Assembly (NCBI GenBank): GCA_019634625.1
Contig: JAHCBA010000024.1
Coordinates: 1-64,000, forward strand
Source: Verrucomicrobiia bacterium
Lineage (GTDB): Bacteria > Verrucomicrobiota > Verrucomicrobiia > Limisphaerales > CAIMTB01
DNA: 64,000 nucleotides
Direction: 5' to 3'
Shown: positions 1 through 64,000 of the stretch, piece by piece
Numbering within the stretch: the first letter of the stretch is position 1
How the letters are laid out: the number at the start of each line of letters is the position of its first letter
Position numbers and translations under genes: made by a program
Notes under the pieces: model-generated
The model's database searches: none
Seen by the model: the letters and a program-made list of their open reading frames with translations, nothing else
What the model was told of the DNA's origin: nothing

Positions 1-126
1 ATGGAGGATGTTGACCAACTTGTTCTTGGCGGAATCGTCGAGGAGGGGAAGGCGACCGGCGACGCGGGACATGCAGTGATACGTCGCCGGGAGGGATGGG
101 TCGGCTTTGATGCGGGGGATTCTCAT
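1..126 (-). CDS. REP-associated tyrosine transposase (RAYT-like), N-terminal fragment cut by window edge
   Basis: The minus strand reads 42 codons from an ATG at 126 and runs off the left edge. The peptide opens MRIPRIKADPSLPATYHCMS, then a basic stretch and LLDDSAKNKLV. This is the usual opening of Y1/HUH transposases of the RAYT group, where YHCMSR or YHVxSR lies just before the catalytic region; the HUH motif itself should lie outside the window. A REP-like dyad lies about 40 bp upstream (164-213), which is the classical position of REPs next to their RAYT gene. Family by eye from the N-terminus only; whether the gene is intact cannot be seen. Confidence 0.65.
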   Translation of the reverse strand, partial: MRIPRIKADPSLPATYHCMSRVAGRLPLLDDSAKNKLVNILH

Positions 127-163
127 GGGGAGGATGGGTACAGGGTGAGCTATGAAGCTAAAT

Positions 164-2460
<2,297 letters not shown>

Positions 2461-2480
2461 CTGCCGGTGCCGCTTGCCCT

Positions 2481-2508
2481 CCCGGGAGTCACTGAGCAAG
2501 ACTCCGGG
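2481..2508 (+). terminator. Hairpin between katG and the STAS gene
   Basis: CCCGGGAGTC (2481-2490), a 9-nt loop and GACTCCGGG (2500-2508) pair over about 9-10 bp with one bulge, 20 bp after the katG stop and 11 bp before the next ATG. No U-run follows, so this is either a weak or Rho-assisted terminator or a structure affecting translation of the STAS gene. Confidence 0.35.
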
Positions 2509-2519
2509 AAGTCCCGCAT

Positions 2520-2819
2520 ATGCAAATCGATCTCGCGAACGAGGTGGTCCGGGTAGGCGGTTTGGAGGCGTTATCCGGCGGCTCTGTGCCGCTTTTCAAG
2601 GAGGGTGTGAAGTCGAAGCTCCTGCCCGAACACCGGGTGGTCGAGGTGGATTTGAGTCAGGTGCGACTGGTGGACAGCGAGGGGCTCGGCGCATTGATCG
2701 CGATCCGCCGGCTGATTGCCGCCCAGGGAGGCAAGGTGCGGCTGTTGTACCCGCGTCCGAGCGTGCAGCAGACATTCGACCTGGTGCAGTTCGAAAGGAT
2801 CTTCGAAATCGTGCATTGA
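2520..2819 (+). CDS. STAS-domain protein (anti-sigma factor antagonist-like)
   Basis: A 99-residue single-domain STAS protein of the SpoIIAA/RsbV type. Such proteins bind anti-sigma kinases or act as phosphorylatable switches. The typical central segment VEVDLSQVRLVDSEGLGAL is visible; S53 after D52 is at the position phosphorylated in this family, although the surrounding residues (DSEG rather than DSSG) differ slightly. The C-terminus (QTFDLVQFERIFEI) matches the last STAS helix. No partner kinase or phosphatase gene is in the window. It follows katG on the same strand after 59 bp, so co-transcription is possible but the hairpin between them argues against strict coupling. Confidence 0.85.
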   Translation: MQIDLANEVVRVGGLEALSGGSVPLFKEGVKSKLLPEHRVVEVDLSQVRLVDSEGLGALIAIRRLIAAQGGKVRLLYPRPSVQQTFDLVQFERIFEIVH

Positions 2820-2842
2820 GCCTGGGCGGCACCTTGGCGGGG

Positions 2843-4405
2843 TCAGGGAAGCGCGGCCCGGGGCGCGGCGCGTGCCAACGCCCGAAGGTGGGAGCGCGAG
2901 AGGGCATAGGGGTAATAGGTGGCCTCGCGCCAGCGGCCGGGGAATCGAGCGCCCTCCCCGAAACCGATCCTGGGCGGGGATCCGGGGTCCAGGTGAAGGG
3001 ACGCGGCATCGGGGGTGGACGAGATGGCGACGCGCCGGCCGTCGAGGTGCAGTTCGAGACGGCCCTGATGCCGTTGGGCCGCGACATGCCGCCAGCCCGG
3101 GGCCAGGGCGCGGTCCTGCGAAAGGGCGACCCCGGCGCTCAGCGCATGAACGTGCCCCGATGGAAGGGTCCCGCAGAAGAGGCGTCCCCCGGCCACCGCC
3201 ATGGACCAGGCGCGGCGGTACGGGGTGTCCGAGAAGTCGAGCCGGCCGGTCAGGGACCACCCGGTGGCGTCGAGGCGATGGACCTCCGCCAGGGGAAGCG
3301 TGCCGCCGTAGAGTCTGCCGTGGAAGTGGGCGAGGCCCATCACCTCGAGTTCCGTGCCAAGGCGTCCCGTGTCCTCCCATTCTCCCGGCGCCAGGTACCG
3401 GAACACGCGGCCCTCCTTCCATGTCCCGGTGTGGAGCCGGCCGCCATGCACCGCCATCGAGTAGGTCTGGTCCACATGAGGCGGGGAGCCGAACGGAGTC
3501 CACCGTCCGTCGCCATCGTATCGGAAGAGCCCGCCCTGCGCGCCGCCGTCGAAGCCGCCTGCGAACAGGGAACCCTGGAAGGAGGCGATCGGAGCGATGC
3601 GGCCGCCCGGTTGGCCGCACCAGGTCCAGCGGGCGCCGCCTTCGTAGCGGTACAAGCCCTGCCTCGGGGTGGTCTGGTGCAGCGGCGGGACATCGAGGGA
3701 AGTGACGTAGAGCCGGCCGTCGTGAACCGCCATGCCCCAGATCAACTGTCCGGGTCCGGGTTGACCGCAGTCCTCCCAACGCCGGCCGCCGGTGTACCGG
3801 TACACGCGTCCGCCGGGATGCGGGTTGGGCGAAGGCTCCAGGTGGGAGCCAACCCCGCTGTATCGGGAAACCCCCGCGTACAATTCGCCCTCGAAGACCG
3901 CCAGGGCCGAGACGGTGTTGCAGCGCGCGGGGGCGCCGCAGTCGATCCACCGGGTGCCGCCCGCATGGCGGTACACCCGTCCGCTTTCCGATGCGCCATG
4001 CTCGAAGGTGCCGGCGTAGAGGTGGCCGCCGTGGGTTGCCAGGGCGAACACCATCCGGTTGTTTCCCGGGCGGCCGCAGTCCTCCCAGACCGGCTCGGTG
4101 CCGGCATCGAGGCCAAAGAACAGATTGCGGGTGTTGGCCGTCGAGGTGCAGGCGGCGGCAGCGTGCACGACCGAGAGATTCAGCCCGTTGCGGCTCTCCG
4201 CGTCGTACCAGGTCACCAGATCGCCTCCCGCCTCCTGTCCATCCGGCGGAACCTCGATCCAGATCGAGACGGCGAAATCCCCGGTGCCGGGCGGCGGCAG
4301 GGGGGCGACAGGCGGGAGCGGGATGGCGGCGATGGCACTGGCGGCCGACAGCAGGCCGGCGAGGGCGAGCCGGGACGGAACCGGGAGCAGGGCGGGCAGT
4401 GCCAT
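2843..4405 (-). CDS. Secreted beta-propeller-like protein with C-terminal LamG-like segment
   Basis: A 520-residue protein with an N-terminal signal peptide (about residues 1-27, LALAGLLSAASAIAAIP). The body has about seven imperfect repeats of roughly 45-50 residues of the pattern W.DCG.PG..........A...G.LYAGT......VYRY.GG, as expected for a kelch-like or similar propeller. The first part (FAVSIWIEVPP) and the last 90 residues (HVAAQRHQGRLELHLDGRRVA) look like two halves of a concanavalin/LamG fold split by the propeller, which is my inference. No catalytic motif is seen. It follows the GT2 gene on the same strand after 66 bp. Function unknown; probably extracellular or periplasmic carbohydrate or surface binding. 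Confidence 0.8.
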   Translation of the reverse strand: MALPALLPVPSRLALAGLLSAASAIAAIPLPPVAPLPPPGTGDFAVSIWIEVPPDGQEAGGDLVTWYDAESRNGLNLSVVHAAAACTSTANTRNLFFGLDAGTEPVWEDCGRPGNNRMVFALATHGGHLYAGTFEHGASESGRVYRHAGGTRWIDCGAPARCNTVSALAVFEGELYAGVSRYSGVGSHLEPSPNPHPGGRVYRYTGGRRWEDCGQPGPGQLIWGMAVHDGRLYVTSLDVPPLHQTTPRQGLYRYEGGARWTWCGQPGGRIAPIASFQGSLFAGGFDGGAQGGLFRYDGDGRWTPFGSPPHVDQTYSMAVHGGRLHTGTWKEGRVFRYLAPGEWEDTGRLGTELEVMGLAHFHGRLYGGTLPLAEVHRLDATGWSLTGRLDFSDTPYRRAWSMAVAGGRLFCGTLPSGHVHALSAGVALSQDRALAPGWRHVAAQRHQGRLELHLDGRRVAISSTPDAASLHLDPGSPPRIGFGEGARFPGRWREATYYPYALSRSHLRALARAAPRAALP

Positions 4406-4471
4406 GGGTGGGGAGGTCGGAGGTCGGAGGACAGACGTCGGAAGCCGGAAGTCGGAGGAAGGCGGTCGGGT

Positions 4472-5431
4472 TCAGCGGGAAGGGGTGGGGCGCAGGAAAA
4501 GCCGGATGCAGGCGCGCGCGAGCCAGGTCGGGAAGTGGCGTCGGGCCAGGACCTGGGCTTGCCGCCAGAGGCATTTGCGGAGGAAGCGGGCGGTGAGGAA
4601 ATCGCGATGGGCGGGCTGGCGGAGCATGGCACGGAGCATGGGGATGGCGTGGAGCGACAGGGCGCCGCTTTCACGGATGCGCCGGGCGACGTCGCCAAAT
4701 CGCTCTTCATGCAGCAATTCGAGGAGGCGGGTCATGACGGCGTCGTGTTCGGTCCGGCGCCGCCCGGATCCGTAGTAGGAGGAGCCGTGGAGATGGACCT
4801 GGGAGAGGACTTCCGGGCGGTAACAGAGGCCATGCCGGAAGGCGGCGGCGTAGGTCAGGAACCAGTCGCAATGCCAGCGGAGATCCGGGAGGAACCCGCC
4901 GAATTCGCGGACGACCCCGGCTTTGAGCAGGGCGCTGTGGCTGACGATCATGAGGCGGCCGGCGCGTTCGAGGGCGACCAGACGGTCGGGATCGAGGTAA
5001 CCCGGTTCCTGGGCGAGTCCGGCAGCCATGGACCAGGTCATCCCGCTGTCCATGTCGCTCCAGCGGCTGGCCGAGCAACTGAGGGCAGCCCGGGGATGGG
5101 CGGCCAGCAAGGTAAGGGAACGTTCGAACAGGCCGGGCAGGACCATGTCATCCGCGCTGGCGAAGTGGAGGTAGTCGCCCCGGGCGAGTTCGAGCCCGCG
5201 ATTCATGGTAAAGACCACGCCGCGGTTCGCCGGGTTGGCTTCGGGACGGATGCACGGATGGCGACGCGCGTAATCGGCGATCACGGTTCGGCTGTCGTCG
5301 GTGGAGCCGTCATCGATGACCACGATTTCGTCGGGCGGAACGGACTGGGCGAGGAGGGCGTCGAGGCAGGCCGGCAGGGAATGGCCGTGATTGTAGTTGG
5401 GAACGACGACCGAGAGGGAGGGGAGGGTCAC
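4472..5431 (-). CDS. Family 2 glycosyltransferase (GT-A fold)
   Basis: A 319-residue cytoplasmic GT2 enzyme that transfers a sugar from a nucleotide-sugar. The N-terminus SLSVVVPNYNHGHSLPACLD is diagnostic. VVIDDGSTDDS (residues about 37-47) carries the nucleotide-binding Asp pair, and ASADDMVLPG (91-100) is the DxD-equivalent metal site. The C-terminal 100 residues are basic and variable, as usual for acceptor recognition. It lies 45 bp downstream of the DUF2062 gene on the same strand, an arrangement seen for lipid- or envelope-linked glycosyl transfer. Acceptor and donor cannot be told from sequence. Confidence 0.93.
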   Translation of the reverse strand: MTLPSLSVVVPNYNHGHSLPACLDALLAQSVPPDEIVVIDDGSTDDSRTVIADYARRHPCIRPEANPANRGVVFTMNRGLELARGDYLHFASADDMVLPGLFERSLTLLAAHPRAALSCSASRWSDMDSGMTWSMAAGLAQEPGYLDPDRLVALERAGRLMIVSHSALLKAGVVREFGGFLPDLRWHCDWFLTYAAAFRHGLCYRPEVLSQVHLHGSSYYGSGRRRTEHDAVMTRLLELLHEERFGDVARRIRESGALSLHAIPMLRAMLRQPAHRDFLTARFLRKCLWRQAQVLARRHFPTWLARACIRLFLRPTPSR

Positions 5432-5476
5432 GGGAGGCGGCGATAGGGGGGTGACAGGCGCCAGGGGCTGGCCGGG

Positions 5477-6055
5477 TCAACCCGAGGCGGCCGGTTCGTC
5501 GGGTCCAGTGCGACGGGCCTTGGAAAGGATCGCCGCGTGGCGGCGCAGGCGGAGCTGATGGTCCTGGGCATGCCGCCGGAAGTAGGCAAGGGCGACCGGG
5601 CGGGTGCGCTCGTAGAGCAACCGGAGCAGGACATAGATGACCAGGCCGACCAGGAGGCTGTTGATGACGGCCCCCAGCAGGAAGGTCTGGCCCCAGACCA
5701 GGGCGTTGACGGTCTTCTCGGTGACGTCCTCCAGGTCCACGACGCGGACCGACGGACGAAGGAACAAGCTGCCGGCGCGGATATTGAGGTAGAAGAGCAG
5801 GGGCCAGACGAAGGTGAGAGTGGCCCCGCCGGCGATTCCCGAGAGGACGTTGCCGCCAAAGAACCGGGCGATGAACCCGGACACGAAGACGCCGAAGCCG
5901 AAGGTGGGGAAGAAGTTGACCACCATGCCGATGGCGAATCCGCGCGCCACTTTCTCACTCTCCCCGCGAATGCGGAAGAACCGGATGGTCCGGTAGAGGA
6001 AGCGGCGTTCGAGTCGGATACCGAGGCGACGAAGCACGGGCGAAAAGGGAGACAC
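5477..6055 (-). CDS. DUF2062 membrane protein
   Basis: A 192-residue protein with the DUF2062 core. A conserved amphipathic/hydrophobic block, GFAIGMVVNFFPTFGFG, is followed by FIARFFGGN and a second hydrophobic segment, LTFVWPLLFYLNIRAG. A further transmembrane segment is at about residues 123-147 (FLLGAVINSLLVGLVIYVLL). The C-terminal tail is basic. DUF2062 proteins often sit beside GT2 enzymes and are presumed to work with them at the membrane; here the GT2 gene follows after 45 bp on the same strand. Biochemical role not established. Confidence 0.85.
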   Translation of the reverse strand: MSPFSPVLRRLGIRLERRFLYRTIRFFRIRGESEKVARGFAIGMVVNFFPTFGFGVFVSGFIARFFGGNVLSGIAGGATLTFVWPLLFYLNIRAGSLFLRPSVRVVDLEDVTEKTVNALVWGQTFLLGAVINSLLVGLVIYVLLRLLYERTRPVALAYFRRHAQDHQLRLRRHAAILSKARRTGPDEPAASG

Positions 6056-6120
6056 CTTGCGGGTCGGGCGTCAACGACGGCCCAAGTCGGGCCATCGAGG
6101 GCTTCCGAGCTTTCAGGCGG

Positions 6121-6275
6121 TGCATCACGGAGTTGTGGGTGAGGAGGCAGCGAATCGGAGGGACGAGCTCCGCGAGTCCTCGGCCCAACGCTCCACACCG
6201 TTGCGGCCTCGTGGAACTCCGCCCTCCGAGGCGATCCTTCGCGAAGCTCGCACCTCTCCCCACAACTCCGCGTTG
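6121..6275 (+). mobile_element. MITE-like repeat, copy A
   Basis: Begins with TGCATCACGGAGTTGTGGG and ends near 6270 with CCCACAACTCCG. These terminal inverted repeats enclose about 120 bp containing CGGAGGGACGAGCTC, CGTTGCGGCCTCGTGGAACT and CCCTCCGAGGC. The same order of blocks occurs at 52454-52612 (same strand) and 18107-18262 (opposite strand). It has no coding capacity and fills most of the 290-bp gap upstream of the oxidoreductase gene. Confidence 0.65.
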
Positions 6276-6345
6276 CGCCGGCTTTCAGGGGGTCGTCCAC
6301 AAGCGGGTTGACGGAGCGGCGCCGTCCGATTGGAGTTGCGGACCC

Positions 6346-7671
6346 ATGAAGCCTTTCCAGATCCAGGTCAGTCGCCGGAATTTCCTCAAGGCGGCAGCGG
6401 CCGGCGCCGGCATCCCGCTGTGGTACCTCCACGAGTGCGAAGGTCTGGCGGCGACCCCCGCCAGACCGGGCCCGAACGACCGCCCGGGAATCGGGCTGAT
6501 CGGCTGCGGCGGGCAGGGTCGCGGGGTGTGCAATGGGGCACGGCGGTACGGGCAGGTTATTGCGGTGGCCGATGTGGACGTGAACCAGGCGGGGGCGGCC
6601 CGGAAGCAGTTCGAGGCGGAGCACCAGTACGAGGATTTCCGGAAGTTGATCGAGCGGGACGACATCCATGTGATCATCAATGGCGCGCCGGACCACTGGC
6701 ACACCATGATCAACGTGGCGGCCGCACGGGCGGGGAAGGACATCTACTCCGAGAAGCCGCTGACCCTGACGGTGGACGAGGGGAAGTTCCTGGTCCGGGA
6801 GGTGCGCCAACACGAGCGGATCCTGCAGGTGGGCAGTCAGCAGCGGAGCGACCGCCGTTTCCGCCTCGCCTGCGAACTGGTTCGCAACGGCCGGATCGGC
6901 AAGTTGCAGCACATGATTGTCGGGCTGCCCACCGGTCCTCGGGAAGGTCCGTTCGCGCGGCAGCCGGTGCCGGCAGGTCTCAACTGGGACTACTACCTGG
7001 GTCCGACGCCGTTCGTGGACTTCAACGGGCGCAACCACCACTGGAACTTCCGCTGGTGGTACCAGTTCTCGGGCGGTCAGATGACCGACTGGGGGGCTCA
7101 CCACAACGACATCGCGCAGTGGGGCAACGGCACCGACCGTTCCGGTCCGGTCGAGGTGGACGGGAGATCCCTGGTGGACATGATCCCGGGCGGGTACGAC
7201 GCCGCGGCGCGGTACCGGATCGAGTGCCGGTATGCAAACGGTGTCACCATGACCATTCTCGACGAAAACACGCCCCATGAGCGCGGCGTGGTGGGGGGCG
7301 GCGAGAAGTCGCCCAACGGGGTGCAGTTCCTCGGGAGCGACGGCTGGATCTTTGTGAGTCGCGGTGAACTGCGTGCCAGCGATCCGGAAATGATCGAGAC
7401 GCCCCTGCCGGCCAATGCCGTTCGCCTCTACGCTTCGGACAACCACATCGGAAACTTCTTCGACGGGATCCGCACGCGGAAAGAACCGATCTGCGACGCC
7501 GAGATCGGGCACCGTTCCATCTCAATCGCACACCTCGGCGTGATCAGCATCCGCCTGGGCCGCCGGCTGGAGTGGAATCCGGAAAAGGAGGAGATCGTGG
7601 GTGATGCCGAAGCCAACGGATGGCTCAGCCGGCCGATGCGGCGCCCTTACGACTGGGATTTCATCGGCTGA
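6346..7671 (+). CDS. Tat-exported Gfo/Idh/MocA-family oxidoreductase
   Basis: A 441-residue NAD(P)-dependent sugar or polyol oxidoreductase-family protein. The start at ATG 6346 (MKPFQIQ) gives a proper twin-arginine signal, SRRNFLKAAAAGAG; the longer open frame upstream runs through a repeat and is rejected. The Rossmann nucleotide-binding motif is GIGLIGCGGQGRGV, followed by the family landmarks PDHWH (NGAPDHWHTMINVAAARAG) and EKPLTLTVDEG. The C-terminal substrate domain has DWGAHHNDIAQW and HIGNFFDGIRTRKEP. Secreted versions are expanded in Verrucomicrobiota and Planctomycetota, where they are linked to polysaccharide-derived sugars. Substrate unknown. Monocistronic as seen. Confidence 0.92.
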   Translation: MKPFQIQVSRRNFLKAAAAGAGIPLWYLHECEGLAATPARPGPNDRPGIGLIGCGGQGRGVCNGARRYGQVIAVADVDVNQAGAARKQFEAEHQYEDFRKLIERDDIHVIINGAPDHWHTMINVAAARAGKDIYSEKPLTLTVDEGKFLVREVRQHERILQVGSQQRSDRRFRLACELVRNGRIGKLQHMIVGLPTGPREGPFARQPVPAGLNWDYYLGPTPFVDFNGRNHHWNFRWWYQFSGGQMTDWGAHHNDIAQWGNGTDRSGPVEVDGRSLVDMIPGGYDAAARYRIECRYANGVTMTILDENTPHERGVVGGGEKSPNGVQFLGSDGWIFVSRGELRASDPEMIETPLPANAVRLYASDNHIGNFFDGIRTRKEPICDAEIGHRSISIAHLGVISIRLGRRLEWNPEKEEIVGDAEANGWLSRPMRRPYDWDFIG

Positions 7672-8394
7672 GCGGGGCGGTGAGGGGGCCGGCCCGGCGG
7701 GGCTCCGTCGAATCCTGCGCACATTCCAGACCTCCGGCTTCGCTGTTCCGGCGCTATTGGCCCACTGGAGCCGATCCTGAATTAAAAAAGGCAGGCTTAA
7801 GGATGCTGACGTCCCACGGCATTCGGGTACCCCGCAAATGACCTAGAACCCCTAAAGCCCGTCCGACTGGTCGCGTTGGATGTCGCAGTCGCTTGTTGGT
7901 CAACAAAACAAATAATAAGCCAGGCTCTCAGTTTACAAGTCGGTCAATAGTATTATGCCGGGCGTTTTACAGCATTCCTTGGTCGTTCGCCTGGCTTGGT
8001 TGCTCCTCGGTCATCCCGTGGCTGCGGGACTGGCGGGTATGCTCCACCCTCGCGTCTCGCCATCCGGCCTTTTCCGCGACAACAGGGCCCCTTCCATTCT
8101 TCAGACAGGCACCGAGCAGGAGGGCTCGCGATCGAACCCTACGACGAACCATACGACCAGGCTCGCGACCGGGAAGGCGCCTCGGCGCCCAGCGCCGCCT
8201 TCCAGTGCAGGCGGAATACCTTCCTCGAGGCGATTGCGCTGTTGTCGTGGCATCCGTTTCGCCTTGCCAAGCACTCCCACCTCAATTCCTCCTCCAGAAT
8301 CGGTCGTGTCGGAACGACTGCAGTCTGAACGATTGCTGTTGCTCGATCGGTTCCGCGGGAAATAATGCTGGCCCAAGGTCCACTGTCACCGGGG
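7672..8394. other. 723-bp gap without a convincing gene
   Basis: Contains a weak REP-like half-site near 7778-7812 (AATTAAAAAAGGCAGGCTTA) and the REP-like pair at 7895-7970. From 7971 to 8394 I see only sequence open in several frames without family resemblance, start signals or biased codon use. It probably includes the promoter of the following Zn-ribbon/rnc pair, but no clear -35/-10 pair stands out. Confidence 0.5.
7895..7970. repeat. REP-like AT-rich repeat pair
   Basis: Two units in tandem: GTTGGTCAACAAAACAAATA followed by ATAAGCCAGGC, then CGGTCAATAGTATTATGCCGGGCG. Each unit is GGTCAA followed by an AT-rich spacer and a GCCxGGC core, as in the copies at 164, 10450, 48743 and 62684. 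Confidence 0.6.
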
Positions 8395-9027
8395 ATGAAC
8401 GATTGGAATATTCAAAGCCGGGCCCGCGCCTGCCAGACCTGCGGCAACGCCTTTGCCGATCAGGAGCCGTACCACACCCTTCTGTTCGAACGGCGATCCG
8501 GGTTCGAGCGCCTCGACGTCTGTGTCACGTGCTGGGCCGACCAGCACCAGCACGGCGCCGCCGACCGCAAAGGGTACATTTCCCACTGGCAGGGATTGTT
8601 CACCGTTCCTCCCGCCGCCCCGCCCGAGCCCATCCAGCGCGACAACGCCGAGACCCTTCTGCGCCGCCTTACCGAGCGCAATCAACCCGCCTGGCAGCCG
8701 GCCGCCTTCATTCTGGCCGTGATGCTGGAACGGAAACGCGTCCTCAAGATCCGCGAGACCCTTCGCGCCGAGGGACGCCGCGTTTTCGTGTACGAACGGC
8801 CCGGCACCGGGGAGATGTTCACGGTCCCGGATCCCCAGCTGCGACTGGATCAGCTCGAACAGGTCCAGCGCGATGTCGCCCACCTGCTTGAGCACGGACT
8901 GCCTCCGGAGGCCGGCCCAGCCCCGGAATCCATCCACGACGAACCCGCCGCTGAACCTGTCGCCACGGGATCGCCCGAAGCCGGCCCGGCCGGGGAGTCC
9001 GTTGTGGCTGAGGTCGTCGCATCCTGA
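8395..9027 (+). CDS. Hypothetical zinc-ribbon-type protein upstream of rnc
   Basis: A 210-residue protein beginning MNDWNIQSRARACQTCG. Two CxxC pairs (CQTCGNAF and CVTCWADQ) about 40 residues apart suggest a structural zinc ribbon. A helical middle part (RRLTERNQPAWQPAAFILAVMLERKRVLKIRETL) and an acidic, Pro/Ala-rich tail follow. An in-frame ATG ten codons upstream (8365) is possible; 8395 is preferred because the recognisable part begins there. The gene ends 10 bp before rnc on the same strand, so both are probably one transcription unit, which hints at an RNA-related or housekeeping role. I do not recognise a named family. Confidence 0.75.
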   Translation: MNDWNIQSRARACQTCGNAFADQEPYHTLLFERRSGFERLDVCVTCWADQHQHGAADRKGYISHWQGLFTVPPAAPPEPIQRDNAETLLRRLTERNQPAWQPAAFILAVMLERKRVLKIRETLRAEGRRVFVYERPGTGEMFTVPDPQLRLDQLEQVQRDVAHLLEHGLPPEAGPAPESIHDEPAAEPVATGSPEAGPAGESVVAEVVAS

Positions 9028-9037
9028 ACCCGTGACC

Positions 9038-9853
9038 ATGGGAACCGCGGCCACCCTCGCCCAATCCGGTTCTGTGCAACCGGACCGGGACGAGATCCGG
9101 GTCCGCTGGGATGCGCTTGAGGACCTCGAGGCCCTGCTGGGTCACCGCTTCCGGGACCGCGCCCTTCTCGATCTTGCCCTCACCCATCCCTCAGTCACCC
9201 ACGACCTCGGTCCCGGCACTCCCCATAATCAGCGACTCGAATTCCTTGGGGACGCCGTCCTGCAGCTCGTCCTGACGCTGGAATTGTACGAGAAGTTCCC
9301 CGATCTCGGTGAAGGGCCGCTGACCCAGGCGCGGGCGGAAATGGTGAATCGCCGCACCCTCGCGGCGCAGAGCGCGGCCATGGGGGTCGGCCGCTTTTTA
9401 CGCCTCAGCCGCTCCGAGGAAACCACCGGAGGACGGGATCGCGCCTCGACGCTGGCGGACGCCTTCGAGGCGGTGGTGGGGTCGATATTCCTCGACGGCG
9501 GGCTCGACTCCGCCCGCCAGTTTGTCCTGCCCAGGTTTCGGGAGGCGTTTGGGCAACTCGAGGCCCTGCCCAGCCTTCACAATCCGAAAGGCGAACTGCA
9601 GGAACTCCTCCAAGCCGAATCCGCGGAGGCCCCTTCCTATCAGTTGATCTCAATGACCGGTCCTGACCATGACCGCGTCTTCGAATGCGCTGTCAGTTAC
9701 CGGGGCGAAACCCTTGGACAGGGTTTGGGCAAGACCAAGAAAGCGGCGGAATCCGAGGCCGCCCTGCAGGCGCTCCTCCGGTTGCGCACCGGTGGTCAAT
9801 CCGGCCACGATCCAACCCCCAATCCAGACCCCGTACCGCCGCCAGCAGCCTGA
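9038..9853 (+). CDS. rnc: Ribonuclease III
   Basis: Double-strand-specific endoribonuclease that matures rRNA precursors and processes mRNAs and antisense duplexes. From ATG 9038 it is 271 residues, slightly longer than typical (about 226-250) because of an N-terminal extension of about 25 residues and a Pro-rich tail. The signature NQRLEFLGDAVL is at residues 64-75 with E68 and D72, and the second acidic cluster is ADAFEAVVGSIFLD. The dsRNA-binding domain (NPKGELQELLQ to KKAAESEAALQALL) occupies the last third. It follows the Zn-ribbon gene after 10 bp; an in-frame GTG two codons upstream (9032) is an alternative start. Confidence 0.97.
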   Translation: MGTAATLAQSGSVQPDRDEIRVRWDALEDLEALLGHRFRDRALLDLALTHPSVTHDLGPGTPHNQRLEFLGDAVLQLVLTLELYEKFPDLGEGPLTQARAEMVNRRTLAAQSAAMGVGRFLRLSRSEETTGGRDRASTLADAFEAVVGSIFLDGGLDSARQFVLPRFREAFGQLEALPSLHNPKGELQELLQAESAEAPSYQLISMTGPDHDRVFECAVSYRGETLGQGLGKTKKAAESEAALQALLRLRTGGQSGHDPTPNPDPVPPPAA

Positions 9854-9973
9854 TCGACCAGGTCTCGCGGCGGACCTGACTTCCGGATCGCGGCACTAGC
9901 GAGTGCGCCTGCGGTGTGCGCCCGAGCGGGGTCATTGGTCCGTGCCCGGCCGCCGGGTCCGTCCTCCCGTCCG

Positions 9974-10357
9974 CTACCCGCCGATCTGCTCTCCGTACTG
10001 TTCCGGCGACAGCAGGGCCGACGCCTCGCCGGGAGCACTGAGCCGGACCCGGAAGAACCAACCGTCTCCATATGGCACCGAGTTCACGAGCCCCGGATTC
10101 CCCGGCAACGCCTCGTTGACCGCCACCACCTCCCCGCTCACCGGGGCGTAAATGTCGCTCGCGGTCTTCACCGACTCCACCACCGCACAGGCCTCACCCG
10201 CCTTGAGCTGCCGTCCCGGTGCGGGTAACTCGACAAAAACGATGTCCGTCAACTCCTGCTGTGCATGGTCGGTGATCCCCACCACCGCCTCCCCATCGAT
10301 CAGGCGCACCCACTCGTGGGACTTGGCGTATCGGAGATCGCTCGGCACGTTCGACAT
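9974..10357 (-). CDS. gcvH: Glycine cleavage system H protein
   Basis: A 127-residue lipoyl carrier protein that shuttles the aminomethyl group between the P, T and L proteins of glycine cleavage. The lipoylation site is K64 in [13 protein letters not shown], in the expected hammerhead fold. The start SHEWVRL region and the C-terminal [11 protein letters not shown] are typical, and the length is normal. It is a lone gene here: gcvT and gcvP are not adjacent, and no glycine riboswitch is recognisable upstream. It converges with rnc across 120 bp in which I see no feature. Upstream (10358-10558) lie REP-like repeats. Confidence 0.97.
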
Positions 10358-10449
10358 GCCCGATTTCAGGCGGGATCGCCCCCGCCGGTCAAACCGCTTT
10401 TGGGCTTCCGGGCCGGTCCCGAGTCCTTATCCAGTCGGCAGATCCCAAA

Positions 10450-10558
10450 CCCATAAAAATATGCCCGGCATAATGCTATTGTCTGCGTACAGAATAATAA
10501 GCCCGGCAATATCACGTTGACTGGGTCCATATAAAAAGTCCGACATAGTACTGTTGAC
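10450..10558. repeat. REP-like repeats in the 461-bp gap upstream of gcvH
   Basis: Three AT-rich units: CATAAAAATATGCCCGGCAT, AATAATAAGCCCGGCAATAT followed by GTTGAC, and CCATATAAAAAGTCCGACAT followed by GTTGAC. They share the AAxxGCCCGGCA core and GTTGAC boundary with the other REP-like sites. The remainder of the 10358-10818 gap shows no gene. Confidence 0.6.
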
Positions 10559-10818
10559 GCCTTTGTTCCGGCTTCAGCCCGGCCACAGCCATGCACCCGC
10601 TCCCTGCTCAAGTTCCAAGCTCTGACACGCGAAGGCGCGGACACCCGACCGCCGTTCCCCATTCCCATCGCGGAAGTCGATCGAATGGCGGCACGGTGAC
10701 GGAGGAACGAAGCGGAGAAGGACTCATCCAGAACGCGTTTTCCTGATGCTCGCCAAGGAGTCGGGGTCTGGCGGCCTTTGACGCACCCCCCCTCTGTGGG
10801 CGATAGAAGGCCTGTCAC

Positions 10819-13800
10819 ATGCGTAATCTCCTCCCCAGGGTCGCCGCCGGCATGGCCCTTGTCGCAGGCCTTTCCGTCGCCGCTGCCGACCCGGTCCCGC
10901 TGGTTCCGTCCGGGTCCGTCTGGCGCCACTTTAAGGGCCTGGCCGAACCCTCACCCGCGAACCGCACCGCCTGGCGCGCCCTGAATTTCGCGGATGCCAC
11001 CTGGACGGCCGCTCCCGCTCCGTTTTGGTATGGCGAGGAGGCGCTGTTCGGCGGCACCGGCACCCGTTTGGGCGACATGCAGAACCGCTACTCCACGCTT
11101 TACCTGCGCCAACGCTTCCAGGTTGCCGACCCCGCCGCCCTCGAGACCCTGGAGCTGTCGGCCATCTGCGACGACGGCTTCATTGCCTGGATCAACGGCG
11201 TGCGCGTGGCCAGCGCCGCGGCCCCTGCGGGGGACCCGGCGTTCAATGCATTGGCCACCCAGAATGTCCCCGAACCCATCGCCTGGACCCCGTTTCCCCT
11301 GACCGATCCCGCGGCCCTGCTGGTGCCGGGCGAGAACATCCTCGCCGTCCAGGTCTTCAACGTCACCCTCGGCAGCAGCGACCTTGCCTTCGATGCCGCC
11401 CTCACGGCGGTCCCCCGCGTCTCGGGCCCGCCCTTCGTGGTGTCGGTCGATCCCCTGCCGGGCCCGGTGGCCGAACTCGACCGGATCACCGTCACCTTCA
11501 ATGAACCCGTCCGCGGGGTCGACGCCGGGGACTTCCTGATAAACGGCCTGGGTGCCACGGACGTCACGGGGTCCGGAGACCGCTACACCTTCACCTTTGC
11601 CCCGCCGCCTTACGGCCCGGTCACCATCTCCTGGGGCGCCTTTCACACCATCGAGGACTTTGAGGACCCACCGCTGCGGTTCGAACTGGCCGCCCCGGGT
11701 TCCACCTGGGGTTACGAACTCGTCGATCCCGAAGGCCCGTCCGTCCTGGTCCGGCAACCGCCCGCTGGCGCCACGATCAGCGCCCTCACCGAGATCGAGG
11801 TGACGTTCAACAAGGCCGTGACCGGGGTGGATGCCGCAGACCTCCGCGTCCATGGCCTGCCGGCCACGGGCGTTCACGGGCTCGGCGCCGGCCCATATCG
11901 GTTCACCTTTCCAGCCGCCAGCCCCGGTCCCGTCCTGATCACATGGGCGCCAAACCACGGCATTGCCAACGACGCCCTCGAACCCCACCCCTTCTCCGGC
12001 GCTGGCTGGTCCTACACGGTGAACCCCGCCCATCGGCCGCCTGCACTGGCGATCACCGAGTTCATGGCCGAGAACTTCACCGCCCATCGCGACGAGGACG
12101 CCGACGCCGAAGACTGGATCGAGATCCACAATCCGACCGCGTCCCCGGTCAACCTCGAAGGCTGGTCACTCTCCGACCGTGCCGACGACCCCGGGCAATG
12201 GACCTTCCCCGCCGTCACGCTCCCGGCCGGCGGTTACCTGGTGGTCTTCGCCTCGGGCAAGGATCGTCGCCCGGTCGTCGGCAACGCCCCGCTCCACACC
12301 AACTTCAAACTCAACCCCAACGGCGAGTTCATCGGCCTCTACCCGCCCGAACTCCCCCGTCGCCCGGTCAGCGAAGTGACCTTCGGACGCCAGGGACCGA
12401 ACTACTCCATGGGCCGCGACGAAGCCTCCGGCGAATGGCGCCATTTCCTGACTGGCACACCCGGCGGCCCCAACGGCTCCAGCACCATCACCGGCGCGGT
12501 CGAGGCCGTGCGCTTCAGCGTGCCCCGCGGATTCTTCGCGTCGGCCTTCCACCTCACCCTGTCCTGTCCCACCCCCGGCGCCACCGTCCGCTACACCACC
12601 AACGGCAGCCCGCCGTCCGAGACCGAGGGCTTCCTCTATGACGCCCCCATCCCGATCCCGGCCAACCGCGTCATCCGCGCCGCCGCCTTTCTCACCAACG
12701 CCCTGCCGTCGCCCATCGCCACCCACACCTATCTCGTCAATCAGCCCGCCACCCGCCTCCGACTCCCGGCCCTCTCCCTGGTCACCGCCACCAACCACCT
12801 GTTCGGACGCACCGGCATCATGGAGGTCAGCCCCCGCAACACCACGCGCCGTGGCCGGGACTGGGAACGCCCGGTATCTGTCGAGTTCATCCGCCCCGAG
12901 GACAACGACGGGTTCCAGACCGAATGCGGCATCCGCATCCAGGGAGGCGACTACGTCCGGCAACGCTACGACTACCGCTCCACCTCGCTGCCCTTCAGCA
13001 AGTACTCCTTCCGCCTCTATTTCCGCGGCGAATACGGACAGGGCCGCCTCAACTACCCCCTCTTTCCCGAAACCACCCAGCGTTCCTTCGACACCCTGGT
13101 CCTGCGCGCGGGCATGAACGACCATTCCAACCCGTTCCTCCTCGACGAACTGGTCCGCACCCTCGCCCGCGACTGCCGCCAGCCCTCCGCCGTCGGCAAC
13201 TTCGTCCACCTCTTCCTCAACGGCGTGTACCGCGGCTACTACAACCCCACCGAACGCATCGATGTCGAGTTCCTCCGTGCCTACCACGGCGGCGGCGAGG
13301 AATGGGACATCATGGCCCAGAGCGGCGAGGTCCGGGAAGGCACCGCCGTCGCCTGGAACACCCTCCGCAATCTCATCAACACCCGCGACCTCTCCAATCC
13401 CGACCATTACCGCGACATCGCCTCCCGCCTCGATCTCACCAACTTCGTCGATTACCTCTGCCCGCTGATCTACGTGGACAACGATGACTGGCCCCACAAC
13501 AACTGGCGGGCCGCCCGCGAACGCACCCCCGACGGTCTCTACCGCATGTACGTCTGGGACGCCGAATGGTCCTTCGGCAACATCAACAACCACGCGCCCT
13601 CCTGGAACACCATCCAGAACCAGCTCTCCTCCACCTCCCCGCCCTGGGGTGGCACTGACATCCAGCGCATGTTCATCGGCCTCCGCCGCTCCCCCGAATT
13701 CCGGCTCCTCTTCGCCGACCGCGTCCACCGCCACTTCTTCAACGACGGAGCCCTCACCGACGACCGCATCCGCACCCGCTACGCCTCCGTCACCAACCGC

Positions 13801-16800
13801 CTCCGCGGCGTGGTCCCCAGCTTCAACAACCGCGTTGGCACCACCTGGATCCCCCAGCGTCGCCGTCATGTCCTCGACCACTTCCATCGCGCCGGTCTCC
13901 TCGCGTCCTCCAACGCCCCCGCCTTCAGTCGTCACGGCGGCCACGTCCTGGCGGGCCAAACCCTCACCCTCACCAACCTCACCGGCCCGATCTATTTCAC
14001 CCTCGACGGCTCCGACCCGCGCCTGCCCTTTTCCGGGGACATCGCGCCCCACGCCCGCCTCTACCAGGAACCCATCGCGCTCACCGAATCCGTCACCCTC
14101 GCCGCCCGCGCCCTCGACGGCACCGAATGGAGCGCCCTGACCGTCGCCGACTTCCTCGTCCAGCAGCCCGCCCTGCCTCTCCGCTTCACCGAACTCATGT
14201 TCGATCCGCCTGGCGGCGACGCCTTCGAGTTCCTGGAACTCACCCACTTCGGCACCCTGCCCATCGACCTTTCGGGGCACTCCTTCAACGGGATCACCTT
14301 CCGCTTTCCTGAACCCACGCCCCTCATGCCGCCCGGCGCCCGCTGGGTCCTGGCCAACGCCGCGCGCCCCGCCGACTTCGCCGCCCGCTATCCCACCGTG
14401 ACCGTGTCCGGTTGGTACACCGGTGCCCTCAGCAATTCCGGCGAACGCATCGAACTCCTCGATCCCTCCGGCCGCGTCGTCGCCGCCGTCGAGTACGGCA
14501 TCGCCCCGCCCTGGCCCGTCGAAGCCGCCGGTGGTGGTTCGTCCCTCGAATACCGCGATCCCGCCGACGATCCCTCGGACCCCGCCGCCTGGTTCGCCAG
14601 CCCCCAGCCCGGCGGCACGCCTGGCCAACCCCACGCCACCCCTCCGTCCCCCGCCTTCCGCCTCTCCGAAATCGCCGCCGGCCCGGGCGCCCGCGCCGAC
14701 TGGATCGAACTCATCAATCCCGCCTCCGCCTCCGCCAATCTCGCCGGCTGGAGCCTCTCCGACACCGCCGATCCCCGACGTTTCGTCTTCCCTCCGAACA
14801 CCGTCCTCGCCCCCGGCCAGCACCTCCGCGTCTGGGCCGACAGCCGCTCGACCGACGAACTCCACACCGGCTTCGGCCTCAGTCAGGACGGCGAGACCCT
14901 CGCCCTCTACAATCCCGCCGGCGCCCGCATCGATGCCGTCTCCTTCGGCACCCTCCCCACCGGATACACCCTCGGCCGCCTCGACGATTCGCTGGCCTGG
15001 CACCTCTGCGAACCCACGCCGGGCGCCCCCAACGAACCCGCCGTCGCCGCCCCGGCCCGCGACCTCGCCCTCAACGAATGGCTCGCCAACCCGCCTCCCG
15101 GCGCCGACGACTGGCTCGAACTTCACAATCTCAACACCTCCGCCCCGGTCCCTCTCCGCGGCCTCTCCCTGTCCACCAGCAACGCCACCTTCACCCTCGG
15201 CATCCATTCCTTCGTGCCCCCCTCCGGCTTTGTCGTCCTCACCGCCCATCCGCGGCCCGGCCTGAATCGCGCCGGACTCCGGCTCCCCGCTGCCGGCGGT
15301 CTCATTGCCCTCCACGACGACGCCGGTTCCGAACTCGACCGGGTGATCTATCCCGCCATGCCTGAAGGCCTCAGCCACGGGCGCTTTCCCGACGGCACCG
15401 GCCAGCCCGTGCCCTTCCCCAACACCGCCAGCCCCGGCGCCAGCAATTACGTCCTGCTCGCCTCCGGCCCGCGCTTCCACGAATGGATGGCCCGCAACCG
15501 CTCCGCCGTGGCCGATCCCGAAGGCCGGCACGTGGACTGGATGGAACTCCACAACTCCAGCGCCGATTCCCACGACCTCGCCGGTGCCCGATTCCTCATA
15601 GGACCCGACCCGGCCGCATCCTTCACCTTCCCCGCCGGCACCGTCCTCCCCGCCCAGGGATATCTCGTCCTCTGGTGCGACCCCGACCGTCCTGCCTCGA
15701 CCACCGCCACCCCACCGCTTCGCACCGGTCATGCCCTCCCCGGTGACGGCACCGTGCTCCGGCTCGTCTCCGCCTCCGGCCAGGTCCTCGACCAGGTCAC
15801 CTACGGTCCCCAACTTCAGGACCGTTCCGTCGGTTGGGCCACTGGCGGCCATGCGCTCCTCGAAGCCCCGACTCCCGGCGCCGCCAACCGACCCGCCGCT
15901 CCGCTCGCCCCGTCCATCGGTGTGCGCCTCAACGAATGGCTGGCCAGCAGCTCCTCCGGCCACGACTGGATCGAGATCCACAATCCCCAACCCCTTCCCG
16001 TGGATCTCGGACTCCACTACCTCACCGACGACCCCTCCGTTGCCGGCGTCACCCGCTCCCAACTCGCCCCGCTTTCCCTCATCGCACCCAACGGGCATCA
16101 ATTCTGGTACGCCAGCAGCCAGCCCGACCTCGGACCCAACCACCTCAACTTCAGCCTCCACATCGACGGCGAAACCATCCGCCTTTACACCCCCCAGCGG
16201 GCCATCATCGATTCCGTCGATCTCGGGCCCCAGCGCCGCGACGTCTCCCAGGGGCGCTTCCCCGACAGTTCGAACACCCTCGCCGACTTCCCGCTATCGC
16301 CGTCGCCCGGCGCCGCCAACTGGCTTCCCCACCCGGCGCTCGTCTTCAACGAAATCCTCACTCACACCGACCCGCCCCTCGAGGACGCCGTCGAACTCCT
16401 GAACCACGGGGGTCAACCGCTCTCCCTGACCGGCTGGTGGATGAGCGATGACGCCTCCGACCTGTGGAAATACCGGCTCCCGGACGGCACCGTCCTGCCA
16501 CCCGGCGGATACCACGTTCTCTACGCGAACCAGTTCAACGCCCCCGGCCAGCCGTCTGCCTTCGGACTCAGTTCCTCCCGCGGCGGCACCCTCTGGCTGA
16601 GCCAGACGGATGCCGCGGGACAGGCCACCGGCTTCCGCGCCCGTCTCGACTTCGAGCCCGCCGCCAACGCCATGTCCCACGGACGCCATCGTACCAGCGT
16701 CGGATGGGACTTCGCGCCCCTCAGCCGGCGGACCTTCGGCCGGGACATCCCCACCTCGATCGAGGAGTTTCGCCAGGGCACCGGACTCCCCAACGCCTAT

Positions 16801-17778
16801 CCCCTGGTCGGGCCCATCGTCATCACCGAGATCCACTACCGGCCCGTCGTTCCAGGGGACCCGGCCTTCCCCGAGGAACCGCTCGACGAGTTCATCGAAC
16901 TCCACAACGCCTCCAGCCAGGACGTCCCCCTCTTCGATCCGGCCCATCCCACCCACACCTGGCGCTTCCGGGGCGGCATCGAGTTCGACCTGCCCCCCGG
17001 CATCATCTTACCCCCGGGTAGCTTCGCCCTCGTGGTCCGGTTTGCGCCCACCGACAGCGCCCGCGCTGAAGCCTTCAGCACCCGGTATCAGCCCGCGGGA
17101 TTCTTCCCCTTCCTCGGGCCCTTCACCGGCCGGCTCTCCAACGAGGACGACGACATCCGGCTCGAACGCCCCGACACCCCCCAGGGCCCGGGCCGGCCCG
17201 ACGCCGGTTTCGTTCCCTACCTCCTGGTCGAGCGCGTCCACTACCGCAGCACGCCGCCCTGGCCCGTCGAACCCCTCGAACGCGGCTGGTCCCTCCAGCG
17301 GCGGCGTCCCCTCGAATACGCCAACGACCCCGCCAACTGGATTGCCGCGCCGCCCTCCGCCACCCGGGCCACCCCGCCCCCGGCCTGGGACACCGACTTC
17401 GACGGGATGCCGGACGAATGGGAACTCGCCCACGGACTCGACCCCAACAATCCCGCCGACGCCCACCTCGATTCCGATGGCGACGGCCTGACCAACCTCG
17501 AGGAGTACCTTGCCGGAACCGATCCCCGCGATCCCGGGAGCACTCTTCGGCTCACCGCCCGCCAGGACACGCCCGACACCCTCGTCCTCGGATTCCATGC
17601 CATCGCCGGCCGCAGCTATTCGATTCTCGTGCGCGACCATCCCGGGTTCGGCGCCTGGCATGTCCATCACACCGTCCAACCCGCCACCGCCGACGGTCCC
17701 ATCGCCATTGCCATCGAACCCGACCCTGCCGCCCCCAGCTACTACCGACTCGTCACTCCCGCGCGGCCCGCCCCTTGA
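10819..17778 (+). CDS. Giant secreted CotH / lamin-tail-domain protein
   Basis: A 2319-residue modular surface or secreted protein with a signal peptide (residues 1-23, MALVAGLSVAAA). A galactose-binding-like segment (to about 190) is followed by two bacterial Ig/SwmB-like domains (about 200-400) and a first lamin-tail domain (about 407-560, ITEFMAENFTAHRDEDAEDW-like). Next come a chitobiase C-terminal-like segment and a CotH kinase-like domain (about 650-1030) with NGVYRGYYNPTERIDVEFL and YVWDAEWSFGN. At least seven more lamin-tail units follow, each recognisable by openings such as LNEWLANPPPGADDWLELHN. The protein ends with a TSP3-like calcium-binding stretch (DTDFDGMPDEWELAHGLDPN, DSDGDGLTNLEEY). 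Whether CotH is an active protein kinase here is unknown. Comparable proteins are common in Verrucomicrobiota; adhesion or spore-coat-like roles are speculative. Confidence 0.88.
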   Translation: MRNLLPRVAAGMALVAGLSVAAADPVPLVPSGSVWRHFKGLAEPSPANRTAWRALNFADATWTAAPAPFWYGEEALFGGTGTRLGDMQNRYSTLYLRQRFQVADPAALETLELSAICDDGFIAWINGVRVASAAAPAGDPAFNALATQNVPEPIAWTPFPLTDPAALLVPGENILAVQVFNVTLGSSDLAFDAALTAVPRVSGPPFVVSVDPLPGPVAELDRITVTFNEPVRGVDAGDFLINGLGATDVTGSGDRYTFTFAPPPYGPVTISWGAFHTIEDFEDPPLRFELAAPGSTWGYELVDPEGPSVLVRQPPAGATISALTEIEVTFNKAVTGVDAADLRVHGLPATGVHGLGAGPYRFTFPAASPGPVLITWAPNHGIANDALEPHPFSGAGWSYTVNPAHRPPALAITEFMAENFTAHRDEDADAEDWIEIHNPTASPVNLEGWSLSDRADDPGQWTFPAVTLPAGGYLVVFASGKDRRPVVGNAPLHTNFKLNPNGEFIGLYPPELPRRPVSEVTFGRQGPNYSMGRDEASGEWRHFLTGTPGGPNGSSTITGAVEAVRFSVPRGFFASAFHLTLSCPTPGATVRYTTNGSPPSETEGFLYDAPIPIPANRVIRAAAFLTNALPSPIATHTYLVNQPATRLRLPALSLVTATNHLFGRTGIMEVSPRNTTRRGRDWERPVSVEFIRPEDNDGFQTECGIRIQGGDYVRQRYDYRSTSLPFSKYSFRLYFRGEYGQGRLNYPLFPETTQRSFDTLVLRAGMNDHSNPFLLDELVRTLARDCRQPSAVGNFVHLFLNGVYRGYYNPTERIDVEFLRAYHGGGEEWDIMAQSGEVREGTAVAWNTLRNLINTRDLSNPDHYRDIASRLDLTNFVDYLCPLIYVDNDDWPHNNWRAARERTPDGLYRMYVWDAEWSFGNINNHAPSWNTIQNQLSSTSPPWGGTDIQRMFIGLRRSPEFRLLFADRVHRHFFNDGALTDDRIRTRYASVTNRLRGVVPSFNNRVGTTWIPQRRRHVLDHFHRAGLLASSNAPAFSRHGGHVLAGQTLTLTNLTGPIYFTLDGSDPRLPFSGDIAPHARLYQEPIALTESVTLAARALDGTEWSALTVADFLVQQPALPLRFTELMFDPPGGDAFEFLELTHFGTLPIDLSGHSFNGITFRFPEPTPLMPPGARWVLANAARPADFAARYPTVTVSGWYTGALSNSGERIELLDPSGRVVAAVEYGIAPPWPVEAAGGGSSLEYRDPADDPSDPAAWFASPQPGGTPGQPHATPPSPAFRLSEIAAGPGARADWIELINPASASANLAGWSLSDTADPRRFVFPPNTVLAPGQHLRVWADSRSTDELHTGFGLSQDGETLALYNPAGARIDAVSFGTLPTGYTLGRLDDSLAWHLCEPTPGAPNEPAVAAPARDLALNEWLANPPPGADDWLELHNLNTSAPVPLRGLSLSTSNATFTLGIHSFVPPSGFVVLTAHPRPGLNRAGLRLPAAGGLIALHDDAGSELDRVIYPAMPEGLSHGRFPDGTGQPVPFPNTASPGASNYVLLASGPRFHEWMARNRSAVADPEGRHVDWMELHNSSADSHDLAGARFLIGPDPAASFTFPAGTVLPAQGYLVLWCDPDRPASTTATPPLRTGHALPGDGTVLRLVSASGQVLDQVTYGPQLQDRSVGWATGGHALLEAPTPGAANRPAAPLAPSIGVRLNEWLASSSSGHDWIEIHNPQPLPVDLGLHYLTDDPSVAGVTRSQLAPLSLIAPNGHQFWYASSQPDLGPNHLNFSLHIDGETIRLYTPQRAIIDSVDLGPQRRDVSQGRFPDSSNTLADFPLSPSPGAANWLPHPALVFNEILTHTDPPLEDAVELLNHGGQPLSLTGWWMSDDASDLWKYRLPDGTVLPPGGYHVLYANQFNAPGQPSAFGLSSSRGGTLWLSQTDAAGQATGFRARLDFEPAANAMSHGRHRTSVGWDFAPLSRRTFGRDIPTSIEEFRQGTGLPNAYPLVGPIVITEIHYRPVVPGDPAFPEEPLDEFIELHNASSQDVPLFDPAHPTHTWRFRGGIEFDLPPGIILPPGSFALVVRFAPTDSARAEAFSTRYQPAGFFPFLGPFTGRLSNEDDDIRLERPDTPQGPGRPDAGFVPYLLVERVHYRSTPPWPVEPLERGWSLQRRRPLEYANDPANWIAAPPSATRATPPPAWDTDFDGMPDEWELAHGLDPNNPADAHLDSDGDGLTNLEEYLAGTDPRDPGSTLRLTARQDTPDTLVLGFHAIAGRSYSILVRDHPGFGAWHVHHTVQPATADGPIAIAIEPDPAAPSYYRLVTPARPAP

Positions 17779-17784
17779 CCTCTG

Positions 17785-17836
17785 TTTAGCGTGTCGGGGG
17801 TGGTTTGGGAGGCTCACGCTGAAGCGTGTACACCCA
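17785..17836. repeat. Double-palindrome repeat, copy 1
   Basis: Runs TTTAGCGTGTCGGGG, a short spacer, GGAGGCTCACGCTGAAGCGTG and TACACCCA. It is matched in reverse orientation at 35042-35093. CACGCTGAAGCGTG is itself a palindrome. It begins six bases after the stop codon of the giant CotH gene. The sequence that follows it (TCTGGCAGGGCGGGGACGTG, near 17840-17860) is echoed at about 21903-21922. Confidence 0.55.
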
Positions 17837-18106
17837 GCGGTTCTGGCAGGGCGGGGACGTGTGGGGGGGGCAGGGTTGGTCCGCGGAGGGAAGGATTGAA
17901 GACGCACCCGGGCTTGAGGCTTGGCCGGAGCGGGATCCAAAGCGGCGGGAACCGCCGCACTCCAAGAAACTGGAGTGCGTCACCTCCTGGGTGTTGAGGT
18001 TGCCATCCGAAAACGCGATTTCGACACCCGTTGCGACTGAATCGACCGACAACTCGAAGAGGCGCCCGTGGCGGCGGATCGCGGGAGTGCCCTCGTGGTT
18101 CCCCGT

Positions 18107-18262
18107 GCATCCCGGAGTTGTGGGTAGAGGCGCGAACTTCGCGAAGCATCGCTTCGGAGGGCTGAGTTCCACGAGGCCGCAACGACGTGGTGTGTTGGGA
18201 TGAGGACTCGCAGAGCTCGTCCCTCCGATTGGCTGCCTCCCCACCGACAACTTGGGGATGCA
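18107..18262 (-). mobile_element. MITE-like repeat, copy B (inverted orientation)
   Basis: Left end TGCATCCCGGAGTTGTGGG (18107-18125), right end CCACCGACAACTTGGGGATGCA. The internal blocks (TTCCACGAGGCCGCAACG, GAGGACTCGCAGAGCTCGTC, CCCTCCGATTGGCTGCCTCC) are the reverse complement of those in copies A and D. It lies about 40 bp upstream of the SIR2-NACHT gene and defines the likely 5' limit of that gene; the open frame that extends into it is not counted as coding. Confidence 0.7.
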
Positions 18263-18303
18263 CCGCGTGGTTCCGGTGGCAAACCAAGGTCATTGCCTCA
18301 CGG

Positions 18304-21300
18304 ATGGAAGGGGATTCACCATCTCGGCCCGTGAGCCTGCATCCCCTGGTGGAAAAGCTCGAGGAGGAGGTCGCCGGGCGCCCGGAACAACTGGTCCTGG
18401 TGGCCGGGACGGGCGTGGCGCTGGCGGCCTGTGACCGGCAGGAGGTGAATGGCCATGTCGTGGCCAGTTGGGATGGGTTGCTTGGCCATGGTGTGGATTA
18501 CTGCGAGAAGGTGGAACACGCGATCAAGGCCGACGAGGCGGATGCGGTGCGCGCCCTGATCCGGTTGGGCAGTCCGGACTTCCTGGTGCAGGCGGCGGAG
18601 ATGATCACGAGCCGACTCATGCGCAAGGCTCCGGGAAAGTACCGTGCCTGGCTCAAGGACAGCCTGGGAGAACTCGAACCGGCGAAACCGGAGATCTTGA
18701 AAGTGCTGGCCGGCTTTCCCGGGTTGCTGGCCACGCTGAACTACGATCCGCTGTTCGAGAAGGCCACCGGGCGATCGCCGGTCACCTGGGTCGAAGGGAA
18801 CAAGGCGCGGTTCGAGGAGGCGTTGCGCGGTGACGGGGGGTCATGCGTTCTCCACCTCCATGGGTATTACGAGAATCCTGAATCCGTGGTGCTCGGGCTG
18901 CGCTCCTACGACCGGGTGAGGGACGATCCGCTTGCGGCCACGATCCTGCGGTTGTTCACCATGGACCGGACGCTGGTGTTCGTGGGATGCCGCGGGACGG
19001 TGACAGATCCGAACTTCACCCGCCTGATTGAGTGGGCCCGCGAGGCGCGGAAACACACGACTCATCGGCACTTCGTGCTCTGTCGGGAGGAGGACGCCGG
19101 GGCGCTGCGCGACGAATTGAAGGAGGTGGCGTGGCTCGACGTGGTGCCCTACGGGGCGTCCTTCGACGACCTGGTTCCGTTCCTCAAGCGACTGGCGGCC
19201 AGGTTGCCTGGGAAAGGGCGGGGATCGGGTGGAGGGAAGGGGGCCGGGGGGCGCGCCAGCCGGGGCGGAAAGGGGGGAAAGGCACAGGCGATTCCATCCG
19301 GGTACCTGGAGTGGGTGAAGCGGGAATGCGGCAGCGTCGAGCTGCTTGGCCTGCGGTTGAAGCAGGGGCAGTCGGTGCGAATCGGCTCGGTGTATGTGCC
19401 GCTGACCACGACGTGGCGGGAGGCGCGTCCGGATGCGGAGGAAGGCGGGGGGAAGCGGCGATGGATCGCGATTCACCCCGACCGAGCGGAATTCGGCGAG
19501 GCGGACCAGCCTTCCGATTCGCCGCTCCTGCTGGATGTGGTCAACCAGCATTCGCTCTACGTCTCGGGTGCGCCGGGGTCGGGGAAGTCCACTTTTTGCC
19601 GCTGGCTGGCCTGGCTGCTGGCGAACAGGCGGATGCCGGAACCGGAATTGGAGCGGGCAGAGGAGACGCGATTCGAGGGCCTTCCATGGCAGCTTGAAGG
19701 CAAGCTTCCCGTGCTGATCCGCCTGCGTGATTTCCACCGCGCATTGCCGCGGCGCCGGGAGCTTACCGCCCGGTTGCTTCAGGACGCCCTGAAGCGGTGG
19801 CTCACGAAGGAGCGACCCGGCGACCTTTCCTGGGGTGGGCTGCAACCGCGCCTGGAGGGAGGCGGCGTGGTGCTGATTCTCGATGGGGCGGATGAAGTGC
19901 CCGCCTCCCGTCGGGCGGCCTTGGTCAGCGGTCTGGCACAGTGTCTTCCGGATTGGGAGAAGGCGGGGAACCGGATCCTGCTCACCAGCCGGCCGTATGG
20001 CCTGTCCGATGGGGATGTCCGGAGGCTGGGGCTGGTGCATGCGCCGTTGGACCGGCTGGCCCGGGAGTTCCAGGAGCAACTGGTCCGGCGCTGGTTCCGG
20101 ATCCTGATCGAGGATCCGGGGCGGGCCGGGGAGACGGCGGCGGGTCTGCTGAGGGACATCGCGGAGCGTACATGGCTGGTGCCATTGGCCGAGAATCCGC
20201 TGCTCCTGACGGCCATGGGCATCGTGTACGGGGAGGGCAAGCGGCTGCCGCAGGACAGGCATGACTTGTACGACCGCATCGCCGACACGGTGCTGCACAA
20301 CCGGTTCGCGCCGGAGGAGGTCCCCCTGATGCGGCATCGTCTGGCGGCCATCGCCCACGGCATGCATACCGGCCAGGGGCTGGACGAGACGCGGGAGACG
20401 CCGGAGGCGCGGGCGACCGCCCGGGAGATCGACCGTCTGCTCCAGGCGGATCAACAGGCGGACTACCGGGAGCCGGGCTTCCGAAGGGTGAACGAAGCGA
20501 GGGACCGGCTGCTGTCCGAGAGCGGGCTGCTCCTCCCGGTGGAGTCGGACGGGGCGGAGTTCCATCATTTCTCGTTTCAGGAGTTCTTTGCCGCCGAACG
20601 GATCGCCGATGTCGATGAGGCCCGACTGGCGGCGGTGTTTCGCGAACGGGGCGAACGGCCGGAGTGGCGCAACACGCTTTCCTTTCTCTTTGGGAATCAA
20701 TTGGCCGGGAACCGGCGTCCCCGGCGTGCGGTCGATCTGCTGCGGGAGATCCTCAAGGCGATTTCAGGAACCCCCGGGCTGTCGATGACGACGCTGGTGG
20801 CCGACTGTGTCGAGATTCTGAGAGGGCGGCAGGTCGAACTGACGGATGGAATGCTCGATGGAGTGCGGACGCTTTGCCTCGAGGGAATGCGGGGAACACG
20901 TCCGGCGCGCGAACGCTGCGGCCTGGGCGAGGCCCTGGGGAGATTGGGCGATGCGCGGTTCCGGGCCGATGCGTGGTATCTGCCCGACGAGCCTCTGCTG
21001 GGGTTCGTCGAGATTCCGGAGGGGCCATTCCAGCAGGGAAGCGATCCGAGGCGCGATCCGAATGCCGATTCTAACGAAGTGCCGTCCCGGACGGTGTCGC
21101 TGACGCGGTACTACATCGGGCGGTATCCGGTGACAGTGGCGCAGTTCCGCGCGTTCGCGGAGGACCGGGCGGAGAACGGGGGCTTTCGTCCTTGCAAACC
21201 CGACTGCCTGCGCGGCGTGGCGAACCATCCGGTGATCTGGGTTTCGTGGGACGAGGCGATGGCCTACTGCGTCTGGCTGACGCGGAAGCTGCGGAACAGC

Positions 21301-21789
21301 CGGGTCACACCGGAGCCCCTCCGGAGGGCGCTCACCGCAGGGGGAATGCGGATGGGTCTGCCCACCGAAGCCCAATGGGAGAAGGCGGCACGCGGGACGG
21401 ATCGGAGTGTGTTCCCGTGGGGGGACCACGAGGATCCTGACCGCCAGAACTGCTTTGAGACCGGGATTGGATCGACCAGTGCCGTAGGATGTTTTCCGGG
21501 TGGGGCGAGTCCCTTCGGAATTGAAGAGATGAGCGGCAATGTGTGGGAGTGGTGTGCGGATTGGTACGCCCCGGATGCCTACGCCCAAGGTGGCGATAGC
21601 GATCCCGTCAGGCCGGTCGATGGCGCCGACCGGGTGATCCGCGGCGGCTCGTGGCTGTACAGCGCGCGCTTCTGCCGTGCCGCCTACCGGGCCCACTGGG
21701 ACCCTAGCGACGGGGACGGCAACCAGGGCTTTCGCTTGGCCGCATGGTCAGGAGCTCCGGAGCGGCGCGCGGACGGACGGAGGGAGTGA
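18304..21789 (+). CDS. SIR2-like / NACHT NTPase / FGE-sulfatase-domain fusion, putative NLR-like anti-phage protein
   Basis: A 1161-residue soluble protein with three parts. Residues about 25-300 are a SIR2-like NADase fold: LVLVAGTGVAL, WDGLL (56-60), LATLNYDPLF with N146, VLHLHGYY with H184/H186, and LVFVGCRGTVTDPNF; N146 and H186 correspond by eye to the catalytic Asn and His of defence SIR2 domains. Residues 303-328 are a Gly/Lys linker. Residues about 415-780 are a NACHT NTPase: Walker A GAPGSGKST (422-430), Walker B VVLILDGADEV (522-532), LLTSRP (559-564), NPLLLTAMGIVY and HHFSFQEFFAA. Residues about 896-1148 are an FGE-sulfatase/C-lectin fold ending GNVWEWCADW, RGGSW and GFRLA. SIR2 and NACHT architectures are known anti-phage effectors and switches; here the FGE-like domain would be the sensor or a scaffold. 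Start ATG 18304; GTG 18331 is an alternative. No partner gene. Repeats flank it on both sides. Confidence 0.85.
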   Translation: MEGDSPSRPVSLHPLVEKLEEEVAGRPEQLVLVAGTGVALAACDRQEVNGHVVASWDGLLGHGVDYCEKVEHAIKADEADAVRALIRLGSPDFLVQAAEMITSRLMRKAPGKYRAWLKDSLGELEPAKPEILKVLAGFPGLLATLNYDPLFEKATGRSPVTWVEGNKARFEEALRGDGGSCVLHLHGYYENPESVVLGLRSYDRVRDDPLAATILRLFTMDRTLVFVGCRGTVTDPNFTRLIEWAREARKHTTHRHFVLCREEDAGALRDELKEVAWLDVVPYGASFDDLVPFLKRLAARLPGKGRGSGGGKGAGGRASRGGKGGKAQAIPSGYLEWVKRECGSVELLGLRLKQGQSVRIGSVYVPLTTTWREARPDAEEGGGKRRWIAIHPDRAEFGEADQPSDSPLLLDVVNQHSLYVSGAPGSGKSTFCRWLAWLLANRRMPEPELERAEETRFEGLPWQLEGKLPVLIRLRDFHRALPRRRELTARLLQDALKRWLTKERPGDLSWGGLQPRLEGGGVVLILDGADEVPASRRAALVSGLAQCLPDWEKAGNRILLTSRPYGLSDGDVRRLGLVHAPLDRLAREFQEQLVRRWFRILIEDPGRAGETAAGLLRDIAERTWLVPLAENPLLLTAMGIVYGEGKRLPQDRHDLYDRIADTVLHNRFAPEEVPLMRHRLAAIAHGMHTGQGLDETRETPEARATAREIDRLLQADQQADYREPGFRRVNEARDRLLSESGLLLPVESDGAEFHHFSFQEFFAAERIADVDEARLAAVFRERGERPEWRNTLSFLFGNQLAGNRRPRRAVDLLREILKAISGTPGLSMTTLVADCVEILRGRQVELTDGMLDGVRTLCLEGMRGTRPARERCGLGEALGRLGDARFRADAWYLPDEPLLGFVEIPEGPFQQGSDPRRDPNADSNEVPSRTVSLTRYYIGRYPVTVAQFRAFAEDRAENGGFRPCKPDCLRGVANHPVIWVSWDEAMAYCVWLTRKLRNSRVTPEPLRRALTAGGMRMGLPTEAQWEKAARGTDRSVFPWGDHEDPDRQNCFETGIGSTSAVGCFPGGASPFGIEEMSGNVWEWCADWYAPDAYAQGGDSDPVRPVDGADRVIRGGSWLYSARFCRAAYRAHWDPSDGDGNQGFRLAAWSGAPERRADGRRE

Positions 21790-21796
21790 ACCGCGG

Positions 21797-21901
21797 GCAA
21801 TGGGGTCAAATCTGTATTATTACAATTCATCCTCGGACGGGTGCCGAGGCGACCTGGAGGCCCGGGACAGAAGATCAAGAATGCCGATTTGAGCCCATTG
21901 C
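21797..21901. repeat. Inverted repeat downstream of the SIR2-NACHT gene
   Basis: GCAATGGGGTCAAATC (21797-21812) and GATTTGAGCCCATTGC (21886-21901) pair at 15 of 16 positions around a 73-bp interior that includes TGTATTATTACAATTC. The form resembles REP/BIME hairpins or a small MITE. It starts eight bases after the stop codon and fills most of the 164-bp gap to the next gene. Confidence 0.55.
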
Positions 21902-21953
21902 CTCTGGCAGGGCGGGTACGTGCGGGCACAGGATTGACCCGCACATGGGCGGA

Positions 21954-23651
21954 TCATCGTCCCCCGGCGCGCGGTTCGTTTTCGTGAAAGAGGGCGCGCA
22001 GTCGCTGCAGTTCGGCATCCGTCCACCCTTCGGGTTCCGTCACTGCGAGCCAGGCGTCGATGTAGTGCAGCGGTGCGTACTCGTGGCCAAAGCCCTTGGG
22101 GGCCGTTCCGGCCATCATGTCCGTGGCCAGTTGCAGCATCGTCACCACCGGGAACCATCGCAACGCGGGTGAGACATCGGGACCCCGCGGTTCGCGCATC
22201 CAGTCGGGCATGCGCCACGCGGATTTGGGGTCGAAGAAGGTGATGGGATCGCTGGCGTACTGAAGGAAGGCGATTCGGAAGTTTCCCCAGGTGCCGGTTC
22301 CCTCCCGAAGTCCGGTTGTCTGGTTCATGAATCGGACCACGGATCCGCCCCGGAAGATTGGAAGCCAGGCCGGAGACCCCGGATCCCGTTCCCGGGTTGC
22401 CCGCCGCCACGTCCCATGACGGTAGGGCGGCCCGCTCCACAAGGCGCCGTCGAACGGATCCTCCACGACATCGAAGACGTCGAAGGACAGGTCGGAGTTG
22501 AGGGATCCGAGGCTGAGACCGTGCAGGAACAGGCGTGGACGCGAGTCTTTCGGGAGCGAACGCCAGTGCCCGTAGATCCGTGCAAACAGGGCGCGCGCCA
22601 TTTCGGCGCCGTAGTCGCCCTGGGTGAGCAACGCCAGGGGGCTGCTCAAGTAGGAGTACTGCGCCGCCACCGTGGCGAGGTCCCCGCGATGGAGGTATTC
22701 CACGGTGGCCTGGGACGCCGGGTCCACCCAGCCCGTGCCGGTCGGGGTGACCAGAAGCAACAACGACCGTTGGAAGCCGCCGGCACGAATGAGTTCCTCC
22801 AGGGCCAGTTGCGCGCGCGCTTCGGGGTTGTCTGCGCTGTTGAGTCCCACATATACCCGGATCGGTGCCGTCACCGGGCGTCCGAAGAACGCACTCAAGT
22901 CGGCGGCTGACGGGCCCCGGGCGACGAATTCCCGCCCCTGACGGCCGAGGTCTTCCCAGGCGATTCGAGACGCGCTGCTGCCCGTCTGTTCCGGACCGGC
23001 CGGACGCGGCAGCTCATCGTCGATCAGCGCGTCGAGTGCCTGGAAGGAACGGTCCGCGGCCTTCAGCAGGAACCGGTAGAAGAGCCCGTTGAGGGTCGTC
23101 CAGAAGACGAACACCGACAGCCCCGCCGCCAGGAGACGGGCCAGTCGGGCCGGCACGTAGCGCCCGAGTCGTGACGACAACCTCCGCCACACCCACGCGA
23201 AGAGGCGCGCCAGTCCCAGCACCAGCACAAAGAGCAGGGCCCCGATCAACACCAGCAGCACCGGCTGGAATCCCGACAACTCCTCCATGCCCAGCAATCG
23301 GCGGATCGAGTTCTGCCAGTGCGCCGCGTGCCACAGGCTGGCGAGGCACAACAGCGCGGTCGCCGCCGCGGCGATGGTTCGCAGCACCCGGCGGACGCGG
23401 GTGCGGGCCCGGGGCAATTGCAGATAGCGCCAGAGCAGGACGCCGGCCACGCCCACCCCGTAGCCGGCGGCGAAGGACAGTCCGGAAAGCAGTCCCTGGA
23501 CGGCGTAGGAGCGGGGCAGGAGGGAAGGGGTCAGCGAGAAGGCGAAGAACACCGCGCCCGCCACCATCCCCTCGGGGCACAACGGCCTCAGCAGCCGGCG
23601 GACCCGCAACGCTCTGGCACTGCCCTGCCTCTCTGGAGTGCATCCTTTCAT
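21954..23651 (-). CDS. Integral-membrane alpha/beta-hydrolase family protein
   Basis: 565 residues from ATG 23651 (MKGCTPERQ). The N-terminal half has about five to six membrane segments (GAVFFAFSLTPSLLPRS, LSGLSFAAGYGVGVAGVLLW, ALLCLASLWHAAH, LLVLIGALLFVLVLGLARLF, LLAAGLSVFVFWTTLNGL). The C-terminal half is a hydrolase domain with the nucleophile elbow HGLSLGS (S380) and segments FFGRPVTAPIRVYVGLNSAD and WFPVVTMLQLATDMM typical of the actinobacterial-type membrane alpha/beta-hydrolase family (DUF2319-like). It lies 10 bp downstream of the helicase gene on the same strand, so the two are probably co-transcribed. Substrate unknown. Confidence 0.85.
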   Translation of the reverse strand: MKGCTPERQGSARALRVRRLLRPLCPEGMVAGAVFFAFSLTPSLLPRSYAVQGLLSGLSFAAGYGVGVAGVLLWRYLQLPRARTRVRRVLRTIAAAATALLCLASLWHAAHWQNSIRRLLGMEELSGFQPVLLVLIGALLFVLVLGLARLFAWVWRRLSSRLGRYVPARLARLLAAGLSVFVFWTTLNGLFYRFLLKAADRSFQALDALIDDELPRPAGPEQTGSSASRIAWEDLGRQGREFVARGPSAADLSAFFGRPVTAPIRVYVGLNSADNPEARAQLALEELIRAGGFQRSLLLLVTPTGTGWVDPASQATVEYLHRGDLATVAAQYSYLSSPLALLTQGDYGAEMARALFARIYGHWRSLPKDSRPRLFLHGLSLGSLNSDLSFDVFDVVEDPFDGALWSGPPYRHGTWRRATRERDPGSPAWLPIFRGGSVVRFMNQTTGLREGTGTWGNFRIAFLQYASDPITFFDPKSAWRMPDWMREPRGPDVSPALRWFPVVTMLQLATDMMAGTAPKGFGHEYAPLHYIDAWLAVTEPEGWTDAELQRLRALFHENEPRAGGR

Positions 23652-23661
23652 GGCCCCGGAA

Positions 23662-26310
23662 TCAGGCGGTCGGTGAGGGCGGGTCAACTGGAGGAGGCTC
23701 CTCCGGGCGATGGGATGAAGGATCGAGCAGGGGGCGGAGGCGGAGGAAGCGGATGACGGGTTCGCGGGCGGCGCGGGAGGCGGGGAGATCCACGGTGAAC
23801 TCCGCGGCCCAGTCGTTGTGGGCTTCGAGATCGACGAGGATCTGTTCGAGGTGCCAGGTGGCGCCGTCTTCGGAGCGGCGGAGGTAGGTGTGGCGGGCGT
23901 TGCGGGCTTCGGGGTCGAGGCGGGGTCCGTGGTGTTCGCTGCGGTAGGCGTCGAGCGCGGTGCGGAGCCGGGCGGGGTCCCAGGGTTCGGAATCGGCGTG
24001 GGCCGGGATCTGTTCGAGGGCGGCGGCGGGGTCGTCGTGATCGAGGGCGCGGAGGAAGGCGAAGATGCGGACGCGCAGGGCGGCGGTGAAGGTGCGGGGA
24101 TCGCGGGTGATGTCGGCATCGGCCTCTTCGGCGCCGGGGGGACGCCGGTCGGTGCGGTCCCCGGCGGTGGGGCGATCGGGATTGCGCATGCGTTCCCACT
24201 CGTCGAGGAGGCTGGAATCGACCTCGCGGATCATGGTGCCGAGGTAGAGTTCCATTTCGCGGACGGGATCGGTCTTGGCGGCGTCGGGGACGGTCTGGGC
24301 GAGGACCTTGTAGGCGCTGTGGAGGTGGCGGAGGAGGAGGCCTTCGGAGCGCTGGAGATCGTAGAGTTTGATGTAGTCGGCGAAGGAACGGAACGTCTCG
24401 AACATTTCGCGGGCGATGGACTTGGGACGGATGTTCTCCTGGCCGACCCAGGGGTGACGGTCGGCGAAGGCGTTGAAGGTGGCGTAAACGAATTCGCGGA
24501 GGGGCTTGGGGTATTCGAGCTTCTCGAGTTCCTCCATGCGCTCGTCGTATTCCATGCCCTGCTGCTTCCACTCGGCGATCTTCTCGGCCTTCAGCTTGTC
24601 GAGCTGGCGGCGGAGGATGATTTCGGGGTTCTCGAGGATCGCCTCGACGAGGGTGAGGAGATCGAGGGCGTAGGAGGGGGAGGCGGGGTCGAGTTGGGGG
24701 AGGGTTTCGATGAGGTAGAGCGAGAGGGTCTGGTCCATCGAGAAGTCGTCCTGGAGATCGACGTGGACCCGGAGCGGGGTGTGGCGGCGGGGTGGGGAGG
24801 AAGGGGCGGGAGCGACGGAAGGGGCGGAGGGGGTGTCCGGGACGAACTCGACGATGCGGCGTTCGAGGAGGGAGCGGAAGAGCTGCCAGGCGCGGCGGCG
24901 GTGGGCTTTGCGGCGGTTGGGGGATTCGTGGCTGCTGCGGATGAGGTCGCGCATGGCGGCGCAACCGTCGGTGGGGCGGCTGAGGACATTGAGGAGCATG
25001 CCGTGGGAGACGGCGAAGCTGGAGGCGAGGCGTTCGGGGGGGGCGGCGATGAGGCGGTCGAAGGTCTTGCGGTCCCAGTTGACCCAGTTGCGTTCGGGGG
25101 GCTGGCGGCGCTGGAACTTCTTCCCGTCGCGTTTGGATTTCTCCTCGAGGCGGAGGTTCTCGACGGCGTGGGCGGGGGCCTGGGCGACCACCCAGCCGCG
25201 GTCATCGAAGCCCTTGCGGCCGGCGCGGCCGGAGATCTGGTGGAAGTCGCGGGCGCTGAGGATGCCGACCTTCTGGCCATCGAACTTGCAGAGGCGGGTG
25301 AAGAGGACGGTGCGGATGGGGATGTTGATGCCGACGCCGAGGGTGTCGGTGCCGCAGATGACCTTGAGGAGTCCCCGCTGGGCGAGTTGCTCGATCAGGA
25401 CCCGGTACTTGGGGAGAAGCCCGGCGTGGTGAAGTCCGATGCCGTGACGGAGCCAGCGCTTGATTTCGGGTCCGTAGGGGCTGGCGAAGCGGAAGTCGTC
25501 GATGGCCCGGGCGATGGCCGCCTTCTCGTCGCGGGTGCAGACGTTGATGCTGGTGAAGTCCTGGGCGCTTTCGGCGGCTTCGGCCTGGGTGAAGTGGACG
25601 ATATAGACCGGGGCGCGGCCTTCGCGGACCAGGGTGTCGAGGGTTTCGGCAAGGGGCGTCTCGGCGTAGGAGAACTCGAGCGGGACGGGGCGGTCGGTGG
25701 ATTTCACCGGAACGGTGTCGCGTCCGTTGAGGAGGGTGAGTTGTTCCTCGAAGAAGGCGGTGTCGCCGAGGGTGGCGGACATGAGAAGGAAACGGGCCTG
25801 GGGGAGCGTGAGAAGGGGAACCTGCCAGGCAACGCCGCGATCGCGGTCGGCGTACCAGTGGAACTCGTCCATGACGACATCGTGGACGGTGGCGTCGGGA
25901 CCTTCGCGGAGGGCGATGTTGGCGAGGACCTCGGCGGTGCAACAGAGGATGGGGGCGTCGCGGTTGACGGTGGCATCGCCGGTGCTGAGTCCGACGTTGT
26001 CGGGTCCGAACTCACGGCAGAGGGCCATCCATTTCTCGTTCACGAGGGCCTTGATCGGGCAGGTGTAGATCGAGCGACGTCCGCGGGCGAGGGCGTGGAA
26101 GTGGAGGGCGGCGGCAACGAGGGACTTGCCGGAGCCGGTGGGGGTGTTGAGGACGACGTTGCGGCCCTCGAAGAGTTCGAGGATGGCTTCCTCCTGGGCC
26201 GGGTAGAGCGTGAGGCGTCGGGCCTCGGCGTATTCGAGGAACCGGCCGAGCAGGACGTCGGGCCCGACGGGGCCGTCCTTGGGAAGGAGATCGTAGAGCG
26301 TGACGGACAC
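23662..26310 (-). CDS. Ski2-like DExH RNA/DNA helicase with DUF3516-type C-terminus
   Basis: 882 residues. Motif I TPTGSGKS (56-63), motif Ia [10 protein letters not shown], motif II DEFH (148-151, where Ski2-like enzymes usually have DEVH), motif III SAT (178-180), motif IV-VI region with [29 protein letters not shown] and [10 protein letters not shown]. The rest is a long C-terminal domain ([24 protein letters not shown] to [22 protein letters not shown]) of the DUF3516 kind found with bacterial Ski2-like helicases. Probable role in RNA unwinding or turnover; substrate not established. It has the downstream membrane hydrolase gene 10 bp away on the same strand. Confidence 0.93.
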
Positions 26311-26398
26311 GATGGGCCGAGGGTACGGGTCGGGCGGCCGGGAACGAAGGCGAATGGGGGATCACGAATGGGGAACGGGGAACGGGGAACGGGGAATC

Positions 26399-26470
26399 GT
26401 GGGGAGAGGTGCGAACGTCGCGCAGCCTCGCCTCGGAGGGCCGGGTTCCACGAGGCCGCAAGGGGGTGGT
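26399..26470 (-). repeat. Truncated MITE-like repeat, copy C
   Basis: GTGGGGAGAGGTGCGAACGT followed by CTCGGAGGGCCGGGTTCCACGAGGCCGCAA matches one half of copy B (18121-18182). The other half and its inverted repeat are missing; a hexamer array follows within about 40 bp. Confidence 0.5.
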
Positions 26471-26495
26471 GCGATGGGGCGCATCTCCGTGTATT

Positions 26496-26853
<358 letters not shown>

Positions 26854-26897
26854 GCGGGGTGGGTAAGGAGGACTGTTTTTCAAGAAAACATGTGGAC

Positions 26898-29800
26898 ATG
26901 GGAGCGCTGGTGCGCGTACGAAGGCAGCGCCTGCTCTCCCTCCCCGTGAACCTTCGATTCCTCCAGCGTGTTGGTGGTCTGATCGGGAGTTGGGCGTTTC
27001 TCCTGGCCTCCGCGAGCCTCCAGTCGCAGACCTTCCGGATCGTCGAGGCGCAACTGGACTCGGTGGATCGGCCGGCGGTGCGGGTCGAGGCGGTGTCGGG
27101 CAGCTATTACGTGCTGTTCCGGGGGGCGACGGCGACGACGGTGACCGAGCCGGTGGCGATCGCGATGGGGGTGCAGGGTGAGGTGACGCTGACCGACAGC
27201 GCGGCGTTGGGGCGGAGCGGGTCGCGGTTCTACCGGGTGCAGCGGTTTTCGGTGGACTCTCCGGGGGACGTGGACGGGGACGGCATCGATGACCTGTACG
27301 AATTGCAGTACCCGACATTCCTGAATCCGTTTGATCCCACCGATGCGGCCCGGGACCAGGACGGGGACGGGAGATCGAACCTGGAGGAGTACCTGGAGGG
27401 GACGGATCCCGATTCGGGAACTCCGGTGACGGGGGTGGCCTCGACGAGTCCGGCGGCCAATGCGAGCGACATTGCGGTCACGCGGGAGAGCATCGTGTAC
27501 TTCACGGGGCCGCTGGGCGCCGACGCGGTGCTGGAACCGGCAAACTTTTACGCCGAGGCGGGCGGGCGCCGGTTGCTGACGCGGGTGGATCTGTCGAGTG
27601 ACCGGCTGAAGGCGAGCCTGTTCTATCTGGAACCGTTGCCCGGCAACACCCGGGTTACGGTGACCCTGGTGGGAGACCATCTGCGGGATGCGCGCGGGGT
27701 GGCGTTGGATGCGAATGGCGACGGGCGACCGGGGGGGCGGCGGGTGTTCCGGTTCGACACCGTCAGTCTGACGCCGGTGGGGCAAACGGCGGTGATCGGG
27801 CGGGTGCTGGCCTCGGAGCCGGGCACGGATGCCCTGGGCCAGCCGATCAACCGGCCGCTGTCCGGGGTCACCATCACGGTGGACGGACGGGAGGAGACGT
27901 TGCGGGCGGTGACCGATGTGGACGGGAACTTCACGCTGAGGCCGGCGCCGTCGGGGACGTTTTTCGTCCACATTGACGGGCGGACTTCACCGGATTCGGA
28001 CTGGCCGGACGGGGCTTATTACCCGTTTGTGGGCAAGTCGTTTACGGCGGCGGCCGGGCGGGATGACAACCTCGCCGGCGGGACCGGCGTGATTTACCTG
28101 CCGCGGGTGGTGCCGGGGACGTTGCAGGTGGTCAGCGCGACGGTGGACACGGTGGTCACGTTCCCGGACGAGGTGATTACCGGGAGTCCCGAGCTGGCGG
28201 GGGTGGCCATACAGGTGCCGGCGAATGCGTTGTTTGCGGATGATGGCACGCGCGGGGGCAGGGTTGGAATTGCGCCGGTGCCGGCGGACCGGTTGCCGAG
28301 CCCGCTGCCGCCGGGTCTCAATCTGCCGCTGGTCATCACGGTCCAGACCGACGGCGCGAGCAATTTCGACCGGCCGGTGCCCGTCCGGTTCCCGAACCTG
28401 CCCGATCCCGAGACGGGCGAGCGGCTGCCACCCGGCGCGTCGAGCGCGCTTTGGAGTTTCAACCACGACACGGGCGAATGGGAGATCGTGGGTCCCATGA
28501 CGGTGACGGCGGACGGGCTGTTTGTGGAGACCGACCCCGGGGTGGGGCTGCTTCAGCCCGGCTGGCATGGAACGGCCCCCGGAAGCAGCGGTGGCTGTGA
28601 CCAGTTGTTGGGGGGTGGCGGTGGCAATGGGGATGGCGATGGAGGAGGAGATGGGGGCGGAGACGGAGACGGGGGAGGTGGCGGAGACGGCGATGGAGGT
28701 GGCGACGGCGACGGCGACGGGGATGGAGACGGCGATGGGGACGGGGATGGGGATGGAGATGGAGATGGAGATGGAGATGGGGACGGCGATGGGCCATGCG
28801 AGGAGGGGTCGGTCTGCGACGATGGGGATCCGTGCACGACGGACGACCGTTGTGTCGGGGGCGAATGCCGGGGAACGCCGCCGGCCGGTCCCGGCTGCGG
28901 GGCGAACGGGTTGGGTCCGGTGGATCAGAGCGGGTGGACGCTGACCGAGAACGATGCCGACGCGGGGGGCAATTACACGTCCCACAGCGGGTTCACCATC
29001 GACGGAACGATCTGCCGGGACGCGGACAACAACTGGCGGTACCGGGTGACGCGGTTGCGTTGGAACGGGACCATCAACCTGTCGATGTCGGGGAGCACGG
29101 AGCCGAATCCGACGGTGGGAGGAAACATCACCCGGGCGAACCGGTGCAATGTCATCGATACGCTTGCGGCGTACCTGGGGGCGGGGCGGGGGGCATGGCA
29201 CATGAAGGAGGCGAGCCGGGCGCATGAGGTGCATCACCGGGACGTGGACTGGCCGGGGTTGCTGGCGCCGTTGTGGACGGCGACCGAGGCGGCGCTGGAG
29301 GCGGAGTTCGTGCCCTGCATCCGGACGGAAGCGGAAGCGACGGCGACGCTGAACGCGCGGGCGCAGGCGTTGACGGCGCAATTGGAGACGCAGTTCACGG
29401 CGGCGGTGGTGGCGTACAACGTCGGGCACGATTCGGCGCGCACGGATGCGGCGTACCAGGCGGGACAGGCGGTGTTGAACGGGATGATCGACCAGATCAG
29501 GGCGTTCGCGACGGCGCAGGGCTGGCCGGCGTGCCCGGCGCCCTCGCCGCATCAAGTCGGTCCCGGCGGGCCGCGCCTCGGACTGCACGGGCACGGAGCC
29601 GGGATGCCGTTCGACCGGCTGACGGCGTCGGTGCCGCGCGAGCTGGTGGACATCGGGGAGACGGCGGCGATCACGACGCTGGGATTCCGTGACGGCGTGT
29701 CCACCGACGTGACGCGGCAGGCGTCGGGCACGCGTTATCGCTCCACCGATCCGGCGGTGGTGACCGTCTCGGTGGATGGGGTGGTGCATGGGGTGGGGCC

Positions 29801-32672
29801 GGGGACGGCGACGATTCTGGTGACGCATTCGCCGGGGATGGATCGCAAACCGCTGAGTGCGGCGGTGCGGATCGTGGTGCGGTCACCGCTGGACATGGAC
29901 AACGACGGGATGCCCGATGCGTGGGAATTGCAGCACGGCCTCAATCCGGCGAACCCGGCCGATGCCTTCCTGGATCTCGATGGCGACGGATTGATCAACC
30001 GGCGCGAGTACGAGCTGGGGACGGATCCGAGGCGGCGCGACACGGATGGCGACGGGGTGAGCGATTTTGAGGAAACGCTGCGCGGGACGCCGCCGCTGGC
30101 GACGCGGCGGCCGCGACGGACGCCGTCGCTGGGGCTGCACTACTTCGTGTTGATGAATCTCGAGACGGGCCGGATCGAGCAGCGGGGCGTGACCGGACGA
30201 AACGGGGAGGGGCACGCCAACCTCATCATGGCTCCCAACACACGGTATCGTCAGTGGGTCTTGCGGGCCCGGGATCTGCATGTGGGCACGGCCGACTGGA
30301 TTTCGGCGGGGAACGGGCGGCAGTTCCTGCTGCCGGGGGTGGTGCTCGGGCCGGACCGTTCGCCGGACACGGACGGGGACGGGTTGTCGGATCTGGCGGA
30401 GTTCATCATGGGGACGGACGACCGGAACCCGGACACGGATGGGGACGGGATTCCGGACGGGGAGGAAGTGCGCCGGGGCACCAATCCGAATGATGGCCGG
30501 CCGGTCAGCACGGGGATTGTGGCGAGCGCGGACACGCCGGGGAACGCGGTGGATGTGTGCGCGCTGGGAAGTCTGGCGGTCGTGGCGGATTCGGAGGCGG
30601 GAGTGGCGATTTTCGACGTGTCGGGCGGGTTGAATCCCACGCGGGTGGCGCAGATCGACACGCCTGGCAACGCCGGGTGCGTGGCCTGCACCGCACGGTA
30701 CGTCGCGGTGGCCGACGGGCCGGGCGGGTTCATCGTGATCGACCTTCAGGGGGCCGACGGGCCGCGCCTCCTCCACCAGGTGAACCTGGGGGCGCCGGTC
30801 AATGCGGTGGCGGTGGCGGGGGGTGTCGGATTGGTCGGGCTGGCCAACGGACTGGTGGCCATGGTCGATCTCGCCTCGGGGCGGGTCATCGATTCAACCG
30901 TGCTGTCCAATTCGGCGAACATCCAGGATCTGGCGGTGTCCGGGACGACGCTCTTCGTGCTGGCGGTGGGGCAGTTGTATGCGGTGGCACTGGACGAGGG
31001 GGCGTTGACGGTGACGGGGAGTGTGGCGTCGCCGGGAGGCGTGGGGGCGGGGCGCCGGCGTCTTCGGCTGTTTGTGGCCGACGGGCGTGCCTACGCGACC
31101 TTCACGTCCGGGTACAACGTCTTCGATGTGAGTGACCGGACCAGCCTGCGGCGGGTGCTGGCCAACAACACGGCCCAGCAGGGTTGGAAGCAGATCGTTC
31201 CCAACGGTTCGGGCCTGGGCGTGGCGACGGTGTCGGCCAACAGCACCGACGACGGCGACCACCACGTCTCGCTTTACAACCTTGGGGAGGATGGTTTGGG
31301 AACGGCGTTCGTGGCCACCTTCCCGACGCCCGGGCTGGCCACCGCGTTGAGCCTGTACAATGGGATGGCGTATGTCGCCGACGGCCGGGCGGGGCTGCAG
31401 GTGATCAATTTCCTCGCCTTCGACCGCGCCGGGGTTCCGCCGTCCATCTCGCTGGCAGCCAGTTTCCCGCTCGATCCGCCGCGGGCGGAGGAGGGCAAGC
31501 TGGTGAATGTCATCGCCCGGGTCCGGGACGATGTCCAGGTGCGGAGCGTCGAGTTCCTGGTCGATGGGGTCCTGGTGGCGACCGACAACAACTACGGGTT
31601 CGATTTCTTCTTCACCACGCCAACGATCACCCCGACCCGGAACTCGTTCACCCTGCAGGCGAGGGCGATCGACACGGGTGGGAACCGGGCCGCGACGCCG
31701 GTGGTCACGGTGGAGCTGGTTCCGGACGCCACCCCGCCACGGGTGATCCGGCGCACGCCGGCCCCGGGCGCCTTCGCCAGCGAAGTGGCGGTGCTCTCGG
31801 CGGTGTTCAATGAGCCCGTCGTGCCTGCCACGGTGGGACGGGAGACCTTCACCCTGCGCTCGGCCGGTCCGGATGCGGCGCTCGGAACGGCGGACGACAT
31901 CCTTGTGACGCAGGGGCGGGTGGAATACCGGGGTCCATTGCAGACCGCGTTGCTGACGCTGCCCGAGCCGCTGGCGCCGGGGTATTACGAGGCGCGGGTG
32001 CGCCCGCCCATCGCCGATCTGGCAGGCAACGCCCTGACGGCGGATGTGACCTGGACCTTCTGGGTTCTGAGCGAGGTGGACTCCGACGGCGATGGATTGC
32101 CGGACAACATCGAGGAGGCCCTTGGATACGACCCGACCCGCCGCGACACCAACGGGAACGGCATTCCGGACGGCCTTGAGGATCTCGATGGCGACGGCCT
32201 GGGGAACGCCTGGGAGCTGTTCTTCGGACTCGATCCGCGCCTGGCGGACACGAATGGCAACGGGATCAATGACGGGGACGAGGACATGGACAACGACGGG
32301 TTGAGCAACCGGGAGGAGTTTCGTCGCGGGACCAGTCCCATCAGTCCGGACAGTGACGGCGACGGGTGGGACGACAATGGCGAGGTTGCGAGCGGTTCCG
32401 ATCCGCTGGACGCCAGTTCGACCCCCTTGCTGCGGGTTGTTTCGGCTCCGGTTTCGTTCCTGAACGCCCTGGCGGAAGGCCCCCCGGCGGGGGTGTCTGT
32501 TCGGGTGGTTTCCGCGCCCGCCAGTTACCTCAATGCCCTGGGCGACGGGGTGCCGGCGGGGACGGCGATGACCGTCGCGGCGCCGGTCGTGAGTTACCTC
32601 AACGCCGTGCCGGCACCCGTCACAGGACCTGTCACCGTCGTCTCTCCCGTGGTGAGTTATCACAACCCCTGA
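26898..32672 (+). CDS. Giant secreted multidomain protein with Gly-Asp linker, HEVHH motif and LVIVD-type propeller
   Basis: 1924 residues from ATG 26898, which opens a signal peptide (GGLIGSWAFLLASASLQSQ). An ATG 13 codons upstream is also in frame, and AAGGAGG lies at 26865-26871. By eye the order is: TSP3-like calcium stretch (about 120-165); Big_5/Ig-like domain; carboxypeptidase-regulatory-like repeat (TDVDGNFTLRPAPSGTF); a low-complexity Gly/Asp linker (572-633); a Cys-rich module (CDDGDPCTTDDRCVGGEC); and a DUF922-like domain with HEVHH at 776-780, a zinc-metalloprotease-type HExxH. After that come a BIG2-like domain, TSP3 repeats, an LVIVD-like propeller (about 1200-1500), a second Big_5 domain, more TSP3 repeats, and four C-terminal repeats of VSAPVSYLNA type. 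Probably extracellular. Protease activity is plausible but unproven. Confidence 0.85.
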   Translation: MGALVRVRRQRLLSLPVNLRFLQRVGGLIGSWAFLLASASLQSQTFRIVEAQLDSVDRPAVRVEAVSGSYYVLFRGATATTVTEPVAIAMGVQGEVTLTDSAALGRSGSRFYRVQRFSVDSPGDVDGDGIDDLYELQYPTFLNPFDPTDAARDQDGDGRSNLEEYLEGTDPDSGTPVTGVASTSPAANASDIAVTRESIVYFTGPLGADAVLEPANFYAEAGGRRLLTRVDLSSDRLKASLFYLEPLPGNTRVTVTLVGDHLRDARGVALDANGDGRPGGRRVFRFDTVSLTPVGQTAVIGRVLASEPGTDALGQPINRPLSGVTITVDGREETLRAVTDVDGNFTLRPAPSGTFFVHIDGRTSPDSDWPDGAYYPFVGKSFTAAAGRDDNLAGGTGVIYLPRVVPGTLQVVSATVDTVVTFPDEVITGSPELAGVAIQVPANALFADDGTRGGRVGIAPVPADRLPSPLPPGLNLPLVITVQTDGASNFDRPVPVRFPNLPDPETGERLPPGASSALWSFNHDTGEWEIVGPMTVTADGLFVETDPGVGLLQPGWHGTAPGSSGGCDQLLGGGGGNGDGDGGGDGGGDGDGGGGGDGDGGGDGDGDGDGDGDGDGDGDGDGDGDGDGDGDGPCEEGSVCDDGDPCTTDDRCVGGECRGTPPAGPGCGANGLGPVDQSGWTLTENDADAGGNYTSHSGFTIDGTICRDADNNWRYRVTRLRWNGTINLSMSGSTEPNPTVGGNITRANRCNVIDTLAAYLGAGRGAWHMKEASRAHEVHHRDVDWPGLLAPLWTATEAALEAEFVPCIRTEAEATATLNARAQALTAQLETQFTAAVVAYNVGHDSARTDAAYQAGQAVLNGMIDQIRAFATAQGWPACPAPSPHQVGPGGPRLGLHGHGAGMPFDRLTASVPRELVDIGETAAITTLGFRDGVSTDVTRQASGTRYRSTDPAVVTVSVDGVVHGVGPGTATILVTHSPGMDRKPLSAAVRIVVRSPLDMDNDGMPDAWELQHGLNPANPADAFLDLDGDGLINRREYELGTDPRRRDTDGDGVSDFEETLRGTPPLATRRPRRTPSLGLHYFVLMNLETGRIEQRGVTGRNGEGHANLIMAPNTRYRQWVLRARDLHVGTADWISAGNGRQFLLPGVVLGPDRSPDTDGDGLSDLAEFIMGTDDRNPDTDGDGIPDGEEVRRGTNPNDGRPVSTGIVASADTPGNAVDVCALGSLAVVADSEAGVAIFDVSGGLNPTRVAQIDTPGNAGCVACTARYVAVADGPGGFIVIDLQGADGPRLLHQVNLGAPVNAVAVAGGVGLVGLANGLVAMVDLASGRVIDSTVLSNSANIQDLAVSGTTLFVLAVGQLYAVALDEGALTVTGSVASPGGVGAGRRRLRLFVADGRAYATFTSGYNVFDVSDRTSLRRVLANNTAQQGWKQIVPNGSGLGVATVSANSTDDGDHHVSLYNLGEDGLGTAFVATFPTPGLATALSLYNGMAYVADGRAGLQVINFLAFDRAGVPPSISLAASFPLDPPRAEEGKLVNVIARVRDDVQVRSVEFLVDGVLVATDNNYGFDFFFTTPTITPTRNSFTLQARAIDTGGNRAATPVVTVELVPDATPPRVIRRTPAPGAFASEVAVLSAVFNEPVVPATVGRETFTLRSAGPDAALGTADDILVTQGRVEYRGPLQTALLTLPEPLAPGYYEARVRPPIADLAGNALTADVTWTFWVLSEVDSDGDGLPDNIEEALGYDPTRRDTNGNGIPDGLEDLDGDGLGNAWELFFGLDPRLADTNGNGINDGDEDMDNDGLSNREEFRRGTSPISPDSDGDGWDDNGEVASGSDPLDASSTPLLRVVSAPVSFLNALAEGPPAGVSVRVVSAPASYLNALGDGVPAGTAMTVAAPVVSYLNAVPAPVTGPVTVVSPVVSYHNP

Positions 32673-32957
32673 CCGACCCGGACCATGTCCACGCAACGCA
32701 CTTTTCAACCCGCCTTCGCCCGGCCCGTCCGGCGTTCTGGATTTCCTTTGCCGCCCCTCGCAACCTCCACCGACCGAGCCATGAGTCACCTGCGCCTCCT
32801 TTCCGCCCGCCACGCTGCGCCGCGGAACCCCCTGTGTGCCCAAGAACCGGCGAATCGCGAATCGCGAATCGCCAATCGGGGTGCGGGACGGTGCGGTCTG
32901 CCTCCGGAGGTGTCGCCGGGCGCGCCGTATCGAGGGGAGGACCCTCTGCGAGGGTCG

Positions 32958-34988
32958 GTGCGCCGCGGGTTGGCCTGGTTCGCCGGGGCGGTGCTGGTGC
33001 TGGGCCTGCCGGCTTGGGCGGCGGATCCGGATCTGCCGTTCTCGAGCGGCTCCACGGGGGCCGACGGGCCGCTCACCTTCCGGGAGATCGCGTTGGGCCG
33101 AAACGCGGCGGGCATGGCATACGATCCCGTGCGGCAGGAGGTGGTGCTGTTCGGCGGGCAGAGTTCCAATGTCGGCGTTGGGGATACATGGGTGTGGCGC
33201 GGCGGCAACTGGCTGCGGGTCCTTCCTGCCAGCAGTCCGGTCGATCGGTGGGGCCACGCGATGGTGTGGGATGAGGCGCGCGGCGAGGTGGTGCTGTTCG
33301 GCGGCACCCGCTCGACCGGCCGCCTGAACGACACCTGGACATGGAACGGCACGAACTGGGTTCAGAGGACCCCGGCGAGTTCACCCACCACCCGCGATGG
33401 TCACGCCATGGCCTACGACGCGGCACGGCAACGGGTGGTGCTGTTCGGAGGCAATGGCGGGGGCCAGGAGACCTGGCTGTGGGACGGCGTGAACTGGTCC
33501 CAGGCCAATCCTCCGACCCGTCCGCCGGGCACCGGTTCCAGTGCCATGGCGTATCATGCCGCCCGGCAGGAATGCGTGTTGTTCGGCAACTTCGGCCAGA
33601 CGTGGGTGTGGGATGGGGCCAACTGGGCCCAGCGCAATTCGCTTAGAACGCCGCCGGCCCGGAACTTCCCGACGTTCATTGCCGATGGCACTTCGAACAC
33701 GCTGCTTCTCTTCGGCGGCGGGAACCGGAGCGACACCTGGAGCTGGGATGGCACGGACTGGACCGAGCGTTCGCCAGCGACGAGCCCGGCCGGCCGGCAG
33801 AATCATGCCATGGTCTGGGATAATGCCCGGGGGCGCGGGGTCCTTTTTGGCGGAGCCATCCCGAGCGTGGACAACTTCTCCGCCGACACGTGGCTTTGGG
33901 ACGGCAACAACTGGACGCTCTGGAGTTCCAAGGCGCAGGTCTTCGACATGTCGGCCAGACCGGACGGGATCTGGAACTTCACGACCATCCACGTCCCGGC
34001 CGGCGTGACCGTTCAATTCAATCGGAATGCGGGCAACACACCGGTCCGGTGGCTGGCGACGGGTGACGTCACCATCGACGGTACGATCGATGTGAGCGGG
34101 CAGACGGGTTTTAATGCCTTGCCGCCCGGAGTGGCGGCTTTGGGGGGGCCAGGCGGGTTCCATGGCGGACGGGGGGCGATCGCCTTCGATTCCTCCGCCT
34201 CCACGGTCGGGTCGCCGGGACAGGGTCCCGGCGGAGGTGCCCCGGGAACGGCGCAGCAGACGAATCCGGAGAATTTGCGGGACGGCCAGAACGGGAGTCA
34301 CAACGGAACTTACGGCAACGCCTTCCTCCAGCCGCTCACCGGGGGGTCGGGCGGGGGCGGCGGCTCCTCGACCGCGGGATCGAACGGAGGAAATGGCGGA
34401 GGGGGCGGCGGGGCGATCCTCATCGCGTCGTCGCGCGACATTCAGCTTAACGGCCTGATCCGGGCCAACGGCGGCGACCGGGAATGGAGCGGTGCCAGTT
34501 TCGGCGGATTCGGTTCGGGCGGGTCCATTCTGCTGCGGGCCGATCGGGTGACCGGGGGCGGAACCCTGCAGGCCTTCGGCGGGCAGCAGAACAACCCGAA
34601 CGGACGGATCCGGGTCGAGGGCTATGTCCGGTCCCTCACCGGCAGCCGTGTTCCAGTCGAAGTCGTTGGGCTGCCCGCAGCGAATGGCGAACTCAACCGG
34701 ATTGGCACACTTGCCATCCAGAGCGTCCGCGGCGTCAACGTCGCCCAACCGCCTTCGGGGAACCTCCAGACCCCGGATGTTGTCTTTACCGACGCGGGGC
34801 CGGTGCAGGTGGTGGTGACCGGCACCGGGATTCCTGACGGTACGCCGGTCCGGTTGCGGATCACCTCCACGTCCAGCGTGATCGAGTCGGGACCTCAGGC
34901 GATGGCGGCGGGAACCGTGACATTCAACGTCACGGTACCGCGCGGCGTGGGCACATTGCAGGCTTCCGCGCAATTCAATGCGCCGTGA
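32958..34988 (+). CDS. Secreted kelch-repeat protein with Gly-rich C-terminal region
   Basis: 676 residues if started at GTG 32958, which directly opens a signal peptide (VRRGLAWFAGAVLVLGLPAWA) with a GGAGG about 18 bp upstream. The frame is open to an ATG at 32685, but those 91 residues are low-quality (GAATCGC-type repeats) and would bury the signal peptide, so I prefer the GTG. It has about five to six kelch-like repeats of the type HAMxYDxARQRVVLFGG....ETWxWDGxNW, forming a propeller (about 35-300). A beta-rich Gly-rich part follows (GGSGGGGGSSTAGSNGGNGG) with GAILIASSRDIQLNGLIRANGG, resembling autotransporter/polymorphic-type right-handed helix segments. No catalytic motif. It follows the giant protein on the same strand; 32673-32957 holds nothing I can name. 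Confidence 0.75.
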   Translation: MRRGLAWFAGAVLVLGLPAWAADPDLPFSSGSTGADGPLTFREIALGRNAAGMAYDPVRQEVVLFGGQSSNVGVGDTWVWRGGNWLRVLPASSPVDRWGHAMVWDEARGEVVLFGGTRSTGRLNDTWTWNGTNWVQRTPASSPTTRDGHAMAYDAARQRVVLFGGNGGGQETWLWDGVNWSQANPPTRPPGTGSSAMAYHAARQECVLFGNFGQTWVWDGANWAQRNSLRTPPARNFPTFIADGTSNTLLLFGGGNRSDTWSWDGTDWTERSPATSPAGRQNHAMVWDNARGRGVLFGGAIPSVDNFSADTWLWDGNNWTLWSSKAQVFDMSARPDGIWNFTTIHVPAGVTVQFNRNAGNTPVRWLATGDVTIDGTIDVSGQTGFNALPPGVAALGGPGGFHGGRGAIAFDSSASTVGSPGQGPGGGAPGTAQQTNPENLRDGQNGSHNGTYGNAFLQPLTGGSGGGGGSSTAGSNGGNGGGGGGAILIASSRDIQLNGLIRANGGDREWSGASFGGFGSGGSILLRADRVTGGGTLQAFGGQQNNPNGRIRVEGYVRSLTGSRVPVEVVGLPAANGELNRIGTLAIQSVRGVNVAQPPSGNLQTPDVVFTDAGPVQVVVTGTGIPDGTPVRLRITSTSSVIESGPQAMAAGTVTFNVTVPRGVGTLQASAQFNAP

Positions 34989-35041
34989 GTCCGTTCCTCC
35001 CTCCGAAGGGTGAAACGGGGTGGTGAAGTCGGAGGGACCGT

Positions 35042-35108
35042 TGGGTGTACACGCTTCAGCGTGAGCCTCCAAAATCCGCCCCGACACGCTAAAGCGTGCA
35101 CACCCAAC
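35042..35108. repeat. Double-palindrome repeat, copy 2
   Basis: TGGGTGTACACGCTTCAGCG, then GAGCCTCCAAAATCCGCCCC, then GACACGCTAAAGCGTGCACACCC. 35042-35093 is the reverse complement of 17785-17836 with a few changes. Both halves contain a CACGCTxxAGCGTG palindrome, so the whole can fold into two hairpins or one long stem. Confidence 0.6.
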
Positions 35109-35170
35109 AGAGTTCGACCCAGCCTCTGCCCTCCGACGTCCCCGCCCTGCTGTCAGCGCATTTCAGACTC

Positions 35171-35461
35171 TTGCAGCAGGCCTCTTACCCGTACTCGTAC
35201 TCGTAATCGTAATCGTAATCGTAATCGTAATCGTAATCGTAATCGTACCCGCCCAGTTCGCATACGGAACGGGAGGTCCGAACAGGGTCGAAGCCATCGG
35301 ACCCGCCATGAGGCGACGCTGAAGGGGTGTGCCTGCGGGTTCGAGGACGAGGACGCGTACGAGTACCGCCCTTCGGGCTGAGTACGAGTTCCCGGGGAGG
35401 GGGAAAGGGCGTGGAGCAGTGGATTGCGGCCTCGCGGAGCTCGTCCCTCCGAAGGGTGAAC
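35171..35461 (+). repeat. Composite hexamer-array repeat element, copy 2
   Basis: Starts TTGCAGCAGGCCTC. It has a hexamer array (2 to 3 ACTCGT then about 9 AATCGT units, about 35190-35248), then the same segment of about 210 bp as at 26641-26853 with small changes, including a 6-bp insertion within GAGGACGAGGACGCG. It ends with CGGAGCTCGTCCCTCCGAAG. The CTCGTG block of copy 1 is absent. It occupies most of the 34989-35511 gap together with the double palindrome. Confidence 0.75.
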
Positions 35462-35511
35462 AGGTGCCGGCTTGCGCGGACCGGGGCCGGCATGCGAGGA
35501 CGGGGCGGAGC

Positions 35512-36669
35512 ATGAATGCGACGACGTTTTCGTTTCCCACCCGGACCCTGTTCGGGGCGGGGACCATCGCCGGGCTGGCGGCGGAGTTGAAGGCGATGGG
35601 GGTGCGGCGGCCGTTGGTCGTCACCGATGCCGGGGTGGTGCGCACGGATGCGTTCCGGCAGGTGGAGGCGGCGCTGGGGGCGGAAGGGAGGGGCAGTCAA
35701 TGGCACGTGTTCGACGGGGTGCATCCGAACCCCGTGGAGGACGACGTCCGGGTGGCGGCATCGAAGTTTCGGGACCGGGGATGCGACGGGGTGGTGGCGC
35801 TGGGGGGGGGGAGTCCGCTGGATGCGGGAAAGGCCGCACGACTGCTGGTGAAGCGGCCCGGGTGCGATCTGCGGCGGTTTTACGAGGTGCCCGAGGACTG
35901 GACAGGGCTGGCACCGCTGGTGGCGATTCCGACGACGGCCGGGACGGGGAGCGAGGTGGGGCGGAGTTCCGTGATCACGCTGGCGGCCACGGGACGGAAA
36001 TCGGTGCTGTTTCATCCGGAGTTGCTGGCGCGCTTGGTGGTGCTGGATCCGGCGCTGACGACGGGGTTGCCGGCGGGACTGACGGCGGCGACGGGGGCGG
36101 ATGCCTTGACGCACTGCATCGAGAGCTTCACCTGCCCGCAGTTCCATCCGATGTGCGACGGCATTGCGCTGGAGGGCATCCGGCTGATCGTCGAGGCGTT
36201 GCCGAGGGCTTACCGGGATGGTGCGGATGTGGATGCCCGGGGGCGGATGCTGGTGGCGGCCGCGATGGGGGCGGTGGCATTTCAGAAGGATCTCGGGGCG
36301 GTGCATTCGATGGCGCATCCGCTCTCGACGGTGTGCGGGATGCACCACGGACTCGCCAACGCCCTGTGCCTTGTGGCGGTGATGAACTTCAACGCGCGTC
36401 AACGCCCGGGGCTGTATCGGCGCGTGGGACTGGCGTGCGGGCTGGATCTGGTGCGGGTGAGCGACGGGGAGGCGGACTGCCAGACGGTGGGATTCCTGAT
36501 GAAGTTCCTGGCGGACCTCGGACTGGCAAGCCGGTTGAGCCAGCACGGCGTGACACCGGAGCATATTGAGACCCTCGCAGACCAGGCGTGGGAGGATCCG
36601 TGTCATCGGACCAACGCGGTCCCGGTGACACGCGACGATCTCCGGTCATTGTATCTGGAGGTGCTGTAG
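35512..36669 (+). CDS. Iron-containing (group III) alcohol dehydrogenase
   Basis: 385 residues from ATG 35512, with GGCGGAG just upstream. An NAD(P)-dependent, Fe(II)-type alcohol/aldehyde oxidoreductase. The dinucleotide motif is VVALGGGSPLDAGKAA. IPTTAGTGSEVGRSSVI is the characteristic binding loop. Metal ligands lie in TAATGADALTHCIESF, HSMAHPLS and GMHHGLANA. Length is typical for the family. The longer open frame upstream runs through repeat DNA and is rejected. It converges with the PaaX-like gene 6 bp away. Substrate unknown. Confidence 0.95.
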   Translation: MNATTFSFPTRTLFGAGTIAGLAAELKAMGVRRPLVVTDAGVVRTDAFRQVEAALGAEGRGSQWHVFDGVHPNPVEDDVRVAASKFRDRGCDGVVALGGGSPLDAGKAARLLVKRPGCDLRRFYEVPEDWTGLAPLVAIPTTAGTGSEVGRSSVITLAATGRKSVLFHPELLARLVVLDPALTTGLPAGLTAATGADALTHCIESFTCPQFHPMCDGIALEGIRLIVEALPRAYRDGADVDARGRMLVAAAMGAVAFQKDLGAVHSMAHPLSTVCGMHHGLANALCLVAVMNFNARQRPGLYRRVGLACGLDLVRVSDGEADCQTVGFLMKFLADLGLASRLSQHGVTPEHIETLADQAWEDPCHRTNAVPVTRDDLRSLYLEVL

Positions 36670-36675
36670 GGGCGA

Positions 36676-37476
36676 TCAGGGGGCGGGCACGCCGCCGAGG
36701 GCCTGGAGGTCGGATTCGACCCAGCGGGCGAGGACCTGGGCCCTCGATTCGAAGGCGTCACGGCCCAGGTAGGAAGGGGGACAGAGGGGAGACGGGAGGA
36801 CGGGGTCGAGGGAGAGGGCCTGGCGCCAGACGAGGCGTTGGAACCGGAGCCACTTTCGGCGCTGCGCCGGCGGCACGTCCCGCGATGAGGCGAGGTCAAG
36901 TCCCTGCTCCGCAGCGCGAAGATACTGGCGATAGCGCGTGTCGATGGCGGTGAAATCCCACGCGGACCGGACCAGGTCGGCATCCTGATCGGGCGGGGCG
37001 GGGCGACCCTGGATGACCGTGCAGGCGTCCGGAGTGAGATGGAGGTCGCGAAGCGGGAGGGAGTGGGTGTCGAGCCGGTCGGGGGAGATCCACACGCTGT
37101 TTTGGAGGCAGCCGAGCCGGCCCTGGCGCAACCAGCGCCAGAGACGCATGCGGAGTCCGGGCTGGTACCCGGTGAGATCGAACAGGAGAAAGCGCCACTG
37201 TCCGTCCCAGGGACGACTCCAACGGGCTGCTGGGTCGAGACCTCCCAGGGCGGCGGCGCGGCCTTTCGGAGTGAGGGAAATGCGGGTGTCGCGGCCGGTG
37301 CGCCGGCATTCGGCGAGGCCGGCACGGCTGAGGGCGCGGAACTGGGGACGGAACCCGTGACGGGGATCCCATCGTTCCAGGATGGGCCGGAGCTGATGGG
37401 CCGTGGGATGCGGGATCCAGTCGAGGAGGGCGACGATCAATTCGGCGAGATCGAGGGCGGCGGAGTCCGCGTTCAC
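36676..37476 (-). CDS. PaaX-like transcriptional regulator
   Basis: 266 residues from a GTG start at 37476. An N-terminal winged-helix-like region (LAELIVALLDWIPHPTAHQL, FRALSRAGLAE, DTRISLTPKGRAAA) is followed by the PaaX-type core WRFLLFDL, MRLWRWLRQGRLGCLQNSVWISP and a C-terminal helical domain. PaaX proteins repress phenylacetate catabolism in some bacteria, but no paa genes are here, so the target is unknown. The neighbouring alcohol dehydrogenase on the opposite strand is a candidate only by proximity. Its immediate upstream sequence is a GGGGTCACATCT repeat (37479-37502), so part of its promoter may have been altered by repeat insertion. Confidence 0.8.
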   Translation of the reverse strand: MNADSAALDLAELIVALLDWIPHPTAHQLRPILERWDPRHGFRPQFRALSRAGLAECRRTGRDTRISLTPKGRAAALGGLDPAARWSRPWDGQWRFLLFDLTGYQPGLRMRLWRWLRQGRLGCLQNSVWISPDRLDTHSLPLRDLHLTPDACTVIQGRPAPPDQDADLVRSAWDFTAIDTRYRQYLRAAEQGLDLASSRDVPPAQRRKWLRFQRLVWRQALSLDPVLPSPLCPPSYLGRDAFESRAQVLARWVESDLQALGGVPAP

Positions 37477-37478
37477 TT

Positions 37479-37630
37479 GGGGTCACATCTCTGAATTTGA
37501 CATTTGGGTCAAGCCTGACTCCACCGTGCCGGTGGCCAACCCGGGGTCACATCTCTGAATTTGACATTTGAGGCGGAACGCTGACGCGGGTCCAATTGTC
37601 AAATTCAGAGATGTGACCCCGGGGTTGGCC
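37479..37630. repeat. Three copies of the GGGGTCACATCTCTGAATTT repeat, two forming a long hairpin
   Basis: Copy 1 is 37479-37502 and copy 2 is 37543-37566, both forward; copy 3 is 37597-37620, inverted. Copies 2 and 3 are extended by GGCCAACCC / GGGGTTGGCC, so 37534-37566 and 37597-37630 can pair over about 33 bp. A fourth copy is at 38999-39022, and a degenerate one overlaps the 3' end of apbE near 38942-38966. Confidence 0.75.
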
Positions 37631-37848
37631 GGTTCTGAATCCGCGGAGCCGGCGGGCGGAATGGCTGGTTTTGCGGCGCCGGCAGCGACCGCCCCGGTCG
37701 ATGCGCCCGCCGGACCGAGGTATCGGCCTACCGTCTCACGGTGAAGACCCAGCTCCCGTGCGATGCGCCGACGGGACCAGCCCCGCTCGGCAAGGGTTCG
37801 AATGGACTGCTGTTCGTTCACGGTGAGGATATTCAACCCGGGAACCAA
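37483..37848 (-). pseudogene. Truncated IS21-type transposase (istA) N-terminus
   Basis: An open frame of 121 codons starting at a TTG (37848) or an internal GTG. The first about 45 residues (NEQQSIRTLAERGWSRRRIA, RELGLHRETVGRYLG) are the N-terminal HTH of IstA. After about residue 70 the frame runs into translated repeat DNA, so the remaining about 400 residues of a normal IstA, and all of istB, are missing. It is a dead remnant. Confidence 0.75.
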
Positions 37849-37943
37849 CGGCCAACGCCGCCGCCTCCGCGAGGAACTTCACCTCACCCGTGGCTGGTTT
37901 TGAACCGCCCACCACTGGCCGGTTTTGACCGCCCGCTGACACG
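37621..37943 (-). mobile_element. IS21-family remnant, left end only
   Basis: The terminus on the minus strand reads TGTCAGCGGGCGGTCAAAAC inward from 37942. A second internal subterminal repeat, GGGCGGTTCAAAACCAGCCA, lies at about 37891-37910. Multiple subterminal repeats next to a TGTCA end are typical of IS21. The inner boundary is where the istA fragment meets the 37597-37630 repeat; the right end is absent. Confidence 0.6.
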
Positions 37944-38014
37944 GATGGCACAGCGGGTCTCTTGACCGGGTCTTTTGGCTTGGGGCTCCGGGGCAGCGGG
38001 GGGAGGGTGGCGGC

Positions 38015-38977
38015 GTGGCGATGCTTCGAATGGCCTGCGCGGCGATGGCGACGCGGTTCGAACTGGTGCTGCACGGTCCGGAGGAACGGCGGTTGCGGGC
38101 GCTGGGCGAGGAGGCGGTGGGGGAGATCGAACGGATCGAGGCGGCGTTGAGCTTGTACCGGCCGGACAGCCAGGTGTCGGCGGTCAATCGCCGTGCGGCC
38201 CGGCAGCCGGTGCGGGTGACCCCGGAGGTGTTTCAACTGATCGAGCATGCCTGCCTGCTGTCGCGGGTGACGGACGGGGCGTTCGATGTGACGGTGGCGC
38301 CGCTGGTCCGGGTGTGGGGCGGGATGGGAGAGCGGGGCCGGGTGCCGGAGGCGGACGAGATCGAGGCGGCGCGACGGTGTGTGGGCTGGGACGGGATCGA
38401 TCTGGATCCGGACCGGCACACGATCGGGTTTCGCTGCGAAGGGATGATGCTGGACCTGGGTTCGATCGGGAAAGGGTATGCGCTGGACCGGGCGGCGGAA
38501 GGATTGCGGGACGGTGGCATCGAGGCGGCCCTGATCCATGGGGGCACCAGTACGGCGGTGGCGTGGGGTTCGCCGCCCGAGATCGGGGTGTGGCGGGTGG
38601 CGATCGATCCTCCGCAGGGGCCGGGGTGTCCGGGCGTTGAGAGGGCCGGGTCGGAGTCGGGCGCGAAACCCCTCGCGGTGGTGGACCTGCGGGACGAGAC
38701 GCTGTCGGTATCGGCGGTGTGGGGAAAGGGCTTTGAAGCGGGCGGCCGTTACTACGGGCATGTCATCGATCCGCGGCTGGGGGAACCGGTGCAGGGCGCC
38801 TGGCTGGCGGCGGCGGTGCTGCCTTCGGCAACGGAATCGGACGCGCTTTCCACGGCGCTGCTGGTGCGGGGCGCGGGGATGCTGGACCGAATCGGAAGGG
38901 CGATGTCCGTGTTTCGCGGAATGGTGGTGGAAGCGGGGGGCGGGGTCAGATCCCTGAATCTGACCATGGAGGCGTGA
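38015..38977 (+). CDS. apbE: ApbE-type FAD:protein FMN transferase
   Basis: 320 residues from GTG 38015, which has GGAGG 8 bp upstream; ATG 38021 is an alternative. It transfers FMN from FAD onto a Thr or Ser of a target flavoprotein, needing Mg2+. Visible family landmarks are ATRFELVL, SLYRPDSQVSAVNR, GAFDVTVAPLVRVWG, DLGSIGKGYALDRA, ALIHGGTSTAVAWG and GRYYGHVIDPRLGEP, the last carrying the metal site near ATESDALSTALLV. It lacks an obvious signal peptide or lipobox, so it may act in the cytoplasm or need another route out. Its last codons (VRSLNLTMEA) are encoded by a degenerate copy of the GGGGTCA repeat. No RNF or NQR target genes are in the window. Confidence 0.9.
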   Translation: MAMLRMACAAMATRFELVLHGPEERRLRALGEEAVGEIERIEAALSLYRPDSQVSAVNRRAARQPVRVTPEVFQLIEHACLLSRVTDGAFDVTVAPLVRVWGGMGERGRVPEADEIEAARRCVGWDGIDLDPDRHTIGFRCEGMMLDLGSIGKGYALDRAAEGLRDGGIEAALIHGGTSTAVAWGSPPEIGVWRVAIDPPQGPGCPGVERAGSESGAKPLAVVDLRDETLSVSAVWGKGFEAGGRYYGHVIDPRLGEPVQGAWLAAAVLPSATESDALSTALLVRGAGMLDRIGRAMSVFRGMVVEAGGGVRSLNLTMEA

Positions 38978-38998
38978 AACCGGTCCCAAGCATGCAAT

Positions 38999-39022
38999 TG
39001 TCAAATTCAGAGATGTGACCCC
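38999..39022. repeat. Fourth GGGGTCACATCT repeat (inverted)
   Basis: TGTCAAATTCAGAGATGTGA followed by CCCC; same 24-bp unit as at 37479, 37543 and 37597. It lies between apbE and cysN, two genes that converge. Confidence 0.75.
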
Positions 39023-39028
39023 GTGGGG

Positions 39029-40351
39029 TCAGATGGCGAAGTCGGTGTATTCGGGTTTCACGAGGGCGGAGGGGGGATGGAGCATGCCGGCGGCGACGGT
39101 CATGTTGGTGCCGGGTTCGATGAGGATGAAGGAGCCGGTGAGGCGGTTCTGGGGATAGCCGTCGTACACGAGGGGCCGGGCGGTGTGCAGGCGGATCTCG
39201 CCGATGTCGTTCATCGCCAGTTGCGGGGCGGCGGGGTCGGATTCGAAGGTGCGGATGTCGAGGCGGCTGTCGAGATGGGTGACGACGGCCTGGACGGTCT
39301 GGGTGGTCTGCTTGAGGAGGTACTTCCGGCCGGCCTGGAGGGGACGGGGGTGCATCCAGCAGACGCGGGCGCGGAGGTCGCTGTCCATGCCGGGGAGATT
39401 CTCGAGACCGACGATCATGTCGCCGCGGGAGATGTCGAGGTCGTCTTCGAGGACGAGGGTGATGGACTGGGGGCAGAAGGCTTCATCGAGGGAGCCGTCG
39501 TGGGTCCAGAGGTCACGGATCCGGGTTTTGAGGCCGGAGGGGAGGACGAGGACGGACTGGCCTTTGCGGACGATGCCGCCGGCGATCTGGCCGCTGAAGC
39601 CGCGAAAGTCGTGAAGGGCGGGGTCGCGGGGGTTGTTGGGGCGGTTGACCCACTGGACGGGGAAACGGAAGCCACTGAGGTTCCAGTCGCTGGCGATGTG
39701 GACGGTTTCGAGGTGGCCGAGGAGGGCGGGTCCCTGGTGCCAGGGGGTGTTGGCGGAGGGCGTGACGACGTTGTCCCCGTTGAGGGCGCTCATGGGGATG
39801 AACTTCACGTCGCGGAGGACATCGAGGCGGGGAAGGAAGCCCTCGAATTCGCTGCGGATGGCGAGGAAGCGTTCCTCGTTCCAGTCCACGAGGTCCATCT
39901 TGTTGACGGCGATGACGAGGTGGGGGATGCCGAGGAGGGCGGCGATGCAGGTGTGGCGGCGGCTTTGTTCGGTGACGCCGTGGCGGGCATCGACGAGGAC
40001 GATGGAGAGGTTGGCCGAGGAGGCACCGGTGACCATGTTGCGGGTGTACTGCACATGGCCGGGGGTGTCGGCGACGATGAAGCGGCGGCGGGGGGTGGCG
40101 AAGTAGCGGTAGGCGACATCGATGGTGATGCCCTGTTCCCGTTCGGCGCGGAGTCCGTCGGTGAGATTGGCGAGGTTGATCTGACCGCCGCCGGTGATGT
40201 CGGCCGAGCGTTCAAGGGCCTCGATCTGGTCCTCCATGAGCGATTTCGAGTCGTAGAGGAGACGGCCGATGAGGGTGGACTTGCCGTCGTCCACCGAGCC
40301 GCAGGTGTTGAAGCGGAGGATGTCAACGGGATGGGAGAGTCGGGAGGACAT
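39029..40351 (-). CDS. cysN: Sulfate adenylyltransferase subunit 1 (GTPase)
   Basis: 440 residues from ATG 40351 (MSSRLSHPVD); the frame is open 27 codons further but the recognisable part starts here. CysN couples GTP hydrolysis to APS synthesis by CysD. G1 GSVDDGKSTLIGRLL, switch II ADTPGHVQYTRN and NKMD are visible, followed by EF-Tu-like beta-barrels. It is not fused to an APS kinase (CysC) domain, which is often C-terminal in this family. The last gene of the cysI-cysH-cysD-cysN minus-strand cluster, 113 bp after cysD. Confidence 0.97.
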   Translation of the reverse strand: MSSRLSHPVDILRFNTCGSVDDGKSTLIGRLLYDSKSLMEDQIEALERSADITGGGQINLANLTDGLRAEREQGITIDVAYRYFATPRRRFIVADTPGHVQYTRNMVTGASSANLSIVLVDARHGVTEQSRRHTCIAALLGIPHLVIAVNKMDLVDWNEERFLAIRSEFEGFLPRLDVLRDVKFIPMSALNGDNVVTPSANTPWHQGPALLGHLETVHIASDWNLSGFRFPVQWVNRPNNPRDPALHDFRGFSGQIAGGIVRKGQSVLVLPSGLKTRIRDLWTHDGSLDEAFCPQSITLVLEDDLDISRGDMIVGLENLPGMDSDLRARVCWMHPRPLQAGRKYLLKQTTQTVQAVVTHLDSRLDIRTFESDPAAPQLAMNDIGEIRLHTARPLVYDGYPQNRLTGSFILIEPGTNMTVAAGMLHPPSALVKPEYTDFAI

Positions 40352-40464
40352 GGAGGGGGCGGTTTTCCGGGGACGGGAGGCGGCGGATCGCAGGCGTGGT
40401 TTACGGGAGCGAACGGACCCTCGACGATTCACGAATTACGATTCGCCACGATTCATGGGGAGCA

Positions 40465-41367
40465 TCAGAAGTAACCCTGCTTTTTGCGGTCCTCCATGGC
40501 GGCTTCGGAGGAGCGGTCGTCGGCGCGGGAACCGCGTTCGGTGACGCGGGCGGCGGCGATTTCGGCGAGGATATCCTCGACGGTGTTGGCGGGGCTTTCG
40601 ACGAGGCCGGTGCTGATGATGTCGCCGATGGTGCGAACGCGGACGACGAGGTCGCGGACGTCCTCGCGGGGTTTGGGCGGGAGGAGATCGGTGACGGGGA
40701 GCCATTGGCCGCCGCGGCGGACGCAGGAGCGGCGATGGCTGAAGTAGATGGTGGGGACTTCGAGGCGTTCGCGGCGGATGTATTCCCAGACATCGAGTTC
40801 GGTCCAGTTGGAGAGGGGGAAGGCGCGCATGTGTTCGCCGGGATTGACGCGGCCGTTGTAGAGGTTCCAGAGCTCGGGGCGCTGGTTCTTGGGGTCCCAC
40901 TGTCCGAAGCCGTCGCGGAAGCTGAAGAAGCGTTCCTTGGCGCGGGCCTTTTCCTCGTCGCGCCGGGCGCCGCCGATGCAGCAGTCGAAGCGGAACTCCT
41001 CGATGGCGGCGAGGAGGGTGGGGATCTGGAGGCGGTTGCGGCTGATTTCGCCGGGGACAGGGACGGCGATGCCGGAGGCGATGGCCTGTTCGACGGTACG
41101 GACGATGAGGCGGGCGCCGAGTTCGGCGGCGCGGTGGTCGCGGAAGGCGTTGAGTTCGGGGAAGTGATGTCCGGTGTCGATGTTGAGGAGGGGCAGCGGC
41201 AGGTCGGAGGGGCGGAAGGCCTTTTCCGCGAGGCGCAGGAGGCAGATGGAATCCTTGCCGCCGGAGAAGAGGAGGGCGGGCCGCTCGAACTCGGCGGCGA
41301 CCTCGCGCATGACATGGATGGCCTCCGTTTCGAGATACTGGAGGTGGTCGAGGTGGTAGGAGGACAT
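40465..41367 (-). CDS. cysD: Sulfate adenylyltransferase subunit 2
   Basis: 300 residues. Catalytic subunit that forms adenylyl sulfate from ATP and sulfate. The PP-loop SGGKDS is at residues 35-40, with typical segments NIDTGHHFPELNAFRD, CCIGGARRDEEKARAKERFF, FPLSNWTELDVWEYI and the terminal KKQGYF. Normal length and complete. It starts 15 bp after cysH ends and precedes cysN, so all four genes are probably one operon for assimilatory sulfate reduction. Confidence 0.98.
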   Translation of the reverse strand: MSSYHLDHLQYLETEAIHVMREVAAEFERPALLFSGGKDSICLLRLAEKAFRPSDLPLPLLNIDTGHHFPELNAFRDHRAAELGARLIVRTVEQAIASGIAVPVPGEISRNRLQIPTLLAAIEEFRFDCCIGGARRDEEKARAKERFFSFRDGFGQWDPKNQRPELWNLYNGRVNPGEHMRAFPLSNWTELDVWEYIRRERLEVPTIYFSHRRSCVRRGGQWLPVTDLLPPKPREDVRDLVVRVRTIGDIISTGLVESPANTVEDILAEIAAARVTERGSRADDRSSEAAMEDRKKQGYF

Positions 41368-41382
41368 GAGTCGGGGTGGGTC

Positions 41383-42045
41383 CTAGACGGCGGCGGCGGC
41401 CTTGCCACCCCAGGCGGCGTGGAGGCCGCACTCGCGTTTTTCGTCGGCCTTGGCGGGGTCGAAGTAGTCCCACTCGTTGGGGAGATCGTGCTGGCGGAGG
41501 TAGTCTTCGAGCTGGGCGTCGGACCAGTGGAAGAGGGGGCTGACCTTGAGGGTGCCGAAGTTGGCGTCGTCGCTGACGATGTCGAGTCCGGCGCGGTTGG
41601 GGTTCTGCACCTTGCGGAGTGCGGTGATCCAGACTTTGGGGGCCAGTTCGCGCATGCCGCGCTGGAAGGGTTCGAGCTTCATCAGGGCGCTGAACTTCTT
41701 GAGGCCTTCCTCGTCGCCGGGGTCGGGGATGGGACCGTCGATGGCATCGCGATGGGCGGCGGTGAGGCGGGGCAGGTAGGGCCTGAGCTGGAGGCCGAGA
41801 CGGGACCGGAGTTGTTCGGCGTGGCGATAGGTGGCGGGGCGGTTGTAGCCATGGTCCACCCAGAGGACGGGGAGGTCGGGTTGAACCTGGACACAGAGGT
41901 GGAGGAGGACCGCCTCGTAGGGACGGAAGTTGGTGGAGACAATGGCGTGACCGGGGGCATGGGCGATGGCCCAGCGGACGATTTCGAGGGCGGGTTTGCC
42001 GGCGAGATCGCGATTGAGGGCGGCGAGGTCGGGAGGGGCGGACAT
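41383..42045 (-). CDS. cysH: Phosphoadenylyl-sulfate (PAPS-type) reductase
   Basis: 220 residues. Reduces activated sulfate to sulfite using thioredoxin or glutaredoxin. The family segments AIVSTNFRPYEAVLLHL, LPVLWVDHGYNRPATYRHAE and the catalytic C-terminal KRECGLH (C206) are present. The two Cys pairs that hold the [4Fe-4S] cluster of APS-type reductases are absent, which points to a PAPS-using enzyme; yet no APS kinase gene (cysC) is in the cluster. It lies 21 bp after cysI and 15 bp before cysD. Confidence 0.92.
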   Translation of the reverse strand: MSAPPDLAALNRDLAGKPALEIVRWAIAHAPGHAIVSTNFRPYEAVLLHLCVQVQPDLPVLWVDHGYNRPATYRHAEQLRSRLGLQLRPYLPRLTAAHRDAIDGPIPDPGDEEGLKKFSALMKLEPFQRGMRELAPKVWITALRKVQNPNRAGLDIVSDDANFGTLKVSPLFHWSDAQLEDYLRQHDLPNEWDYFDPAKADEKRECGLHAAWGGKAAAAV

Positions 42046-42066
42046 GGGGGAATCAGGATTGGGGAA

Positions 42067-43749
42067 TCAGGATTGGGATTCGTTCCAGAGGACGCGGGCG
42101 ACCCAGTCCCCGAAGCGTTCGCCGGACTGGCGTTCGCCGGCGTAGCGGGCGAGGAGCGGGCGGAGTTCGTCGATGAGTTCGGGGTCCTTGACGGTCTCCT
42201 TCCAGAGGCGGTTGAGGCGGGTGCTGGCCTGGTTGCCGCCGAGCCAGACCTGGTAGCGGCCGGGGGCCTTGCCGACGAAACCGATTTCGGCGGCGTAGGG
42301 GCGTGCGCAGCCGTTGGGGCAGCCGGTCATGCGGAGGGTGATTTCCTCGTTGGCGAGGCCGAGTTCGGCGCAGAGGGCTTCGATGCGGTCGAGAACGCCG
42401 GGCAGGTGGCGTTCGGATTCGGCGAGGGCGAGTCCGCAGGTGGGGAGCGCGGGGCAGGAGAGGGCGGCGGCCCGGATCGGGCTCGTCTGGGACTCGGTGC
42501 GAACACCGTGATCCCGGAGCAGGGCGTCCACCGCAGGACGATCGGCTTCGGTGACGTCGGCGAGGTAAACGTTCTGGTTGGCGGTGAGGCGGAACTCGAT
42601 CGGGAACCGTTCCGCCACCTGGCGCAGGGCGGTTTTCAGGCGGACCGGGCCATGGTCCTGAATGCGACCGCTTGGCACCCACAGGCCGAGGAACCAGCGA
42701 CCGTCGTGCTGACGGTGCCAGTCGAGGAGGTCGTCCTGACGGGTGAACTCGAAGGGGCGGGCGGGTTCGAGGCGGATGCCGGCGCGCTGCTCCACCTGGT
42801 CGCGGGCCCAATCGGCGCCGCGTTCCTCGAGGACGTATTTGAGCCGGGCGCGTTTGCGGTCGGAGCGATTGCCGAAATCGCGGTGAACCGTGAGGACGGC
42901 CTTGGCGACTTCGACGAGGTGTTCGCGGGGAAGGAAGCCGAGGACGTCGGCGAGGCGCGGGAAGGTCTGGGTGTTGCCGTGACTGCGCCCCATGCCGCCA
43001 CCCACGGCGAGGTTGTAACCGAGGAGTTGACCGTCCTCGATCACCGCGATGAAGCCGAGGTCGTTGGTCAGGATGTCGATGTCGTTGTGCGGGGGGATGA
43101 CGAAGGCGGTCTTGAACTTCCTCGGGAGGTAGGTGGGGCCGTAAAGGGGATCGACGAAGTCCTTTTGGGCGGGGTCTTCGAGGTTGAGCTGGGTGCCGTC
43201 GAGCCAGATGGCGTGATAGGCGTGGGTTTGGGGACGGAGGGCATCTGCGACGCGGACGCAATCGGCGAAGACCTCGGCGCGGGCGGGGCTGAAGGCGGGG
43301 GTGGGGGGGGCAAGGACGTTGCGGTTGACGTCACCGCAGGCGGCGAGGGTGGAGAGGAGGGAATCGTTGATGGCGCGCATGAGCGGGCCGAGGCCGGCCT
43401 TCACGACCCCGTGGAACTGGATGCTCTGGCGGGTGGTGATCCGCAGGGTGTTGTTGCCGTGGCGGGTGGCGAGGTCATCGAAGACGATCCATTGGGCGGG
43501 GGACATGACACCGCCCGGGATGCGACCGCGGATCATCATGATGAACTTCTTGCCGGTTTTGCGGAGGTCGCGGTCGTCCTGCTGATAGATCCCGTGGAAC
43601 TTGAGGAACTGCTGGTCGTCCTCGGAGAAGCGGTCGGCGTTGGGATCGGCGAGGGTGGCGGCGATGGTTCCGGCGAGGGTTGGGACGGCCTCCTTGATCG
43701 CCTCGTTATGCGTGAGCTTCGGTTGGGCCCCGGGTGCGGCTGTATTCAT
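42067..43749 (-). CDS. cysI: Sulfite (nitrite/sulfite) reductase haemoprotein
   Basis: 560 residues from ATG 43749; a TTG five codons upstream is also in frame. Six-electron reduction of sulfite to sulfide, with sirohaem and a [4Fe-4S] cluster ligated by the Cys of SCPALPTCGLALAESER and TGCPNGC. Typical elements are FIMMIRGRIPGGVMSPAQW, GDVNRNVL and NLAVGGGMGRSHG. The electron donor subunit cysJ is not adjacent, so ferredoxin may be the donor. First gene of the cys cluster; it diverges from the cysteine desulfurase gene over 166 bp that contain a consensus TTGACA on its strand. Confidence 0.95.
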   Translation of the reverse strand: MNTAAPGAQPKLTHNEAIKEAVPTLAGTIAATLADPNADRFSEDDQQFLKFHGIYQQDDRDLRKTGKKFIMMIRGRIPGGVMSPAQWIVFDDLATRHGNNTLRITTRQSIQFHGVVKAGLGPLMRAINDSLLSTLAACGDVNRNVLAPPTPAFSPARAEVFADCVRVADALRPQTHAYHAIWLDGTQLNLEDPAQKDFVDPLYGPTYLPRKFKTAFVIPPHNDIDILTNDLGFIAVIEDGQLLGYNLAVGGGMGRSHGNTQTFPRLADVLGFLPREHLVEVAKAVLTVHRDFGNRSDRKRARLKYVLEERGADWARDQVEQRAGIRLEPARPFEFTRQDDLLDWHRQHDGRWFLGLWVPSGRIQDHGPVRLKTALRQVAERFPIEFRLTANQNVYLADVTEADRPAVDALLRDHGVRTESQTSPIRAAALSCPALPTCGLALAESERHLPGVLDRIEALCAELGLANEEITLRMTGCPNGCARPYAAEIGFVGKAPGRYQVWLGGNQASTRLNRLWKETVKDPELIDELRPLLARYAGERQSGERFGDWVARVLWNESQS

Positions 43750-43779
43750 GACTAAATCGGTCAACTTACTTGTGAAAAG

Positions 43780-43808
43780 AGATTGGCGGTCTTGGATCGA
43801 GGTGTCAA
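43780..43808 (-). promoter_or_regulatory. Candidate sigma-70-like promoter of the cys cluster
   Basis: On the minus strand TTGACA (43808-43803) is a perfect -35 box. CAATCT follows after 17 bp as a weak -10. The predicted start would be about 20-30 bp upstream of the cysI ATG at 43749. No other consensus -35 is seen in this intergenic region. Confidence 0.35.
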
Positions 43809-43836
43809 TGCATGGAGCGGTGCGGCCACGGGATGC

Positions 43837-43864
43837 TTGCGCGTGGGGTGGGCTTCCCTATTCT
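43837..43864 (+). promoter_or_regulatory. Candidate promoter of the cysteine desulfurase gene
   Basis: TTGCGC (43837-43842) and TATTCT (43859-43864) are separated by 16 bp. They lie about 52 bp upstream of ATG 43916 in the divergent intergenic region. Both boxes are imperfect; no operator dyad is obvious. Confidence 0.3.
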
Positions 43865-43915
43865 GAACGGGACGAATTCGGTCCGGTTTTCGGAGTTCGG
43901 GTTCCTGAGCGCACC

Positions 43916-45181
43916 ATGAGTCAGCCCGCTTTTTATTATTTCGACAACAACGCCACGACGCCGATCGCGTCCGAGGTCGCCGACGCGATGATCCCGTTCC
44001 TGCGGGACGGGTGGGCGAACCCATCGAGCGCCTACCGGATCGCGAGCGAAGTGCATCGGGCGGTGGAGGGGGCCCGGGCGAGTGTGGCGGCACTGGTTCA
44101 TGCGGACCCGCGGGAGGTGATCTTCACCAGTTGCGGCACGGAGAGCAACAACGCGGCGATCCACAGTGCGCTGATGACGCAGCCGGGGAAGCGTCATGTG
44201 GTGACGACGGCGGTGGAGCATTCGGCGAACATCAACTACGGGGATTTTCTGAAGCGGCAGGGGTACGAAGTGACGTATCTGCCGGTGGAATCGGACGGGT
44301 CGCTGGATTTGCACCTGCTGGAGAAGACGATCCGGCCGGACACGGCGGTGGTGTCGGTGATGTGGGCGAACAACGAGACGGGGGTGATTTTTCCGATCGA
44401 GGAGGTGGCGGCGCTGTGTCGGAGCAAGGGGGTGTTGTGCCACACCGACGCGGTTCAGGTGCCGGGGAAGCTGCGGATCGATGTGAAGTCGCTGGGCGTG
44501 GACTTTCTGTCGTTGTCGGCGCACAAGCTTTATGCGCCGAAGGGGATCGGGATGCTCTATGTGAAGCGCCGGACGCGGTTTCAGCCGCTGGTGGTGGGGG
44601 GGCACCAGGAGCGTGGGCGGCGGGGTGGGACGGAGAACGTCCCGCACATCGTCGGGTTTGGGAAGGCGGCGGAACTGGCGCAGTCGCGGCTGTCCGAGGA
44701 GTACGCCCGGGTGAAAGGGCTGAGGGACCGGCTGGAGGAGACGATTCTGCGGACCATTCCGCACACGTTTGTGAACGGGGACCGGAAGAACCGGCTGCCG
44801 AACACGACGAACATCGCCTTTGAGTTTGTGGAGGCGGAGGCGGTGTTGATGCTGCTGGACCAGGTGGGAATCTGTGCCTCGAGCGGGTCGGCGTGCACGA
44901 CCGGGTCGCTGGATCCGTCGCATGTGCTGATGGCGATGGGGTTGACCCCGATGCGGGCGCGGGGCTGTGTACGGTTCAGTCTGGGAGTGGGCAACACGGA
45001 GGCGGAGGTGGATTATCTGCTGGGGCACCTGGGGCCGATCATCCAGAAGCTGCGGGACATTTCGCCGCTGAATCCGGAGCACCCAGACAACGACCGGTAC
45101 GACATCGAGGCCGCCCGGGCAAAGCACGAGCGGGAGTTGGCGGAGGCGGTGCAGAAGGAAGACCGGGTGGTGGCCGCCTAG
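43916..45181 (+). CDS. Cysteine desulfurase (NifS/IscS-like)
   Basis: 421 residues from ATG 43916 (MSQPAFYYFDNNATTP). PLP enzyme converting cysteine to alanine with a persulfide on its own Cys for Fe-S or other sulfur delivery. H102 (VEHSAN), N152 (ANNETG), the PLP lysine K204 (LSAHKLYAPKG) and the catalytic C327 (SSGSACTTGS) are visible. A C-terminal extension of about 30 residues (ERELAEAVQKEDRVVAA) is unusual. No iscU or suf genes adjoin it; instead it starts divergently from the sulfate-reduction cluster and its stop is 1 bp from the next start codon. The open frame upstream of 43916 overlaps the promoter region and is rejected. Confidence 0.95.
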   Translation: MSQPAFYYFDNNATTPIASEVADAMIPFLRDGWANPSSAYRIASEVHRAVEGARASVAALVHADPREVIFTSCGTESNNAAIHSALMTQPGKRHVVTTAVEHSANINYGDFLKRQGYEVTYLPVESDGSLDLHLLEKTIRPDTAVVSVMWANNETGVIFPIEEVAALCRSKGVLCHTDAVQVPGKLRIDVKSLGVDFLSLSAHKLYAPKGIGMLYVKRRTRFQPLVVGGHQERGRRGGTENVPHIVGFGKAAELAQSRLSEEYARVKGLRDRLEETILRTIPHTFVNGDRKNRLPNTTNIAFEFVEAEAVLMLLDQVGICASSGSACTTGSLDPSHVLMAMGLTPMRARGCVRFSLGVGNTEAEVDYLLGHLGPIIQKLRDISPLNPEHPDNDRYDIEAARAKHERELAEAVQKEDRVVAA

Positions 45182-45182
45182 C

Positions 45183-46043
45183 GTGTCGCGCGACGCCGAT
45201 TTGGAACCGGGACGCGTGCCGCGACGTCGGCCGGGATGGGTGGGGGCGGCATCCGAGCCTTCGAGCGCGGCGGTCGTGGCGGGCACCTGGCCATGGGTGG
45301 CGGTCTTGGTGGCGATCCTGGTGTCGGCGGCCGTGACCTACGGCGTCCTGTCGCAGCGTTGGGCGGATCGGGTGCGACGGGAGCGGGCGCAGGCCGAGTC
45401 GGCATGGGAAACGACACGGGCCACACTCGAACTCGAGATCGACCGGTTGCGGGAGGCGGCATCCGTCAGCGCGGGGTCTGGAGCCGGAGGCGAGCCGGTG
45501 GACCCGGCGGACGCGGTGAGGCGGTTGACCGAGCTGCGCCCGGGTCCGGACGGCTGGACGGTGGCGACGTTGCGGCGGTTGATTACGGGACTGGCACGAC
45601 TGGGGGAGGCGGGGCCGGCGGCGGTTCCCGCGATTCGCGAGTATCTGCGCGGGGGGAGCGACACGGTGTATCCCGAGGTGCGGCGTCCGACGGGGAATGG
45701 GGAGGGTTTGGGGGAAGGGGACGAAGTGGAGGCCTTGGAGTTCATTTCGCCGCCGACGTTGCGGATGGGGTTGTTTGATGTGTTGCGGGCGATCGGTGGG
45801 AACGCGGCGGAGCGATTGCTGGCGGAGACGTTGCGAACGGCGACGGACGGGCGGGAGGTGTCTTATCTGGCGCTGTTGCTGGATGAAATGGCGCCGGGGA
45901 CCTACGGCGATCTGGCACGGGTGGCAGCCGCCGATTTGCTGGAGAATCCGGCGCCGACAGGTGGGATGGGGGGGGGCGACGAGATGGGGCGACGGTATCT
46001 GGAGTGGGTGTTGCGGCGTTGGGGCGGGCGGGATGGCAGGTGA
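45183..46043 (+). CDS. Membrane-anchored protein with HEAT-like helices, coupled to the desulfurase
   Basis: 286 residues from a GTG, 1 bp after the desulfurase stop, so translation is probably coupled. A short cytoplasmic N-terminus precedes one transmembrane segment (about 35-56, GTWPWVAVLVAILVSAAVTYG). A coiled-coil-prone stretch (ERAQAESAWETTRATLELEI) and an alpha-helical region of about 150 residues follow. The helices (VATLRRLITGLARLGEAGPA, RMGLFDVLRAIGGNAAERLL, YLALLLDEMAPGTYGDLARV) resemble HEAT repeats. I do not recognise a named family. Location suggests a link to sulfur or Fe-S work, but that is only proximity. Confidence 0.7.
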   Translation: MSRDADLEPGRVPRRRPGWVGAASEPSSAAVVAGTWPWVAVLVAILVSAAVTYGVLSQRWADRVRRERAQAESAWETTRATLELEIDRLREAASVSAGSGAGGEPVDPADAVRRLTELRPGPDGWTVATLRRLITGLARLGEAGPAAVPAIREYLRGGSDTVYPEVRRPTGNGEGLGEGDEVEALEFISPPTLRMGLFDVLRAIGGNAAERLLAETLRTATDGREVSYLALLLDEMAPGTYGDLARVAAADLLENPAPTGGMGGGDEMGRRYLEWVLRRWGGRDGR

Positions 46044-46180
46044 CGGAGCGGGGGGTGAAAGCGGCGTGCAGGCTGGGGAGCTGGTTGGCGATGTCGCTCC
46101 CGAATTCGATTTCAACCGGGGCAGGGTGAGGTGCCTGGAGACCGGGTCGTTGTGAGGCTGGCGAGGCTTCAGACAGGCTC

Positions 46181-47614
46181 TCAGGGGGTCTCCCCGGCGC
46201 GGAGGTAGGCATCGATTTCGCGGGCGGCCTGACGGCCGGCGCCCATGGCGAGGATCACGGTGGCGCCGCCGGTGACGACATCGCCGCCGGCGAAGACTCC
46301 CTTGCGGGTGGTGTGGAGGCTGCCGGGTTGGGTGACCAGGTAACCCTTGGCGGTGGTGGCGAGGTCCGGGGTGGTGGCCTGGACGAGCGGATTGCCGCGA
46401 TTGCCGATGGCGATGATGGCGACCTGGATGGGCAGATCGAAGGAGGCCTCGGAGCTGGGCTCGGGACGGCGGCGTCCGGAGGCATCGGGTTCGCCGAGGC
46501 GCATTTCCTGGAGCCGGACCCCGGTCAGCCAGCCGGACTCGTTGCCGAGGAACTCGAGGGGTTGGGTCAGCATGCGGAAGCGGACGCCTTCGTCGCGGGC
46601 GTGGTGGACTTCTTCGGCCCGGGCGGGCATTTCGGTTTCGGAACGGCGATAGATGATGGTGGCGGTACGGGCGCCGAGGCGGAGGGCGGTCCGGACGGCA
46701 TCCATGGCGGTATTGCCGCCACCGAAGACGGCGACATCGCGATCGCGGCAGTCGCAGATGGGGCTGTCGTAGGCGGGGAAATCGGCGGCCTTCATGAGGT
46801 TGACGCGGGTGAGGAACTCGTTGGCGGAGTACACACCGCAGAGGTGTTCGCCGGGGATGTTGAGGAAGAGGGGCAGACCCGCGCCGGTGGCGACGAAGAG
46901 GGCGTGGTAACCCTGTTCGCCGAGGAGTTCGTCCACGGTGACCGTGCGACCGACCACGACGTTGGTTTGGAACTCCACGCCCATGCGGCGGAGGTTTTCG
47001 ACCTCGTCGCGGACGATGTCCTTGGGAAGCCGGAACTCAGGGATGCCGTAGAGGAGAACGCCGCCGATCTCGTGGAGGGCTTCGATGACGGTCACGCGGT
47101 GACCACGGAGGGCGAGGTCCCCGGCGCAGCTGAGTCCGGCGGGACCGCTCCCCACAATGGCCACGCGGCGGCCGGTATCGGGGGCGCGAGCCGGTAGGCC
47201 GACGCGGCCGGTCTGGCGTTCGTAGTCGGCGACGAAACGTTCGAGGTACCCGATGGCCAGCGATTCGCCGCGTTTGCCCAGGACACAGGCCCCTTCGCAT
47301 TGGTGTTCCTGGGGGCAGACCCGGCCGGTGACGGCGGGGAGAACATTGTCTTCGCGGATCTTGGCGGCGGCGGCGAGGTAGTCGCCTTCGACAATGAGGT
47401 GGACGAAGTCGCGTACTTTCACGCCGACGGGGCAGGCGGTGAAGCAGTGCTGGTTGCGACAGGAGAGGCAACGGAGGGCCTCCTGTTTCGCGAGGGCGGC
47501 ATCGAGGCCGAGATTGACTTCGGAGAAGCAGTGAGCGCGTTCCCCGGCCGGTCGCTCCGGCATGGGCTGACGGGGGATTTTGAGGCGTTCCTTGGAGGAC
47601 AGGGGATTGGGCAT
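46181..47614 (-). CDS. nfnB: Electron-bifurcating transhydrogenase large subunit (NfnB-like; GltD/GltA-type)
   Basis: 477 residues from ATG 47614. An FAD/NAD(P)-binding flavoprotein with two N-terminal [4Fe-4S] motifs: CLSCRNQHCFTACPVGVKV and VCPQEHQCEGACVLGKRG. These are followed by AIVGSGPAGLSCAGDLALRG (FAD) and VAVFGGGNTAMDAVRTALRLGA (NADPH). The C-terminus GVFAGGDVVTGGATVILAMGAGRQAA is typical of the GltD/NfnB family. Alone this could be a glutamate synthase small subunit, but the gene 58 bp upstream is the NfnA-like partner and no glutamate synthase large subunit is near. The pair probably couples NADPH, NADH and ferredoxin. Frames upstream of 47614 are rejected. Confidence 0.88.
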   Translation of the reverse strand: MPNPLSSKERLKIPRQPMPERPAGERAHCFSEVNLGLDAALAKQEALRCLSCRNQHCFTACPVGVKVRDFVHLIVEGDYLAAAAKIREDNVLPAVTGRVCPQEHQCEGACVLGKRGESLAIGYLERFVADYERQTGRVGLPARAPDTGRRVAIVGSGPAGLSCAGDLALRGHRVTVIEALHEIGGVLLYGIPEFRLPKDIVRDEVENLRRMGVEFQTNVVVGRTVTVDELLGEQGYHALFVATGAGLPLFLNIPGEHLCGVYSANEFLTRVNLMKAADFPAYDSPICDCRDRDVAVFGGGNTAMDAVRTALRLGARTATIIYRRSETEMPARAEEVHHARDEGVRFRMLTQPLEFLGNESGWLTGVRLQEMRLGEPDASGRRRPEPSSEASFDLPIQVAIIAIGNRGNPLVQATTPDLATTAKGYLVTQPGSLHTTRKGVFAGGDVVTGGATVILAMGAGRQAAREIDAYLRAGETP

Positions 47615-47672
47615 GACCGGTCGGGGCAGGCTGGGTGTGGGAGCTCGAAGAAGCAGGATTCGGGGCGCGACG

Positions 47673-48581
47673 TCACGGGGCGGTCGCCGTCGTGACGGGG
47701 ACATCGGCGGCCTGAAGCAGGCGGCAGGAGGCGGGATCGTGCGGGGCTGGGTCCGGGGGACTGGCTTGGAGGGTTGCGGCGGCGACGCGTTCCTGGTCGC
47801 GATACATGGCATTGCGTTGGCCGAGGATGCGGAAGTCCACCTGGTGGGCATCGAACTCCGGTCCGTCCACGCAGGCGAAGCGTGCCTGACCACCGACAAT
47901 CACCCGGCAGCCGCCGCACATGCCCGTACCATCGACCATGATGGGATTGAGGCTGACAAGGGTGCGGATGCCGGCCGGCCGGGTGGTTTCGGCCACTGCA
48001 CGCATCATCGGGATGGGGCCGATGGCAAGGACGAGGTCGATCGGGCGTCCGGCGTCGAGGAGGGATTGAAGGGGGTCGGTCACGCGCCCATGCAGTCCGT
48101 AGGATCCGTCATCGGTGGTGACGAACACCTCTTCGGCGAGTGCGCGAACTTCGTCTTCGAGAAGGACGTAGGGGCGGCTGCGTCCGCCCAGGATGGCGAT
48201 CACGCGATTGCCGGCCTCACGAAGGGCGCGGGCGGTGGGCCAGGCGATGGCGATGCCGAGGCCGCCACCGATGACCACCACGGTGCCGTAACGTTCGATG
48301 GGAGAGGGTTTCCCAAGGGGACCGACGACATCGCAGAGAGCGTCGCCAGGTTCGAGTTGGTTGAGGAGCCGGGTGGTTTTGCCGACACCCTGAACGACCA
48401 GCGTGATGGTTCCTTCGTCCGGGTTGGAATCGGCGAGTGTGAGGGGAATGCGTTCGCCATGGTCATGGACGCGAACGATGGCGAACTGGCCGGCACGGCG
48501 TTTGCGGGCGACTAGGGGGGCGTGGATCCGGAGTAGTTTTACGTCCGGCGCCAGGAATCGGGCTTCGACGATCCGGTGCAT
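47673..48581 (-). CDS. nfnA: Electron-bifurcating transhydrogenase small subunit (NfnA-like; sulfide/dihydroorotate dehydrogenase-type)
   Basis: 302 residues from ATG 48581 (MHRIVEARFLAPDVK). Ferredoxin-NADP-reductase-like fold: FAD region QFAIVRVHDHGERIPLTLAD, nucleotide region VVVIGGGLGIAIAWPTARAL, and a [2Fe-2S] cluster motif MCGGCRVIVGGQARFACVDG near residues 228-247. These are the features of NfnA/SudB proteins that pair with NfnB. It is the first gene of the two-gene minus-strand unit. The upstream gap (48582-49123) holds REP-like repeats from 48743; the open frame upstream of 48581 is rejected. Confidence 0.85.
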   Translation of the reverse strand: MHRIVEARFLAPDVKLLRIHAPLVARKRRAGQFAIVRVHDHGERIPLTLADSNPDEGTITLVVQGVGKTTRLLNQLEPGDALCDVVGPLGKPSPIERYGTVVVIGGGLGIAIAWPTARALREAGNRVIAILGGRSRPYVLLEDEVRALAEEVFVTTDDGSYGLHGRVTDPLQSLLDAGRPIDLVLAIGPIPMMRAVAETTRPAGIRTLVSLNPIMVDGTGMCGGCRVIVGGQARFACVDGPEFDAHQVDFRILGQRNAMYRDQERVAAATLQASPPDPAPHDPASCRLLQAADVPVTTATAP

Positions 48582-48742
48582 GATTGGACTTGGGCTGCGG
48601 CTCGCCCCGGGACATGCGGGGATCACGAACCACTGTTTGTCGATGAGGTTGGCGCTGGCAGGCAATCTGTAAAGCCCTGTGGGGTGGCATTGATCCCGAT
48701 CTCGATGGGGCCAGCTATTTTTCGAAGGAAGCGCGTTGTGCC

Positions 48743-48990
48743 TAGTCAATAACTAAAATCAAAAGTCAGGCGAGCTGTCTAGTTGAAGGTAGTAGTTAGA
48801 GTCAACTAACTCAGGGGGTCATTTTATCTTGTGCGCGGGTCAACAAAATAAGCCGGGCAGCATAAATCCACGTCCGTACAGATTCGAGCCCGTCCCACCA
48901 AGTCTCCACCGGGTCATGGATCAATGAATAAAAGTCGGTCTCAATATCTAAATTCGAGTCAACAATATACGTCAGGCCCATTATTTAATC
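48743..48990. repeat. Cluster of REP-like AT-rich units
   Basis: At least four degenerate units. GTCAATAACTAAAATCAAAA is followed by GTCAGGC. GGGTCAACAAAATAAGCCGG is followed by GCAGCATAAA. GGATCAATGAATAAAAGTCG is followed by GTCTC. GAGTCAACAATATACGTCAG is followed by GCCCATTATTTA. AGTCAACTAACT (about 48800) is also present. It is the longest such cluster in the window and fills the centre of the 542-bp gap between nfnA and the lipoprotein gene; no gene is seen there. Confidence 0.65.
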
Positions 48991-49123
48991 TGGATCTGTG
49001 TATCTGCGGCCTGGGTAACTGGGACGGACTGGTTCTGCGGGCCTGTGCCGGCCGGGGGCCGCCACTTTGGGCTTTATCGCGGGAGGGGCGCAGCCCAAGT
49101 TCAGGCGTCAATCGTACACGACC

Positions 49124-49546
49124 ATGAAGCAACGCATTGCACCGATTCTGTGGGGAGGTTTTGTCGCGCTGGGCCTGTTCATCACCGGCTGTGGGAAGGG
49201 GGGAGGCATTGATACGGCGGATCTCGACGCGGCCTTTGTGCGTGCGGAACCGGAAGTGAAGGCAACGGCGACGACGGCGGTGCAGGCGTTGAAGGCGGGG
49301 AAATTCCTGGACGGAGCGACCGCCCTGGCGAACCTGGCACGTTCTGCAGAATCGCTCAGCGAGGATCAGAAGAATGCGATGATCAACGTGGGGGCCATGA
49401 TCCAGGTGGTTATGGCGGAGGATGGCGACAAAGCTGACCTGGCGGTGTACCAGGCGGTCGAGGACATGATGGCCGCACTGGATGGACGGGAGGCCTCGAC
49501 GGTGGGGACGGATCCGGACCGGGTGCGTCCGCCGGAGGAGTTCTAG
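49124..49546 (+). CDS. Small lipoprotein of unknown function
   Basis: 140 residues from ATG 49124. A lipoprotein signal peptide (MKQRIAPILWGGFVALGLFI) ends in the lipobox ITGC with C25 or close to it, so it should be anchored to a membrane by a lipid. The mature part is mostly helical (DAAFVRAEPEVKATATTAVQ, ALANLARSAESLSEDQKNAM). No domain recognised. Its stop codon overlaps the end of argB on the other strand by 4 bp (49543-49546), so the two are convergent and very tight. Confidence 0.75.
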   Translation: MKQRIAPILWGGFVALGLFITGCGKGGGIDTADLDAAFVRAEPEVKATATTAVQALKAGKFLDGATALANLARSAESLSEDQKNAMINVGAMIQVVMAEDGDKADLAVYQAVEDMMAALDGREASTVGTDPDRVRPPEEF

Positions 49547-50418
49547 GACACCACTTCGGTGCCGACGCCTTCGTCGGTGAAGATTTCGAGCAGGACGGCA
49601 TGGGGAATCCGGCCGTCCACGAAGGAGACCTTTTCGACTCCGGCCCGGATGGCGGCGACGGCGCTTTCGACCTTGGGGATCATGCCCTGATCGATGACGC
49701 CGGCGGTTCGGAGGTCAGCGACCTCGGCGGTTCGGAGGTGAGGGATCACCGATTCGGGGTTCCTGGGATCGCGAAGAAGGCCGGGAACATCTGACATGAA
49801 GACGAGGCGCCGGGCCTTGAGGGCGATGGCGGTCATGGCGGCGGCGACATCGGCGTTGCAGTTGTAGAGGTGGCCGTCGAAGCCGCGAGCGGTGGGGCTG
49901 ATCACCGGGGTGACGCCTTCGGCGATGCAATCGAGCAGGGGACGGGTATTGACCTCGACGACTTCGCCGACAAAGCCGAGGTCGAGGGGTTCGCCGCCGG
50001 GTCCATCGATGGCCGCCTTGCGGCAGCGGTAGATGTCGGTGCCGGCAAAGCCGCAGGCGCGACCGCCGAGTTGATTGATGGTGGCGACGATCTCCGGGTT
50101 GATTTCGTGGGAGAGGATGCGATGGACGAGTTCGGCGGTGGTCGCGTCGGTGACGCGGCGACCCTGGACGAAGCGGGCCTGGAGGCCAGCACGTTCCATG
50201 GCGCGGGTGATGGCCTTGCCGCCGCCGTGGACGACGACCGGATCGATCTCGACCGCTTCGAGGAAGACGACATCGCGGGCGACGCCCTGACGGACCGCCG
50301 GGTCCGGGGAATCCATGAACGAGCCGCCGTACTTCACGACGAAGGTGGCGCCGCTGAAGCGCTGGATGTAGGGAAGGGCCTCCAGCAGTGTGTGAGCTTT
50401 GGCGATGAGATCTTGCAT
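49543..50418 (-). CDS. argB: Acetylglutamate kinase
   Basis: 291 residues from ATG 50418 (MQDLIAKAHTLLEALPYIQR). Phosphorylates N-acetylglutamate, the second step of arginine synthesis. FVVKYGGSFMD (ATP/substrate Lys and Gly loop), VVVHGGGKAITRAME, YNCNADVAAAMTAIALKARR and the C-terminal VEKVSFVDGRIPHAVLLEIF are typical. The N-terminal helix of the arginine-sensitive, hexameric type (LLEALPYIQRFSGAT) is present, so feedback inhibition by arginine is likely. No other arg gene is adjacent. It ends tail to tail, overlapping, with the lipoprotein gene. Confidence 0.96.
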   Translation of the reverse strand: MQDLIAKAHTLLEALPYIQRFSGATFVVKYGGSFMDSPDPAVRQGVARDVVFLEAVEIDPVVVHGGGKAITRAMERAGLQARFVQGRRVTDATTAELVHRILSHEINPEIVATINQLGGRACGFAGTDIYRCRKAAIDGPGGEPLDLGFVGEVVEVNTRPLLDCIAEGVTPVISPTARGFDGHLYNCNADVAAAMTAIALKARRLVFMSDVPGLLRDPRNPESVIPHLRTAEVADLRTAGVIDQGMIPKVESAVAAIRAGVEKVSFVDGRIPHAVLLEIFTDEGVGTEVVS

Positions 50419-50470
50419 CCGGGGGTTGGACGTCGCCCGGACAGGTCTGGGCGGCGACGGACCTTCTGTC

Positions 50471-51163
50471 TCACCCTGGTGCCGGGGCGTCAAGGTTGGC
50501 CGGGGCCGGGTCATCTTCGTCGTCGGGAAGTCCGGGTTGGAGGAGGCCGACACGATTGGCGCCGGCGGCCACGAGGGCTTCGGCATGGTGGCGGGCCTGG
50601 ACACCGCCGACGGCCTTGAGGCCGAGATCCGGTCCCACCCATTCCCGAAGGCGTCGGACATCCCCGGGGGTGGCGGGGCGCACGGCGCAACCGGTGGCGT
50701 TGACCAGGAACTGGACTTCCGCATCGAGGACGACGCGGGCGGCGAGGCGAAGGTCGTCATCGTCGAGAAGGGGCCATTCGATCACCGCCTTGACGGGGCG
50801 ATCCTCGGCAATATCCCGGATGTCGCGCAATTCGCGCAGGAGACGCTTCTCGTCCCGATCCTTGATCCAGCCGAGATTGAGTACGACGTCGAGTTCAGCG
50901 GCTCCGGCATCGATGGCGGCTTCGGCTTCGAATCGTTTGGTGTCGGGATCGGCCTGGCCGAAGGGGAACCCGACCAGGGCTGCGACGTGGACGGGTGAAT
51001 CCTCGAGGAGGCTGGCGGCGAGTTGGACCCTGGAACCGCCGACACACACGGCCCACCACAGTTGCTGCCGGGCAAGCGAGCAGGCTCGTTCCAGGTCGGC
51101 CCGGGTCAGGTCGGGACGAAGGGCGATCCATTCGAGGCGGCGAGAGAGCGGGACGGCATCCAC
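50471..51163 (-). CDS. DeoC-family aldolase homologue lacking the Schiff-base lysine
   Basis: 230 residues from GTG 51163. TIM-barrel of the deoxyribose-phosphate aldolase family: ELDVVLNLGW with D92 and GLKAVGGVQ with K183 match. But the segment that in DeoC is FVKTSTGF with the Schiff-base lysine reads QFLVNATGCA, so V154 replaces Lys. Typical aldolase activity is therefore not expected; either it is an inactive or altered paralogue or it has another reaction. Other features (RVGLLQPG for the usual RIGASSG) also deviate. The 52-bp gap to argB makes co-transcription possible. Confidence 0.8.
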   Translation of the reverse strand: MDAVPLSRRLEWIALRPDLTRADLERACSLARQQLWWAVCVGGSRVQLAASLLEDSPVHVAALVGFPFGQADPDTKRFEAEAAIDAGAAELDVVLNLGWIKDRDEKRLLRELRDIRDIAEDRPVKAVIEWPLLDDDDLRLAARVVLDAEVQFLVNATGCAVRPATPGDVRRLREWVGPDLGLKAVGGVQARHHAEALVAAGANRVGLLQPGLPDDEDDPAPANLDAPAPG

Positions 51164-51259
51164 GGGCCGAGGGAAACGGGTTGGAGCGCCACTGTCGAGC
51201 GTGGGGCGCGCGGGCCTCCGCGGTCGGTGACTTGACCCCTGGCGGGCGCGGTTGGCCGT

Positions 51260-52117
51260 TCAGAGGATGATGGTCCTGACGCCGACGAAGAGGGTGGGGG
51301 CGAGGCCGGCTGGTCCCACAAAGCTTCCGGCGACGGGCGGCACGGCAGAGGGATGGCGACCGACGGCGACGGCGATATGGGAGCCGCCGGTGGCTTCCCC
51401 GAGGGTGCTGTCGTAGCCCCGCCAGCCGGCACCGGGCAGATAGACTTCGGTCCAGGCGTGGGTGGAGCCACCGGGGCCGGCACTGGAACCGGTGCACAGG
51501 TAGCCGCTGACGAAACGGGCAGGGAGTCCCAGGCCGCGACAGGTCTCCATGAATAGGGTGGCGAAATCCCGGCAGGAGCCCGTCCGCGTTGCCAGCGTCA
51601 CATCCGGCGACTGCACGCCTTCCGCATGGCGCTCCGCGTAGGTGAATTCGGAGGCGATCGCCCGATTGATCCCGGCCAGCAGGGCGAGGGTGTCGATGAC
51701 CTGTCCGGGTCGCCAGAATCGGGCCCGCCAATCAAGGCAGGCGGGCGAATCGCCGGGGTACGCCTGGATGCGGTGAGGGGACAGGCTGATCGCCTCGTGG
51801 TTCGAGACCTGGCAGGGGTAAGCCGTCCAGGCGCGGTCGATGGGGAAGAACGGCGGCATGCACTCGAAGTGCTGGATGACGATCTCGCTCTCGATGGAAA
51901 GGGTGTCAGCGGGCTCGAGGAAGCGGGCAATGGCGAGGGCGTTGTCGTGCAGATCCCGCTGCCAAAGGACCTCACATGGGGGGTGGATTGCCAGCCGGGA
52001 GGATTCCACCTGGACGTCATGGCCCTCCCTGGGGCGGAGGTACAATCGGTGAGGCTCCAGTTCGACCCGTACGGGGAACCGGTAGGTCGTCCTGTGTTCG
52101 ATGCGGAGGCGTCGCAT
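51260..52117 (-). CDS. Transglutaminase-like protein
   Basis: 285 residues from ATG 52117. An N-terminal bacterial transglutaminase-associated domain (RRLRIEHRTTYRFPVRVELE) precedes a transglutaminase/protease-like catalytic domain with C182 in TGSCRDFATLFMETCRGLG, H220 in GGSTHAWTEVYLPG and D236 in GWRGYDST. The Cys-His-Asp triad is complete. No signal peptide, so it is likely cytoplasmic. Such proteins sometimes accompany circularly permuted ATP-grasp genes, which are not present here. Real substrate unknown; papain-like peptidase or amide-bond enzyme. Confidence 0.9.
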   Translation of the reverse strand: MRRLRIEHRTTYRFPVRVELEPHRLYLRPREGHDVQVESSRLAIHPPCEVLWQRDLHDNALAIARFLEPADTLSIESEIVIQHFECMPPFFPIDRAWTAYPCQVSNHEAISLSPHRIQAYPGDSPACLDWRARFWRPGQVIDTLALLAGINRAIASEFTYAERHAEGVQSPDVTLATRTGSCRDFATLFMETCRGLGLPARFVSGYLCTGSSAGPGGSTHAWTEVYLPGAGWRGYDSTLGEATGGSHIAVAVGRHPSAVPPVAGSFVGPAGLAPTLFVGVRTIIL

Positions 52118-52183
52118 GGGATCGGTTGTGGGTCCGGGAGGTCTGGCAAGTCCGACCTGAGGCCATGCGCCGCCGGTCCGGCG

Positions 52184-52309
52184 TCAACGGAGGGCAAAGT
52201 ACCCGAGCACCCCGGCGCCCAGGACGGCAATCAGCAGGAAAGCGACCATGAGGATGTCCACCTGCCACCGTCGCAGGCGATCCCGAGCCATGGTGAGCCA
52301 GCCGATCAT
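52184..52309 (-). CDS. Possible small single-span membrane protein
   Basis: 41 residues from ATG 52309: MIGWLTMARDRLRRWQVDIL followed by MVAFLLIAVLGAGVLGYFALR. A basic N-terminus and one transmembrane helix look like a genuine small membrane protein, with a stop 66 bp upstream of the transglutaminase start. Its Shine-Dalgarno is poor and no family is recognised, so it remains provisional. Confidence 0.4.
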   Translation of the reverse strand: MIGWLTMARDRLRRWQVDILMVAFLLIAVLGAGVLGYFALR

Positions 52310-52453
52310 GGTATGGCCTTGGATGAACGCTTTTCCAACGACAGCACTAGGGCAGTCGGATGGGGTCGGGCGCAAGGAAACTTCGGGGATATTTCGGGGA
52401 GCGTTGGGTGGTGGGGCGACGCAGAGGGCTCGCAGAGCGGGTCCTTCCGAGCC

Positions 52454-52612
52454 CATGCATCCTCACCGACCCTTTGCAGAGGCAGCGAATCGGAGGGACG
52501 AGCTCTGCGAGTCCTCAACCCACACCGCTCCACACCGTTGCGGCCTCGTGGAACTCGGCCCTCCGAAGCACCGCTGGGCGGTGTTCGCAACGCACCCACA
52601 ACTCCGGGATGC
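52454..52612 (+). mobile_element. MITE-like repeat, copy D
   Basis: Begins ATGCATCCTCACCGACC and ends CCCACAACTCCGGGATGCA (52594-52612). Interior blocks CGGAGGGACGAGCTCTGCGA, CACACCGTTGCGGCCTCGTG and GAACTCGGCCCTCCGAAG match copies A and B. It occupies most of the 375-bp gap before the DUF1501 gene; the rest shows no gene. Confidence 0.7.
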
Positions 52613-52684
52613 ACCGGGCAGCGACGAAGCAGACGAAAGCGGTTTGCGGGGGGTGAAGGCGGGCGTTAAGAATGCCGGGTCGTC

Positions 52685-54145
52685 ATGAATATCCCGATTG
52701 ATTTGTCCTCATGGCCGGGCCCGGTGCGATCGCGGCGCTGGTTTCTGCGCGATTGCGGAGTGGGTCTCGGCAAGATGGCGCTGGCGGGTTTGCTGACGGG
52801 ATCCCTGGGGGGGCGGGCCGCCTGGGCGACGGCGGTGGCGCCGCGCAATCCGCTGGCCCCGCGTCCGCCGCATTATCCGGGGAAGGCCCGGGCGGTGATC
52901 CACCTGTTCATGGCGGGGGCACCGAGCCAGCTCGACCTGTTCGACCCGAAGCCGGAACTGGCGAAGCTCGAGGGGAAGCCGTTGCCGCCCTCGGTGATCA
53001 TGGGTCAGCGGTATGCGTTCATCCGACCGGACGCGGCCGTATTGGGGCCGCAGTTCAAGTTTCAACAGCATGGCGGGGCGGGGACGACGTTGTCGGAGAT
53101 GCTGCCGCATCTGGCGACGGTGGTGGACGACATCTGCGTGGTGCGTTCGTGCCGGACCGACCAGTTCAATCATGCGCCGGGCCAGATTTTTCTGAACAGC
53201 GGGTTTCCGCTCCCGGGCCGGCCGAGTCTGGGTTCCTGGGTGACGTATGGGCTGGGTTGCGAGACACAGGATCTGCCGGCGTTTGTGGTGATGTCCACGG
53301 GGGCGGGGATCAGCGGTGGATCGGCCAACTGGTCGAGCGGATTTCTGCCGACGTACTACTCGGGGGTGCGTTTCCGCAACTCGGGGGATCCGATTCTCAA
53401 CGTATCGAGTCCGAAGGGGGTGGACGCCCGATTGCAGCGGGACACGCTGGACCTCGTTGCGGACCTGAACCGGCGGCAGCTTGGAGAGGTGGGGGATCCG
53501 GAGATTGCGACGCGGGTGCAGAGTTACGAGATGGCGTACCGGTTACAGACGTCGGCGCCGGAGTTGATGGATCTGCGCCAGGAATCGACGTCCACCCTGG
53601 AGATGTACGGTTGCGATCCGGACAAGCCGTCCTTTGCGCGGGCGTGCCTGCTGGCGCGGCGGATGGTCGAGCGGGGGGTGCGGTTCATCAACATCTACCA
53701 CGAGGGATGGGACGCGCATTCGGACGTGGTGGGGAATTTGCGGAGCAACTGCGGGGCGACCGACCGGGCGAGCGCGGCGCTGGTGAAGGATCTGAAACAG
53801 CGGGGATTGCTGGACTCGACGCTGGTGGTGTGGGGGGGCGAATTCGGACGGACGCCGATGGTGGAGAGCAACGCCGCGCTGGGGCGGAGTCTGGGGCGGG
53901 ACCATCATCCGCAGGCGTTCACCGTGTGGCTGGCCGGGGGCGGGGTGCGTGGGGGGATGAACTACGGGGCGACCGACGATTTGGGGTTCCACGTGGTGGA
54001 GAATCCCGTTCATGTGCATGACCTGCAGGCGACGATTCTGCATTGCCTGGGACTGGATCACGAGCGGCTGACGTTCACCCATCAGGGCCGGCAATTCCGG
54101 CTGACTGATGTGCATGGGCACGTGATGAAGGACCTGCTGGTATGA
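52685..54145 (+). CDS. DUF1501 protein with Tat signal
   Basis: 486 residues. A twin-arginine-type N-terminus (RSRRWFLRDCGVGLGKMALA) implies export. The DUF1501 fold belongs to the alkaline-phosphatase/sulfatase superfamily: VIHLFMAGAPSQLDLFDPK, QFNHAPGQIFLNSG, VVWGGEFGRTPMVE, DHHPQAFTVWLAGGGVRGG and DDLGFHVVENPVHVHDLQAT. Such proteins are abundant in Planctomycetota and Verrucomicrobiota; catalytic activity is not established. A second DUF1501 gene lies at 56963-58405 with about the same length. No DUF1800/DUF1549 or cytochrome partner adjoins this one, although such pairings are common. Confidence 0.93.
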   Translation: MNIPIDLSSWPGPVRSRRWFLRDCGVGLGKMALAGLLTGSLGGRAAWATAVAPRNPLAPRPPHYPGKARAVIHLFMAGAPSQLDLFDPKPELAKLEGKPLPPSVIMGQRYAFIRPDAAVLGPQFKFQQHGGAGTTLSEMLPHLATVVDDICVVRSCRTDQFNHAPGQIFLNSGFPLPGRPSLGSWVTYGLGCETQDLPAFVVMSTGAGISGGSANWSSGFLPTYYSGVRFRNSGDPILNVSSPKGVDARLQRDTLDLVADLNRRQLGEVGDPEIATRVQSYEMAYRLQTSAPELMDLRQESTSTLEMYGCDPDKPSFARACLLARRMVERGVRFINIYHEGWDAHSDVVGNLRSNCGATDRASAALVKDLKQRGLLDSTLVVWGGEFGRTPMVESNAALGRSLGRDHHPQAFTVWLAGGGVRGGMNYGATDDLGFHVVENPVHVHDLQATILHCLGLDHERLTFTHQGRQFRLTDVHGHVMKDLLV

Positions 54146-54163
54146 GGGGCGGTGGGAGGGGGA

Positions 54164-54571
54164 TCAGCCGGGGCGGGAGGCGTGATTCCGCTCGCTGAGC
54201 TGCTGGTTGAGGGTCCAGAAGTCGTAAAGGACGCCGAGGAGGAGGAGGCCGCCGGTGAGGAGGTAGAGGATGCCGGTGCCCCACTTGCCCTGGTAGAAGC
54301 GGTGGATGCCGAAGACACCGAGGAAGGTGAGCAGGACCCAGGCGATGGTGTAGTTGTAGGGACCCGAGACGAAGCGGCGGTCGGCGGAGCGGGACATCCA
54401 GGGGATCAGGAACAGGTCCACGATCCAGCCGACGAGGAACAGCCCGAGCGTGAAGAACCAGATCGTGCCGGTGATCGGGCGTCCGAAGTAGAAGCGGTGG
54501 GAGCCGATGAATCCGAAGATCCACGTGACGTACCCGATGAGGGTGCTGTGCGTGGGGGTTCGGGGATCCAT
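54164..54571 (-). CDS. TM2-domain membrane protein (duplicated)
   Basis: 135 residues with two copies of the TM2 motif: GYVTWIFGFIGSHRFYFGR then IWFFTLGLFLVGWIVDLFLIP, and LLTFLGVFGIHRFYQGKWGT then YLLTGGLLLLGVLYDFWTL. About four transmembrane helices, each pair with the conserved GxHRFYxG loop. Function unknown. It lies 21 bp downstream of rho on the same strand. Confidence 0.88.
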   Translation of the reverse strand: MDPRTPTHSTLIGYVTWIFGFIGSHRFYFGRPITGTIWFFTLGLFLVGWIVDLFLIPWMSRSADRRFVSGPYNYTIAWVLLTFLGVFGIHRFYQGKWGTGILYLLTGGLLLLGVLYDFWTLNQQLSERNHASRPG

Positions 54572-54592
54572 TCGGGGGGGATCCGGGTGGGT

Positions 54593-55720
<1,128 letters not shown>

Positions 55721-55916
55721 GGCGAAAGGCGCCACCTTCGATGCCGGCCCGACGAGCGGTAACCCGAATCAGAGATGCCGCGGTACTTAACCTTGGAACC
55801 AGGAGACCCGTCGCACTGGCTCCCTGCCAGGGCCGATCGAAACGGCCTTGAAAGTTGCGACGCCCGTTGCTCTAACCGTGTACGAAGCCGAGCGCAACAA
55901 GTTTTTCTCGGCCGTT

Positions 55917-56962
55917 TCAGCGCTCCGACCGGTCGGCGGAGCGCACCAGGGTGTCCAGGTAGTCCACCACGATCCGTCCGCGCGCCGCCACGTTGTTCTG
56001 GGTCTGGCCCTTGAAGGTGCTCATCCGGAGGTGGACGGCGAAGAGGGGATCCCCGTTGCGGTCGCGCAGGGGGAAGACGGCGGCGGCATGGGAGGAGGCG
56101 GTGCCCACGGCGATCTGACCGGCCTCGATGGCCTGGATTTCCGAATCCGTGGCGGGTCGTTGCAGGAGGTCCGGGTCGGAGGCGGCGACGGGGGCGACGG
56201 TCCCATCCTGGCGGGCGTACACGACGATGCCGAGGAGGCGCGGGTAGCGTTGCATGGCGCCCTCGACCAGGCGGCGGGGGAGGGTGCGGACGATGTCGTA
56301 TTCGATGCGGAGGCTGGAGAAGTGACTGACTGAGTCGGACTTGGTCCAGAGGGCGAGTCGTCCCTGACTAAAACTGGAGTCATTGAGGAGGGGAATGACT
56401 TCCTCGCCATTGAAGAGACACTGGATGGTGTTGCCGCGGCAGCGGACCTCGAGGGTGTGCCAGGCGCCCGCGGGAATGCGGACCTCGGGTCCGATGGGGT
56501 CGCTGCGGACGCCGTCGACCACCTTGTAGAAGCGGAGGGTGTTGCCGAGGGAACTGGCCCGGAGGATGTAGAAGTTGTTTTCGTCCTGGAGCCGGAAGGC
56601 GAGCCCGGCCATCCGGGCGACGCGGCCGCTCACGGTGCGGAAGCGGAGGGTGGCGGTGAAGTCGGCGAAGACATCGGGCTCATAGATGAGGAGGGGGAAC
56701 CGTTCGTCGGTGGGGTCTTCGGAGAGCTGGGCCAGGACGGTCTGGTGGGAGACTTCGGGCGGGCCGTCGCCGAGGGCGGGGAAGCCGCTGGGGACCTCGG
56801 TACGGATGAGGCGCCAGTCGGGAGGCGAACCGGAGCCGTTGAGGGCGGCGCGGAAATCGGTGAGGGGCGCACCCGGGGTCATCCGGGAAAAGTCGAGTGT
56901 CCGTTCCGCCGCCGGGGCGGGGAACAGGGCGAGGGCGAGGGCGAGGGCGGCGAGGCAACGGA

Positions 56963-56966
<4 letters not shown>
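55917..56966 (-). CDS. Secreted DUF1080/LamG-like protein
   Basis: 349 residues from GTG 56966, which overlaps the stop of the DUF1501 gene as GTGA. A signal peptide (residues 1-19, LAALALALALFPAPAA) is followed by a beta-rich domain with GLAFRLQDENNFYILRASSL, RIPAGAWHTLEVRCRGNTIQ and FNGEEVIPLLNDSSFSQGRL. This resembles 3-keto-disaccharide hydrolase-like (DUF1080) or LamG folds. The C-terminal 110 residues (YARQDGTVAPVAASDPDLLQ) are unrecognised. Last gene of the AraC-DUF1501-DUF1080-like operon. Confidence 0.78.
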
Positions 56967-58401
<1,435 letters not shown>

Positions 58402-58405
<4 letters not shown>

Positions 58406-59289
58406 GGGCGGGGGAGTTTGCGGCGGTACTCGGTCGGGGACTGGCCGACGAGGCGGCGGAAGACGCGGTTGAAGTGGGTGAGGGATTGGAAGCCGACCTC
58501 GTAGGCGATTTCGCTGATGCGGAGGTTGGGGTTGAGGAGGAGGTTCTTGGCCTTCTCGACGCGGACGCGGGCGAGGTACTCGGTGAAGTGAAGGCCCGAG
58601 GCCTTTTTGAACATTTTGCAGAAGTAGAAGGTGCTGCAGTTGACGGCGCGGGCGACGTCGCCGAGGGAGACGTCCTCGGCCTGGTGTTCGTCAATAAAGC
58701 GGCGGGCCCGGACGATCATCTGGGGCTCGGCGTGGTCGCGCTGCACGACGAGTTGATTGCTCACCATGGAAAGGTGCTCGGCGAAGATGGCGAGCAGGCG
58801 GACCATGGATTCGTACTGGCGGGGCGCGATGACGCGGGTGTGGAAATAGGCTTCCTCGGCCTGGTTGAGATCGACTTTGAGGCCCCAGGCGACCAGTTGC
58901 CGGGCGGTCCGGGCGAACTGGCTGCGGGACGGGGTGTGAGGGAAGACCTGGCCGGTCTGGAGGTAGCCGACGATTTCGGTCCCGAGTTGCACAGGGACGG
59001 CGGTGTCACAGAGGCCGGCGAAGCAGCGGAGGGTCACGGGCTGGCCGGAGGCGCTCTGGCGGACCTGTTCCTGGACTTCGAGGCAGGCGGCGCAACTGCG
59101 GCTGCTTTCGGCCATCAGTGCGCAGAAGGGGCTTTCCCGGGGATGCCCGCGCTGCGCCAGTTGCCAGGCCTCGACCGGCTGGAAGGACAGCGGCAGGCCG
59201 GTCGTTTCCACGAAGGCTTTGGCGTAGTCCTGGTAGATCTGCGACTGGCTCAGGCGCTGCACCAGGCCCTTGCTGGCATCGGGCTCCAT
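58402..59289 (-). CDS. AraC-family regulator with PocR-type sensor domain
   Basis: 295 residues from ATG 59289 (MEPDASKGLVQRLSQ). The N-terminal sensor, about residues 15-180, carries conserved Cys (C56, C66, C69, C89, C94) in FCALMAES, CAACLEVQEQ and CFAGLCD. It corresponds to the PocR domain, known from regulators of propanediol and other anaerobic ligand-induced operons. The C-terminal HTH_18 pair (193-292) reads DVARAVNCSTFYFCKMFKKA and EIAYEVGFQSLTHFNRVFRR. It sits at the head of the operon with DUF1501 and the DUF1080-like gene, overlapping by ATGA, and presumably controls them in response to a small ligand. A longer frame starting at 59331 is not needed. Confidence 0.92.
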
Positions 59290-59507
59290 TGAACGAAGGC
59301 CGAAGCTGTCCCAACGGGTCCCCGGCCGCAACCCTCAATCCGCAAGATACGACGCGATTCAGCCAAGTTTGGTGGGGTGCGGTCCGCCGGTCTGGGCCCT
59401 TATCCAGAGGAATGTCCGCTTCGTCGGCCACGCCTCTGGTGTCGGTGCCCGTCTCCCGGGCGCAGCCCGCCTGCGGATTGAGGGGCACAGGGGGGGGGCG
59501 GGAGGAC

Positions 59508-60353
59508 ATGGCGCTGGGGTGTCCGCGCTATTACTTCGCCGGGTCGGCACATGTCTATGCGGTGATCTCCTCGCGGGCGCGCGGCCTTTCGGTGGGGTTG
59601 AACCTCAACCTCGACAGGCACTGCAATTTCGACTGCTGCTACTGCGAAGTGGAACGGGACGCGGCGTCGAGGGGGGCGGGCCCGACACCGGTGGATGCCC
59701 GGAAGCTGGCACGGGAGCTGGCCGGGGCCCTGACCCGGGTGGAGGCGGGGATGCTGCGGCTGCATCCGGACCTGACGGGGCTGCCGGAGGAGATGCTCCG
59801 TCTGGCCCATGTGGCGATCAGCGGGGACGGTGAACCGACGTTGTGCCCGAATTTCGGGGAGGCGGTGGAAGGGGTGGTCCACCTGCGGGCGGCCGGTCTG
59901 GCGCCGTACTTCAAACTGGTTCTGATCACCAACGCCAGCGCGCTGGATCGGCCGTCGGTGCGGGCCGGTTTGCGGTTGTTCACGCGGGCCGACGAGATCT
60001 GGGCGAAGCTGGATGCGGGGACCCAGGGGTTCATGGACCGGATCAACCGGCCCGCGGTGCCGATCGAGAAGGTGCTGGAAGGGATACTCGAGGTGGGCCG
60101 GCAGCGGCCGGTGGTGATCCAGAGCATGTTCGTGGAATTGGATGGATTGGGGCCCGACCCCGCGGAGCTCGCGGCCTATGCCCGACGGTTGGTGGCGCTG
60201 CGGGAGGCGGGAGCCCGCATCTCCCTGGTTCAGGTCTATTCGGCCACCCGTTCGCTGCATTCGCCGCGCTGCCGGCATTTATCGTTGCGGGCGCTTTCGG
60301 AGATTGCGGGCCGCGTGCACCAGCTGACCGGGCTGCCGGTGGAGGTGTTCTGA
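59508..60353 (+). CDS. Radical SAM protein
   Basis: 281 residues from ATG 59508 with a strong GGAGG three bases upstream. The CxxxCxxC cluster motif is C39-x3-C43-x2-C46 in RHCNFDCCYCEVERD. The GEPT-like motif HVAISGDGEPTLCPNF indicates a typical SAM-binding barrel; the C-terminal part includes ISLVQVYSATRSLHSPRCRH. The organisation (GLSVGLNLNLDRHCNFDCCYC) resembles a widespread group of small radical SAM enzymes related to wybutosine- or molybdenum-type proteins, but I cannot name its substrate. Frames upstream of the start are rejected. It stands alone between the AraC operon and TauE. Confidence 0.88.
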   Translation: MALGCPRYYFAGSAHVYAVISSRARGLSVGLNLNLDRHCNFDCCYCEVERDAASRGAGPTPVDARKLARELAGALTRVEAGMLRLHPDLTGLPEEMLRLAHVAISGDGEPTLCPNFGEAVEGVVHLRAAGLAPYFKLVLITNASALDRPSVRAGLRLFTRADEIWAKLDAGTQGFMDRINRPAVPIEKVLEGILEVGRQRPVVIQSMFVELDGLGPDPAELAAYARRLVALREAGARISLVQVYSATRSLHSPRCRHLSLRALSEIAGRVHQLTGLPVEVF

Positions 60354-60370
60354 AGGAGCGCGGCGCTGCC

Positions 60371-60730
60371 TCAACGGGCCACGATCGTCAGCCGGACGCC
60401 CACGGCGATGAGGAAGACGCCGAAGAGGCGCTGGAGTTCCGGGGACGACAGCTTGGTGGTGAGCCACGGTCCGATTAGGCCCCCGGCGACGGCGGCCGGG
60501 GCGAGCCAGGCGGCCATTTGCCAGTCCACCTGGCGCAGGTGGTGGTGTTTGAAGACGCCGACGAGGGCGGTGGGAACGATGACGGCAAGGGAGGTGCCGA
60601 CGGCGAGTTTCAGGTCGGCCTTGAGGAGGAGAGTCATGCCGGGGACCATGATGAGGCCGCCGCCGACGCCGAAGAGGCCGCTGGCGACGCCTCCCGCCAG
60701 GCCGATGAGGACGATCCAGAGGTAATGCAT
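60371..60730 (-). CDS. TauE/SafE-family membrane protein, half-size
   Basis: 119 residues with about four transmembrane segments. An N-terminal repeat GLAGGVASGLFGVGGGLIMVPGMTLLLK is typical of TauE/SafE (DUF81) transporters, which carry sulfite, sulfonates or related anions. Normal members have two such repeats (about 250 residues); this one has one, so it may act as a homodimer or be truncated. The stop is clean and the gene faces the radical SAM gene 17 bp away. Confidence 0.85.
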   Translation of the reverse strand: MHYLWIVLIGLAGGVASGLFGVGGGLIMVPGMTLLLKADLKLAVGTSLAVIVPTALVGVFKHHHLRQVDWQMAAWLAPAAVAGGLIGPWLTTKLSSPELQRLFGVFLIAVGVRLTIVAR

Positions 60731-60790
60731 CCGGGTTTATCCGCGGACGGAGTGGAGGACCGCAATGGGATTTCCGCGTCCGGGAGGCGG

Positions 60791-61543
60791 CTATTCCTTG
60801 AGGCGTTTCAGGGCATCGCGGAGTTCGGCGGCCTTCTCGTAATCCTCGCGTGCGATGGCCTGATTGAGATCGATCTCGAGACGCTGACGGGGGGAGACGG
60901 GCAGGTGCGGGCGCAGTTCCTGGAGCCAGGACTCGAGCATGCGGACTTCGACGGCCTGATCGGCGAGATCGGTTTGTTCGTGGTCGCGGAAAAGGCTGCG
61001 AATCGCCGCGACGCCCGCCTCGATGGCGCGGATGGCACCGTGGGGATCGTCGGCATCCAGGGCCAGGGCCCCCTGGGCACGGGTGCGCATCAGGAGCACC
61101 TGCGGTTTGAAGACCGCGAGGGTGGCGGCCACCTCGGGCACTTCGGAGTACTCCTCGAGGAGGCGGAAGACCTCCAGGTTGCGGTCGGTGTCGCGCAGGA
61201 CGCCGGCGTGGTCACCCAATTGAAAGAGGCAGATGTAGCGGTGGTAGTACTGGATGGCCTCCTGCTGCAGGCGCTGGCAATCCTCGGCCTTGAGGGCGAA
61301 TCCATCGTCGTCCCCCTGACTGGCGATGTGTTCGCCGAGGCGGGACTGGTAGAACTGGAGCCAGGATTCGTGGCCCATGGGGCGGCGCCCGTCGGGGCGT
61401 CCCTCGGCCTCCATCTGGAGGACGCCAAGATCGACGCGGAGCTGGATCTTGTGGGCGCCATCGCGCCCCTTGAAACGGCGGACGCGAAGCTCCCCGGGCT
61501 GGTAGTCCCACTTCCGGAGGAAATTCGTCAGGTCATGACGCAT
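60791..61543 (-). CDS. UVR-motif (UvrB/UvrC motif) protein
   Basis: 250 residues from ATG 61543 (MRHDLTNFLRKWDYQPGELR); a TTG 11 codons upstream is in frame. The C-terminal 40 residues (DLNQAIAREDYEKAAELRDALKRL) form the UVR coiled-coil motif used by UvrB/UvrC and some regulators such as McsA. The rest is helical with an N-terminal RNA/DNA-binding-like region unrecognised by me. It lies 42 bp downstream of the DHPS-like gene, same strand. Not a nuclease by sequence. Confidence 0.75.
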   Translation of the reverse strand: MRHDLTNFLRKWDYQPGELRVRRFKGRDGAHKIQLRVDLGVLQMEAEGRPDGRRPMGHESWLQFYQSRLGEHIASQGDDDGFALKAEDCQRLQQEAIQYYHRYICLFQLGDHAGVLRDTDRNLEVFRLLEEYSEVPEVAATLAVFKPQVLLMRTRAQGALALDADDPHGAIRAIEAGVAAIRSLFRDHEQTDLADQAVEVRMLESWLQELRPHLPVSPRQRLEIDLNQAIAREDYEKAAELRDALKRLKE

Positions 61544-61585
61544 TTGGGAAGGCAGTTTGCGGGTGTGGCCCGGCAAGTCAACGGG

Positions 61586-62473
61586 TCAAAACGCCGCCAG
61601 GGTTTCGAGGACGGCCCGGACTCTCGGCAGTTCGTGGGTGCGGAACAGATCGGTCCGTCCGAGCGCAGCCAGGACCGCGAAGAAGGGCTCGGCCGTTCGG
61701 ACCTCGTCCCCGAAGGACTCGAAGGCGTGGGGCAAGGCGTGGCACACCGGCCAGCCAAGGCGCCGCAGCCGGAAAGTGTGGAGGAATACCGCCATCTGGT
61801 GGCGCACCCGGTCCGTGCCGTCCGTCAGATTGCGGTAGTAGAATCCGAGCCCGGGATCGATGAGGAGGCGTCGCACGCCGCAGCGGGTGGCACGGTCGAT
61901 CTGGCGGGCGAAGAAGTCGTGGAGGAGGGGGACGGGATCGGAGCGAAGATCCAAGGCGCCGACCTCGCGGACGTTTTCGCCCTGGACGTAGCACAGGATG
62001 ACCCCGGCATCGAAGGCGGCGGCGAGGCGGAAAATGGATTCGGTGGGATCGGTGCCGGTCAGGTTGAGCACGCTTGCTCCTGCCTCGAGGCAGGCTTGGG
62101 CGACTTCGGGATGATAGGTCTCGGCAGAGACGAGGATCCCTCGCTCATGAAGTCCGCGGATGACGGGCACCAGGCGATCGGTCTGGCGCGCCACGGTCAC
62201 CCGGTCGGCGTGGGGCAGGGTCGATTCAGCACCGACATCGACGAGATCGGCGCCCTGGGCGGCGAGAATGGTGCCGCGTCGGAGGGCGGCCCGGGGGTCC
62301 AGGACGACGCTCTCGCGGTACCAGGAGTCGGGGGACAGATTGATTACGCCCATCAGTGCCGGCCGGGTGTTCCATGCGAAGTGGCGGCCGCCGAGATCGA
62401 ACTCCTCGACCCGGACGGCTAGATCCGAGGCATGGCAGGCGGCCAGTTCCGCAAGGTGCTCGAGTCGCAGCAT
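61586..62473 (-). CDS. Divergent dihydropteroate-synthase-like protein
   Basis: 295 residues from ATG 62473 (MLRLEHLAELAACHASDLAV). A TIM-barrel related to folate enzyme FolP: MGVINLSPDSWYRES (residues 41-55) matches the MGIxNVTPDSF region, DLVDVGAESTLP (77-87) matches DIGGESTRP, and DPGLGFYY (206-213) matches DPGxGFxK. Several substrate-binding residues of true DHPS differ: the Arg after ESTxP is missing and the Lys after GFx is Tyr. It may therefore bind pterin or another ligand without the normal reaction. No other folate genes adjoin it. Start frames upstream of 62473 are rejected. Confidence 0.75.
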   Translation of the reverse strand: MLRLEHLAELAACHASDLAVRVEEFDLGGRHFAWNTRPALMGVINLSPDSWYRESVVLDPRAALRRGTILAAQGADLVDVGAESTLPHADRVTVARQTDRLVPVIRGLHERGILVSAETYHPEVAQACLEAGASVLNLTGTDPTESIFRLAAAFDAGVILCYVQGENVREVGALDLRSDPVPLLHDFFARQIDRATRCGVRRLLIDPGLGFYYRNLTDGTDRVRHQMAVFLHTFRLRRLGWPVCHALPHAFESFGDEVRTAEPFFAVLAALGRTDLFRTHELPRVRAVLETLAAF

Positions 62474-62683
62474 GGCGCGAATCCTGCATGGACGGGGGAC
62501 AGGAGGGAAAGCGGACGATGCGAAAGCGGGTGCTTCGAGGGGGCAGGATCCCGGACCGGTCCAGATCGACGATTCGAAGCCAAGGGTGGGCGCCGCGTTG
62601 AAAACGCCTGACAAGCGATCGGCGCGGGGGCGCAAGTGCAACAGCACAGGGATGTCCGGATGACCAAGGAGCGGGGACAACAT

Positions 62684-62838
62684 TCACATTAAAAAGCCGG
62701 GCAGTTTATCGTTGGGTTAGTTGTTGACGACAATATCAAGAAGCCTGCCATTTTGTTGTTAGTTATTGACTGATAGATTTCAGGATGCCTGCCGATTTAT
62801 TGTCAGGATGCCTGCCGATTTATTGAATTTGTTGACCC
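62684..62838. repeat. REP-like AT-rich cluster with a perfect 23-bp direct repeat
   Basis: Units ATTAAAAAGCCGGGCAGTTT and CAATATCAAGAAGCCTGCCA, then TCAGGATGCCTGCCGATTTA followed by TTG, twice in direct succession (62781-62803 and 62804-62826), and finally GAATTTGTTGACCC. The cores are xAGCCxGGCA or ATGCCTGCC. The gap 62474-62907 has no gene. Confidence 0.7.
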
Positions 62839-62907
62839 ACTTGCGTGGGGTCGGGGATTGGGATTGGCGGCTTGGCCGGTTGGGGGCGGGCGGCCTAGGG
62901 TGGGGGC

Positions 62908-63762
62908 ATGACGTCTGCGCGCGCGCTGACCCTGGGGCATTCACCGGATCCGGACGACGCCTTCATGTTCTATGCCCTTGCCCGGGAGAAGATCGACACG
63001 GGGGGGATGCGGTTCGAACACGTGCTTCAGGACATTCAGACGTTGAACGAGCGGGCGACGCGGGGGGAACTGGACGTATCGGCGGTGAGCCTGCATGCGT
63101 ACGCCCATGTGAGTGACCAATATGCGCTGCTGCCCAACGGCGCGAGCATGGGGGACGGCTACGGCCCGATGTTGGTGGCCCGGCGCGCGATGGATCGGGA
63201 GGCGATCCGGGGGGCGCGGATCGCGATACCGGGGCGCATGACGAGTGCCTTCCTGGCGCTGCAATTGTGGCTGGAGCGGGCCGGGGCGGAACTGGATCTG
63301 GTCGTGGTGCCGTTCGACCGGATTTTCGAGATGGTGCGGACGGGTGGGGCGGAGGTGGGATTGATCATCCACGAGGGGCAACTGACCTATCGGAACGAGG
63401 GGTTGGAGTGTTGTGCGGATCTGGGGGTGTGGTGGGGGGAGCGAAATGACGGGCTGCCGCTGCCCCTGGGCGGCAATGTGATTCACAAGCGGTTCGACCC
63501 GGCCGTCCGCCGACAGGTGTCCCAGGTGCTGGCGGAGAGCATCCGATACGCCCTGGATCACCGGGCCGAGGCGGTCGAACATGCGCTCCAGTATGCGCGG
63601 GACATGGGGCGGGATCTGGCGGACCGTTTTGTGGGGATGTACGTGAACCACTGGACGCTGGATTACGGGGAAAAGGGGCGGGAGAGCATCCGACGGTTTC
63701 TTGGGAAGGGGTTTGAGCGGGGCCTCCTGCCCCACCGGCAGGAATTGGAATTCGTGACCTGA
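62908..63762 (+). CDS. mqnD: MqnD-type 1,4-dihydroxy-6-naphthoate synthase
   Basis: 284 residues from ATG 62908 with a GGGTGGGGG stretch upstream. Acts in the futalosine route to menaquinone, converting cyclic dehypoxanthinyl futalosine to 1,4-dihydroxy-6-naphthoate. The N-terminus LTLGHSPDPDDAFMFYALAR is characteristic of MqnD and its periplasmic-binding-fold relatives; the second half has IIHEGQLTYRNEGL and PLPLGGNVIHKRFD. No other mqn gene is in the window. Followed after 78 bp by a glutaminase gene on the same strand. Confidence 0.93.
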   Translation: MTSARALTLGHSPDPDDAFMFYALAREKIDTGGMRFEHVLQDIQTLNERATRGELDVSAVSLHAYAHVSDQYALLPNGASMGDGYGPMLVARRAMDREAIRGARIAIPGRMTSAFLALQLWLERAGAELDLVVVPFDRIFEMVRTGGAEVGLIIHEGQLTYRNEGLECCADLGVWWGERNDGLPLPLGGNVIHKRFDPAVRRQVSQVLAESIRYALDHRAEAVEHALQYARDMGRDLADRFVGMYVNHWTLDYGEKGRESIRRFLGKGFERGLLPHRQELEFVT

Positions 63763-63840
63763 GAACATCCTGGGCACTTGGGCACGGTTCCCCGAGTTTC
63801 CCCTTTCCTGTCCCGGCGCCTCGCCCAACATCCGGCGCAC

Positions 63841-64000
<160 letters not shown>

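Follow-up and report, generated by a model that had tools for sequence, protein, structure and literature searches.

Relatives of deoxyribose-phosphate aldolase without the Schiff-base lysine form a branch in Limisphaerales

Introduction

What becomes of a deoxyribose-phosphate aldolase (DERA, encoded by deoC) once it has lost the lysine that serves as its nucleophile? The question is raised by a deoC-like gene of a Verrucomicrobiia bacterium, which lies in the first 64,000 nucleotides of contig JAHCBA010000024.1; this whole stretch is the window analysed here. The original prediction, made from the letters alone, described the product as a DeoC paralogue that lacks the Schiff-base Lys and might have a new function. 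Here we ask whether the Lys is indeed missing, how far its absence extends among relatives, and which role would fit a protein of this kind. Our search of the literature, restricted to open-licence PMC papers, found no description of Lys-less DERAs.

Results and discussion

A DERA homologue without its nucleophile

The predicted gene corresponds to an intact open frame, located on the minus strand (Table 1). The window protein scores 165.2 bits over its whole length with TIGR00126 (deoC; curated cut-off 117.3) and barely passes PF01791 (24.1 against a cut-off of 23.8), and phmmer matches it to the solved DERA 6d33 (E 7.9e-36). According to PMC4725968, E. coli DERA uses K167 as the Schiff-base Lys and D102 as the catalytic acid, and K201 lowers the pKa of the first Lys. 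The gap-free phmmer alignment of the window protein to 6d33 and 5dbu sets V154 under the Lys of FVKTSTGF, which agrees with the replacement that had been proposed; D92 and K183, said to be kept, are indeed aligned under the catalytic Asp and the second Lys of both structures. As a cross-check of the register, 6msw (titled 'K184L mutant') has Leu exactly at window K183. This BH1352 mutant shares the fold, but of the two Lys residues it retains only the first, and the window protein only the second.

Table 1. The deoC-like gene of the window, its active-site codons and its neighbours
Feature	Position	Strand	Remarks
deoC-like gene without Schiff-base Lys	50471..51163	minus	230 aa; GTG start 51163, TGA 50471-50473
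Codon 92, Asp, GAC	50888..50890	minus	equivalent of E. coli D102
Codon 154, Val, GTC	50702..50704	minus	aligned with the Schiff-base Lys of DERAs (strand 6; E. coli K167)
Codon 183, Lys, AAG	50615..50617	minus	equivalent of E. coli K201 / BH1352 K184
argB-like amino-acid kinase (N-acetylglutamate kinase)	49543..50418	minus	PF00696 (AA_kinase) 131.9 bits; ~52 nt downstream; listed open frame extends to 50760, start 50418 chosen by us
Transglutaminase-like protein	51260..52117	minus	PF08379 + PF01841; 96 nt upstream, same strand

Five positions that we take to form the DERA phosphate site (G158, GG186-187, R189 and S208) are nearly fixed in Lys-bearing relatives. The window protein keeps G158, G186 and G187, and has Gln at 189 and Leu at 208. 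It also shares C40 with DERAs such as 6d33 and 5dbu, and differs from them in having E-W-I in place of DHT at positions 11-13.

An AlphaFold2 model from 25 sequences (pLDDT 91.6, pTM 0.88) predicts a TIM barrel of DERA type. In a structure comparison with this predicted model, the first 48 rows are all DERAs and designed derivatives of them (Z 25.6-33.9), the best being 5dbu (Z 33.9, rmsd 1.3 over 212 residues), and Foldseek agrees. The next fold group is MJ1099 (4u9p, 4rc1; Z 19.8), which has a DERA-like barrel and is likened to the window protein by fold alone, being an archaeal protein of another family with 13% identity. A common fold by itself proves no function.

The term paralogue does not hold within the source genome, where the gene is the only TIGR00126 member even at E <= 10. 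The same search gave no hidden second DERA in this assembly, which is 96.98% complete, and the other PF01791 matches are fructose- and tagatose-bisphosphate-type aldolases.

The loss is shared across Limisphaerales

Chance and assembly or sequencing errors can be ruled out as the cause of the missing Lys because all four congeners (54-60% identity) lack it too, with V, V, A and V in its place; the loss is thus common to relatives, a point on which the original prediction had asked for a check. Where the contigs of the congeners and other relatives carry names, these are Verrucomicrobiota, subdivision 3 or Limisphaerales. Scanning genome contigs with the window protein alone returned no relatives, a scan with the genus alignment returned 26 loci, and a scan of viral contigs gave no matches.

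We then assembled deoC-like genes from 245 Limisphaerales genomes together with the earlier matches, which gave 152 genes among the matches listed, of which 151 are readable; the remaining one, L043, ends at a contig edge ahead of position 154. The Lys is absent from 42 of the 151 and present in 109, a share that is not a population frequency, since the sample was collected with a Lys-less profile and comes from the matches listed. Position 154 in these 42 genes is occupied by S (11), C (8), A (7), V (6), T (6), G (2), N (1) or Q (1). Elsewhere in the phylum, where 48 of 106 genomes matched at E <= 1e-30, the Lys is kept in 29 of the 29 best matches that were fetched.

Because the nucleophile is absent from the window protein, and from 42 of the 151 readable genes among the matches listed, it is very unlikely that the canonical DERA reaction takes place through a Schiff base, in line with the original prediction. 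Judged from this residue loss and the drift of the pocket, the window protein is very unlikely to be active as a DERA, and the name 'aldolase' given to it by automatic annotation is probably wrong. The problem is wider, as 9 of 11 Lys-less proteins scanned pass the TIGR00126 cut-off. Under this NCBI deoC equivalog they would be named deoxyribose-phosphate aldolase with no nucleophile present, and the pathways predicted from many Limisphaerales genomes are therefore probably in error.

Phylogenetic analysis with the trait columns removed places 41 of the 42 listed Lys-less rows, together with L163, in one group (support 90/93), within which the window genus is supported at 100/98; a quick tree with all columns gives the same grouping. 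The exception, L116, branches with Lys-bearing genes, as if it had lost the Lys independently. The AU test does not reject a single origin (p-AU 0.348 for the 41 rows and 0.29 for all 42), which is not proof because long branches are present in the tree. We infer that the Lys was lost essentially once in Limisphaerales. The Lys-less state is spread over many genera and families in an old clade, and to judge from the sequences these DERA relatives are a whole branch and not an oddity of one genome.

Two rows show other combinations of residues. L116 (G046:C77:22994-23629) has Ser for Lys in an otherwise near-canonical DERA (FVSTSTGYG), and is the sole TIGR00126 gene of its genome. L163 (G054:C9:24253-24888), inside the Lys-less group, is the mirror image, with FIKTTSGF, and thus the Schiff-base Lys, and Val for the second Lys. 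Positions 92-154-183 accordingly occur in graded states (D-K-K; D-K-V; D-x-K; E-x-K; all three replaced), and the branch amounts to a natural experiment on the fate of a lysine aldolase once the lysine goes. These states are directly testable with purified proteins.

The Lys-less gene appears to be kept by selection

No internal stops were reported among the listed Lys-less genes. In seven close Lys-less pairs dN/dS is 0.096, 0.121, 0.123, 0.126, 0.132, 0.136 and 0.206, and between the window gene and its congeners it is 0.27-0.31. Over pairs with dS<2, distant ones being saturated, the median is 0.36 for Lys-less genes (412 pairs) versus 0.21 for Lys-bearing genes (3226 pairs). By parsimony, Lys-less proteins change at a mean of 0.29 steps per branch versus 0.23 in the Lys-bearing set, and 11 sites are unchanged throughout the Lys-less set. 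The intact frames and the low dN/dS of close pairs support retention of the Lys-less gene by selection. A key catalytic residue has been lost, with the predicted fold and selection kept, as in a pseudoenzyme. The suggestion that a new function is possible is thus supported with respect to selection, by intact frames and by close-pair dN/dS well below 1.

Genomic context

A Lys-bearing DERA is also encoded in 38 of the 42 genomes with a listed Lys-less gene, which would free the Lys-less copy; the source genome has none. Counting in addition G022, which carries the contig-edge gene L043, a second TIGR00126 gene is found in 39 of 43 genomes and is absent only from G000, G046, G109 and G204. Across all 39 genomes we inspected 49 other copies (including L039 from a genome outside the set), and 48 have the K-T/S-x-x-G motif; the sequence of L256 ends just after IKTS. 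In the seven genomes searched, source genome included, deoB was not found, and pyrimidine-nucleoside phosphorylase exceeded the cut-off only in G025, the source genome having a sub-threshold match. The source genome thus has no obvious deo pathway for the protein to feed, a further difference from DERA/DeoC.

The original prediction drew attention to the neighbouring argB. The gene is directly downstream (Table 1), but its value as a clue is lost, because it does not occur beside the deoC-like gene of the four congeners and is private to the source genome within the sample. In congeners G002 and G004 a biotin-carboxylase-like gene (identified by eye) is convergent with the deoC-like gene; G001 and G003 differ.

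The most frequent neighbour is malate dehydrogenase, located on the same strand beside deoC in 64 of 152 listed loci (e.g., L170 and L030), with 62 upstream and two downstream and a median gap of 5 nt. It accompanies 51 of 109 Lys-bearing and 13 of 43 Lys-less genes (L043 counted as Lys-less), which suggests that the Lys-less gene descends at least partly from an mdh-deoC pair. The pair looks like an old operon whose metabolic link is not obvious. Other neighbours of listed Lys-less genes are phosphofructokinase (five) and aldehyde dehydrogenase (seven). A type III polyketide-synthase-like gene occurs at seven Lys-less loci and at none of the 109 Lys-bearing ones, among the matches listed. As malate dehydrogenase accompanies Lys-bearing and Lys-less genes alike, and argB occurs in this position only in the window among the loci sampled, we reject gene neighbourhood as a general clue to a partner. 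The neighbours differ so widely that context names neither a ligand nor a constant partner.

At the seven polyketide-synthase-like loci (L041, L098, L099, L178, L214, L217 and L221) the Lys-less deoC is followed by the synthase-like gene on the same strand. Five of them add another same-strand gene family, one member of which matches methyltransferase domains.

Candidate roles for the Lys-less protein

A maintained non-DERA role is likely. As to its nature, we tentatively favour, at somewhat less than an even chance, a former DERA whose barrel handles another, non-phosphorylated ligand via the D/E92-K183 pair. The ancestor in Limisphaerales would have been a short DERA, often beside malate dehydrogenase and usually with a second DERA as a back-up. 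Its Schiff-base Lys (E. coli K167) would have been lost essentially once, with selection preserving the TIM barrel and the pocket being remodelled. Instead of a sugar phosphate, the barrel may now bind some other small ligand, a carbonyl or a carboxylate compound, and perhaps turn it over, with the retained acid D/E92 and K183 acting as a charged pair inside it.

Positions 92 and 183 provide evidence for this. Among the 42 listed Lys-less proteins the residues at 92 and 183 are E-K in 27, D-K in 11, and D-Q, Q-N, Q-T and G-L in one each, so that an acid is present at 92 in 39 and K183 in 38. In the 109 listed Lys-bearing proteins D92 is invariant and position 183 is Lys in 107, Val in one and a gap in one; Glu at 92 thus occurs in 27 of 42 Lys-less versus 0 of 109 Lys-bearing proteins among the matches listed. 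The acid and K183 tend to go together, since all three Lys-less proteins without the acid are among the four without K183 (L028, L184, L198 and L219; hypergeometric 3.5e-4, kinship ignored). Both also evolve slowly in the Lys-less set, at 0.07 steps per branch for position 92 (counting D and E as equal) and 0.10 for K183, against the mean of 0.29. Positions 154, 155, 157, 187, 189 and 208, almost fixed in Lys-bearing DERAs, change there at 0.35-0.57 steps per branch (0.24-0.57 for position 154 with its loop, R189 and S208), and this drift of the lysine loop and phosphate site also favours a rebuilt pocket, as do the intact frames, the low dN/dS of close pairs, the retained predicted fold and the spare Lys-bearing DERA in 38 of 42 genomes.

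The closest rival, doubtful but a serious candidate, is a dead pseudo-aldolase serving as a structural or regulatory subunit, which would fold, form oligomers (with its own kind, a further DERA or a neighbouring enzyme) and work via its surface. Plant PDX1.2, a pseudoenzyme of vitamin B6 synthesis, works with PDX1.3 and offers an analogy for such a non-catalytic subunit, although it belongs to a different family and, unlike the window protein, has a known partner. The slowest sites lie mostly on helices 3-4 (D74, K76, R77, E79, E81, R110, E111 and D114) and their rates differ little between Lys-less and Lys-bearing proteins; a structural or interface role would lead one to expect this, and it speaks against a repurposed pocket. 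At many positions of the pocket the rate of change equals or exceeds the mean. L028, L184 and L219 have lost the Lys, the acid and the second Lys, and their frames are intact. It is the first of these that makes the scaffold a close rival. L028 is a congener (Q92, A154, T183, T125), so even inside the window genus a protein lacking the charged pair has survived, and no other single fact weighs as heavily against a repurposed pocket. The higher overall median dN/dS of Lys-less pairs and the loss of K183 from three more Lys-less proteins also count against such a pocket, and the D/E92-K183 pair could be conserved simply as a salt bridge. Against the scaffold, the source genome encodes no further DERA that it could regulate, the neighbours are not conserved and so provide no constant partner, the pair is kept in 38 of 42 proteins, and Glu92 is confined to Lys-less genes. 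For these last two features we prefer the repurposed pocket.

Two related readings keep lysine chemistry. The broader, which we regard as unlikely, is an order-wide barrel family in which K183 and an acid extended from Asp to Glu at position 92 have taken over the chemistry, so that a carbonyl compound without phosphate would be acted on in a new lysine-dependent way; in some lineages this activity would be linked with an operon for a type III polyketide synthase. The other, quite improbable in our judgement, is a class I lysine enzyme in which K183 (or K125, on strand 5) would be the new Schiff-base nucleophile and E/D92 the acid-base, and a different aldehyde would undergo an aldolase, retro-aldol or similar reaction. 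The latter would fit K183 in 38 of 42 proteins and an acid one carbon longer in 27, and MJ1099, which we take to be MfnB of methanofuran and methanopterin biosynthesis, would be a precedent for a DERA-like barrel with another function. However, K183 is missing from four Lys-less proteins, the window protein has Leu in place of the conserved Ser208, a position that drifts in the Lys-less set, and the second Lys of DERA serves, according to PMC4725968, to lower the pKa of the first.

A functionless relic on its way out is very improbable: the faster evolution of Lys-less genes and the spare DERA in most of their genomes would suit it, but the same state extends over the many genera and families of an old clade, no internal stops were reported, close-pair dN/dS is 0.10-0.21 and 11 sites have not changed.

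Observations on individual matches

The only internal stops among the Limisphaerales matches listed are single codons in two Lys-bearing deoC genes, G143:C90:3223-3858 (TAA) and G039:C142:508-1152 (TGA). Contig CAMCWI010000027.1 (L070), titled Akkermansia muciniphila, is probably a mis-titled MAG, as its contig number and its length of 24,676 bp are the same as those of Limisphaerales G175:C27.
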